In this document: positions 1 through 64,000 of the stretch, piece after piece
Layout of the letters: every line of letters starts with the position of its first letter
How positions within the stretch are numbered: the first letter of the stretch is position 1
Source of the DNA: Tubulanus polymorphus
Taxonomy: Eukaryota > Nemertea > Palaeonemertea > Tubulaniformes > Tubulanidae
Direction: 5' to 3'
Assembly: GCF_964204645.1 (NCBI RefSeq)
Contig: NC_134026.1
Location: 28,104,650 to 28,168,649, forward strand
DNA length: 64,000 bases
Notes under the pieces: generated by a model
The model's database searches: none
Seen by the model: only the letters and a program-made list of their open reading frames with translations
What the model was told of the DNA's origin: nothing
Position numbers and translations under genes: made by a program

Positions 1-3000
1 GTTCCAGCCAAATCGAAGACTCCAAAGCAATCGTGGTCGCAGATTGTTCGAAAGGGAGTGGCTGCTCAGAAGGCGGTTACTGTGAAGAAAAAGTATGTCC
101 AACAAAAGGCTGCAAGAGTTGTCAAAAAGACGGCACAAAAATCTCGTGTAAGTTTTGAAGAACTAGATTTTGTATATGTCGATCCAGGTCCTGGTATGGA
201 TTCTAATACTTGACTTCTTTTTGCACAGGTCATGCCGAAGACCCCAAGAACTAAAATGGCCATGAACGAAGTAAAAACCACTGGACATGCGGAGTCACCC
301 GTTACGTTAATCATCCGCAAAAAGATTGCGAAGACTCCAAAACCATTGCCTAAGAAAGGACAAAAACAACCATTGGTAAGTCCGACTTAGAACCTCAAGG
401 TTTAGAAATAAGCACAAGCCATAGAAAAGCTGTTTTCTCCTTAATTCAAGCCCTCTGACTGTAATTTGAAATATTATCAGTTGAATTTTATACTTTGAAT
501 TTATTATTCACTCAATTTTTTAGAACGCGAATGCAAATGACGACGCAGAAACCAGTTTTACTGGATTAACGGATATGATGAAGACTCCGGCAACTAAATT
601 GGTTACTGAAGATCATTCCCTGTATGATGATATACCGGATACACCGAAAAGTCCTGGTGAGATGATTGTTTCTCCATCTGTTTCTTCAACGAAGAAGAAA
701 CCGGAAGATGATATCGTTTATTCAGGAACTAAGCGACTATTCAAGACACCGCGACAAAAATCTGAAGCCAAATCTCCAACCGTAGGCGCCATCAATAGGC
801 TGTTTGCAACACCAAAAACTAAAAAACCTCTGCAGTCGCCGGCAACTGGGGCATTGTCTAAAATGTTTGCGTCGCCAAGAACTCGAGTCATTCCATCTTC
901 ACCAGACGGGGAAGCTATTTCTACAATGTTTATGTCACCATCGCCGGTGAAACGTAAGCGTGACAGCAATGTCGGAATGAGCAGTTCAAAAAAAGTCAAG
1001 TTGACTCCTGAATCATCGAAGAAGATTCGAACCCCGACTAAATCTACTTCCAAGTCTCCGAGGCGCAAGAGCAAATCTCCGAACAAGTTGATCGTGAAAA
1101 TCCCAAGTCCTGCTAAGTCACCTGTCAAAGCTGATTCATCAATACAAGTTCAGGTATGTTTTACTTAAAGTCTCAGTCAAATATGTCATTACTCAACTGT
1201 CATTTGAATTAAGTCTCTATGTAACTAATGTATTTTTAGGGTTCTTCTCAGAAACGAAAATCATCAACACCAGCTGAACAATCTCCCGTTAAAAAGATAC
1301 TGAAACTGGATGCTGATGCCACTAATGTCGTTGTGCAGGAAAACTTGAATCTTCCAGAAAATGTTGATATGCCTTCTCAAACTGAGCCATCACCAGTGAA
1401 ACCTAGAGGACGAAGAGGTAAAGCCGTAGCAACTGAAGAGAAATCTCCTGTAAAACCCAGACCTAGTAGAAGGGGTAGGGCTGCAGCAGTTGAGATGCCT
1501 GTCCAGGAGGAAACTACAGTGAAACCGACCAGAGGCTGCCGTGGCCAAAAGAGCCAAGCTGTTACTGATGAAGAACCAGTTGAACAAACCCCTGTCAAAC
1601 CAGCTCGAGGCCATAAAGGCAAAGCTGTAGAAACTAGTGAGGAACCGGCTAAACCAACACCTGTTAAACCAGCTCGAGGTCGTAGAGGCAAAGTTGTAGA
1701 AACTAGTGAGGAACCAGCTGAACCAACCCCTGTTAAACCAGCTCGAGGTCGTAGAGGCAAAGCTGTAGAAACTGGTGAGGAACCGGCTGAACCAACACCT
1801 GTTAAACCAGCTCGAGGTCGTAGAGGCAAAGCTGTAGAAACTGGTGAGGAACCAGCTGAACCAACACCTGTTAAACCAGCTCGAGGTCGTAGAGGCAAAG
1901 CTGTAGAAACTAGTGAGGTACCAGCTGAGCCAACACCTGTTAAACCAGCTCGAGGCCGTAAAGGCAAAGCTGTAGAAACTGGTGAGGTACCAGCTGAGCC
2001 AACACCTGTTAAACCAGCTCGAGGCCGTAAAGGCAAAGCTGTAGAAACTAGTGAGGAACCAGCTGAACCAACACCTGTTAAACCAGCTCGAGGTCGTAGA
2101 GGCAAAGTTGTAGAAACTAGTGAGGAACCAGCTGAACCAACACCTATTAAACCAGCTCGAGGTCGTAGAGGCAAAGCTGTAGAAACTAGTGAGGAACCAG
2201 CTGAACCAACACCTATTAAACCAGCTCGAGGTCGTAGAGGCAAAGCTGTAGAAACTAGTGAGGAACCAGCTGAACCAACACCCGTTAAATTAGCTCGAGG
2301 TCGTAGAGGCAAAGCTGTAGAAACTGGTGAGGTACCAGCTGAGCCAACACCTGTTAAACCAGCTCGAGGTCGTAGAGGCAAAGCTGTAGAAACTGGTGAG
2401 GTACCAGCTGAGCCAACACCTGTTAAACCAGCTCGAGGTCGTAGAGGCAAAGTTGTAGAAACTAGGGAGGAACCAGCTGAATCAAAAGCCACACGTGGTA
2501 AAGCTGTTATGGTCACTGAAGCACCAGCCTCTCCAGAAAAGAAAGTAACACCAATCAAACCAACACGAGGCAGAAAGGCTAAAGTTGTAGAAACAGTTGA
2601 AAAATTAAGTCCAGTCAAACCTAAATCCAGGCGTGGTAAAGCTGTCGTTGTTGAGACAACAGCAGAGGAGGAAACTACATCGAAACCCACCAGAGGGCGC
2701 CGTTTAAAGAAGGTTGTTGCTGAAGAACCAGAAACAACAGTTGAAGAGTCGGCCCAGACCAAGTCTACTGGACGTCGTGGTAAATCAGCTGCCGTAAAAA
2801 GGGCTAATTCACCAGTTGGTAAGTTTTGTTGTAGAAAGATAAATAGATAGAGTTGTTATTTTTCTGTTGTTTTCATATTTCATATTTTTCTTAGCTGAAA
2901 CATCGGAAGAGGAATCTCCAAAGAAGCGAAGTCGAACAGCGCGTGCAAAGAAGGAAACGGTGGCCACTAAATCTCCAGTAGCTCAACGTACTACACGATC

Positions 3001-3013
3001 CAGGAAAAAATAA
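1..3013 (+). CDS. MKI67: Ki-67-like chromosome-surface/proliferation protein, C-terminal part (5' truncated)
   Basis: Five exons are visible: 1-147, 229-375, 524-1153, 1240-2818 and 2895-3013 (stop TAA). They encode the last 873 residues; the N-terminus lies upstream of the window. Ki-67-type motifs are present. An SWSQIVRKG segment is followed by a GHAESPVTLII block. Four repeated modules then follow, each with a hydrophobic-Met/Phe-x-(T/S)P signature (FTGLTDMMKTP, YSGTKRLFKTP, VGAINRLFATP, TGALSKMFASP). After these come 13 copies of a basic 23-residue repeat and a Lys/Arg-rich tail. Vertebrate Ki-67 coats mitotic chromosomes, with many KTP/SP sites for CDK1 and a basic chromatin-binding C-terminus. 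The same composition here suggests the same role. FHA and PP1-docking regions would be upstream and cannot be checked. CDCA2/Repo-Man shares some motifs and is the main alternative. Confidence 0.72.
1588..2484 (+). repeat. Coding tandem repeat, 13 copies of 69 bp
   Basis: Thirteen head-to-tail 69-bp units encode 23 residues each, around a PVKPARGRRGK core followed by an acidic ETSEEPAE stretch. Copies differ at a few positions (R/K in GRRG, A/V in GKAV, S/G in ETSE, E/V in EEPA, V/I in PVKP). They are nearly identical at DNA level, indicating recent expansion or homogenisation by unequal exchange. Each unit has a TPVKP phosphosite-like motif and an AT-hook-like RGRRGK patch. The long antisense open frame across this region is a by-product of the repeat. 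Confidence 0.95.
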
Positions 3014-4241
3014 ATCATCGGTGCATTACAAGCGTGTATATTTCAGTTCAATATCTGTGCAGGACTATGTAATTAAGGCTAAACAAAAATGATACCTTGT
3101 TTCTCTGCAGCGGCCGGGTCATTTTTGTAAAATATGATTTTATAAATAGTTCATTTCTATAGCGGCCGGGCCAGGTCTGTTATGGTAAAATTGATCACGA
3201 TTTAAAAAAAAGTAATGTATAGGGTAGATAGGCGGCCGGCCGGGTCAACATTTAAGCTCAGCAGAGCGGAGAAACAAGGTATCAATTTTTTTCAGCCTAA
3301 TTGTGTAAATTGTTGGTAATGTAATAAGCAATTATCTCAGTCTTACTATAAATAAGTGCAATGTAGTTTGGTTCTGAATATATCTGTCAATCAAACAGGA
3401 TGTACTACATTGAACATGTACCTAGTTGCATGCAGTAAGAGTGAATATAAATAGTATCAACATGGGTCAAGGTTATACATGTAAATGAAATAAAAGCAAT
3501 AATTAGGTTTGCGAATATGGCCTCTAAGGTAAAAGTTTTGACTTTGTGGGCTCGGGCTGGAAAATGAGTCAGTTGTACCGGTACTTGTAAATAGTTTTAA
3601 AATGTGTAAATACATAGCATTTACTTGTCTTTTTAATGTTTTGTATAATGAATATACAAATATTTTTATATTTACCAGTGTATTTATATCGAGTACAGTT
3701 ATTTAAGTTGTGTAACATGCATGACTATTGAATAAGTGAAATTTAGTGCATTTATTGTGTGCATTTAGATTTGAAGTCAGTTTATTAAATACTGCCATTT
3801 TCAAAGTGAATATTTTACCCAGGAACCATCCATTTTGACAAACCAACAAATTTTTAGATCTTCGATAATTCATGTATTTTTGTATTATTCCCTCAAATTC
3901 CTTAAATACCGTACATGTTTTGTGTTGTATTAGAATATCAAAGTATCAAGAAATTATACATTTAGTAGAGCCGATATTATTGTTTGTCGTTATTTTTTTC
4001 TGGACTGCGATCTTGCCAGGATATGAGAATAAACGATTTGGACGGTAGATGGATAAGGATTTATGGGATTCGAACTCGGTGGCGTTGAACGTGTTACTTC
4101 CGGTGTAACCAGGAGACGCCATTACAGAAGCTTTGACAGTTGTGTCAAAATCAATCAAATATCTTTCGACATCGGCTTATTCCCTGAATTATTTGTTTCT
4201 GTTAATGTCCCTGAAGGGAATATAGGAAATATTTGTTCACT
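3014..4241 (+). other. 3' UTR of Ki-67-like gene and spacer to CLINT1
   Basis: No coding signal is seen. An AATAAA at 3489-3494 is a plausible polyadenylation signal for the upstream gene. The inverted-repeat element at 3071-3302 lies within this stretch. The CLINT1 promoter and 5' UTR should be in the right-hand part, but I see no clear TATA or initiator motif. Confidence 0.5.
3071..3302. mobile_element. Small terminal-inverted-repeat (MITE-like) element in a 3' UTR
   Basis: The segment 3071-3109 (begins AATTAAGGCTAAACAAAAAT) is matched in inverse at 3266-3302 (ends TTTTTCAGCCTAATT), giving arms of about 37 bp with a few mismatches. Inside are three GC-rich repeats of the form GCGGCCGGG, unlike the AT-rich surroundings. 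It has no coding capacity. It lies just after the Ki-67-like stop codon, so it is probably transcribed in that 3' UTR. Target-site duplications are unclear. Confidence 0.6.
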
Positions 4242-7200
4242 ATGTGGAAACTTAGAGAAATCACTGACAAAGTGTAAGTAGAAATTCGATTTGAACCAAG
4301 AGAATTTTTGACAGCTAAGTAAGGAAATCAATGTTTTGATTGAAAGACAAACTAACAAGAAGAGCCGTTTACTGCCATCTTACGCTTTATAGTTTGGAAA
4401 TCTATGTTAGCGTAAAGGTCTAACTGCAGTTAAGGTCACCTCAGTCAGAGTGGTGCTAAAACTAAAAGAATAGTGTGTGATGAGGAAAAAGGACACCTAA
4501 AAACTGCAGTCGCTCCAGTTGTTGTTACTGTTAGTTTGCAGATTCGACAGTTGTAGGCTAACAGAGAAGTCTTGAACAGATAACCTCCCTAGTATAGTTA
4601 GATCAACTCATCTCAGTTATCATTCTATGTATTTGTAGCACCAATGTGGTGATGAACTATTCTGAAGTCGAGGCAAAAGTTCGAGACGCTACGAATGACG
4701 ATCCCTGGGGACCGACCGGTACCGTCATGCAAGAGATTGCGCAATATACGTTTACATACGAACACTTTCCAGAAGTGATGGGTATGCTGTGGAAACGTAT
4801 GTTACACGATAATAAGAAAAACTGGCGCAGAGTTTATAAAGTAAGTTTATGAAAATCTCTTGTTAAAGTTTATTTTATTATTGGCTTACATGGCTAATCT
4901 GACCCTAAGCTAATTAACACCGATTTTTCTAAGACCTTCATTATTTTTGGAATTTTTAATTTGACAAATGGACGTCGAAACAAACGTAGAAACAAACAAC
5001 GTAATGTGAAAAATAGAATTAAACTATACTTGGACAATTATAACAATCATAGTTTATAATCCAAGCCCTGACTTATATTGACAAATTTACTGTTTGTACC
5101 TAGTATTGTAGTTTATCTTGTCATTATACCAAGTTATTATTAAAGATAAACTTCTAAATTTATTATATATTTAGGGATTATTACTTTTGGCTCATTTGGT
5201 GCGAAACGGTTCAGAGCGTGTTGTTACAAGCTCTAGAGAACATATCTATGATTTGCGACAACTTGAAGCGTACACATTCGTCGATGAAAATGGCAAAGAC
5301 CAAGGCATTAATGGTAAGACTCATAATTCCGTATATTTTCTGTTTAATTCCATTAAATTGGAAATGACAAAATGATCAGAGTTTGGAGAAAGCTTACGTG
5401 ATCACTCTCATTATATCAGTGTTTCTCGGAGAAAAGTTTAATGAATGCCTCCCTGAATGTTTTCAGTGCGACAAAAAGGAAAAGATCTGCTCGAATTGAT
5501 ACAAGACGACGACCGATTGAGGGATGAACGTAAACGAGCCAAGAAAAATAAAGATAAATACGTCGGCTTGTCAGGTGAATCAATGGCGTATCGCTATAGT
5601 AAGTACATGTATGCATAATTTTCGCCATGTTGATTGATTGGTATTGCAAGACCTTTATCATTCATCATTACTCATTTAATAGGGTATAGATTTTACATCG
5701 CATTAGGTTCAGTTTTTTGTTCGAAACACTGTGGTGGTTTTGAAATGATCTAATTTGAAAATGACAATATATGTATACATACGTTATGTTTTTATTGAAA
5801 GCATCTCCACTACAGCTTCAAATAGGATTAGGTCAGTGACCAACCACAGTATGTTTTACTAGATAGATCACCACATTTCACACTTAAAAACAAATAAGAC
5901 ATTTATCATTATATATGCTATATGATTTTTGCACATTTTATCAATTCCTGACTACAGAAAGAGAAGTTTTATCAGTTTATACTTAGTATGTAATTTGCCC
6001 TTTGGAAAACTCAACTGATACTAATTGTCCTCACTCAACATGGTAATGAATTTGCAACATGCGTGTGCATGGCTTATTGTATTCAAATGTATTCTGGAAG
6101 TTCATTTCTGTTGTCACTTTTTTATTCTATGAATGTTTTATCGTGTTAGTTGAATGTTGTTTTTTTCACTTCGCGCTTCATCGAAGTCTCGTTTAAAACA
6201 AAGTACTAAGTTAATCAAATGCTTATTTAATTGTAGATTAGATAAATGTCAGTAATTTCAGTTTCTAATTTTTTCCTTATTTACAATATTCTTTCACCCT
6301 TTCAAATCGTTTCCAATGTTAGCGTGCAAAATGTATGTTGTACTCAACTCACAGTTGTTTTTCCCGTTTAATTCTTAGGTGATAGATATGACGAAGAACC
6401 TCGACGAAAATCAAAATTAGATGATTTTGACGAGTTCGATAAAGGCAACAAATCCAAAGCCGTTGAAGCTTTAGATAAAGTAAAAGAACTATGGCACAGT
6501 CGAAGCCGAAGTTTTGATGATGGATCTGATCACAGGTAAGCTTGTTGTATTCTATCGGAAAGATAACTGTCAGCGAACTGTTGTTTAATCAGTTTTACAC
6601 CACACTGAAAGTCTATTTTCAGCACGTATTTGTATTCGGTGATAAAAATACGAATTACATAGCCTAAGATTATTTTGAGGAAATTTTTGTATTGTATTTG
6701 GTTTTTTCGAAGATCGTATTCATCGAATAATTTATTAGAGTTGATTTTTTTTGTAGATCTTCTCTCTTTTAATCTCATTAATTTTTCAGTTTTTCATCTC
6801 GTTCTATTGCTATCGAATTAACATCAAACGTAATGATTACATTACAGAGCTTCAATACACAAATTTTAGCTGATCTTCTGCTGTTGATAAAAGTGTGACT
6901 GAGAGCAGTTTGCATGTTCCAAATAGCATGATTATAACAATGGGCTCTACATGTATATTCACTAACCTTTAAGATCTCACTTTTGATGGATGTACGGGTC
7001 TGGTATAAAACGATGAAAAGGGGAAAACAATCCTATATTATATCGTTTTATCGTTCATCATGAATGCCCCCTAATGTCTTGTTTTATCTTCCCATTATTA
7101 TCAACAGATATTCTGCACAACCTGAGGAACAGACAGGTTCTGGTTCTTCTCCCCCGTGGGCAAAGAAAAGGTATTTGCATCTAACTCGGGATCAGTCTTT

Positions 7201-10200
7201 AACAACAATGAAAACAGAAGCATGGTGGGAAATAGATTGGCAGAATGTCCACTCTTTAGTTTAGAAGTTATAATTTTCACAAAATGATATTTTCAGTAAT
7301 TTTCATTTTCAATTTTTTGTTGATTATTTTTTGCATATATTGCATCAAGTATCATATGTTGGAGAGGAAATTGAGATATCTTTCTTTGTTTCTAAATACT
7401 AATAGTTTATTCTCAATATTTAACAAACTACCAGTATCAGCACTATTCTATATGGTATTGAGATATACATAGAATTCCAGCAGCATTTGACATAACATTA
7501 CTTAAGGAACGACATATTTTACTTTAGTATCAGCTGTCAATTAATTATTCTGAATCACAGCTGTTACTTCGGTATATGAATACATCTTTTGTTTGTAAAC
7601 CCAATAGGTATAGACTTCTCACTTAGATTTCCTTCAACAGGCTTCTTTTTTAGCGGGGATCCCCATTTCATTTCATGTGCAGTTAATTGGAGGGTGTATT
7701 TATTGTGTATGTTTGGACTGCATGCTGTTGATGAACTAATATCTTACCATTTTCCTTTTCTGTGTACAGGCCTGTAGCCAGGGCTTTTTAAGGGTGAGCC
7801 CAAATGTACAAATGTAGCCATATGAGCAATTTTGTGGGAATATAAGACTAAGAATGGCACAAAGTAAATTTACATATTGTGATTGCTGCCCCTTTTTGAT
7901 GAAACAGCGCCTATTAATGCCTTCTTCATCAAGAATCTTCATCTTCCTCATTCTGAAGTATATTTCATGGCATCTTTGAAAAAAGGCTCTTGGAAAGATA
8001 CTCCTCCGAATCCCCACTGGCTACAGGCTTGGTGTACTCTGTATTGTATTGATCCAGGTTTATAACAGCATTGGTTGGGTGTGTAGTCATGTTACAGAAT
8101 TCACCTTTTCATAAATCATAAACACCAATTTCACCTCTTGTGTTTTTTTTCTTTATCAGAATAAAGTGTGATAACATTTCTTGTAACTTGGCTATCGTAT
8201 CTTAACATGTTAACTGAGCTATTTTTATTATTTTCTGCTTTGCCTGCAACCTGTAGCACTATGGGTCACCATTACGCATTCCCAAGTGTTGAAACACCGT
8301 AAGTTATGACAAGTCTATTGTGGGAACTGGGTCTGGTGATGGGCTCAAACAGAACCTCCGCATGTCTATTCAGCACTCCTCATTCCATTCTGATTTTGTT
8401 TATCCTTTTCTTTCCTTTTCTGAAAGTTAATCAATGATTTCATTTTGCAGACAGTTTAGTTACAGATAACCAATTAACGGATGAAACTGAAAATTTTGAT
8501 AGTAATCACCAATGAGTGTCCCTCTCGCTTTAAATGACTACATCAATAATTCCAATATGAGATATTTTTGATTTGATGTGATAAACAAAATTGATGCATG
8601 CCATAATGAATTCAATTAAGAACTCGATGATCTTCGTATGATTTTTAATCAATAGTATTTATTAAGGATATCGGAAGATTATTGAAAATTTTGTATGAAA
8701 TAAAAATATTCATTCTGTATGAAATAAATCGAGAAATCAAGAATATTTTACATCCACTTCTTGAAGGCATGTCAGTCTCAAGCTGTTAAGTTCATATTCT
8801 CGCATGTATCTAGCTATATTGTACAATGACATACTTATTGAGAAAGTTTTGCCGTTGTTCTTTTTGCCAGCTTGTCTGCTAGCTCTATGTTAACTAGTTT
8901 AACATTTCTCTTTATAATATTTACTTACCTCTTTGCTGCTAGCTCTGCAGGATATTCAGATTATTCTCTGAACAGATATTACTAATATTTCTTTCGAACA
9001 ATTATTTCGTAAGAATCATTCTATTTGCTAGAGATGAAAAGCGACAAGTGGTCATTTTGCATTTTATATGAAATCATACTGTTTTGTTCATGAGCCTCTT
9101 GGTAGAAAGTTGCAGTTTTGATTTTTTTGCTTGAAACTAGTATGATACCCGAGATATTGCATTTGTTGTACTTAGCTGATAGCGATTAAAACCTTTCCAG
9201 GTTCCCTCTCGAGTTTTAGAGAATTTCCTTGATATATTTCTAATTGTTTCGAGTATCAATCAGTGGTTAAAAATGCCAAACGTTACTTCCACACATTTCA
9301 TATGATCTCTTCAATCTTTATTATCAATTCATGAGATTTATATTGAATTTTCTAGTGATGATAATGATGTATATGAACCAGAGGATAAGAATTATGAATT
9401 CCACGATGATGAAGAGTTCACTCATATCGAAAGAACTCACACTACGAAAACCGAAAAAATAACTAATCGACGGACCAAAAAGAAAGTTGACCTCGGTGCA
9501 GCTTCAAATTTTGGAAAAGAAACGCAAGTAAGTGGCAAACCAGTACAACATGGCATATTTTTTCCAGCTACTTGTCATATTGACTGTTTATTTTACTATT
9601 GATTTTCAGAGTCAAAATACATCTGCTAATGAAGGGCCGAGTCTAATTGATACAATGCCGCACCCAAATAGTAGTCCAGATCTATTCTCTGATTTCCAAA
9701 AAGCTGGCACCACTTCAACGAATGCCAATGGACAGTTTGCAGATTTTTCCAATTTTGATGCTCGCCAGCGATCAACCTCAAACTGTGAGTATCAATCTGC
9801 TTAACTACAGGGTTTGTACACCTGGACTGGGTTTCATAGACGTGGAAGAAAAATAGTCCCTGGGAACATTTTGAAATTTGTCAGTTATAACCATGGTTTC
9901 TCATTGTTACTATGGTGGTTGTCACCCAGATTGAGGATTTACCCCTAGGGATAACTTTGATACTCAGTCTATGAAACCGGGCTTGGAATTCCTGGATGTC
10001 CTGGAATTTGAGCAAAATCAATTCCAGGAAAACCCCTGAAATTCGAGTTGCTCTTAAGTGTACGAACCCTGAACTATCAATCTACTGTTTTGTAATTTTG
10101 ATTACCGCTTGAAATGTAACCTATGTTTGTTTTCATGTTTGCAGCATCAAGTAATTTTGGTGATTTTTCTCAATTCAACAACCCTCAAACCCAACAAAGG

Positions 10201-13200
10201 TACCTCATCTTAAGCATTAATGTACGCCTGCTCTCATTTGTATGTATAAAATCATTAGTTTTCAAGGGATCGTTGAATGTTTTTCAGCTCTGGTGATTTC
10301 GGAGATTTCTCATCGTTTCAAAGCAGCAGTGGAAACTCGAATGCCGCTATAACTAGATCATCGTCCGTCGATCTATTAGCCGGGTTGTCTCATCACATTC
10401 AACCTCCACTGTCGGCGCAACCTCTACAGTCAACACAACCGGTGCTTACACATTCTCAAACGCAACCTACGATGAATATAGGTATGGGTATGCAGATGAA
10501 TATGAATGGGCAGATGATTGGTATGATGTCGATGCCTGGACAAATGCCTATGGCGCAACAACCGATGGTAAGAAATCTTATTTGTAGTTCTGTAAATGTT
10601 TAAAGTGTATATTTAATGTATGTATATCGGTGTTTTTAGATGTCTAGTCAACAACCGATGTCACAAATAGGTGTTACTCAGATCAGCAGCCCTCCTATGG
10701 GTCAGGTGCCGATGGGAATAGGTGTTTCACAGCCACAGCAGCCGGTATGATTCTATAATGAGATAATGATAATACCTGAATTAGCATAGCACCTGTTTCA
10801 TTTAAAAAAGGTTCATCAGCACTTAAAGTGTGCCGTGAAAAAGAACTCCCCATAGATTTGGCAATAAATCTGAAGTAATGCTATTCTATTCAAAAAGGTT
10901 AGAAACCAATTCCGAACAGTATTTTCCATTAAGACTATTTGTTTTAATTTTTCGCAGGGAATGATGGGTGTAATGCAACCAACAGCGAATAATAACGTAC
11001 CGGTAGGAGTGATGCAACCGATGTCTTCGAATACTTCAACTGTGGGTATGATGCCACCTATATCTGCCAGTGCTCCTGCTACCCCTATGAAATCTCAACA
11101 CATACCACAGGTAAAGATAGAACCTAGTTTCCGGTAAAATGAAATCGATTGAAGCGATGTCATCCGGCGTACTGATTTAAAAATGTTTTGTCATTGCAGT
11201 CAATTTCGAATTCCAATAATACCTGGGCCGGTGTTGGAGTCGATATAAGTCTAGATAGCCTCAGTCCGGCCAGTAAATATCAAAAACAAACAGCGCCGAG
11301 TATGAACCAACTACAACAGACTTCGCAACAACAGTTCGCAGGTAAATCTATGGATCATGTGTTCGTAAGGGTATTACTGTTATACCCTTTATTTCTTTAT
11401 GTTTTCAATTCAAGTCACTGATAATTTATAGCCCACACACTGGTAGAATTGGAACTTGGAACGGGTTAGGTAGTCCTTAGGTTTTTGTGAGACACGCAAT
11501 TTTTGACTTTCTTCAATCTTGTTTAATTTTATGAATTAAAGGAACTATTTATGGCATGGGTATGATGTATCCAGGTTAGTATCACGGATATTTTATCGAT
11601 TTCACAAATTCTGGAGCAGCACTAACTGGATTAATGCCTCATTTTCATGGATATGATGCTTTACGCACTGTTTCCAGTACTTGTTATATTGATATATATA
11701 TTTTTTGTGGATGATAGTAGCACGAGATGTGATGCTGGAATTGGATCTTATCTACTACACTATTTTTCATTTATTTCTGTAAATCGATGTTAATAAGATT
11801 ACGTTTGCATGGTTTATTTTCTAGTCAATGTTTTCAGGAACTTGCAGGATTTTCATTTTTAAGACGATTATGTGTGAAATATCTTTATATCTTTAGTTGA
11901 ATTCTTTTCCAATATATCTTTAATCTTGTATAGATAAACGTTCTAGATTTATATCTTTATATCAATACTACATTTTAACTTCAATGCTATAGATCTTGCA
12001 TGAGAACTTATCAAAACCTCACAGATCATTTAATTTTCTTCAGATTTTCAAGGTTTTGCCAATTTTGACCAATCTCCAGGTATATTCTCTTTTATCTATC
12101 TATTATCAACGAAATCATGTACGCTTTTGAATTGGATGAAGTGATCTATAAACCTCATTTATATGATTTATATTCTCAATAACTGCTAAATAACCCCCAC
12201 AGAAATCTTACAAACTCCCTCTGTACCTGAACCCTCTTATAACTTCTATTATTTTTGAATGACTAGTATTCGCTAACTAAGAATAGCTTTTATTAACCTG
12301 ATATTCATTGGGCTTTTCTTACAGAACACAATACGTGTATGTCATTGGTTCCGGTTTCGACTCCGTCATCTCGCTGGCGGTCTATTTACAACGCCTCTGT
12401 CTTTAACCAAAGAATGTGTTAGTTGTTGCCGTTTTTTACGAAATAATTTTTCGTTAACTTATTACTACTCACTTTATTACAATGATTGATGGGCTGAGGA
12501 AAGCATGATTAGGTTTTGGAAAGAACTGTTCATCTGAATAAATGGATGGTAGTGGTGGTTCCCAGTATTCCATTTTAGCTTTTAGATTCTTCTTCTTCTT
12601 GTATTCAAATGTTAGATAGTAATAAGTTAAAACTGATTTGATATATTCGATGTTTCTCTATTCTACCAGTGTTCTTTCTTCATTCTAACTACTAAAGGAT
12701 TCCTAAGCGTTACATATTCTATGTGAAATTGTGAAAAGTGACTAGTGATTAAGATTGTAAATGTATGCCTGTTGCACTATCATACTGCTAGAAGCTGGAT
12801 GTGTTACAAAAGTTTTAACTATTTATAAACAGGAATGGTCAATGTGTGGTAATGATGGTTAATTTTAGCAAAATGATTGATCAAATTGATAAGTTATTGT
12901 GACTTGTATGCTGGCTGTAGCATGGGATAATTAGGAATAAGCATGGACTTTTATGGTGGAAGACAATCATCAAGACTGTACTCTAAAAGTGAAATAATAA
13001 GCTTGGCGTCTTCAGATTGAATATTTTTTTGCATCCCTCTTTCCCTCGAATTACAGCCTTCGTTACGTAAGTTTAAGTCTATTGTATTTGTACTTGTTAC
13101 CATCTTATTCAGGTATGGGACCTGGAATTGCTCCAAATATGTATCCGCAAAGTCAGATGTTTCCAATGGGAACTGGACCTATTCCATCACAGCAGCAGCA

Positions 13201-13789
13201 GCAGCAGCCAGCTACTCAACTAACTCAACAGATGTCACAATTAAATATGCAGGCGGGAGGTGCTCCACTTATGGCTCCAAATATGGGTATGTGCAGTCGC
13301 TAATGATGATATATTGTTTAGTCAATCAATTATTAGCAGATTTTGTCTTCTGTATCGTTTATTATTCATAGCTTGTACCGGTGAACCTGAAGGAAGTATG
13401 TATATGAACTTATATAAGTTTTGAATCTATTCCAATTGCTTGATTGTTAATATTATTATTTTCATAAAATGGGCAAATTTTTTTCTAATTTCGAAAGGAT
13501 TTGTCAGCTTAGCTTGCTTTTCATTTCTTGAGAATATTTTCATGCTTCTTTAATGTTTGTATATTTTGTTTATATATTTAAAAGATATTTAGAAATGAAA
13601 ATATTTAGAAAACATTTTAAAAACTGAATCATTCACACTCTTAAATCGAGTATGATATATGTTTCAGGTATGGGTGTACAACAAACTGGTGGCATGATGT
13701 CTATGACAATGACAAGGAGTCAATCGTCAACTTTACAACAGCGAGCTGATCAAGCCTTCTCCGGATTAGGTTCATTTACAGCCAAATAA
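4242..13789 (+). CDS. CLINT1: Clathrin interactor 1 (epsinR/enthoprotin), ENTH-domain adaptor
   Basis: Exons: 4242-4273, 4639-4840, 5175-5313, 5467-5598, 6379-6535, 7108-7170, 9356-9527, 9610-9784, 10145-10199, 10288-10567, 10640-10744, 10958-11110, 11200-11341, 11542-11574, 12044-12079, 13113-13286, 13372-13395 and 13668-13789. They sum to 2196 nt (731 aa). An in-frame stop precedes the start Met, which begins MWKLREITDK as in vertebrate CLINT1. Residues about 1-150 form the ENTH domain (DDPWGPTG, NKKNWRRVYK, RNGSERVV, KNKDKYVG). The rest is disordered, with acidic-Phe motifs (FADFSNF, FGDFSQF, FGDFSSF) that bind gamma-ear/GGA appendages, then Met/Gln-rich stretches. The family binds PtdIns4P and clathrin/AP-1 in TGN-endosome traffic and carries SNARE cargo such as Vti1b. 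The small 3' exons are phase-consistent but less certain than the ENTH exons. Confidence 0.9.
7767..8031. mobile_element. Terminal-inverted-repeat element with a CAGGCCTGTAGCCAG end, in a CLINT1 intron
   Basis: The left end CAGGCCTGTAGCCAG (7767-7781) is matched by CTGGCTACAGGCTTG (8017-8031). The flanks share a GTGTA direct repeat at 7762-7766 and 8032-8036, a candidate target-site duplication. Ends of this 'GTAGCCAG' type are common on non-autonomous DNA transposons in marine invertebrates; this is from general knowledge and was not searched. There is no transposase ORF. The short ORFs inside are incidental. Confidence 0.6.
8257..8298 (+). other. Candidate 42-nt cassette exon of CLINT1
   Basis: An acceptor (CTGTAG) and donor (CCGTAAGT) flank 42 nt, a multiple of three. 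In the phase set by the exon ending at 7170 it reads 14 codons without a stop (TMGHHYAFPSVE core). It could be included or skipped without changing frame before the 9356 exon. I see no family conservation, so it is only a candidate. Confidence 0.4.
9827..9981. mobile_element. Short MITE-like palindromic element in a CLINT1 intron
   Basis: CTGGGTTTCATAGAC (9827-9841) pairs with GTCTATGAAACCGGG (9967-9981). Further imperfect pairing inside (TCCCTGGGA against TACCCCTAGGGAT) makes the whole roughly 155-bp unit hairpin-like. It is noncoding. The start of the intron-retained reading frame after 9784 runs into it and stops. Confidence 0.5.
12325..12422 (+). other. Candidate alternative exon or alternative 3' end of CLINT1
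   Basis: A good acceptor (TTTTCTTACAG, ending 12324) opens a frame in the correct phase: 31 codons (EHNTCMSLVPVST...) then TAG at 12420-12422. A donor-like GTTAGT at 12418 would instead make a 93-nt in-frame cassette. Either a shorter C-terminus or an insert is possible. The composition differs from the Gln/Met-rich neighbours and no homologue is recalled. Confidence 0.3.
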
Positions 13790-15596
13790 TCGATGCTCAC
13801 CACCGATACACAGCATCTACCGTATTCTAAATCTCTATGACTTTCATCATTATTTACTTGGACTCGAAAAATACAATAGACTGTGTTAAACATTCGTCTA
13901 GATATTTTGTTTGATCATTCAATTGATCAACCTCTGATACAGCTAAATTAACCAATGTATACTACAACCAATATACTGAAGTTAAAGGTACATATATTTT
14001 TGATTTAACATCTATTTAATGAGAAATGGTATTAGGTTGATTCTGCACATGTTTTTGAAATGATTGAAGTAATTTTTCCCAACAGATTATGTTACCTACA
14101 GACATGATGTATCATGTTATATGTATGAACTGTTTTATTGTATCTGGTCCTGAAACTTTCAAACGAAGCATTCCACAATTGTTTGTATTTCAATGAAAAT
14201 ATGTGTATGAATTGAAGTGTCTTAATTTATTTATAATGATTACCGGATTATTAGTCTACAGTATCTTAACTGATTAATTAATAATTATAGTTATAATATA
14301 TGTAAACATATTTGTACATTGTTATCATATAGATTAAGTCACTAATATGTCTTATTTCCTTCTCTTCAAAAATGCACTACCTTCACTGAACGAGGTATTA
14401 ATATTTTGATTTATCTAGATACTTGCATTTAGGCTACAACTGCAATATTTTGTTTATTTCTGTTGACATCAGCATTTAACGAATTTGAAGAGATTTTAGC
14501 GATGTTCAAGTATCTATGTATTGTAGCCTATGTCTGTAATTGGTGAAAACAGCAGCAGTTCTAGTCTTTGTACACATAGACTACAAAGTCTGTGATATTT
14601 TTATCTTCATCACAATAGATCAACATTTTCATGTTGAATTAAGTTGAATCAAAAATTCATAATTTTTGTTTGAATGCATACATTGTGTGTCATTATTCCT
14701 TATTTATACTGCTGTTCATACTTTGTTACCTTGTTGTTAAAATGTTTCCGATGGTGTGACTGGTAGAAAAAAATACTTCTAGCTTCTTAATCATGTTAAA
14801 ACCTGTCTTCAGTTGATCAACTGTCAACCGCCAATATGAATTAGGTGAATGCATTTGTAATATTCGTGTACATAGACTAAAAATATTATTTACCATTGCG
14901 TATGCCGTGGACATATCAGTTGAGATGGAAATACCTTTCTATGACCTCTTACATAGTGCACATCAAGGAACAAAGTTGTATATTTGTAATATTGTATGTA
15001 CATCTAATAAATGAATTGATCCTATTATTATATCTATTAGTTGTTTGTATATTTTGTTGCTCATGTGGATGATAGATTCTTTGCCATGTTCGTTCGTCAT
15101 CTACATATAGTAGTTATTAAGTGGATTATGAATGATTTATCGAGGATTGAAGGAAAATATTTATGTATAAAAAACATCGATCTCCAGTGAAGTCTTCAGG
15201 CCCGTGGCGTGAAAATATGCAGTCCGTGGTTTCACACCGTCACTGCGCTCGATTGTTCGTTAAACAACCCCCCCCCCCCCCCCCCCGAGGATCATCGGCA
15301 AAAATCCGCATTTAACTTCCCGTATTATGTATAAATCAAGGTTATCAAGCAAGAGACTGCACATCTAATCATATAGCCGAGATTTTCCATCAAAACTTGT
15401 TTCAAGAGTGAAAATAATCGCAACAATGGGAATCTCCACAAAATGGCGCCTAGAAATAGCAAACTTTTCGATAGAAAAGAAACTGGTCTGGATGAGATAA
15501 CTGTAGGTGTTGATTTAAGTGGAATGTTGTGGGTAGATGAAGCATTCTAAAAGCGAGGCAGGAGTCAAACACTGGCTCTTTCTGGGAGTTTAAGGT
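13790..15596 (+). other. Long CLINT1 3' UTR and spacer to histone H1
   Basis: No coding signal is seen. An AATAAA near 15006-15011 is a plausible CLINT1 polyadenylation signal, implying a 3' UTR of about 1.2 kb. After it lie a poly-C tract (15268-15286) and roughly 300 bp of spacer before the convergent H1 gene. Confidence 0.5.
15268..15286 (+). repeat. Homopolymer tract, (C)19
   Basis: Nineteen consecutive C residues lie between the convergent CLINT1 and H1 transcription units. The exact length may be affected by sequencing error. Confidence 0.9.
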
Positions 15597-15612
15597 GGTC
15601 CTGACAAGGACC
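15597..15612 (-). terminator. Histone mRNA 3' stem-loop and downstream element
   Basis: On the minus strand this reads GGTCCTTGTCAGGACC, a 6-bp stem with a 4-nt TGTC loop, 35 bp after the H1 stop codon. About 11 bp further downstream, CCAGAAAGAG (plus-strand 15576-15585) resembles the purine-rich histone downstream element bound by U7 snRNA. Together they indicate cleavage without polyadenylation, typical of S-phase histone mRNAs. The loop is usually UUUC or UUAC; UGUC is a slight variant. Confidence 0.85.
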
Positions 15613-15647
15613 GATTTAGACCTCAAAAGAACGCCGTAGGCTGAAAT

Positions 15648-16256
15648 TTACTTTTTGGCTGCAGTTTTCTTGGTAGCCGCTTTCTTCGCTGGAGTCTTCT
15701 TCTTAGCCGGTTTGGCTGCTGACTTCTTGGTTGGAGTTTTGGTTTTCTTAGCGGCAGGCTTGGCTGCTGCGGCCTTCTTTTTTGGCGAAGCTTTAGCGGC
15801 TTTCTTCGCGGTGGCTTTCTTAGCGGCAGGCTTCTTCGCTTTCGGTTTAGCTGCTTGAGGTTTGGTGACCTTCTTGGCGACTGGTTTCTTCACGACTTTC
15901 TTCGGTTTGGCTGCGGTTTTCTCCTCTTTCTTTGCTTCCTGACTCAATCTGAAACGCCCCGACGCGCCTTGACCTTTGTTCATGTAACGAACGTAAGTTC
16001 CCTTGACGAGTCCGGACTTCAGTTCTTTACGGATAAAGACACCTTGACGGTCGATGTCAACTTTAAATTGTCCAGCGATGTGCTTCTTGATGGCAGCCAG
16101 CGACGAACCAGTTTTCTCTCCCAATGCGGTGATCGCGGCTTTCACCATAACGTTGAATGGAGGATGAGCGGCTGGAGCCTTCGGTTTCGCAGTCTTCTTG
16201 GCAGCGACGGCCTTCTTAGCGGGCGAGGCTGGAGCGGCGGCTTCGGCGTCAGACAT
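15648..16256 (-). CDS. Linker histone H1 (replication-dependent, intronless)
   Basis: The protein has 202 residues. The N-terminal tail is Ala/Lys/Pro-rich. A winged-helix globular domain spans about residues 32-106 (from HPPFNVMVKAAITALGEKTG through GQGASGRFRLS), and the C-terminal tail is Lys/Ala/Pro-rich with SPKK- and TPTKK-type sites. It binds nucleosomal linker DNA and compacts chromatin. A single exon plus a 3' stem-loop marks it as an S-phase histone gene. No core histone genes lie nearby, so it is a solitary H1 rather than part of a visible histone repeat. The start ATG gives the usual MSDAEAAAP-type N-terminus. A weak TATA-like site lies around 16354-16360 on the minus strand. Confidence 0.96.
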   Translation of the reverse strand: MSDAEAAAPASPAKKAVAAKKTAKPKAPAAHPPFNVMVKAAITALGEKTGSSLAAIKKHIAGQFKVDIDRQGVFIRKELKSGLVKGTYVRYMNKGQGASGRFRLSQEAKKEEKTAAKPKKVVKKPVAKKVTKPQAAKPKAKKPAAKKATAKKAAKASPKKKAAAAKPAAKKTKTPTKKSAAKPAKKKTPAKKAATKKTAAKK

Positions 16257-18876
16257 ATTTGAAGGTAGTTGATGCGAGTCTCGTAGATCAGAACGCGTGA
16301 GCTTTATTAACGGTTTACTGTTCGAGTGATGTCCACCCCGCCGATACGCGCCTGTATATGTTCAACTATTGCCGACGCGCACGTACCGCTGTTAGATGCA
16401 GAGCATACGATTCTACTCAGCTGAATTCAGCGACGCAGATTTTGTGCTGGATGATGCTGATAAAGGTTTAATTTCTTGCGTTAGCACTCTTAAATCTGAA
16501 AATTATTTTCGTATTCTGACAGCAAAGATATTACTCCATCAATCGATGTAATCAAATCGAAATTTTAGATTACTTAACGGTGTCGAAATTGCGGTTTCTT
16601 AAGGTCAATTGCAGAAAATGAAATGAAACTTTGTTTTAGAGCTAGAAATTAAGACGTTTCATACCTGTGAATCTATCTACTTGTTTCATAGTAAAGATGA
16701 TGTTGTTAACTATCAACTGACGAAGTTTCGTGAAATTTCGAAATGTAAAACCGGTGAAATATGACGATTTATTTTTGACCCTACGTCTAGAGCAGTTTCT
16801 ATAGTCACACGCGGTGGACACCATTCGGGTCCTTTTTTAAATCGACCCGGTGCAGAGCACATGATTAGATACGTAGAACAAACTTTATAATATGATTAAG
16901 CCTATTATTTCAAATAATCTTCGTATCAAATTTTGTATATATTTTCATGCGAAGTTGTTCAATTATAGTTCAAGAGTGATATGGCTCGGCGGCGTCCCTG
17001 AACCATTCTCCTTCTCAATTTCTCCATAGACTGTATTACTTACTTCAGTTCATTTATTGCCAAACATTTTCAAAGTCTTTAATGAAATGCAAAAAAAGTA
17101 CTGAAAACAAATAAAGAGGTACCGGAATCAAGCATGGATTTGGATAATGATAAGACCAAAAAATGTTCTTATCGGCGCGGGTAGGAATGGCCCGTACTGA
17201 TTCAGACGCCATCTATCGGAATACGGTGTCAACAACGTTTGAAGAATGCGCTACTCTGAATATCCCGTCGGATAAATGCATCTCTCCCCTCTCAATCTAT
17301 CTCCTCTCTCGATTTGTGTCAATTGATTGAATAATGAAAAAAATTGAAGAAAACAGCCAAAACGCATGCATTCAGAACATATCGCCTTTTCATTCAACTG
17401 AAACATTTTATTAAAATAAAAGAAGCAAAAGACAATTTATTACAAAATGATTTCATTTTATTTGGAACAAAATGATTAATACTGCCAAACAATAGGTACT
17501 GCCATTTTTTAACAACTGAAGTTCTGTTCCATAGTTCTACAAATGACTTTACCACCTAAAAAACCTTGAGAAAATTGTTCAGACCTGGACTCGGGCCAAG
17601 AAATGCAATAATCATACCATACCACATGGGGGAAAAGAGGAATGTGGTACAATAAACAATAACAGTTCAATTATCATCGACCAGTCAAATTCGAACTTGT
17701 ATATGTTTAGATTTTTGTCACATCAAAATTGCACATGTATTCCGATATCATTATTATCTATATATCTAGTATTCGATCTTATCAGTATCATTAATATTTA
17801 TCGGGAATAAAATGTCAAGAAATCAAGTTTCAAAGTTGTGGCACCAAGGATCTTCACCTCAAACGTAGCCATCAATTAACTCATTCATACACAATAGTAT
17901 CATGAGTAATAGTAGTAGGATAGCGAAGTACACAACACAATAACAAAAACGCAAACAAAATAAAACACAAAGTATGGGAATTAACCTCATAAAATACTAA
18001 AATAAACCACAAAATAAAATAAAACTAAGTATCTAAGACAATAACATGGCGGCATAACTCAATCAATTCTAATATTGGTTATCTCAAATGGATAGAGTTG
18101 ATTAATGACCAGCAAAACACGATAAAACACTTGATGAACTCGAAGAACAATTATTCATCAGATATATCTACATGAATACAAAATTATTGTAAATAATGTC
18201 TTAAGGAGTCATTGAATAGTAAAACAGTTAATTTCAACTAAAAATCATTTTTCAGTTACTCAACAGAACCTATTGTAAAACCTATTGTAGTGATACAAGT
18301 GTTAACGTACAGATCTGTGAAAAATGTTTATAATATAAACGCAGCGAGATTCAATAATGAACAGGACACGTAATTCATCTGGTAATATGCATAGAAATAA
18401 CATAAATATATGATCACAGATCTACATCATATATCATAAAGAGAATATGAAAATACAGTAACAGATGAAAGAATATATGAAAATATATAACGATATCAAT
18501 TATGTTATTGAAATTAATGCAATAGAAGTATAAGTTGTTCAAGTTTGTAGCCCTGTCTACACTAATCACTGAAAGCGTTACCAAAATCTCCTTTAAGGGT
18601 GGCAACCAAAAACCACTTTCTCTGGAATCGTTTTATGGTGTAGATAAGGCTTCTATCGAGTGGCAAATATTTAGAATCTCTATAGAAATTAATCTCAAGT
18701 TTTTTACATGTGACATACCGGGTAACCACAAAGCACAACTGAATATCACTATAGTATCGTATATTCTGTAGATAAAACAGCTAATAGAGAATCTATGGAT
18801 TAGAAAGATCTAAGATTGATTCATACAATAATGCACATGCACCGATATTCCCTGAAATCATACTTCAATGAATATT
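16257..18876. other. H1 upstream region and spacer/3' UTR of the P450 gene
   Basis: The first 150 bp or so should contain the H1 promoter; a CATATACA-like sequence on the minus strand near 16354-16360 and a CCAAT-like ATTG (plus strand) near 16368 are weak candidates. From about 17400 to 18876 the DNA is very AT-rich and is probably the P450 3' UTR in part. I see no coding region. Confidence 0.4.
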
Positions 18877-21242
18877 TCACTGATCATCTCCATCAGGAGC
18901 AGTATTTGCGTTTTGATCTTCAACAACTTGAAAAATGGCAATAACGTCATTCTTAGGTCTCGATACTGGCAACCATTTATATTTGAGATCTTGTCCTTCC
19001 GGTAATTTCCAAGTATATTTAGACACAAGTAGGGCAGCAGTCATCTGTTGAATAATTGAGTAAATCAGTATATATTTTTTTAGCTTTATTGACAATGTGT
19101 GAGTATTTGTACTACCTTGATGATTCCCCATGAGAAATTTTTACCAACACATCCACGCGCGCCACTACCAAAGGCTACAAGCTTATCGCGGTCATCTTTA
19201 TTACTGAAAAAAAAATCCCAATATTTACAAACAGCCATTCAAAATTTCCAAAAAAAACTTCCTAGATTTTATCTCAACTTCTGAGGCCCAGTAGAGCCTT
19301 CGTAATTACCTACCATGTCATCCACCGTTCAGGAATAAATTTTTCTGGTTGACTGAATATACATGGATCCCTGTGTATAGAATAAGTTGTATACATTACT
19401 GCCCAACCTTTACTGAACTTATATCCAAGAACTTCGAAATCCTGTAAAAAGATAGTAGACATCAAGTCACGTCTTGGGCAAGTTTTGAAAGCTGAAATAT
19501 CAAACATCAACTTTACTACCTTGCGTATCAAGCGCCGGCCAGCAGCGAATGGAGGCCACAGTCTAATGGTTTCTAGAAGAATACTTTCAAGATAATCTGA
19601 TGATGACTGCATGTTTTTCATAGTAGACTCAATCTCCTGATATGTAACAATAAAATAGATAATCAATACTACAGATTGCTTGTTGTAGGCCTATATTTCA
19701 GTAGCAAAAGTAGTAGTAAAATTCAGTCTCTTACATCCAAGTCAAGAGTAGATCCTATAACAAATGAAGTTAATATCGATGCAAATGCTTTTGGAACCAA
19801 GGCTGATGTGAGCAGTAATAAATGGTTGACAATGGATGATTCTGTTGGAAATGATGATGGTAATATCAATTTCAAGAACCCTTTAGCAGAATTCTGAACC
19901 TTTTCCTCTATGATATGAATTAACTTGTCCTAGAAGTTAAAAAAAAAACATTCATAGATTTTTACTGTCTTAATTTTTCAGCCCTTAATCCAATCACATG
20001 ATGACTACCCGGTACTTACCCTTGCTTGCACAGCTTTTGCAAATGTGGATTTACCCATTCCAAGTAATTTCACATTTAAAGGGACAGAAATTATACCTGA
20101 AGAAATATGTTAAAGGTATTTGTGAGTGTCATTCCAATAACAGTAAAACATTAGATAAATTAGTTTGACACTAACCATGCCAGTGAGTTGTGGTAAGATT
20201 TACAATTGTCGATGCTAATTCAGTAGATTCTTCAAAGTCTAGATCAAGAAAAACGCTTAAACAAATCTCCGTCATCATACGTTTAAAGAACTCATACACC
20301 TTGATCTGAGCTGTGTTAGTAAGTTGACCCAATGATTTCTGTATTATGCTATGGAAAAACGAGAAATTTGTAACTTATCATGTTTATATACATACAATGG
20401 AGAGATATTCAAGTGTATTTGTCCTACCTCTCAATCTTTGAATGAAAGTTGGACATTTTTCCATGTGAAAAAAGATTTGACATCAACAAACGTAGATTAT
20501 GCGCTTCAGGTCCTTAAAACATGTTCAATGATATTTTGAAAATGAAATCACAAATTGAAGAAAAACCTGCAACATCATCGAGATACAACTTAACTATACC
20601 TTCTGTAAATAGGATATTTTGTCCGAAGATTTCGCCCATTAATGATTTATAACCCAGCTCCAGATTATCTGTTTGATCTATTTGAATAAAATGGTCCAAT
20701 TATTGATGAAACACTCAGTGTTGTAAGGAAAATAATAAAGAAAATCCCAAACTTGGAAAGGAAAACAAGCCTGAAAAGGTTTCTATTAGTTTATGATTTC
20801 ATCTTCGATGTTTGGACTGCAGTATTCCTGATTGATAAGGCTCAATTAGTCAAGATGTCAAAAAAAATTTATCAATTAAGGAAACCTTTTCAGACTTGAT
20901 TTTCTTTCTGGGTAGGGACTATGGGATTTTCTATTGAAATTGAATACTTATTTAGATTTGCTTAATCAGAAATAACTGGTACCGAACAACAGTGATATCT
21001 ATAACTAACGGCATCTACTTACCGCTTAGAAGTTCCCTAGCAACTGTATTAGACCCGACGAACACAGTCGGTTTATTCAGAATACGTGATACAAAAACCC
21101 GCGATTGATGTTCATTGATTTTAGTTTCGACAAAGTCGACCGGATCGGCATAATATTCATAAGATTTGTCCCCAATGACGGGAAACCCTGCATTCCCTGG
21201 TATGCCATTAAATCCATCATCTAATGCGGCCATCATCATCAT
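18877..21242 (-). CDS. Cytochrome P450, CYP26/CYP120-like, with atypical I-helix
   Basis: Ten exons in coding order: 21023-21242, 20600-20668, 20428-20512, 20176-20348, 20020-20096, 19735-19929, 19520-19636, 19314-19441, 19116-19203 and 18877-19044, totalling 1320 nt (439 aa). P450 landmarks are a GIPGNAGFPVIGD start, a C-helix region GPEAHNLRLLMS, the K-helix ExxR (LLETIRLWPP), a PERW meander motif and the haem ligand loop FGSGARGCVGKNFS. Overall pattern and length resemble CYP26 and cyanobacterial CYP120. There is no N-terminal membrane anchor, so it may be soluble or have an unseen upstream exon. The I-helix (LLLLTSALVPKAFASILTSF) lacks the AGxDT/GGHETT oxygen-activation motif, so ordinary monooxygenase activity is doubtful. 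Substrate unknown. Confidence 0.88.
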
Positions 21243-22007
21243 ACATGTTCATTTACCCCATACAGCGACAACTTCTAACTGGTCTCTTCTTATAGTTATA
21301 GTGTAGTTTTAAGAAAGACTATGAACCTAAAATACGCAAGTACTGTAAAATACACAAGTAGGCTACTACACAAAATTCACAAATATACGACTGCAGCGGC
21401 GAAAGCCGCGGCAATAATTTACTGAATGACGTTTTTTTTTTTAATACAAGCTTTTGAAGAAATTAAGTAAATTCGCCGCGGCAATATTTAGAACCTGTCC
21501 AAAATTGGTAGGCCTACTTTTGGCCACGGCATTCAAAAATTGCTTCCATCGCGCCTGCGATACCACTCATAATATTGAAACTCAAAGCTCTGCCTCTGCT
21601 GGCATGTCTTTGGTCTTCGACATTCATTCATTTAAGTCTGAACAACGTCAACGACAACATTAACCAGTTGTTAACATACTTAATCTTCTTAGCTTAGGCC
21701 TTTCATCGTCTAATTAGTACCTAGCCAAAAGCGATAACGAACGTTAGGGGCCTAACTGATAATAAAAACAACCACACTATTAGAGCCTACAGTGTGATCT
21801 TTCTTACGTTGTTGCACAGGTGGTTGGTGGTTGGCCTATACATGATTTCGAGAATGAAATAGACAGGTCGAGGTCAGGACACGGTTCGATGAATGCACGG
21901 GAATAGGTGAATGTCGCCGCAATGTGAGATCCGATGCAGCGAAAAGATCGAATCCGGAAAATAATTTGAATTGAATTGTTCATCGCGGTACTCTGTACGA
22001 CGGAGCA
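21243..22007. promoter_or_regulatory. Head-to-head intergenic region between the P450 and NCBP3 genes
   Basis: This 765-bp spacer separates two divergent start codons, so it should contain both promoters, possibly a shared bidirectional one. No TATA box is evident. The part near NCBP3 is richer in CpG than the surroundings. The 73-codon ORF at 21454-21663 has no recognisable features and is not annotated. Confidence 0.45.
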
Positions 22008-25000
22008 ATGGCGGCTAGCGTAAGAAAACTTCCGAATCTCAAGATTTGCGTCGAGAAAAGTGACGATGAAGAGTCTAACGATGCTCGGGGAACTGAGACA
22101 CGCATTTCGTCGGACGAAGGAGAACAGACGGAAGTGAGTAAATTAGAAGAAGTAGAATTCAGTGTCGCTATTAAGGATTTAGACGCGATCAAACAGCGAC
22201 GACGTGAACAATATCCAACAACAGGATCACTTCCGGGTTTGAGTGCTGTGAGTATAGAACGCCGTTGAAATATTCCAGTCATGCTTTCCCATCATCCTAT
22301 TTCATGTGTTTACACTCCAAATTTATCTCAACTAACAGACTTCTGGTCCGAAGAAGTATGAAAATCGATCTGGCGATTTCATAACCGGTTTTAATCTTAC
22401 TACTGAGGTAAGTATGGACTTTTTTGTTTTGATTTATCATTAGTTAGGCCTAATGTCTGTTTATTAATTGATGAGACCTGTTTTTCTGGGATATTTTGCT
22501 TACTTTTTGGGGTACATACCTCATTTATGTCTTAACAGAATGCCAAAAATCGCGGACAACAACTGAATATCCGATATATTTCCAGTTCTGTACCAATTAG
22601 ATGGATTGGCAAAAAGACTCCTTAAGTCCAGTTTAATGAGAGAGAAAATCCTCCATTTTGTCAGATTTCTTGGATTTGAACATTGTTACCATGCCTACGC
22701 CACCCTGATTTAGTTGTTGAGACCCCACAAGAAAAATAACTTCATTTCGTAGGCATGGTGACAATGTAAAAATTCAAGAAATTTCACAAAATGGAGGATT
22801 TTCTCTCTCATTCAATTGGACTTAAGGAGTCTTTTTGCCAATCCATCTAATTGGTACAGAACTGGAAATATATTGGATATTCAGTTGTTGTCCGCGACTT
22901 TTGGCATTCTGTTAAGACATAAATGAGGTATGTACCCCAAAAAGTAAGCAAAATATCCAAGAAAAACAGGTCTCATCAATTAATAAATAGACATTAGTGC
23001 CGTAGTGGTTTTATTTGACTAGCCCAATGAAATTACATCCATATCCTGTGAGTGGTATTGTGTTAATGTTACTTTTAACATTTATTCTAGGAATTCAATG
23101 AGAAGAAACAACAAAGAGCTAAAAGGTTTGGTATATCATCAGATATACAACCGAAAGCTGTTACTGAAGAAGACCTTACTGGTTTATATGAGAGGTATTA
23201 TAAATATAGGCCTATTGGTTCTGCGTGTATTTTGAATCATTTGTTTGAATATAATGTTTATTCGATGTTTTATCTAAATCCAGTCTTGGAATCACGGAAC
23301 AAACAATAAGAAGGAGTGAACGAGGAATTCGCCCCGAGGCCATTCATCTGAGGGGAACTCATGAAATGAGCACTAGAGATGTTTTCAACTATTTCAAAGA
23401 TTTTTCTCCAGGCTCAATTGAGTGGATTGATGATGCCTCTTGTAAGTTTCTGATAACGAATTAAGTTGTTTCCATTGTTCTATTCATATTTCGATTATAT
23501 CTTTTTTGTTACTAGGCAATGTTGTTTGGATGGATCCATTGACTGCTGCCAGAGCTATGTTTCATTTGAGTTTTCCCACATCTAAACCAGAATCTAAAAA
23601 GAAGAAACCGGTGTCGAAACTGCCTGCTACCAGTGAGAGTATGGAAACTGAGAAAACCACTGAGAGTAACGAAACTAAAGATGGTAAAAACCTGAATAAA
23701 TTTTCATGCTTTTTTCATTTTTACACTGAATGATTCATATTTGATACAGAAATGATTCTTGTGTTTTAGAAAAAATGGAATCATCAGAGAACGCTAAGGA
23801 TTTACTGTTCGATGACGACCTAGATTTACTTAGTGATGATGAAAAAGAGAACAAAAAAGATACGCAAGAAATTAAACAGTCCAATGAGAACGTTGTTGTT
23901 TCTGATGAAAAGCAAGATGTGGTGTCAGAAAAAGCATCAGATAAAACACCTTCAGAAGAGTTAGAGGTATAGTTTCCTGAAACACTTTCAATGGAGCTCT
24001 CCTTCTCGAGCCGGTTGACACTTCAATGAACTTTTTGTAGGATGGAGAAATATCTGATGATGATGCAGGAGAACAGATGGCTGCTGATGTGACAAATGAT
24101 AGCAATCAAACACAGAAAGCTGATTTTGAAAATCTCTTCAAACCTCCTGGCATCTGGAGGATTGGCTTGCCTTATCAAAAGAATGAACTGTTCATGAGAT
24201 TTGCTACTAAAGGTGAGGAACCGCAAATTGAGGCAAGTTATTTTTGAATTGATAACAGCTGATCGATAATGGTGTAAAACTGTATGATTTCAGCTGACAA
24301 AAAATTGCCAGGTGCAGAAAGGAAGAGTAGATATTACCAAAAATATGGTAATCCAAACTATGGAGGTATGTGAAATAACACAAGATTTCTCAATACAGTA
24401 TGTTACAAACATCCTTACTATATTTGCTTAATCTCCGTTTTAGGTTCTAAGGGAGTTATCAGTATATCGAGGTAGGTAAACGTTGTTTCATTGTAGTTAT
24501 ACCATAGAGCAAAGGTGGGCTTAATTCACGTTTTTGATTTATTTAGAAAGCGCCGGTTACGTGATCGCCAACGTAAAGAGGAAAACTTTGAAGCGAAACT
24601 CGCAATTGAGCTTCAGAAAAAGGATTCGAAGTTAGATTCAAAATCAACGTGGTTATACGATGTTGAACAAGAACTACACGATGACCAACGTTTAATCGAT
24701 ATGCAAGATTCTGATAATGAATCAATGGATGTAGAGTTTGAATCAATACCGTCCAGTAGGTCACCGGCTCAACAGAAAAAGCCATTATTTTCTAAATCTA
24801 GTCGAGAAGCCATGTCCCTACGATTAGAAGGAGATTCAGGTAAACATATTACATCGCTATATTGAGGCGATATTAACTGTTTACAGTGTTTGATTATTAA
24901 TCGATTGATCTTTGAAAATAGACTCGGATAGCAGTTGTAGTGAGCCGGCTGATGGGGAGGAGGATGATCTGCAACTTCATCGTAGATTAAATCGCTTACC

Positions 25001-25569
25001 TGTCAGTGAAGCGGAAAACTCGGATGTTGATGATAATTTGCCACCAGTTATGAAGAAAAGGAAAATGAGGATGTACGCGGATGATGAAGAGAAAAAGATT
25101 AAAAAAAGAAAAAAGTAAGTTTTGTCGTTAATTATTTAGCATAAGATTAATAATAAATTTCATTTTGTTTTCGAATAAAATAGTTTATAACGATATGAAT
25201 TTAAAAGTTTCTTGACGTAGATTATTTGTAATTTTCAGAAAAATGTGGGAAGAACAAGTTATTACTGCTGGTGCTAGTGTAACATCCGCTGGTGACGCTC
25301 GCGATCGAATAATGAAACGTCAATTAGAACGCGAACAATACAGTACCGTTACTGTTTCTAGATATCGGGATGATAACAAAGATGAAAGCGATGATGATAG
25401 TGATGGTGATGATGATCGTCCCGTCGATAAGAATGCGAAGACTCAGTCGGGGGTCGATCTCCGATCTAAGTTGAGCAGTCGTAGGAAACATAGACATTCA
25501 CCGAAATCATCTACTAGTAAAAAGTATTTACCCCTACGAATTGAAGTGACTGCTTCTGATGATGATTGA
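22008..25569 (+). CDS. NCBP3: Nuclear cap-binding protein subunit 3
   Basis: Twelve exons: 22008-22247, 22339-22407, 23091-23194, 23284-23441, 23516-23683, 23770-23966, 24041-24212, 24294-24365, 24444-24471, 24547-24839, 24922-25114 and 25239-25569 (2025 nt, 674 aa). Conserved blocks match vertebrate NCBP3: YENRSGDFITGF, KKQQRAKRFGI, the RRM segment HEMSTRDVFNYFKDF, IEWIDDASCNVVWMD, LFMRFATK, RYYQKYGNPNYGG, MRMYADDEE and a C-terminal LRIEV. NCBP3 binds capped RNA and partners NCBP1 in an alternative cap-binding complex for mRNA export. The human cap-binding WLDD signature is WIDD here. Acidic Ser/Asp-rich linkers are expected. The second intron holds a 548-bp near-perfect inverted repeat. Confidence 0.93.
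22450..22997. mobile_element. Long inverted-repeat (foldback) element in an NCBP3 intron
   Basis: Two arms of 250 bp (22450-22699 and 22748-22997) are reverse complements at roughly 95% by eye. A 48-bp loop separates them. Outer ends read CTAATGTCT..AGACATTAG. There is no ORF, and it lies between NCBP3 exons 2 and 3, in transcribed sequence. It would fold into a long hairpin in pre-mRNA. The structure fits a MITE or foldback transposon; no clear target-site duplication was identified. Confidence 0.85.
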
Positions 25570-26282
25570 TATTTGATATTCTGCAGCGTTTGCGAACCGT
25601 GTTTTTTAATAGTTACTGCTATTTAAATCGAATAGTCGATAGGTATTTTTCACCGCAATTTTCAGAATCACAGGAACATCAAAAACTATACTGCATTTAA
25701 GAAGAAAATTAGTTCTCAACAACTTCAATAGTGTAATGTTTGCGTGTAATCACGTTATCTTTTCATGGCATGAAAAAATCTTGTTCATGTTATATATTTA
25801 TATAGAAAGAATGAGAATGAAATTGTATAATATAAAGAATCCCTGGAATATGGTGTTTTCATTATTGCTGCTGAATCACGTTTCTCATAGATTTCGATTT
25901 TTATGATGGTATCAATCCACAATCTTAGACCTGACCCTTCAAAAGAGTTTGACTTGAGACGAAAATTGCCATTCAATGCCGCTTGGATTCATCTCTGCTA
26001 GACGTTGATTTTATCACCACTCTTTCGAAAAGTTATAATCCAGATTTTACAGGAGACATTAAATCCTTGATGGATGGGATCCGGGCTGCAAATTGATCAA
26101 CTAGCAATCGATCGATGTATCCGGCCCGACAGATAGTTGTCTTCTGAACGGTTAGTGGCGGTAAATAACATACTCTCTAGGGGGCGGTGTTTGCAAATAA
26201 ACTTTGACAGGAAGAATATTTTTTCCGGTTGCATCTCAGATTTGACAACTTTTACTCCGTTGAGAAATAGATTTACAGTAAG
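25570..26282. other. NCBP3 3' UTR and promoter region of the E2-like gene
   Basis: No coding region is supported. The short ORFs here are incidental. The next gene's ATG at 26283 is preceded by an in-frame TAG at 26268-26270, which fixes that start if no upstream exon exists. Confidence 0.45.
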
Positions 26283-29200
26283 ATGGCAACATACAGCGAC
26301 ACAGTATCGATGTCAGAAGAGTTTGAACGATGGAGGGAAATTGGAAATCGGGAAGATGTCGTCATGTTGCAGGTAACAACCACAAACAACCACCACCGTT
26401 GACTTACTTACTACACTTGTCAATGACAATGTCATGTATCTACTCCCTCTACTCTTCTCTGTCACACTGTCCAGGTTTCTCAGTGATGATAGTCCTGCTG
26501 CCCTTACTATTTATGAATACTTCTAAACATGCCCTTGGAACTTCAAAATTACATTCTCTGAAATGATATAGGCCTACCGCTTCATTTAAATCCATTACGA
26601 CATAAGTCTCTATATTATTGTCATAATTGTAGTTAAACTGCAAACTGAAGAAAATAAAGAAAACAATTTCTATTACAGGAAAGTGGTAACAATGATGGGT
26701 CAGTTTTGCTGGAATTGATTTTGGTTGGTCAGCATGAATTCAAGTTGCATTGTCCAGAAGGTTAGCACTAGAGACTTAATAACAGAAGAGTTATAGTCCT
26801 AATTCAATGATACGATGCTAAAGCCGATTTTTGATATTGAAATATTCTTATAAATTCAGGTTATCCTGAACATATTGACAATTTCTATGTGGAGTCATTT
26901 AATCCTGCTATTTCTATTTGGGCAAATATGTTTAATGAGGTAAGCTCTGCGTTGCCTTTTTTAGCACTTCATTCATAATTGTATCCTAGAAATTTTTCAA
27001 ATTTTCTTCTTATTTTCTAAAAATAGTTTTTACTTGACTGTCAGCGTCCATTGACTCTCGGTGAAGTCCTCGAAAAGTATGTAAAAAGTCTTAAAATGTC
27101 TGAGAATTCAGCGATTGATCTAGCAATGTAATATCTGCTTCAGGAATCAGTTTTCGATAGATTTCTATTCATTGAATTATTTACAGGGCTGTTAACCTTT
27201 TCAAAGCTGATCAGAAAGCACAGAAACATGAAGTAAGCGTTACATACAATTATGATGAATGCCCTATTTGAATACACACAATGGCTGAATGAATTTAATC
27301 ATTATTTGTAGGAAGAAGAAATGGAAAGTGAGAGTGATTCAGATGAAGTAAGTTGCTGATTCTTTAATAAATTATTCATTGATTTGTACCATGTTTCCAA
27401 AATGCACCATTTTGCTATATAGGATATGTGCGGTTTTGATGATGAAGAATTATATACAACAGATATGGAGTTGGTCATCGCTAGAAAGAAGGTACATGTA
27501 CAACACTTGGAGGATTATTTTGCGGCATTGTCGCCCTGATAGTTGATCGACCCCTATAGATCCTGTTGATAACATGTATAATATCAATTTCTTTTTTAAG
27601 AAACGTTGGATTGAAAAAGAAGTAAAGCTACGAGAAGAGCTTTGTAAACAAATACCGGAAAAACATGCCGGTAACTCTGAAACTGACGCTATAGGTTCGT
27701 GTGCATTTCATATTGTTCATTGATAATGGACTTTTTGTGTATAATGTTTATTGATATTTACTTGCAGGTAAAGGGACAGCTCAAAATAAACAGATATTTA
27801 CAAGTGTGGCCGCATCAGGAATACTTATCAATGATCTTGTAAAAATCATGCAAATGAAGGTAAGATTATGGCTTATAACTGCCATTGACTAATTGCAACT
27901 TGATTCTCTGTAGCAGCCAGCGACAATCATGTTTCAAAAACCCATCAACCTATGTGTCCTTGCAAATGCCACATATTCTACTTTTTGCAATGTGAAATGA
28001 AAGTCTCTCCCAGTTGCAACTGAAATACACTGCTCTTGCGAATAAGAGACTAGATGCGCTCCTATGTCCATCTTAAGATATAACTACTGTCACTTGAAAT
28101 ATGTTGTTACTGGTTCAAATTTTTTTTCACCGACTTATTTCTCATGATTCATAAAATTTTTAGGATGAAGGGGTAACTGCTGAACCAATTGATGACAATA
28201 TTTATAAATGGCTCGTCCAATTAGATAAATTCAACCCAGAAAGGTAAAGGCATGGTAAAAAAAAGTTTTATGCCTGATAGTGAATTGTTTCTGAAGTAAC
28301 GTTACTTATGGTTGTTGTATTGATTTATATTTGTAGTGATTTAGCTGCTGATTTAGAGATTATTCATGAAAAGTTTGGATATGGATATATAGAATTACAA
28401 TTGGTACTTCAATATTTTACCATTAAACTGCTGTGGATGAATTTATTGATGATGCGTGACGTAACTATTTGAATTGTTTTCAGGATTTTGCTCTTGATCT
28501 CTACCCGTTTTATCCTCCACTTGTCAAAGTTGTTCGACCCAGATTACAGGTAAGATATCGACTAAGCATCCTCTTGATGTACTGTATATTCAAACTGGCT
28601 GTATTACGCTGTAGTGTGTTTCAATTTTAGCCTAGTCTTATGCAGAGAGTGACGAGTATGGAACTACTCAAACTATCTCACTGGAACCCAGCTCGTGATA
28701 TGGCCAGTATTGTCTTTGATATAAAACAGTTAGTACAAATATGGGCCAGGTAAAACAACGTTTTCGTTTGTGGTTCCATTTAATATATGGGATGAGAAAT
28801 AAAAAACCTGAGTACTCTGTTTGTATTATTTCAGGCTTGATGTAAATAGTTTGCGTAATGATCCCATACGGTATCCAAATGGTAGTTTTGTAGATATAGA
28901 ACATTTTCTACTACGTCTTGCCTTAGTAAGTACTATGTTGGCGCACTTCAGAAGTGCTATGAAATGTTTTACTAACATTTATTCGCGATTCGTTTTCTTA
29001 GACTAGTGAAGTAAATCCAAGAGCAAATGAAAAGTACCAAATGGATGTTGATCAAATTCCGAGACCAGTAGAAGTACCTGAAAAGGTAACAGACGATGAA
29101 TAGAATAAAATTCTATGAAGTTTGAAATCATTTTGAAATCACTGCAATTTCTGTTTGGACAGGAAACTGATCAAAATAAAAGCAAGAACAAAAATGAATG

Positions 29201-32200
29201 TTGGGAGAAAGGTGTTGGTTATGGACATGGCGGACGACCAGGTATGTCCAGTCTTATTTTAAACGTTTTCCTGAAATTTCTCTTAATCTTGAAACTGATA
29301 TGATTCGCATATATGATATTATCAGGTTGGGATTACAACGCATACTTAGCGGCACAGCGAGAGAAAGATAGACAGATCGAAAATGTGTTACAACAAATTC
29401 TGCAAGAGTTGAGATTGTTATATGCAAATCACGCTCCGCAGTTGAAACCACGGCGCCATGTCACAAATCCTGATAGTTCTCAAGCTATAGATCCTGTCGA
29501 TGACATGTACAATATTCTTGAAGGTTCAGCACTTATACCATTCATTGAGGTATCTTTCATTCGAATTTCATCAGTGATAATTTCAAACCTTGCATCAAAG
29601 CACACGTTCACATATTTATGTTTTAGGTTTATATGAAAGCTGATTCATTCTTGGAGATTTGTCGTCACACTTCTGTAAGTAACTATGCATCATGGTTGTC
29701 GTTAGAATAATGCTAAATTATGCACATGTTGTCGTTCATTTTTCCTAGGTATACAAAGCACTGGTTGATATTATCAGAGAAATTGGTAAGTAATGATCAT
29801 TTAGTTGTTTTGAAATTGTTTGTATCTGAATAATTATAGCTTTGGTCTATTATTACAGCGATGCAGCCAAAACTGTTACCTCTGTTGGCGCAATTACCAG
29901 GACAAATACATTCAGTTTATCAGCTATTAGAGAATTTAGAAAGAATGGTGAGATACGACTTGTAAATATATGATGTCAAAATGTAACTGAATATATATGA
30001 CATTGTTAGAATTATCAGAGATTAATTGAAAAATTCATTATATGAATTACGCTTTTTTAAGGCGAGTGTGCTGCTACAGAGGATGTGTAAGGCTGGGAAT
30101 GGGAGTGTTCCGAAAGGTGCAAAACGTCGGTACGAAGAAGAAGAATGGGCAACATCGACAAGCGCTGCTGCTTCACTGTTACCCTGCTTACAAAACTGTT
30201 CTCAAAGACAAAGCTCTGGACCAGAATATGAACACAGCACACAAGAGGAAAAATTAGCTCGTGATTTTGTGACCCTTTTTAGAGATCTTTCTGGTAAGTT
30301 TCAAGTTTATTTTCCATGTATATGATTGAGAAAATACATAGTATACATAAATAGTTTTTTTCTCCAAAATTGTCTCCATATTTTTCATATGTTTTCAATT
30401 CGAGGTGAATTTTCAATACTGCAGATGCATTTAAACGGATAGGATTATTGAATGGAGTTGAAATGGATGAGAGTGCTGCTTCAATGGACTGTGATATAAC
30501 AACTACTCAACCTGATACTTTACCACCGCTCCCCGTACCAGATGTTCCACAACCTCAAATACAGGTAAGTTTATTTCAAATATCAAAAAAGGAACTGTAG
30601 ATACATTCCTTTTCAAGAAAACACTATCTTTGATTTCAGGAAACGACAGAGGGTTTGTACATACAACATTTAAAACAACTACAGTTTGATACGTATTCTA
30701 TGGAGCGTAAGTAAATCAAATGAATTAATTGTTTAGTCGTTTAATCCGTTCATAGCTCAGTTCATTTCTTTTTCAACAGTTGAAGGGCATAGTAAGCATC
30801 ATTTTGCCACTGAATTCAAGAATCAATACCGTATGACTCAAGCTCAGGTATTTTTATTCAAATCTGTATCAACATTCAATTATCCAATGTTTGATCTGTC
30901 AATCGATCAATATTATAATGATTTTAGATGTGTCGTATTGTTCAAGAACTCACAGCTCTTCCTTCATCCCTTCCAATTGACCTATCTTCTTCAGTGTTCT
31001 TTCGCTCTGTAAGTAGTTTGAATGTTACTGATATACTGGTATTGATTTTGGTGAATATACGTATCAATGTGATATGTATGAAAATTCATTCAATGTTTAA
31101 TGTATACGTTTTTAGGATGATGATAAAATGACATTAGTGCGAGCTCTTATAACTGGGTAATTTACATAAAGATTTTAATCACGTTGTTGATACTGTTCTT
31201 TTTTATACTGTTAATGAGACTGCATTTCTATCTCTATTAGCCCTGAAGGAACCCCTTATTCCGGAGGCTGCTTTCTATTCGACATATATTTAGATCGTTA
31301 CTACCCTGAAAGACCACCGAAAGTGAACTTTCAGGTGAGCTTGGATATCGTGTAAGCAAAAAATAAAGGTGTTAAAAGTTTATGTTATAAATGTCGTGTA
31401 TAACATGTTTTACAGACAACTGGTAATGGGACTGTTCGCTTCAACCCTAATCTCTACAAGTATGTTTAATGATAGTAAACAATATATTTGTCATTAGACA
31501 TTTTTGATTTAGTTGTTATTCCATTAATTCTCTTGAATACATTTGCTTTTGTAGCAATGGGAAAGTGTGTTTATCTTTGTTGGGAACATGGGAAGGATCA
31601 GCTGGTGAAAAATGGGACCATCGTACCTCTACTCTACTTCAGGTTCGTATCATAAATGAAATACGTGGTAATTGATCATCAAACCAGACCATGGATTGTA
31701 TTGCTTCTTATAGGTTCTAGTTTCTATCCAGTCTTTGATCTTCGTGCCGGATCCATTCTTTAATGAACCGGGGTACGAACACTCAATCGGGACTGAAAAT
31801 GGCAAGAAAGCCAGCGATGACTATAATAAAGGTAACGCAAGCTCATCTTGTTATCATCTTTGTTGAATTTGCTGTTGGGATGAAATTGTTGGTAATTTTG
31901 TCCATTTCATCCAGATGTCCAGATTAACTGTATCAAGTATGCAATGTTGGATCAACTACGACATCCTAGTCCTGGTTTTGAGGAAGTCATTCGCACACAT
32001 TTTTACTACAAAAAGGAAAAATTGTTACAGGTAAAAATAAACTGTCTATTAATGCATTCATTATCACATTTGGAGAGTTCAAATTTCTGGATGTAATGGT
32101 AATTATGTATTTTTTGTAGGACATCGAACAATGGTCGAAGATGATTGAAAAATCTGATTATATCAAAAATCTAATTTCCACACTAAAGCAGGAATTCAAC

Positions 32201-32248
32201 AAATTGAAACTACCGATTCAGAAGCCGCAGTCATCATCAGACACTTGA
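26283..32248 (+). CDS. Large E2 ubiquitin-conjugating protein: RWD-like + UBE2Q-like pseudo-E2 + BIRC6-type E2
   Basis: Thirty-two exons total 2874 nt (957 aa). First exons: 26283-26372, 26679-26760, 26860-26939, 27045-27127. Core exons: 28484-28549, 28631-28749. Last exons: 31241-31334, 31416-31459, 31555-31642, 31714-31831, 31915-32030, 32120-32248. All phases agree. The N-terminus ([21 protein letters not shown]) is RWD-like. The middle ([13 protein letters not shown]...[12 protein letters not shown]) matches the UBE2Q E2 core, but the catalytic position (CMELL in UBE2Q) is SMELL. A helical region ([23 protein letters not shown]) and the C-terminal E2 ([33 protein letters not shown]) match the end of BIRC6, including the active Cys. 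No BIR repeat is present. Probably ubiquitin transfer, with the first E2 fold as a non-catalytic module. I recall no human protein with this layout. Confidence 0.88.
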
Positions 32249-33061
32249 CGCAATTTACAATTAATCTTTCAAATGCTAGTAAAAATCTTCGATGTGTCGG
32301 TTGAGTTTCTTGATTTTTGCTTGAACTCTGCGATCCAAAAATTAAGCTTCACATATCTCAGAAGATATATGCGAGTCAGTTATTCATGGAAACCTGATTC
32401 AGATGAATTGAATTCATAGGTCGGGATATAGATTTGTTTAATATGTAACTGATACTAGTGACAATTTAAATCCTACTGTTTCGATCGTGTCCTATTGTGG
32501 TAAATTCGATGTTTCTTTATTCTGTCTCGTTTCTTAAAGCATTTAATGTTCAGTGAGTGCTCTGTCAAGTGAACCAATAATTTATAACAAAATTTCATTT
32601 TTTATCATGATTAAAAAAATCGGGAAATTCATAACTGTAGTTGGACAATGTAATTGTAGTGTGGCTGTATTATTACTATTATTTTGCACGTTTTTTATGT
32701 TATGTAATTTTTCTGTTGTGAGACTCCAGGTCTGGATGTTATTTTTTGTTTTCATCTCCTCATGTTCTCTCAGGCTATACATATGGGTGGGAACTACATG
32801 AACCCTCTGAAATTTGAGTTGTGTAACGATGAAATAAAAAATTTGTTTTCGTAAATCATTTGTCGTTCTTGTCTATCATTCTTTGTTCAGTTGTTCTGCG
32901 ACATCAGCTAAAATCTCTACCCGCATTAGAACTTGTAGGCATCGACCGTATTGTTTCGACTGTTTCAACCTCTTTCGATAAATAGTACGCACCGACAGGC
33001 GGCGCTTTCTTCGATTATGGTCGATTTTATTTTGGAAAAAGTGTCTCTTTATTAATGAAAA
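32249..33061. other. 3' UTR of the E2-like gene and spacer to PRPF38A
   Basis: AATAAA at 32833-32838 is a likely polyadenylation signal for the upstream gene. About 220 bp remain for the PRPF38A promoter and 5' UTR. No other coding signal is seen. Confidence 0.5.
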
Positions 33062-35277
33062 ATGGCCAATAGGACTGTAAAAGACGCCAATTCCGTGAAG
33101 GGAACAAATCCACAGTATCTCATAGAAAAAATTACACGCAGTAGAATATATGAATGTCGATATTGGAAGGAACAATGTTTCGCATTATCAGGTAACAGTG
33201 AACACTCTTTTTTGTAGTTTCAAAAATGTTTATGCTCCTCCTTCATTTTTATCATAATTTTTATCACGTTTTTGCGGTGGCATCATGTTTTTCTTTTTTT
33301 CAGCTGAATTGCTCGTCGATAAAGCGATGGAGCTAAAATATATCGGCGGCGTATTTGGTGGAAATATCAAACCGACACCATTTCTGTGTCTCGTATTGAA
33401 AATGTTACAGATTCAGCCGGAGAAGGATATCGTAGTCGAGTTTATTAGAAATGCAGATTTCAAGTGAGAATAAATGAGATGAAGAGTGATTTGTTCAAAT
33501 CTACAGTTGTTAAATGTACTTGCTTGTTATTATTTTACAGGTATGTGCGCGCTCTTGGAGCGTTCTATATGAGACTTGTCGGAACATCATTAGAAATTTA
33601 CAAATATCTCGAACCATTGTACAACGATTTCAGGAAACTGAAAAAACAAAATCGAGATGGAAGTAAGTTCTTCTATCCGGCACTAATCGGGATCTCGAAT
33701 CAAATTTCCGATGTAATTAGTTTTATTTTCTCTTTTTTAGGTTTTGTAGTTTGTCACATGGATGAATATATTGATGATTTATTACATGAAGAACGGAATT
33801 GTGATGTCATTTTACCGCGGATTCAGGTATCTATAGTCTGGATAACAGAGCCCGGTTTTCTAGACTGGCTATTTAGATTCTCCCCAAGGGTTAATGCCTC
33901 AACCAGGTGACAAATCACCCTTTTTAATCTTTTAGTGCCAATGAAAAATCCCTCAAATATTTCAAGTCTTTTCCTAAGCTACAATTTCGAAATGTTCTGG
34001 TGCAAGATCTCCTAGTCTTTAGCCATTGCTGGGCCTCTAGCACTCGCTTTTTGGGGGAATAATTCTGTAGTGATTGTCCTGGTCTATCAAACTGCATTAT
34101 TTACTGCATGCTAATGGTGTTTGTAGAAACGTAATGTACTAGAGGAGAATAATGAACTAGAACCTCGTGTAAGCGCGTTAGAGGAAGATATGGATGATAT
34201 GGAGGATGAAGAAGAGGATGATGAAGAGATTAATACGAGGGTAATGAATGATGATATGAAGTCTTACCCTGATTCCGGTATGGTTTATCTTGAATTGATT
34301 CTAAATGTTTTTGTTACAACAGGAAGTCGCTTCATCTAATGAGAAACAAAAAGGTCGTGATAGAGATTGGGATCGACCGAGACGTTCTGTCTCACCGGTT
34401 TATACTCGAGGCTCTTCACCACGCAGGAGGTACCTACGATTTCTAAGTTGATAATCTCCTATTATTCATATACCAGGGTCCCTCCTTCATTTCTTAAAAA
34501 AACTCCTTCAAACTGGAAAATGCTTTTAAAGGTGCTTGAAACTCTTTTATTTTGAACAGAGCACTCCTTCAATTTTGAGAAAAAGGCAATTAAAAATTCT
34601 TGTCTAGTTTGTAGTTGTACAGTAGGCTACCCCTATTTCTTACCCAGTTAGGCGGTAACCACAATCTGAGTTAAGTAGTTTAAAGGATAAGAATTTGCTT
34701 ACAAAACCACTGAATCAATGGTTTACTGAGATGAACAGTACCAATTTAGGAAGAGTCTACGGTAATTGGAATGTGAAAGTGATGCCGACGCTCCTCGAAA
34801 TTTGCTCCTTAATAACTCCTTAATATCTAGGAATGACTGATCTGTAATATGTAAACCTGTCGCGCATGTTCCGTTGTTGATTCTGGTTTATTTACAGGAG
34901 GAGCAGATCTAGAGATCGTCATAGAGACAGAGGAACCAGACGTAGTCGATCACCGCGTGAACGAAGAAAAAGATCGCGATCACCGGATAGACATCGCCAC
35001 GATGATGACAGGTAAATTGATTATTCATTTCAATTACTTTCGCCCGGATCGTGATTGCTGGATTGAGATTATCAGCTGTGACGTTAATTCTTTCAGACAC
35101 CACCATCGCAAAAGTAGCAAACACAGCCACAGAGACAAGGACAAGAAGGATAAAGATAAAAGTCATCGTTCGAGGGATAAAGGAAAGAGCAGTAAATCGG
35201 TTTCATCAGAGGATCCCGAGATCAAGGAAGCTAATGAACTTAGAGCTAAACTTGGATTAGCTCCATTAAAGTTATAA
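33062..35277 (+). CDS. PRPF38A: Pre-mRNA splicing factor 38A
   Basis: Eight exons: 33062-33191, 33304-33463, 33541-33662, 33741-33826, 34127-34240, 34323-34429, 34898-35011 and 35097-35277 (1014 nt, 337 aa). The first 180 residues or so are the PRP38 domain, very close to vertebrate PRPF38A (MANRTVKDA, GTNPQYLIEKI, GGNIKPTPFLCLVLKMLQIQ, YKYLEPLYNDFRKLK). A coiled acidic segment follows (LEPRVSALEEDMDDMEDEEE), then an RS-like tail. The protein is a B-complex component needed for spliceosome activation and binds MFAP1, among others. The tail ends EANELRAKLGLAPLKL, resembling a short motif I recall from SART1. AATAAA follows at 35365-35370. Confidence 0.95.
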
Positions 35278-35692
35278 TAAATGCTTTTCTATCCTGTCTA
35301 GATGTATCTGTAGGTTTTCGTGCATTTGTTTATTTGTAAATATCATGTATTTTTAATGTGTGAAAATAAATATCTCGATAATGTACGTTAAAACCAGTTC
35401 GCTTCAATCGATATATCGAGAGGACATGCTGACATCTAATGGCAAAAACGAGAACTAACCAGGAAGTAATTCTGTCACCTGGTCACTGGGAGTAGCTTGA
35501 GATATCCATATGAGATATCATGAATGTGAATCTTTTCAATCATTCAAATTATTAAAAGTGGGTCTTAGTGGTTACTTCCAAAAAATTTGTCCATCGCATC
35601 CTGTAATTATGATCACTGAAATGCTCTCTAATTTGTTTTTTGATGTACTGTAGTTTTACTGCATTATTGAGAAAAATTGACAAGACACTAAT
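35278..35692. other. PRPF38A 3' UTR end and P2X promoter region
   Basis: The PRPF38A polyadenylation signal is at 35365-35370. The remaining roughly 320 bp should contain the P2X promoter and 5' UTR, but no clear motif is seen. Confidence 0.45.
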
Positions 35693-38014
35693 ATGGGTTG
35701 TGGAAAATTTGTGAGTTCTGCCGTTTCCTTTCTCTTTGAATATGACACCCCAAAAATCGTACATATCAACAGTAAGAAAGTAGGAGTTGTTAATAGGCTA
35801 ATTCAGTTAGCAGTTATTGGATATATCATTGGGTAATTAATTAAAATGTGATATATTTGGATATGGAATTGAAATATGATGTATATCTCTAAAAAATGTC
35901 AAATATTTTTAGATGGGTGATAATCATAAATCGAGGTTATCAGGCGAGTGATACTCCTATTAGCAGTACTACTACCAAACTAAAAGGTGTAGTTTATACA
36001 AATACATCGAATATGCAGCGTATATGGGATGTCGCAGATTATGTTGTTCCTCCTCAAGTGAGTTTTTATCGTTGTGTCTTTCATTATGTTCTAATTTGAT
36101 TTGTTAATTTGTATATGTATATTTTTTAGGAAAATGAAGCCTTTTTTGTGACGACAGATGCAATAATTACCAATAACCAGTCACAGACAACTTGTCCTGA
36201 GGTATTCAGTTTATTATTTTGAAGTCTTTAAAGCATCATGGTAATATTTGGTCAATAATATATTGAGTTGTTCTACATGTTTGAAAGGATTACACAATGA
36301 TTGGAGTATTATGCGACCCAGAAAATCCCCATGATGTCTGTCAACCAAACACTGCAGTTACAAATGGAAATGGTAAGCCTGTAGTATAAAAGCGCTTTGG
36401 GAATTACAAACTGTTTAGTTTTAATCAAAGTGCAAACACTCAAACATCGTACACAGGGTGATGGTATTGTCATTGTCATTACAGGAGTTAAGACTGGGAA
36501 TTGTGTAAAATCGGATGTAAATGAGACAGTGTATGTTTGTGAAATTCATGCTTGGTGTCCTGTAGAAGTCGATAAACCACCAGGGTATGAGGCAGAAATA
36601 TAATCATTATATCAGGAAAGCTGAATAAAGGATATACTGGCACCTTTTTCACTGAAGTCTGCTATAATAGTGCGTTTATTTATTTTTAGTCGCAAACCAC
36701 TATTGAATGTTTCGGACTTCACGGTGCTTATTAAGAATAATGTAGAATTCGCTAGTTTTAATGTCAAAAGGTAATTTACACTTGAAAAAAATGAACTTAT
36801 TCATCTATTAGCCGGATGGAAATGATTATTATTCCTTTATTACAGACGTAACATAATTAATGATACAAAGGATTGGCTGAAAAAATGTCATTACGATCCC
36901 AACGATGAACTACACAAATATTGCCCAATATTCAGATTAGGAGACATTGTTAGATTAGCAGGAGATGATATTACTGAAATGTCTTTGAAAGTCAGTAGAC
37001 AATAATTACTTATAGCTCTATGAGCTGTGTCTACGTAGTGATGTTAATTTTGGATTCTATATGAATTATAGGGTGGTGTTGTTGCCATTATAATCCGATG
37101 GGATTGTGATCTTGATCATGGGGAAGATGAATGTCTACCCAAGTATGAATTCAGACGTATTGATAAGAAGGACACTAAATTTGCTGGTGGTTGGAACTTC
37201 AGGTTGCTGTTTGTTACTTGTACTATTCCATTCGAGTGTATGTGTTATACTAAGTACTTAGTTCTTTTACTTTCAGATATGCAAACTATTATTTCGAAGA
37301 TGGTATCGCAAAACGAAGTTTGGTTAAAGCGTACGGCATTCGTTTCATTATATTGGTGAAAGGAACTGCATGGAAATTTAGTTTCATTCCTCTCATATTA
37401 AAAATAGGTAGCGGTCTGGCTCTGTTATCTGTGGTGAGTAGAGACTTCGCATACGTAGTTGTTCAGTCTTGTTGACTAATGCACATTTTATGAGTAATTT
37501 TCTATTTCTAGGCTACAATTATGTGTGATATATTTGTGTTGTATTGCCTGAAGAAGAGGAATTACTATCGTGAGAAGAAGTATCAGTACGTCAAGGGTGA
37601 TGATGCTTATCAGGTAAGAATCCATTGATTTCACTTATGCATTAACATCTAACCTCTCCAGAATAAACCAGGAATCGCTTCTTTGAGAATTGAATGCTTC
37701 CACATTTTAGATTTTTGATGATCACGAAAGTCAACAAATTCAACAATACGGCTCAGGAAATTAACATTTCACTGTTCACATACAGGTTTCTATTATACAT
37801 GTACAAATGGTTTCCTGCGGATATCCCCAATGGCAAAAATCCCCACCAATTTTGTCTGGTTTTATCAAAAGCTTTTGTCGATTGATTCATCAACCATTCC
37901 CAGCAACTTGATTTTCGTAACCTTTATAGCATTCATCTTTTCGTGTTTTTAATAGCATTTTCTCTTCATTAGGTGTTGGATGAGGAACCAATCAGAGACA
38001 ACAGTGTTTCATGA
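35693..38014 (+). CDS. P2X purinoceptor (P2X4-like ATP-gated cation channel)
   Basis: Eleven exons: 35693-35832, 35913-36057, 36130-36201, 36288-36372, 36485-36584, 36690-36770, 36846-36990, 37072-37202, 37277-37433, 37512-37613 and 37973-38014 (1200 nt, 399 aa). TM1 is near residues 34-52 ([17 protein letters not shown]) and TM2 near residues 325-350 ([16 protein letters not shown]...). The ectodomain has ten cysteines in P2X order. ATP-contact residues are present: KLKG near TM1, the WNFRYANYY (NFR) motif and the Lys of VKAYGIRF. The N-terminal TPK protein kinase C site and the C-terminal YxxxK trafficking motif (YCLKK) are also present. It should form trimeric, ATP-gated Na+/Ca2+ channels. 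The closest vertebrate subtype by eye is P2X4. AATAAA lies at 38475-38480. Confidence 0.95.
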
Positions 38015-39374
38015 GCCAATCATCTTCAGTAATCTATATGATATCTATAATGTGATATTCTTGTATACATTCCTTATAAGCTCAGCCAGTCATATTTTTG
38101 AATATTGCTACATCCAGTCTACTGGAGCCATTGCTTACTATTTATTATAAGATAATATTGCCTCAAGAGAGATTAATTCGTACTTACGATGAAAGGCTAA
38201 ATCCATTGATTTTATGGTGTGAACTGGAACTATTGCATGATGGTAGTGAAAAAGGTGCTAAATGATATACAATGGCTTAATTTATACCACAATCTTGTTG
38301 AATGATATTATTGTTATTATCACTATTATCTTGCTCGACAGTTACCACCCGTTAAAACAATTTTAGATGAGATTGAACCAATTAATTTCACAACGTAGAA
38401 ATGGTGATCCTATACCTACACGTATGTCTCAATATTTGACACTTGTTAACTGCTGATCATAATGTACATGTATCAATAAAGTTTACACGCTTCAATTAAA
38501 TTCGATGTTGTTCTTAATCTATGCAAGTGCTGGTTGAACATGCGAGTTACGTCTTATGATTAAGATTTATTCGATAACACTTGGGATTTACGTTTTGTGA
38601 ACTGCGTTTTACATAAATATTTGGTAGTTTATGTACTACAGGTCTCGGTCGTGTAGCCCGCCAACCGCCCGACTGTCAGATCATGATCGCCATGTGCTGC
38701 CCCTATACATTTCATAAGCGGTGAGTATGTGAACTAACTCGATTGCCGAATATTTCTACTGCGGCATTCGAGTAATAAATTAGTTCACGTATTTACCGTC
38801 AACGGTATGTATAGGGGCAGCACTTAACGGTTAAGATTTTACACGGATCATATGCCTACTACTGTGACAACTGCACTACTGTGGTATGCGAGTACATTAT
38901 ATCAAATATCATTCATCAAATACTTTGAAATGTATAATTCTATCGACGCTCAGATAATCTTATTTTCACACAAAACTTCAAACGGTTTTAATCGTTGTGT
39001 TATGCGAATGATCTATTCAGTTTCACTGGTAAACACGGCTTGTGTCTTCCGGCTTCCCGATTACCGTGAAAGGAATTGTATTCAACTGAATATATCATAT
39101 GATCATATAATGAATATCCGCAAGAAATTTAACTGATGTCTTATTTTGATAATTAATTCATTTACACAGACGAAAAAAATTACAAAATAAAGCTTTTTCA
39201 TACCAGCGAGATTTGTGGTCAACGCCAGTACAATTTTCGAAAGATAATCCATGATGTTAACAGATATCCCGTGTGGACAATATAAGCCCTTGTTATAAAC
39301 TTCTATGCCGGTACTTCCAATTCTATGTACTTTGTTCGCTTGTTTGTGTCAAATAACATACTTAGAAGCTCGTT
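38015..39374. other. P2X 3' UTR and spacer
   Basis: The P2X 3' UTR probably ends after the AATAAA at 38475-38480. The rest has no convincing gene. It includes the imperfect hairpin at 38694-38823. Confidence 0.5.
38694..38823. repeat. Imperfect 130-bp hairpin with perfect 17-bp ends
   Basis: GTGCTGCCCCTATACAT (38694-38710) is exactly reverse-complementary to 38807-38823. Partial pairing continues inward (GTGAACTAACTCG-type segments against TAGTTCAC). It is most likely a short MITE. A structured RNA is less likely but cannot be excluded. Confidence 0.6.
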
Positions 39375-40091
39375 TCAAGTATGTTCGGATTGATCAAATT
39401 GAGAAGGTAGTATATGCCAGTCGGTCAATCCGGAGAACCTCTGTGGCAAGCCATTCACCCAGTCTAAACATTTATTGTAATTATGATTATTTGGTTCATC
39501 TAAACCGGCTTCTTTTAAAGTTTTCGTGTCGAGTCGAATCATTTCCGATTCAGTTGCGTTATCGGTTGAATATTTTCTGAAACGACGCGGAGTTTGCGGC
39601 GGTCGTCCTACTTGGAACTTTCCCTGTGCTATCATCGCGTTCGGTTCCGATTTGGACGAGATTTTCCGAGATCTATGTCCCGATGGGGAATAAGATAATC
39701 CGGTTACCAAAACAACATCATTCGTGTTATTAGTACTGTATCCATCTCTGTGTGATTTATTTCCTTTTGAAAAAATGTTCGCTTCTGAGTGTGCTCGAGA
39801 TAAAGTAGGTCTACGGCTGTGTACAGAATCCTTTTTGCCACAATTACAATCTTTCCGATCAAAGGTGTAGCTGTGCCGGTTTGATCTATCGGTGATCGGT
39901 TGTAATGAATTTCCCGCTGATCTTAATCGAGCCGAATTCACACCTTCTGAAACATCTTTTCCCACAAGTCCATATTTGTAATTCGGTAATTTGAATGGCG
40001 GTCTAGTTGGCCGCTGAAGTAATTTGGATTCCGGCCCTTGTGTCAAACTCAGTTTATGTTGGCGTTGAGATTCCATTACGGGGATTTTCAC
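39375..40091 (-). CDS. Hypothetical basic, Ser/Arg-rich protein, single exon
   Basis: A continuous 238-codon frame starts MKIPVMESQRQHKL and stops at 39375-39377. This is long for chance in AT-rich DNA. The composition is basic and disordered (SRRPTLSRAHSEANIF, GHRSRKISSKSEPN, RPPQTPRRFRKYS). The C-terminal part looks more ordered (KCLDWVNGLPQRFSG). It could be an intronless gene or the last exon of a longer one; I found no clear acceptor that would force the latter. It lies between the P2X gene and the coiled-coil gene, transcribed in the same direction as the latter. No family is recognised. Confidence 0.55.
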   Translation of the reverse strand: MKIPVMESQRQHKLSLTQGPESKLLQRPTRPPFKLPNYKYGLVGKDVSEGVNSARLRSAGNSLQPITDRSNRHSYTFDRKDCNCGKKDSVHSRRPTLSRAHSEANIFSKGNKSHRDGYSTNNTNDVVLVTGLSYSPSGHRSRKISSKSEPNAMIAQGKFQVGRPPQTPRRFRKYSTDNATESEMIRLDTKTLKEAGLDEPNNHNYNKCLDWVNGLPQRFSGLTDWHILPSQFDQSEHT

Positions 40092-41628
40092 GCCCTTTCC
40101 TTTTCACTGGTGTTTTCGCAATCAGCTAATTGAATGGTGATAAACTCCGCGCCAACATATTACGACGACTGTTTTTCGTTGTACAACTTCAAGATTAGTG
40201 GTATCGCATTTTGTGAATTCACATTTAATTTAGTAATCTATATATCCATTTCATACGATACAAACAACTAGATCGACCACTTAGAGCATAATACCGGGTG
40301 CTTTTATATTCGAATAAAATAATCAAGTGTTTAACCGCACGGTACAATGGACATTTCCACAAAGTGCAAACATTAAGACACACTAAGTTATGTATAGCAG
40401 TGAAACATAACTCCTCAACCGTTATTTCAAATCCTATATCTATGACGTCATGCACAACATACCCGGCAACATACTGGATTATCAATATCCGGTTTCCGCA
40501 CTAAACTGAAATAAAGAAGATTTAATTCAGGCAGATTTATGTCAAATTCCGTATATTCTGTCGTGTGCTTGTCTTTCTCTTGGTCGAAAGAAATCAGTCG
40601 AAATGAAAGTACTAATCAAATTTTCTTCAAATATATAGAGATTACCTTTTAACTATTAAATCATACCAGAAAGTAATTTCCTTATCGAATTTTTGTATCA
40701 ATACATATTCAACTCAATTGCGTAGATACATATTACGAAACCGGTATCAAAACCCAGAACTTATAAGAATGATAAATTCCCACAGAAAAAAAACGGTAAT
40801 TACCTGCCTACATACCTGAATAAATAAGTATTGGTTATGACTGCAGTTGTCTGATAAATCAAAGCACACCCACATGTGTGTCACTAGAAATCTCTGCCGT
40901 ACCTCTCTTACAAAACCGGCTTCAACACGACAGGAACATTTGGAAGAGGAAATATTAAAAATGAAATCACGCACGGTACTGCTTGTTCTTGGCTAGCCGA
41001 TTTTATTGCATGTCGGAATCCAGTAGGGTGAAGAATAACAATCTAATGGTAATTTAACCACTCCACAGCGGAGGATCTTAAGGCCATAAAATGTCAGCAT
41101 GTCTTAGAAGCGGTTCGAAGATTGATATGGGATTAGTTTGTTAACAATATTGTTTATTAACAACCATACTTCCGAATAGAACTATCGATGAACCGTCATA
41201 AAAATTGTTATAAAACAGAACGAATAGATAACATTGATTATAACGAAAAGTGTTATATGTATTTCAATATATTACTATTTGCGACATTAATTCATTTCCA
41301 TAAAATAGAATCGTTAAGCTAACACGTAGCATCCACCACCCTTATTTAAAGTGCTTGAAAAAATAGTAATAATCTATCCGTGTCAAGTAGCATGCACTGT
41401 TATTCTCTAGGAAGCTTCTGGAATCGTTAAACCCGATTTTTCTGGAAAATTACGTACGACATTTATCATATTTAATATTATGTTGTATTCGTGGTACGTG
41501 TACTTGTATATTACTAATGTCTGCGCAGTACCCTACATAAATAATTCTAAATATATGCATTCAAATTCCTAAGCTATTCGCTTTTCTATTTTGAAACGAA
41601 GAGTAATGTTTTGCGCGGTTGTTTGACA
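40092..41628. other. Intergenic region with no supported gene
   Basis: AT-rich, with only short incidental ORFs. The 41450-41628 part is probably the 3' UTR of the coiled-coil gene on the minus strand. Confidence 0.45.
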
Positions 41629-47058
<5,430 letters not shown>

Positions 47059-47631
47059 TTATGTCTGCTTGTTACTTGTGATGGGGTTAAAACATTCTAC
47101 TTATAAGACTTTTATCCATCGAATTTAAAATCCATATCGTCAGAATTATAACTGACTAGTTGCGTCTGTAGTCATGGCACCTGTATCGCGTTGACGTCCC
47201 ATGAATCTGTGACATTGCGAGCCAAGCCACCTGAGCGGCACAGTGGTGTAGCCTTGGCAACAGCGGGAAACTGTCGGTGTTCACCGGGTCTTAACGACAT
47301 CTGAAGATCCATCAAAAACCTTTCTCCGAGTTTCATATGATTTCAGGATAATTGTTCCGTCTTTTGTATTATTTTCTATTGATTAAATGGCTGCCTTCGG
47401 ATTTAGAACAAGTGGATGACTATATCATCTACTTGATAATATTTTCATATCACGTTGATAGATTGATAACTAATGCTTTGAATTATGAATATCATGATTT
47501 ATGTTATTTCAAAATAAATCAATAGATACATTATTTTTAATCACATTTCAATTTATTTTCCTGCTGCTTCGAACTATCGTAACTTGGCTGATGCGTATGA
47601 TCGCAATAGCGTCGTCCGTGTAATGATCGAG
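47059..47631. other. Upstream region of the coiled-coil gene
   Basis: The presumed promoter and 5' UTR of the minus-strand gene lie here. The stretch 47160-47290 is richer in GC than its neighbourhood. No other feature is supported. Confidence 0.4.
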
Positions 47632-47690
47632 TTCCAAAAATACAGATCGGGCACATTTCCAGAAATGACTTAAACAAACAAAGGTAGAAA
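47632..47690 (-). pseudogene. Fragment of a third GPCR copy (C-terminal end)
   Basis: About 58 bp align with the C-terminal ends of the two intact GPCR genes (48306-48375 and 50562-50640), including AATACAGATCGGGCACATTT and the AGAAATGACTT block. Translation gives SHFWKCARSVFL, parallel to SLFRKCTRSVFL in the intact copies, with small deletions shifting the frame upstream. The remainder of the gene is missing. It indicates that the cluster once had at least three members. Confidence 0.55.
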
Positions 47691-47882
47691 TATATTGCTA
47701 CTTTCCAGTAACTAAAAGCAATAAGTTGAAATTGAATAACAGTCCCGTTTCATGTTGTATTTTTGTATGGATTGAATGAGAAGAAATGTTGCAATGGTTT
47801 GAACTGTTATTTAGTTTGATGAAGATGAATTATAGTTTGAAGATCATAAACGTCGCTATATAGCATCTTCATTGGGTAAATC

Positions 47883-48188
47883 CATCCTCTCCCGGCAGGG
47901 ATTCGAACCTGATGGCATCAAGATTGCCACGGCACGAAACCCTGCCATAATCGACCGTGTGCGCAGATACATGCGCAGTTCAGATGATGTGATTTTTAGC
48001 CAATCAGAAATCCCGTTTTATTTTAGCCCGGGTTTTCCCATTTATAGTTCTTCCTTGAAATTTGCCTCAACGATTATACAACGAGCAATCTGATTGGTGC
48101 CGCCAGTTTTCGTTCGGAAAGCTGCGCATGTACCTGCGCACCCGGTCTACTGTGGCAGGGGTGTTCGAGTCCCTGCAGAGGGAGGATG
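47883..48188 (+). mobile_element. TIR element with tRNA B-box-like ends, copy 1 (306 bp)
   Basis: The ends CATCCTCTCCCGGCAGGG and CCCTGCAGAGGGAGGATG are inverted and extend into imperfect arms of about 80 bp. Each arm carries GATTCGAACC or its complement, resembling the B box/T arm of a tRNA gene. An 8-bp duplication GGTAAATC flanks it (47875-47882 and 48189-48196). The interior contains GCGCAGATACATGCGCAG and its inverse counterpart. There is no coding capacity; ORFs within and across it are incidental. A second copy in opposite orientation is at 53136-53468. Confidence 0.85.
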
Positions 48189-48268
48189 GGTAAATCAGTC
48201 TCATCTACTCATTTACCTGATGAAGCTATCATGCACTAGTAGCGAAAGTTCATACTTTCATAATTTCG

Positions 48269-49345
48269 TTAGCCTTCAAATCGATAGTTGTTTTCGTTGA
48301 ATTTTGGTTTCAGGAATACAGAACGGGTACATTTCCTGAAAAGACTTGAACTAAGGCAATAAAGATAGAAATTAATGGCTGAATTCATTATCAGCGAAGC
48401 TCGTGATATTTGATACATGACAATCTTAAAGAACAAGTAAACGTTACCAGAAGAGCTGTAGAAGTCCTTAAGCAACACATAAAAATTATAAGTTAAAGAC
48501 GGAAAATGAGTTACAATTAGAAAAATTGAGATCGTCACCACAATTCCGTTTAATGAAGATGATGATGACACGTGACTTTCTGAGATCTTTTGTCTTAAAG
48601 ACATTTGTCGTTTAAACGAAATCAACATAGCAACATTCGATATTACAACCAGAAAAAGTGGTAATTTCAACTCAAATATCAAATCTGAAAATGCCATAAA
48701 AATCAATGTAACTATCACGGGCACTTTTTCATCTAATTGTGAAACACAATCATATATACCATATTCGTTTACACGGGCTCCTGCCAAAATACCTTGCGGA
48801 ATAACTCTTAGTATTCCAACTAAAACTATACATAGCGTGAAGATATAAGCTCTTCTCGGAGTACAAAGAGATTTAGCTTTCAACGCGAATCTGACAGCTA
48901 TAAACCGGTCTATACTCATTAAAGCCAGTATTAAACTGGAGGTCGAAGACGAACCACCGCCGAGTACTTGATATAATCTACAGAATGGAGTTGATAGAAT
49001 TTGCTGATCGTAATGAATTCGTAGAAATAAAACCGGCAAATAAAAACAGATGACGTTAATATCAGAAAAAGCGAGAGCTACTAAATATACACCGACTGAT
49101 GTATCGCAGAAGCGGAATCTCGGCACCAGTAGAATTCGCAAAGATGAAATATTACCAATTGTCCCGATAATGAATATAGTTGGTAGTACGATATATGTTA
49201 CGACGTAGCGGACGTATTCCTTGAAATCAGCAATACGCGACTGATCTGTTGCATTTATTCTACGTAATGACGACATCATAACGTGAAATATGAATTGGGA
49301 CAACGAGGGATCATCAACGTCACCTTCCAAAGTCAGCATTATCAT
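48269..49345 (-). CDS. Class A (rhodopsin-like) GPCR, peptide-receptor type, copy 1
   Basis: An intronless frame of 358 codons. Seven hydrophobic segments are visible: TM1 (YIVLPTIFIIGTIGN), TM2 (VYLVALAFSDINVICF), TM3 starting after the disulphide Cys in STPFCRLYQ and ending MSIDRF (DRY variant), then TM4-TM7. ECL2 has a Cys (YDCVS). TM6 carries VTHFPSL in place of the usual CWxP, and TM7 ends NSAINFYLYCLSSSLFRK (NPxxY variant). The pattern resembles invertebrate FMRFamide/TRH-like receptors; ligand unknown. The start may be this Met or an internal one (MMSSLRRINATDQ). NxT/NxS sites near the N-terminus fit an extracellular tail. It pairs with the gene at 50514-51515. Confidence 0.88.
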   Translation of the reverse strand: MIMLTLEGDVDDPSLSQFIFHVMMSSLRRINATDQSRIADFKEYVRYVVTYIVLPTIFIIGTIGNISSLRILLVPRFRFCDTSVGVYLVALAFSDINVICFYLPVLFLRIHYDQQILSTPFCRLYQVLGGGSSSTSSLILALMSIDRFIAVRFALKAKSLCTPRRAYIFTLCIVLVGILRVIPQGILAGARVNEYGIYDCVSQLDEKVPVIVTLIFMAFSDLIFELKLPLFLVVISNVAMLISFKRQMSLRQKISESHVSSSSSLNGIVVTISIFLIVTHFPSLTYNFYVLLKDFYSSSGNVYLFFKIVMYQISRASLIMNSAINFYLYCLSSSLFRKCTRSVFLKPKFNENNYRFEG

Positions 49346-50513
49346 TAGTCTTGACCACGCGTATCAATTTAAACGGTGTTATTCATCACAGGTTACCGAT
49401 TAAGAAAATCTTTGATTTTGATAACTCTACTACTGATATCAAATAACCAATTATTGCGCCTATGGATATAGCAACTTGATAACGACTGTATGATTTTTTT
49501 CAGTGGTGAATAACGTATTTCCACACACAAACATACATATGTTTACTACAGAATTATGTGCTGTGATAATTTAGATTTTACGGTTCATGTAGATGACGAT
49601 TCTGAAATTTTGTCTTATTTTTCATTGTAGTTATCATCTATAGTTTCGTTCGTTTATTTGACGACGAAGATGATAGATATTACAGTTTACAGTTTTAGCA
49701 CAATGTATTATTTGCCTAAGTGATTATTTGATTTGCAAATAGATTTTCTTAAGGTTTTGATTCATCACGAAAATGATCCTGTCTCGTGTTATTGAATGTA
49801 ATTTTGCATATGATTCTATACTTTTTACTGGACCAGATTTTTAGTCAGGGATATGATTAACAGCTAGTAGACCACAATGATAAAATGAAATTGAGATGTT
49901 TGTACAATTACCTATGAAAAAAAAACTATATTTTGAACATATTTGGCGGAATTCCTGGAATTTTGCAATCCGAGATCGTCATCAATGTCCGATTAGCAAA
50001 GTTGTCTGAGCATGGCTGCACCATTTCCAGAATCAAATTGTTAAATTCGATGTAATAACATATTTTAATGATGTTGATCTCAGTGCCGACATCACGATTT
50101 CATTAAAAAGAACAAAATGTTTACGAGAATGGAGAGTTTGGTAGTCGGTTGGCCACATATTTATTTTTTAAAAAAAGCAATTTCACCCAAAATTTTGAAA
50201 AAGGGTCGGTAGGCAATTAAATTCTATTCTGAAAATGATTATTTGAAACGACGAAATATCGGGTCGGTCGGGCCCGAGAAACAGGGTCTCTTTTGGTGTG
50301 GCCTTAGCGTTCTTAGGACTTATGTCTAGGCCGAAGCTGTTGTCAGTGAATTTTGTTGAAAGTATATTTTAGTAGTGGTGAAATAGAAATGCGGTTTTCC
50401 TGTAGTTGAGTCGTGTATGTTGACATTTGAGACATGAAGTGATTGATAAACAAATTGTATTTCGCTGCTGAAGTTCAATGATATCTAAATGTTTCAAATA
50501 ATAATCACGATTG
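49346..50513. other. Spacer between the tandem GPCR genes
   Basis: No coding region is seen. Duplicated sequence continues a short way beyond both coding ends. The rest is AT-rich spacer. Confidence 0.45.
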
Positions 50514-51515
50514 CTAATCGTAGCCCGTAGGTTGCGTTGTATGTTTACTTGATCTAGTAACTAATAATACGGATCTGGTGCATTTTCTGAAATGACTTGA
50601 ACTCAGGCAATAGAGATAGAAATTAATGGCTGAATTCATTATCAAGGAAGCTCGAGATATTTGATACAGAAGAACTCGAAAGAAAAATTGCACTTTATCG
50701 GACAGAGATATGTAACGTGCCGTCCACACGTGAAAATTATACATAAGAGACGGAAAATGAGTTACAATCAAAAAAATGGAAATCGTCACCACAATTCCGT
50801 TTAGTGAAGATGATAATGACGATGAAATGTTACTTTTTGACATCGTTTGTCTAAATGACATTTGTCGTCTAAACGAAATCAACATAGCAACATTAGATAT
50901 TAGTACCAGGAAAAGAGGTAATGTCAACTCAAATATCAAATTTGAAAATGCCATGAAAGTCCGTGAAACTACCTTGGGAATATCTTTATTTATTCGTGAA
51001 ACACAATCATTGAAACCCTCTACGTCTACACGGGCTCCTGCCAAAATCCCCTGTGGAATAACCCTAAGTATTCCTAATAAAACTATACATAGTGTGAAGA
51101 TATAAGCTCTTCTCGGAGTACAAAGAGATTTAGCTTTCAACGGGAATCTGACAGCTATAAACCGGTCTATACTCATTAAAGCCAGTATCAAACTTGAGGT
51201 CGAAGACGAACCACCGCCGAGTACTTGATATAATTTACAGAATGGAGTTGACAGAATTTGCTGATCGTAATGAATTCGTAGAAATAAAACCGGCAAATAA
51301 AAACAGATGACGTTAATATCCGAAAAAGCGAGAGCTACTAAATATACACCGACTGATGTATCGCGAAAGCGGAATCTCGGCACCAGTAGAATTCGCAAAG
51401 ATAGAATATTACCAATTGTCCCGATAATGAATACAGTTGGTAGTACAATATATGTTATAGCATAGTGAACATTTTCCTTCAATTCTGCGTTACGCGTCTG
51501 ATCTGTTTCATTCAT
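50514..51515 (-). CDS. Class A (rhodopsin-like) GPCR, peptide-receptor type, copy 2
   Basis: An intronless frame of 333 codons, a tandem duplicate of 48269-49345 in the same orientation. TM1-TM4 are almost identical between copies (for example VYLVALAFSDINVICFYLPV and GGGSSSTSSLILALMSIDRF). The N-terminus, ECL2 (DVEGFNDCVSRINKDI), the loop before TM7 and the C-terminus differ. DRF, the TM6 THFPSL and the TM7 NSAINFYLY variants are shared. The start MNETDQTRN aligns with the internal INATDQ of copy 1. Homologous open sequence (FHVLTSSLSR) continues upstream of this Met without an obvious start. Ligand unknown; probably a neuropeptide-like receptor. Confidence 0.88.
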   Translation of the reverse strand: MNETDQTRNAELKENVHYAITYIVLPTVFIIGTIGNILSLRILLVPRFRFRDTSVGVYLVALAFSDINVICFYLPVLFLRIHYDQQILSTPFCKLYQVLGGGSSSTSSLILALMSIDRFIAVRFPLKAKSLCTPRRAYIFTLCIVLLGILRVIPQGILAGARVDVEGFNDCVSRINKDIPKVVSRTFMAFSNLIFELTLPLFLVLISNVAMLISFRRQMSFRQTMSKSNISSSLSSSLNGIVVTISIFLIVTHFPSLMYNFHVWTARYISLSDKVQFFFRVLLYQISRASLIMNSAINFYLYCLSSSHFRKCTRSVLLVTRSSKHTTQPTGYD

Positions 51516-53135
51516 TCTACTTAATGACGACGTCAGAACGTGAAATATACAAACCGATAAGTAGATTGAGGGAACATCGAAGACACTCGTGAAACGAATA
51601 GTTATACATCGGTCTCTGTACGACTACTGACACGTGCATCTATTTGATAAACAGTGAGTATAAGTATATACGTATTTCATTTTCATATTAGCCAAAGCTG
51701 AATTCGGTTACCAATTAGGAAAATATTCGACGACGCTAACCGTGTACTAACGGTGTCGAGTAACTAATTGGTTTCATGAATTTATAGTAACTTGATAATG
51801 ATAACGACTGTATGATTTTCACGTTCGTACATCGAAAATAGAAATAGAAAATCCCACTGAAAATCATATGCTTGTGAATCATGCCTATCAACTTCATGTT
51901 GAGGTTCTTGTATTTTTCTGTTTTGGACGACGACAATTTGAAAAATCTAAACCTGGTGGAATGAACCACGTTGATATCGGTGATATACAACACTCAAATA
52001 AATTCCTTACATGTAAAGAAAGATTTCAAATCTTTAGTATCGATTGCTTAGAAAAGTCGACCGACGCTGAGTGTAAGAAATGGCTTCACATTCCCTTGGG
52101 TCCATATTTTGTCAACAATGATATAAATCAGATATTCATATTGGCGATCATAAAACTGGATCAAAGTCTCGAGGAAAAGATGCAAATAAGTGAAACGATT
52201 GCGGCGGGACAAAACATATATACATCATCGGTATAAAGAATACGACATGAATATCTATTTTTTCAATGTATTTTTTGCATTAACGTTGATCTCGTCTGAA
52301 GCTGTGGATATTTTTCTATGTCACCCGAACTGATTTGGGGATTAACAAACATTCCCCTCTCTCTATCGACCTTCTTGATTGCCTTTCGCGGTGAAAATAC
52401 CAAAGGTTGCGCCATGACCACATTTTTCCCGGTTGGCCAAAAAGTGAAAATAGGCGAGTAATCTGAATTACCCAATTCACTCTCGTAGAAAAAGGATACC
52501 GGCTGAGCTGGTCGAATTTACATCATCGTTGTTAACACACACACCATTCATTCTAATTTCGAAAACTACGCTTCTCCGGGAAAACGTTCCAATCATACAC
52601 AATGGAATGCGTTTTTTCTCTCCTCCAGACTTGTAGAAATTGTATGCAATTTTCTTATGAAACGAAATTCAAATGCAGCAAAGTTGAGGAAAATCAGATC
52701 GGATACAATTGCAGATCATATATCATAGAATCTAAAATGCCAAGATTCATACGACATACGGCCGCCGAGCCTTAGTTGTAATTGTAATTGACAGATTGTG
52801 GTCACTCGAACGTAGCTGGTTATCATGAAATGATTTATTATATTAATCAACACTAATATCACTTATAAGTTCTATCAACAATTCCCGTATCAAAAATATA
52901 TACACAGGTCAGTGCCTAACATTTTGAGGGCAGTTCTATTTCAAGAAAAAGTGCACTTTTTCACCATGATAAGGGGCACTTTCCTATTGAAAAAGGACAC
53001 ATCTTAAATATGATTATTTCACTTTTCATTTCCAAAAAACATGAAAGTTGTATCGAAATTTCGAAAAATCTTGACCCAAATGTTGACACTGACTTAAGGA
53101 CACTGTCTTAGCTACCTTCGCTGCCACTGAACCCC
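51516..53135. other. Spacer downstream of the GPCR pair; no firm gene
   Basis: The 122-codon plus-strand ORF at 51868-52236 has no recognisable domain and no supporting splice or context signal. A short frame from 52602 to 52773 has a Cys pattern (LLQTCRNC) recalling multi-copy, transposon-associated invertebrate proteins; it is probably a relic. Nothing else is supported. Confidence 0.35.
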
Positions 53136-53468
53136 CATCCTCCCTCTGCAGGGACTCGAACGTAATGGCATCGCTACACTCAGCCACGGCACGAACCCCT
53201 GCATCACCCTGAATCAGTAGACCGGGTGCGCAGGTACATGCGCAGCTTTCCGAACGAAAACTGGCGGCACCAATCAGATTACTCGTTGTATAATCGTTGA
53301 GGCAAATTTCAAGGAAGAACTATAAATGGGAAAACACGGGATTTCTGATTGGCTAAAAATCACATCATCTGAACTGCGCATGTATCTGCGCACACGGTCG
53401 ATTATGGCAGGGTTTCGTGCCGTGGCAATCTCGATGCCATGAGGTTCGAATCCCTGCGGGGGAGGATG
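53136..53468 (-). mobile_element. TIR element with tRNA B-box-like ends, copy 2 (333 bp)
   Basis: It is homologous in reverse orientation to 47883-48188. Ends are CATCCTCCCTCTGCAGGG and CCCTGCGGGGGAGGATG. A perfect 9-bp target-site duplication CTGAACCCC flanks it (53127-53135 and 53469-53477). GGTTCGAATCCC at its right end matches a tRNA B-box consensus closely. It has no transposase. Together with copy 1 it brackets the GPCR cluster, although different duplications show independent insertions. Confidence 0.9.
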
Positions 53469-54186
53469 CTGAACCCCGCCACGGGCCTGATATACATGTA
53501 TCGATGCATTGAAGATTTCGCAATGTTGCCAATGTATCGAAATATCATGCATTTTTAACGCGTGTTAGAAACTTCGCCTTTGTGATGAGCATGACTGCGT
53601 TGTGAATTGCAGTCACAGATTCTACCAATTCTTTAACAGCTTATTTAAGGTTTACACTGAAACGCGTGGAACAATAGTCTATGAGTCCAAACATATATTT
53701 GTTCTCTCAATAAATGTTCATCATTAATTCAGAATATTAGGAAATTATCTAATGGCGTGGCCAAATTCTATCGCTGATATACACACGCAGAATTGACGAT
53801 ATAAATGATTTTGTTGATAGGGACCGTATTCACAAAGTGCCCGTAATTTATGAATGAAGCTACGTGATTAACTGTGAACTTACGGGCGGACCTACGTGAC
53901 ACGTTACAATACGGTCCCTGCTGCCTAGTATATTCAATGGTTTAAGAGTCTTCAATAAAAAGAATATGGATCCGAACCCTGGATTTAGTTATACGTCAGT
54001 GTGTATGAGAGTTTGGTTCCACGAAAGAAATTTCGATGAAAATACGTATATATATTTTTTTTTGTGGTATTGCGCGGGACAAAATTATATGAATGATAAC
54101 ATTAGAGATTGTCTTCATAACCTTGGTGAAACGCTCGATCCGTATTGTAATTTGACTTGATATCTTATTCGGTGCTTCGACTATAT

Positions 54187-54563
<377 letters not shown>

Positions 54564-54571
54564 GACTATAT

Positions 54572-57500
54572 ATCGATAGTTATCGTCTGGAATAATCATC
54601 TTCATTCTTCAATAACACAGCCGTCGGAAGGAATTTTTCAGTGGCGAGGCTTATTTCTGAAGGGTGGTCTGGGGGCCCTCCGCTAGAAAAATTTCGAAAA
54701 TTCAATCGCCGGAGATACGTTTTGGGGCCATTTCACGGTCTCATTCACAGAAGCAAGAGAAGTCGTGAGCCAACCACCAAGGACAGAGACCAACGTGCTG
54801 CTACACGGTACAGCGTGCTTTTGAAAAAATTGTTGTCAAGCAAAAAGGTGGGGCGGCTTTGGCCACTCCTGCCGCCCCTGTTCCGACGGCCCCGATTAAT
54901 AGATAGTCGAAACTTCGAATCAAATATTAGTTCAAGGACACTTTGCGGACTCGTTTTTCTCGTATTGTGGAATCATATATCTTATTTCAGGTCTTCGTTT
55001 GATTGATTAAAAACATAGAACATCGTGTGAAATACTCGAAGCACTTTGTAGAAAATATTATTGAAAAGTTGTTTCAATGGTATAGATCTAGTTTTAAGTA
55101 CTTCATATCAAATAGAATTCGAAAATCATAAATAGATCATTTTATTTTAATGAGAAGTTCTCTGACAAATTGTAGCAAGCGGTCTGCGCAGTGAACGCGA
55201 GCCACTGTTAGTGATCGTGATAATGGTAGCTGGTGTATTTACTGAGAAGTGTTGCCAGAGTTTCGGAATGAATTTCTCGTCGAAGAAACGCAAACTTTTT
55301 CGATGAATTTTAAACTCATGGCATTTGTGTTGTCGCGCTATGTGCAAATCGATGGTAGAGAAGGATTTCGCGAAATTCCACGCGTTGTTTTATTATCTCG
55401 TGGAAACGCAGCACGCAACTTGTTTCTGGGAGAGTTCGTCGATTCTCGTCGAGGATTAATCGGATAGAGAGAAGAATAAAAGACACAAGTGCAGAGAACA
55501 TTTATTGCTGATTCCAACAATAAATACGCTTTTATTTCAACGCGTGAACTCTGGAATAGCAATCCCTAAGTAAGATAAGCATCCACGAGCATTCTCTTCA
55601 CTAAACGCCTCTCCCGCACGTTCGTATTCTCTCTTTTCACCTAGAACCGCTTCGAGATAAGGTAAGCGTTACGTTTCAATTTTGAATTCAGATTTATTTC
55701 CCAAATATTGTATCTATATGAAAATTGAGCAGAATGTTTCAACATTAGTATGCGATGTATTATGATTAGTGACTGACGAATACGCGATTTCAGAAGTTTT
55801 CACATTCCAATGAAATTCTTGTTACGTGAAAGTTCAGGATATTTCATAATAGCCTTGAATTCTGGATGATGGATACCCTCGAGATATTCATACCAATTGT
55901 TTTGAATATTGTGCTGAACATGTAATGTCTACAATCGAAACGCGTTTTATATTCAAACCTGGAGATTTACAGCGATCAGAATTTTTGCGACAAATAAACA
56001 TTCATTTTTCTTATTTCTTAGAATCGAATGAAATAACGTATGTACATGTGACATGTGTGCAAATAGTAAAGAATAAATAAAGTAGCTTAAGTGATCAAAC
56101 ATAGTACTTAAACACGATTTTTTTCCAATTATCCCGCATTAGATATATCCACATATGTTACCTGCGTACATTTGAATCATACAGCATTGTAGATACGAGC
56201 TTTTGGGTAATTCATCGTTACGACAAACCCTAAAAAGACCATGAAATTGTTAAATGTTTATATTGAATTTCTCAGTCAACAAATCATTATTCCAATCATG
56301 GACTTTCGTTTGAGAGTCCATGATTCAATCTTATTGAAGTAAAAAATGTATAATTGGATGTAGATGGATGCCCCGTCTATAGATTGATCATCGTTGACGG
56401 CTATGTATTCAATTCAGGCATTGTGCATCTGCAAATTCATTTATAACGTATTCTTTGTACGACCAGATGACACACGATTAATGAATATGGCGAACATGAA
56501 ATTATAGGTTATCGAAAAATAATAGAAAAAGAATCAATATCATCGTTTATTGGACAAAACTTGTTAGTGTCAAGATCAGTTTGATATATGAGCAGGTAGA
56601 TAGCTTTTTTCCTAGTTAGTACCAAGGTTGAGCGAGTGCATTCTCGATGAAGTAATAATCTTAGAAGTTGCCAGTTTAGACTAATTATCAGACCGATAAA
56701 TTGAGCAATAAAGTCAGTTCTCGTGGCCATACACGACCCGATTAGGTTTCTGTCAAGCAGATGTATTTAAATGCTGGGTGTAACAGCATTCTACTTCAAT
56801 ATCTCCTCTGTCAATAATTAAACGAAGTTCCAAGGCTTGGAATCGAAACAAACAGTCTCTGTTCTTGGTTTTTCATTGGTTTTTCGTTCAAGGTTTTCGA
56901 AAATGTGCCTGGAATTCTTAGAGGAATGAAATGTATCCATGATGGATGAAATAGCAGAGTATCATCGATGGAATATTGTCGATGTCATGAGTCTTCTTAC
57001 ATGGATAATGACCATGTTTTCTCGTAGGAATAAGTTACTTGGATCTACCAAAAATCAAACAAAATCCAATAGATCGCCATTATCTGTGGAGTGACCATTT
57101 AATTTACCTATTGCCAGTAGCATCGACTAACCGCACTTTATTTCTTCGAATTTGGCTCGTAGACATTATTTTTGTAAAATCTTTTAAAATGAAATGTTTA
57201 TTTACCGCTGGCTACTAGCATCCATGTGTGTGATTTCATTTTCCGAACGATTTCTTTTTGTGAATCTTAGCGATCGAGAAACTTGAACGCGAGTCTCTTG
57301 TGTCTCCAATGAGCCATTCAATTGAAAAACCCTTTCCTAGAGCTACATTTTCTGCCCGACATACTTGGGATCTTATTACAATAACGCAAATCAAAATCTT
57401 ATAATATCTAGATTGTGAAGCACTTTATCCTCGACTCATCGCGAGTCTCAAGCGGTATTGAAAAGCTTTCTTCTCTCATTTACTATGGTAATGAACCCTC

Positions 57501-60500
57501 TAGGTGACTGCAGTATGATGACGATTCTGGGGATGGATCCACGTATCATACACGACGGGTATGATCAGTTGATTACGTCTGCATTTAGAACTGAGATGAT
57601 CGAATCACGGTGACGTGATACGCAACGTTACGGCGCTACGAGCAAATGGATGTATTCGTCCGAATTGTCGTTTTATGTGGAATTCATGGTCGTTTACGAA
57701 TTGCCTGAATCATTGTTACGACGTACAGGTATATGATACAAATTTAAACAGCATACTCGACAAAATAATCTGAAAAAAATACGAAGGTATCTATTTCGCA
57801 GTTGGGCCTCGTGTCGTTAAAATGCCATCTACGAACATTCTTGGTAAACATGACAGCATGCCGTTATTTCTTTTATTGGGGTTGACATCATTAGTAAGTC
57901 TACAATCGTCTGCCATGCGAACACAAGAAAACAGAGGAGTTCTGTTCACATCATTGTTGTGACTCGTCTAATTACCGATGAAACGCTTTCAGCAATCTTT
58001 CGAAACAAATCGAAATATCCATAACTTTATAGCCATCAACAGAGAGCAGCATATCTCAATCTTATTTTTGGAAACAATAAATCATGTGCGCGGTTTGTGT
58101 CAATTCCAAACGCTGTAACCGGCTGTTCTTGACATCTAAATCGGTTTCTGGACCTCATATTTTGAAATCTTTTTAGATTGGATTCTTTACAGCATTTTGT
58201 TCACACAGAAGCGTTCTGGGCACTAGAGTGATATATGTGATTTATGAATTCAAAAATGTCAGACTGTTCAGAAATTTCAATTGCTGATAATTTTCTTCTT
58301 TGCGCAGTGGATCTAATTGGATAGCATAACTCGTTTGGTCAGTCCTCGGTCTATCTGCGAAGCCAGTGACCGATATTCGAGCTCCGTCAAATTGGAACAA
58401 TCAGCATAAAATCATTTTAAATTCAAATAAGTAAATTCGATTTGACTTTCCACCGTGTAACGACGAACTTTAGACTAATCTCATTTCCTAGCAAATCCTT
58501 TTCAAGCTAAATTAGATTTAGGTCGACTATTTAGTTGATTTTCTCGACGAATAGACTCACCCTTACACAAGTTCTATCGACGACAAATCGTCAGACAATC
58601 TAGGTCGAAACGAATCCCGACTGTGCGAAATATGATCAAATTATCGAAGCAGTCACAAACATTTTTATTGCAACAGAAGTTTATGTTGGTTTCACTACAT
58701 ATGCTGTACGCTCAGTTATGGCCATTCATATTAGCTATCATGATCAGTTATAATGGTACCAATTGTTTACATGATCAGGGAGGAATCTTAAAGCACCTCC
58801 CTGGTTTGATCGATGAAAGTATGGACATCAGGTTCTAAATCGCCTATTTGATCGCAGGCAGTTTATGTCAACATCTCATGTTGCACCGGAGTTAGGCATT
58901 ACGGTTGATAAATAATAGGCATTCACTGGTGAATTATTGAGAATCTTACATACAATCACTAAACGCGCTGCACTCTTAAAACAATATTGAACTCGATACG
59001 TCGAGCTAAATCCAATTTGATGTGTAGTGCATCGGTTTTAGTGAATTCGACTCTCAGGTACTCGACCCTCGTGACCGTGGCATTAAAACTAATTCAGCTT
59101 GGATTACGAAAGGCAACTGAGCAGGAATAGGGGATATTAAGTCAGCTTCTATAGCTGCAGGACCATTATCAGGATTTCTACCCGACCCTTAATCCGACTG
59201 AAGAACCTTTTAGTGTTCTTTGCCACAAACTCACACTTCAAAGGCCCGCATTCTTTTACGATGTAACTTATCTCAAACATAAAATTGAGCATTCTTTTTT
59301 TTTTTGTGGAAAGTCAAAAAAGTATTTGAGTCAAAAATTTCATGAAAGAAATATGACTATTGATAAAAGTTTATCATTATTCTAAGATCGTGGTTGTTTT
59401 GAGGACGTTTTCTTCATCACGTAATCCATCAATTGGTGATAACGATAACATTACTGGTAATGTCTGGTATTAACAACCCTCTTACGCTAACCCAAACACA
59501 TTTCATTAGATGTCACCTGATAGACCTACATCCATGTAAATTGGCTTACGTCAGGTAAAGCAAATCTAGAACGAAATTGGATCATCTGCTGCGGTATGGT
59601 TTGAGGGTATCGATGACTCGATGACTACGAGTTAAATTCCTTGGAATTAAATTCCGTTTCATGCAAGATTTTCTGCTCTTTCGAATGATGTTTGTGACAT
59701 ATTTTTCTCCGGTGCAATAAAGAAAATATTGCCCCAATTACTGTTGATAGATATATAACGTCTTTAACCAGGCGTAATTTGCTAGATTGTCGCCATCAAC
59801 ACCAGTTAACCTTGACTTAAGTGAACAATCATTGCAAGACGCCCTAATAAAATTTCATCATGATAAATTGGTTCTATATGTGAGTGTCAGTGACGGTATA
59901 GTACAAGTGTCATCCATCGCTGAAAGACTCGTATCGGTCGTCATTATCATAGGACGACTTATCATTAGCAATGCTCCTTCTTATAAAGGATAAGCACCCG
60001 TACTGTCAATACTTCTCAGCGCAATTATATCTAATTAAGGAGGACTTTCATCTGTATTTGGCAAATCGATAGTTTAAGCAGTTAATGGAATACCCTCGAA
60101 TGAACAGTTTTATCATCAGATTTGAGGAGATTAATTTGAATTAACTAGCATATGGAACCAATCGATTACTCCGCATCTTCTTTCGAAGACTGAAAAGATC
60201 TGAATTTTATTTCACAGATAACATGGACTCATGGTGAACTCTTGTGTGCGTCGTTATTCTAATTTCAAGTTATTCGGCTTCATATGAGCCTGTAATCACG
60301 ACTGAAAACATTTTTGCGAACGACATTTTCTTTAGTTATTTGCGTGCTAGGAGTTAACGATAGCGAGATTATACTCAAATAATGAACATTATCATTTATG
60401 AAAAATAAACAACGTGAGCAGGGGCGGAAACGAGGCTTGTGAGGGCAGGGGTTCAGGAGGAAAAAGATTTCCGGTAAAAAATGGGCACAATCCGCTGTTG

Positions 60501-63500
60501 ATTGTGAGATGGATAATCTCGCACGTCGGGGGTCCATTGCACTTTTCAAATTTTCCCTAGAGCGTGCGTGAACATTAACACCCCTGAACTCCTCTCCAAT
60601 AAATCCACCCTGGTAAGTAATTTTTTTTTCCTAAGTTAACCTAAAATCCAAAAGCGACGAAGACACCAAACACCGTCTTCTTATACATGTTGAATACTTT
60701 ATCTTTAGCTGAGTCCCATGACAAAGATTTTCTGTGAAATTCTGAATGACGTGTCTTCAAAAGCAGGCGGCAGGCGGTATTTCGAGCTAAGATTTGTAAA
60801 TGCTTGTTGTGGGAGGCTTATAACTGATGTCTGTAATCTATCATAGTTTTAACCAGGGATTAATTTGTACCACGTCCTACAGTGATGTGATGGATAACTA
60901 CGGACAATAAGAATCTAGTCACCATCCTTCCCGTATCAGCTGTGTTGGAGGAAATGCAATTACGAACAGCAATTCTGCGCAAAAATCTGTTTGGTCGCGA
61001 ATAACCACAACTTTTCGTGTAAACAACCTGCCGCTGAGGAGCTGAGTAAAAGTGACATTTTCGCTTCAGTTATACTTCTACTGGGGAAAAACGTTCGACG
61101 ATCATGATTACATTTGACGTAACCAGTCATAAAGTAGGGCATGCGTGTATCTTATATGAAAATAAAATATGTTATGATATGTGATTTTCTCAGAAATCAC
61201 TTCGCTAGAAAGCCATTTTGTTTCAAGTACCACTCAGCCAAAACGAAATAAATGTCAACTAATAATTCGTTCGGTGTTTATTTAGAGTTGGAAATGTCGC
61301 TAAATGTAGAACCACACGATTGATTGCCACGTAACGTTAATGTCTTTCTGCTTTAGTAACATTTCTATTAACTTTCGGTGGATCAAACAACGCCTTAGTG
61401 TCACCATTAATGTTCAACTGTAGCGCACACGCAGATCCGACGCATCTTTTGATGACGTCAACGCGTATAACCAGGCGCCCGCAAATCACAGAATAGTTAC
61501 CTAAAAGCTATACTGAATTAAAGCCATATAATTGCCTCTGAAGGTCGATAAGACCAGGGGGCAGTCGCACAGTGAAAGTTTATACTTTCAAAACCCCGGT
61601 CTGTATCAATCATCGTTCTATTAAATCTTAAACGGAATTAAGACTATTAAGATCTGAGAATCTTTTTGGATTTTAGTTACGACTGTGCAAATATTCTTCT
61701 CGTTCCGACTACGCGCTATAATTTGAAATTTGTTACGTATAAATTCGTTCATTGACAGCGTCTCATAATAACAAATGGATGCTATATATTTCACAATTTA
61801 AGTAATTTGTTTAAATTGCCCTTTTTGACCGCACGTTACCATGGTAATTGCCTCTCATTCCGCCTGCTAGTATGCATTGCTAGGCGGCTAACACAGCGTC
61901 ATCTAATATTACACCAAATCTTCTTTAAGTTTCTGTCTCTATCGTGATATCGCAACGGAAACGTAACCCTATTTTGACGACAATTTTTTATAATCTAACT
62001 CGATTATGACTGGAGCCGCTATTGGGGACCCCTGATGCGTATACCGACATTGATCCATGAATTACACAAATATCATCTGTTATCATCAGCCGTTTTTCTA
62101 CATTAAATCCACCGCGATATGAATTATTTTTGAGGTATGGACTCGATCAATCTTACATCGAGACGAGAATTACATCTGCAATTTATCTGAATTAAACGAA
62201 ATGGATACCTGACACTGATTGGGCAATTTCTTTAATCAAAACTTAGGCTAATTTCGTTTCACATATTCACAATTCAAATTTGTACTTAATATGAATATTT
62301 CACAAGGTTGAAAGCTGCAGAAATAGACATGGTCAGGTTTTAATTTCTTAACACGGGAACATGATGCTTAATTCTAGTGTTGACACTTTTATTAATTTTC
62401 AGATTCTCGCCACTTCAATCGTGTTTCCATGGTTTCTGTCGAAGTCCGGATGATTTTCGCTGTCAATTTCCGTGTCAAAATTATCAAAGGGAATCAAATT
62501 TGAAATTAGAAAAAAAGACAATTTTATCATAACAGATTCGCAAAATATCAGTGTTTTCACGAAATTAACGAGTAACCGCCCAAATCAGGCAATTCGAAAG
62601 GTTGAGCAATAAGGGCGAATATATTTTATAGAATCGACTCAATATGCTTTAATGAAGTAGTCATAATGTATGCTTTGATTTCCAGGATAAATAGTTATTT
62701 TAACAAGATTCTTCTACGGTAGTGTTCATCTATTGCCAATAGAGAAATATTAATGGTATTACAATTACTGATAAGCAATACAACCTTAAACTAGTTACTG
62801 GATACTCGCAAGTATTGATTACAGATTATATACTTATCTAATGGGACTGATCGATATCTCGGAGAAAGTGACAGAAGTAATATTCGATTATTTTCGAAAT
62901 CTGACATCAGGAATCAACGTACCGACAAACGACCGATAAAGCTGACAGTTAAAAGTACATGTATGAGCTTTCGTAAGTAAATCCCCCGGAAGAAACATGT
63001 CTGCGGCGAGAGACTAAAAACCTGTTACATACAAAATATCTTCTCCTTCGTATTGATTGAAAACTTATATAAGAGATCAATAAAGATTACTGATGATGTA
63101 AATATATCAAAATACGACTCCCTTCGGCATTTCCGAAAAACAATAATCGATCAATTTTTTTGTGACCCGTGTAAAATTGAGTTGTAATTCCTTGCTTTCG
63201 GTGGCGGATACCACAAAAAAAGACTTTCTCTGCGCGTATGAATAAGTCGGCTAAAATGTCAGTGGTGCCGAATCCAGCGAGACCTCTTCTTAAAAATCCG
63301 TCTGATCTTTGGTTAATGGATGTCGCTACACTAGGGGAATATCTATGCTCCTCCATTAGTTTCTCGAATATTCCCGTAGGTGTTGCGTTTATTTTACCTG
63401 ATTTTTTGCCTCGCTGATGGTTGTTGCACTTGTGGTGTCAAATTTATTCCGTAACGGAAATCATTCGAAATTTGATGATATAGATCCATTAATCCCCATA

Positions 63501-63654
63501 TTTCACCCTATTCTAAATTTTCTATTCTTAGGAATATAGTGAATATGTGAAATATGCGAATAGTGTTTTTAGTACTTAGTTCTTAACAATGAATAGCATA
63601 TATGTTAACTAATATCTCGTTGGGAAAAGATTGCACCAAATGCACCATTTCTAG
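54572..63654. other. Gene-poor region, 9 kb
   Basis: No exon chain or long ORF is supported on either strand. At 54640-54900 a GC-richer patch with GGGGGCCCTCCGCTAGAAA resembles degraded ends of invertebrate DNA transposons. Another GC-rich patch is at 60415-60490. Elsewhere the sequence is AT-rich, without long tandem repeats. It could be intron or upstream regulatory DNA of the gene represented by the exon at 63655. Confidence 0.4.
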
Positions 63655-63806
63655 ATCTTGTGCACAGGACAGGGGATAATAATGCAAGTGCTCGTTCATT
63701 GCAAAATCTCTTGGCATGCACACCAAGCTGGTTTGTACCAGGAACCCCGGGAAACTTACCTGCACATGAGTGGTCTCTGGAAGGATTATTTGGTGCACGA
63801 CCTCAA
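63655..63806 (+). CDS. Candidate internal exon of an unknown gene extending to the right
   Basis: An acceptor (CACCATTTCTAG) and a donor (CAAGTATGG) bracket 152 nt that read without stops in one frame (phase 1 in, phase 0 out). The peptide is LVHRTGDNNASARSLQNLL, then ACTPSWFVPGTPGNLP and AHEWSLEGLFGARPQ. Its balanced, protein-like composition differs from the random AT-rich ORFs around it. No homologue is recalled and no partner exon was identified in the window. The remainder of the gene would lie beyond 64000 and/or in the upstream 9 kb. Confidence 0.45.
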
Positions 63807-64000
63807 GTATGGATCGTCCATACTATTTCTACAAACATTTGTTGCACGTATTATTCCCGAAAATCTTAAAATGAATCTGTAGGCGTTAATACGATCTGTT
63901 GCTTTTTTTGTATAAAACGTCAAAAGTTTTCATCAATATGCTCGTGGAAGGAGTAGTGAATGGATCGTATCGTGGAAATGAAATTGCTCGAACGAATGTT

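Follow-up and report, generated by a model that had tools for sequence, protein, structure and literature searches.

The E2 fold is also found in proteins that no longer catalyse. E2 pseudoenzymes are known chiefly as separate partners, namely the UEV proteins (Mms2/UBE2V, TSG101), which have the E2 fold without the catalytic Cys and work next to an active E2. C. elegans UBC-17 is far smaller than BIRC6. Table 1 of PMC9300945 gives UBC-17 as the worm BIRC6 counterpart. BIRC6 (BRUCE/Apollon) itself is described in PMC10827748 as carrying WD40, BIR, CBM32 and UBL domains together with a 31-repeat armadillo body. According to PMC4705383, UBA6 seemed to load BIRC6 better than UBA1 did, and removing the Trp-bearing LB loop of UBE2Z let UBA1 load that E2. 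For UBE2Q1, PMC10971424 reports that Tyr343 and His409 are needed for ubiquitin discharge and are modelled as stabilising the bound ubiquitin; Y343, H409 and W414 mutants were loaded with ubiquitin and, except for Y343F, failed to discharge it on a test peptide.

Here, we describe what is probably a single gene of the nemertean Tubulanus polymorphus in which a UBE2Q-like pseudo-E2 stands in front of a BIRC6-type E2. The gene lies in a window of 64,000 nucleotides, which is the whole stretch of DNA that was analysed. Among the matches listed from the open-licence literature, titles and abstract openings held no description of a UBE2Q-BIRC6 fusion, which, coming from that literature alone, is weak evidence.

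Gene model and domain architecture

A sequence-only reading of the window had proposed one protein of 957 aa with an RWD-like start, a catalytically dead UBE2Q-like E2, a BIRC6-like linker and a live BIRC6-type E2, and without BIR repeats. The coding region was rebuilt as proposed, and its features are collected in Table 1. The mechanical search for splice sites arrived at 33 exons, which three edits made by eye, following splice consensus and the open frame, brought to 32. The weak additional exon 27914-27991 was removed, and the short exon 30283-30293 gave way to 30062-30293, with the donor set earlier, after 29947; neither edit has support from the BIRC6 match. The third edit moved an acceptor from 31732 to 31714, and is supported because the later BIRC6 match covers VLVSIQSL. 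The 31 introns are 59-306 bp long (median 81), and retention of any one of them would introduce an in-frame stop or a frameshift. The frame is free of stops up to the terminal one; when the spliced sequence is read in the two alternative frames, 47 and 101 stops appear. Upstream of M1, and separated from it by four codons, there is an in-frame stop. GC content is 0.395 in exons versus 0.305 in introns.

Table 1. Features of the locus, in window coordinates.
Feature	Position	Strand	Basis or remark
Whole coding region (32 exons, 957 aa)	26283..32248	+	Spliced translation; all introns GT-AG; single open frame
Putative RWD-like N-terminus, aa 1-111, exons 1-4	26283..27127	+	Weak: local similarity LHC..YP to the presumed UBE2Q2 N-terminus
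Acidic linker, aa 112-203, at the place of the UBE2Q2 acidic linker	27187..27796	+	Translation; alignment with the presumed UBE2Q2 sequence
UBE2Q-like pseudo-E2, aa 204-393, exons 9-15	27797..29085	+	Homology demonstrated for aa 204-342 (phmmer)
Ser304 (AGT), column of the catalytic Cys351 of UBE2Q1	28655..28657	+	Translation, alignments
W313-N-P-A loop	28682..28693	+	Resembles the W-S-P-A loop of canonical E2s; W-S-S-A in UBE2Q
Intron 15 (77 bp, phase 0), near the module junction	29086..29162	+	Contains a stop, AATAAA (29104) and an in-frame ATG (29115)
BIRC6-like linker, aa 400-536	29181..29899	+	Matches BIRC6 4284-4418 (8ATM chain), phmmer E 1.8e-12
BIRC6-type E2 with N- and C-terminal extensions, aa 675-936	30559..32182	+	phmmer i-E 8.3e-76 to BIRC6 4520-4789
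Cys813 (TGT), catalytic Cys of the live E2	31568..31570	+	Translation, BIRC6 alignments
Trp820 (Cys+7), counterpart of the UBE2Z/BIRC6 LB-loop Trp	31589..31591	+	Alignment

The BIRC6-type half

The linker and the second E2 are collinear with the C-terminal ~500 residues of BIRC6, and both were assigned as the sequence-only reading had them. The linker shares with BIRC6 (~4284-4789) the motif W-x-K-G-x-G-x-G and the last helical stretch, and none of 1000 shuffles did as well as the comparison of aa 421-560 with the BIRC6 linker (z 20.6). The E2 part has 47% identity with BIRC6, including both extensions, the active Cys and the Trp at Cys+7. In Pfam, the whole protein matches UQ_con at 5.7e-29 (best stretch 747-878). 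The active Cys had been recognised earlier, one base too far upstream (31567-31569). The Trp of the LB loop near this Cys, a feature of the class IV E2s that UBA6 charges, is present as well.

What differs from BIRC6 is the rest of the protein, which has a UBE2Q-like module in place of the WD40, BIR, CBM32, UBL and armadillo parts. The Pfam matches listed for the 957-aa model at E values up to 1 belong to three families, of which none is BIR or WD40, in agreement with the expectation that BIR repeats would be missing. Most of the long armadillo body is missing too: before the E2 part, the BIRC6 match is limited to the linker. This absence is read from protein length and phmmer, because Pfam misses even the human linker fragment.

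The UBE2Q-like half

The first E2 matches UBE2Q2 (1ZUO, E 1.2e-15) and UBE2Q1 (2QGX, E 1.7e-12) in phmmer, as its earlier assignment to UBE2Q implied. Like these two enzymes it is a UBE2Q-type E2 with the MELL context and a preceding acidic linker, possibly also with an RWD-like start; the difference is that it is joined to a second, live E2, has W-N-P-A for their W-S-S-A, and has lost its catalytic residues. The reported Ser codon is confirmed in the column of the active Cys, and there is no Cys anywhere in aa 178-405, a range that includes the whole domain. The position of UBE2Q1 Tyr343 is a gap or Leu, depending on the alignment, and that of His409 is Pro. Trp414 falls on Asp or is unaligned; aa 334-406 contain no Trp, and the nearest one, W407, lies near the junction and pairs with a BIRC6 Trp. 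The loss of His409 and Trp414 is less sure than that of Tyr343 and the Cys because the alignment is poor towards the end of the domain. Taken together, the Cys-to-Ser exchange, the lack of any other Cys in the domain and the missing counterparts of Tyr343 and His409 support inactivation of the first E2, more strongly than had originally been argued from Ser304.

Other parts of the domain are kept, namely YPFYPP, VKVV and W313. The W-S-P-A loop of canonical E2s, which the W-N-P-A loop resembles, is an E3-docking motif. Counted identity is 35% to UBE2Q2 and 32% to UBE2Q1, close to the 30% to a canonical E2. The Pfam score of aa 225-393 is 22.1 bits, under the gathering cut-off of 27. The domain resembles the UEV proteins in being a putative E2 fold without a catalytic Cys beside an active E2, but differs in having its partner in cis and not in trans. 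By Pfam it is not of UEV type: submitted alone, it matched UQ_con only (0.00012) and not UEV, and the weak UEV match of the whole protein (0.0011, below cut-off) falls at 745-823, in the live E2. A recent duplication of one E2 within the gene was considered and rejected, since the similarity between the two E2s was equalled in 222 of 1000 shuffles.

For the N-terminus, the original proposal is weakly supported. Residues 1-111 have no Pfam match and no relevant match among PDB sequences, and the 957-aa protein has no score for Pfam RWD, which does recognise (1.3e-6) the sequence that we take to be the UBE2Q2 N-terminus. What persists is a weak pairwise similarity to that same presumed sequence (z 3.1, 4 of 500 shuffles equally good), which hints weakly at an RWD domain; if it is one, aa 1-111 would be the likeliest substrate binder.

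Searches for relatives

No relative turned up when viral contigs were scanned with either E2 as a single sequence. Alignment-based scans were equally negative; for the live E2 they covered contigs of prokaryote genomes and of viruses, for the pseudo-E2 those of viruses. The surroundings of the active Cys, written as a degenerate DNA pattern, occurred in no viral stretch and in three stretches from prokaryote genomes, which were compared with the whole protein by tblastn (E up to 1). One of these (L003) encodes a BIRC6-type E2 (109/253 identical, E 5e-59); bacterial-looking genes lie on the contig too, which is probably contamination or a chimera. Another (L001) encodes an E2 (60/189 identical, E 5e-20) whose adjoining genes look giant-virus-like by eye, and L002 gave only a 12-residue match (E 0.75). 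The pseudo-E2 was matched by none of the three.

Proposed function and alternative explanations

The reading that we prefer, with a probability of somewhat less than one half (about 0.46), is that of an active BIRC6-type E2, probably charged by UBA6, in which a UBE2Q-derived pseudo-E2 serves for docking and replaces the giant substrate-binding body. Ubiquitin would be loaded on Cys813, probably from UBA6, and transferred to the substrate largely or wholly without a separate E3, while the UBE2Q-like module would stand upstream, replacing the WD40, BIR and armadillo scaffold that takes up ~4,280 residues of BIRC6. The non-catalytic domain retains residues of the E2 fold and a W-x-P-A loop of E3 type, and so might bind a RING E3, ubiquitin or a substrate and keep it close to the live E2, analogous to UEV proteins with Ubc13 but in one chain. 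The role first proposed for it, to position ubiquitin, an E1/E3 or the substrate, is plausible. We infer the charging by UBA6, the folding of the pseudo-E2, its docking role and the substrates from the sequence.

The UBE2Q half could instead be a functionless relic of gene fusion, or a mere spacer, in keeping with its strong divergence (see the identity to UBE2Q2 above) and lost active site. We consider this improbable: about 390 codons in 15 exons are still open and the fold-defining residues are kept, neither of which would be expected to survive a long period of neutral decay. Equally improbable, in our view, is an inhibitor that would compete for the E1, or sit against the live E2 and keep it inactive, until the N-terminal half binds a partner; an E2-like sequence in cis with a live E2 would suit that role, but there is no sequence sign of contact between the two, and ~280 residues separate them.

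We give even less credence to a first E2 that is slow and not dead, with Ser304 holding ubiquitin as an oxyester, so that the protein would keep a stable ubiquitin next to its live E2. Cys-to-Ser E2 mutants do make stable ubiquitin oxyesters in the test tube, but these form slowly. Loss of the triad need not block loading, because UBE2Q1 triad mutants still load ubiquitin (PMC10971424). However, the Tyr343 and His409 counterparts are missing in addition to the Cys, and general decay of the site fits better.

Just as unlikely is that the model has fused two adjacent genes, the UBE2Q-like one ending and the BIRC6-like one beginning in intron 15. Read-through from exon 15 does meet a stop within six codons, then AATAAA, a hexamer that occurs six times in the 31 introns against ~3.2 expected, and the ATG that follows is open into exon 16. 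But stop, AATAAA and ATG lie inside 20 bp, which leaves no space for a 3' end and a promoter; a second gene would therefore need to start within the first. The ATG is not special, as four of the 31 introns have an in-frame open one, and the next exonic in-frame Met past the junction is M480, downstream of the point shortly past the intron where BIRC6 homology starts (aa 400). The splice signals of intron 15 are average (donor rank 14, acceptor rank 18 of 31). The claim of one protein thus keeps its open frame and ordinary junction, qualified by the content of this intron, and both halves likely belong to a single gene and transcript, as judged from the genomic sequence. Finally, Ser304 may be a sequencing error, being one base from Cys in a single assembly, but the missing counterparts of Tyr343 and His409 and the lack of any Cys point to real inactivation.

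Implications

Beyond the preferred reading of a live E2 with a docking pseudo-E2, we tentatively entertain a wider one, in which the protein represents a conserved, unrecognised animal E2 family that works as an E2 and a pseudo-E2 paired in one chain. A UBE2Q gene would have come to lie before the end of a BIRC6-type gene by exon shuffling at a phase-0 intron; its product would later have lost catalysis and become the recruiting arm of an E3-independent enzyme.

If the proposed architecture is true, a pseudo-E2 that is kin to the hydroxyl-modifying UBE2Q enzymes lies in cis with a BIRC6-type E2, and the contribution of a dead E2 to a live one becomes directly testable. The protein, at 957 aa, would be a compact and expressible stand-in for the active end of the giant BIRC6, and the E2 end of BIRC6 would be shown to be able to move onto a new targeting module.

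Gene model and genomic setting

Splice sites for the gene model were searched mechanically, starting at the ATG at 26283, and three places were then altered by eye. It comprises 32 exons, whose spliced translation of 957 aa reproduces the length given by the sequence-only reading. The 31 introns, GT-AG without exception, measure 59-306 bp with a median of 81, and each would either introduce a stop in the reading frame or throw it out of register; the spliced frame has its final stop only, the other two frames have 47 and 101, and GC is 0.395 in exons versus 0.305 in introns. M1 is preceded by an in-frame stop, with four codons between. Six of the seven neighbouring pieces searched gave matches, to NCBP3 upstream and to PRP38 and a P2X receptor downstream, which points to an ordinary eukaryote chromosomal stretch, its gene content being that of an animal or a close relative of animals. 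Near the NCBP3-like exons lies a long inverted repeat that looks like a foldback mobile element.

Features of the gene and its surroundings (window coordinates, except for contig L003)
Feature	Position	Strand	Description
Probable fusion gene	26283-32248	+	
Ser304 codon	28655-28657	+	AGT
Intron 15	29086-29162	+	77 bp
AATAAA	29104	+	Within intron 15
ATG	29115	+	Within intron 15
LC3-motif counterpart	31625-31722	+	Exons 29-30; 12 aa, Leu at aromatic position
Inverted repeat	22450-22997		Arms 2 x 250 nt, 95% complementary, spacer 48 nt
Open frame	1240-2850	+	536 codons, with 69-bp tandem repeat
Tandem repeat	1569-2485	+	13.3 copies, 94% matches; Lys/Arg/Pro-rich 23-aa units (..EPTPVKPARGRRGKAVET..)
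Open frame	15648-16361	-	Resembles linker histone H1, by eye
Two adjacent, similar long open frames	48269-49363; 50514-51623	-	Seven-helix receptor look, by eye
E2 on L003	6157-7032		BIRC6-type

The BIRC6-like second half

Both BIRC6 assignments of the sequence-only reading were recovered. The live E2 (aa 675-936) matches BIRC6 4520-4789 at E 8e-76 and 47% identity, with Cys813 retained in position, and the linker (aa 400-536) matches BIRC6 4284-4418 at E 1.8e-12, the W-x-K-G-x-G-x-G motif included. Between them, aa 537-674 gave no match; the segment order is that of the BIRC6 C-terminal end. The remaining BIRC6 domains, as far as listed in the relevant part of PMC10827748, are missing. The same part gives the BIRC6 LC3-interacting motif as NPQTSSFLQVLV; in the counterpart here, Leu takes the place of the aromatic residue. 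Trp820 follows Cys813 by seven residues, as a Trp follows the active Cys in UBE2Z and BIRC6. According to passages of PMC4705383, UBE2Z lacking its Trp-bearing loop or its N-terminus can also be loaded by UBA1, and UBA6 apparently loads BIRC6 better than UBA1 does.

The apparently inactivated first E2

In a search of PDB sequences at E up to 1 (42 distinct sequences, 41 E2s and one non-E2), aa 204-342 matched best to UBE2Q2 (1ZUO, E 1.2e-15) and UBE2Q1 (2QGX, E 1.7e-12), as anticipated for a UBE2Q-like fold, the third match being at 1.1e-6. Counted identity is 35% to UBE2Q2 and 32% to UBE2Q1; a canonical E2, aligned over less sequence, reaches 30%, close enough to count against a firm UBE2Q assignment. 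The Pfam score of the pseudo-E2, 22.1 bits under a cut-off of 27, also speaks against the overall reading.

The proposed Ser in place of Cys holds: Ser304 lies beneath the catalytic Cys of both UBE2Q1 and UBE2Q2. It was read from one assembly and may be a base error; the case for inactivation, however, depends on more than this residue, since none of the protein's 13 cysteines falls in aa 178 to 405 and further UBE2Q1 residues find no counterpart. In the part of PMC10971424 concerned, UBE2Q1 requires Tyr343, His409 and Trp414 besides its catalytic Cys; all triad mutants load ubiquitin, and all except Y343F lose discharge to the test peptide. Here the Tyr343 column holds a gap or Leu, depending on the alignment, His409 is aligned to Pro, and Trp414 is opposite Asp or unaligned, the latter two losses being less sure because the C-terminal end of the pseudo-E2 aligns poorly. 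Trp is absent across aa 334 to 406, and W407 pairs with BIRC6. YPFYPP and W313 are kept. The loop past the active site reads W-N-P-A, versus W-S-S-A in UBE2Q; W-S-P-A is the RING-docking loop of canonical E2s.

The N-terminus

The RWD-like N-terminus proposed earlier found no backing in Pfam: aa 1-128 gave no match at a limit of E 10 (HMMER filters remove most above 0.1), although the UBE2Q2 N-terminus scores RWD at 1.3e-6, so the test can work. PDB sequences returned only two irrelevant matches (0.14). Against UBE2Q2, the pattern LHC..YP...V.S..P aligns locally at z 3.1, with 4 of 500 shuffles scoring at least that well, and aa 1-203 versus residues 1-200 has z 4.9 (0 of 500), a score inflated by acidic stretches in both. 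An RWD-like fold is possible.

One gene or two

The halves join near intron 15, in phase 0, which would fit exon shuffling. One rival is two separate genes. Reading beyond exon 15 meets a stop in at most six codons, then AATAAA, then an in-frame ATG open into exon 16. A short transcript with the UBE2Q part alone is therefore conceivable, as is a second gene beginning inside the intron. However, these elements are all packed in 20 bp, open in-frame ATGs are not rare (4 of 31 introns), and the splice signals rank 14 (donor) and 18 (acceptor) of 31. AATAAA occurs six times over the 31 introns against about 3.2 expected. A single gene is likelier.

Relatives and proposed mechanism

No orthologue was found among viral and prokaryote-genome contigs by sequence, alignment-based or DNA-pattern searches, a point against the reading, though one limited to these non-animal collections. 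A degenerate pattern around the active Cys did retrieve a BIRC6-type E2 on L003, a contig filed as Rhodobacteraceae with bacterial-looking genes adjoining; contamination or chimera is probable. Among the results listed from the open-access literature, none described a UBE2Q-BIRC6 fusion. C. elegans UBC-17, given as the BIRC6 counterpart in a passage of PMC9300945, could be a relative.

Rival readings make the UBE2Q-like half a slow, oxyester-forming E2, an inhibitory domain or a relic. By homology, most likely Cys813 would take the ubiquitin charge, probably from UBA6, and ubiquitin would then move to substrates gripped by the N-terminal half, with the pseudo-E2 serving as the docking part.
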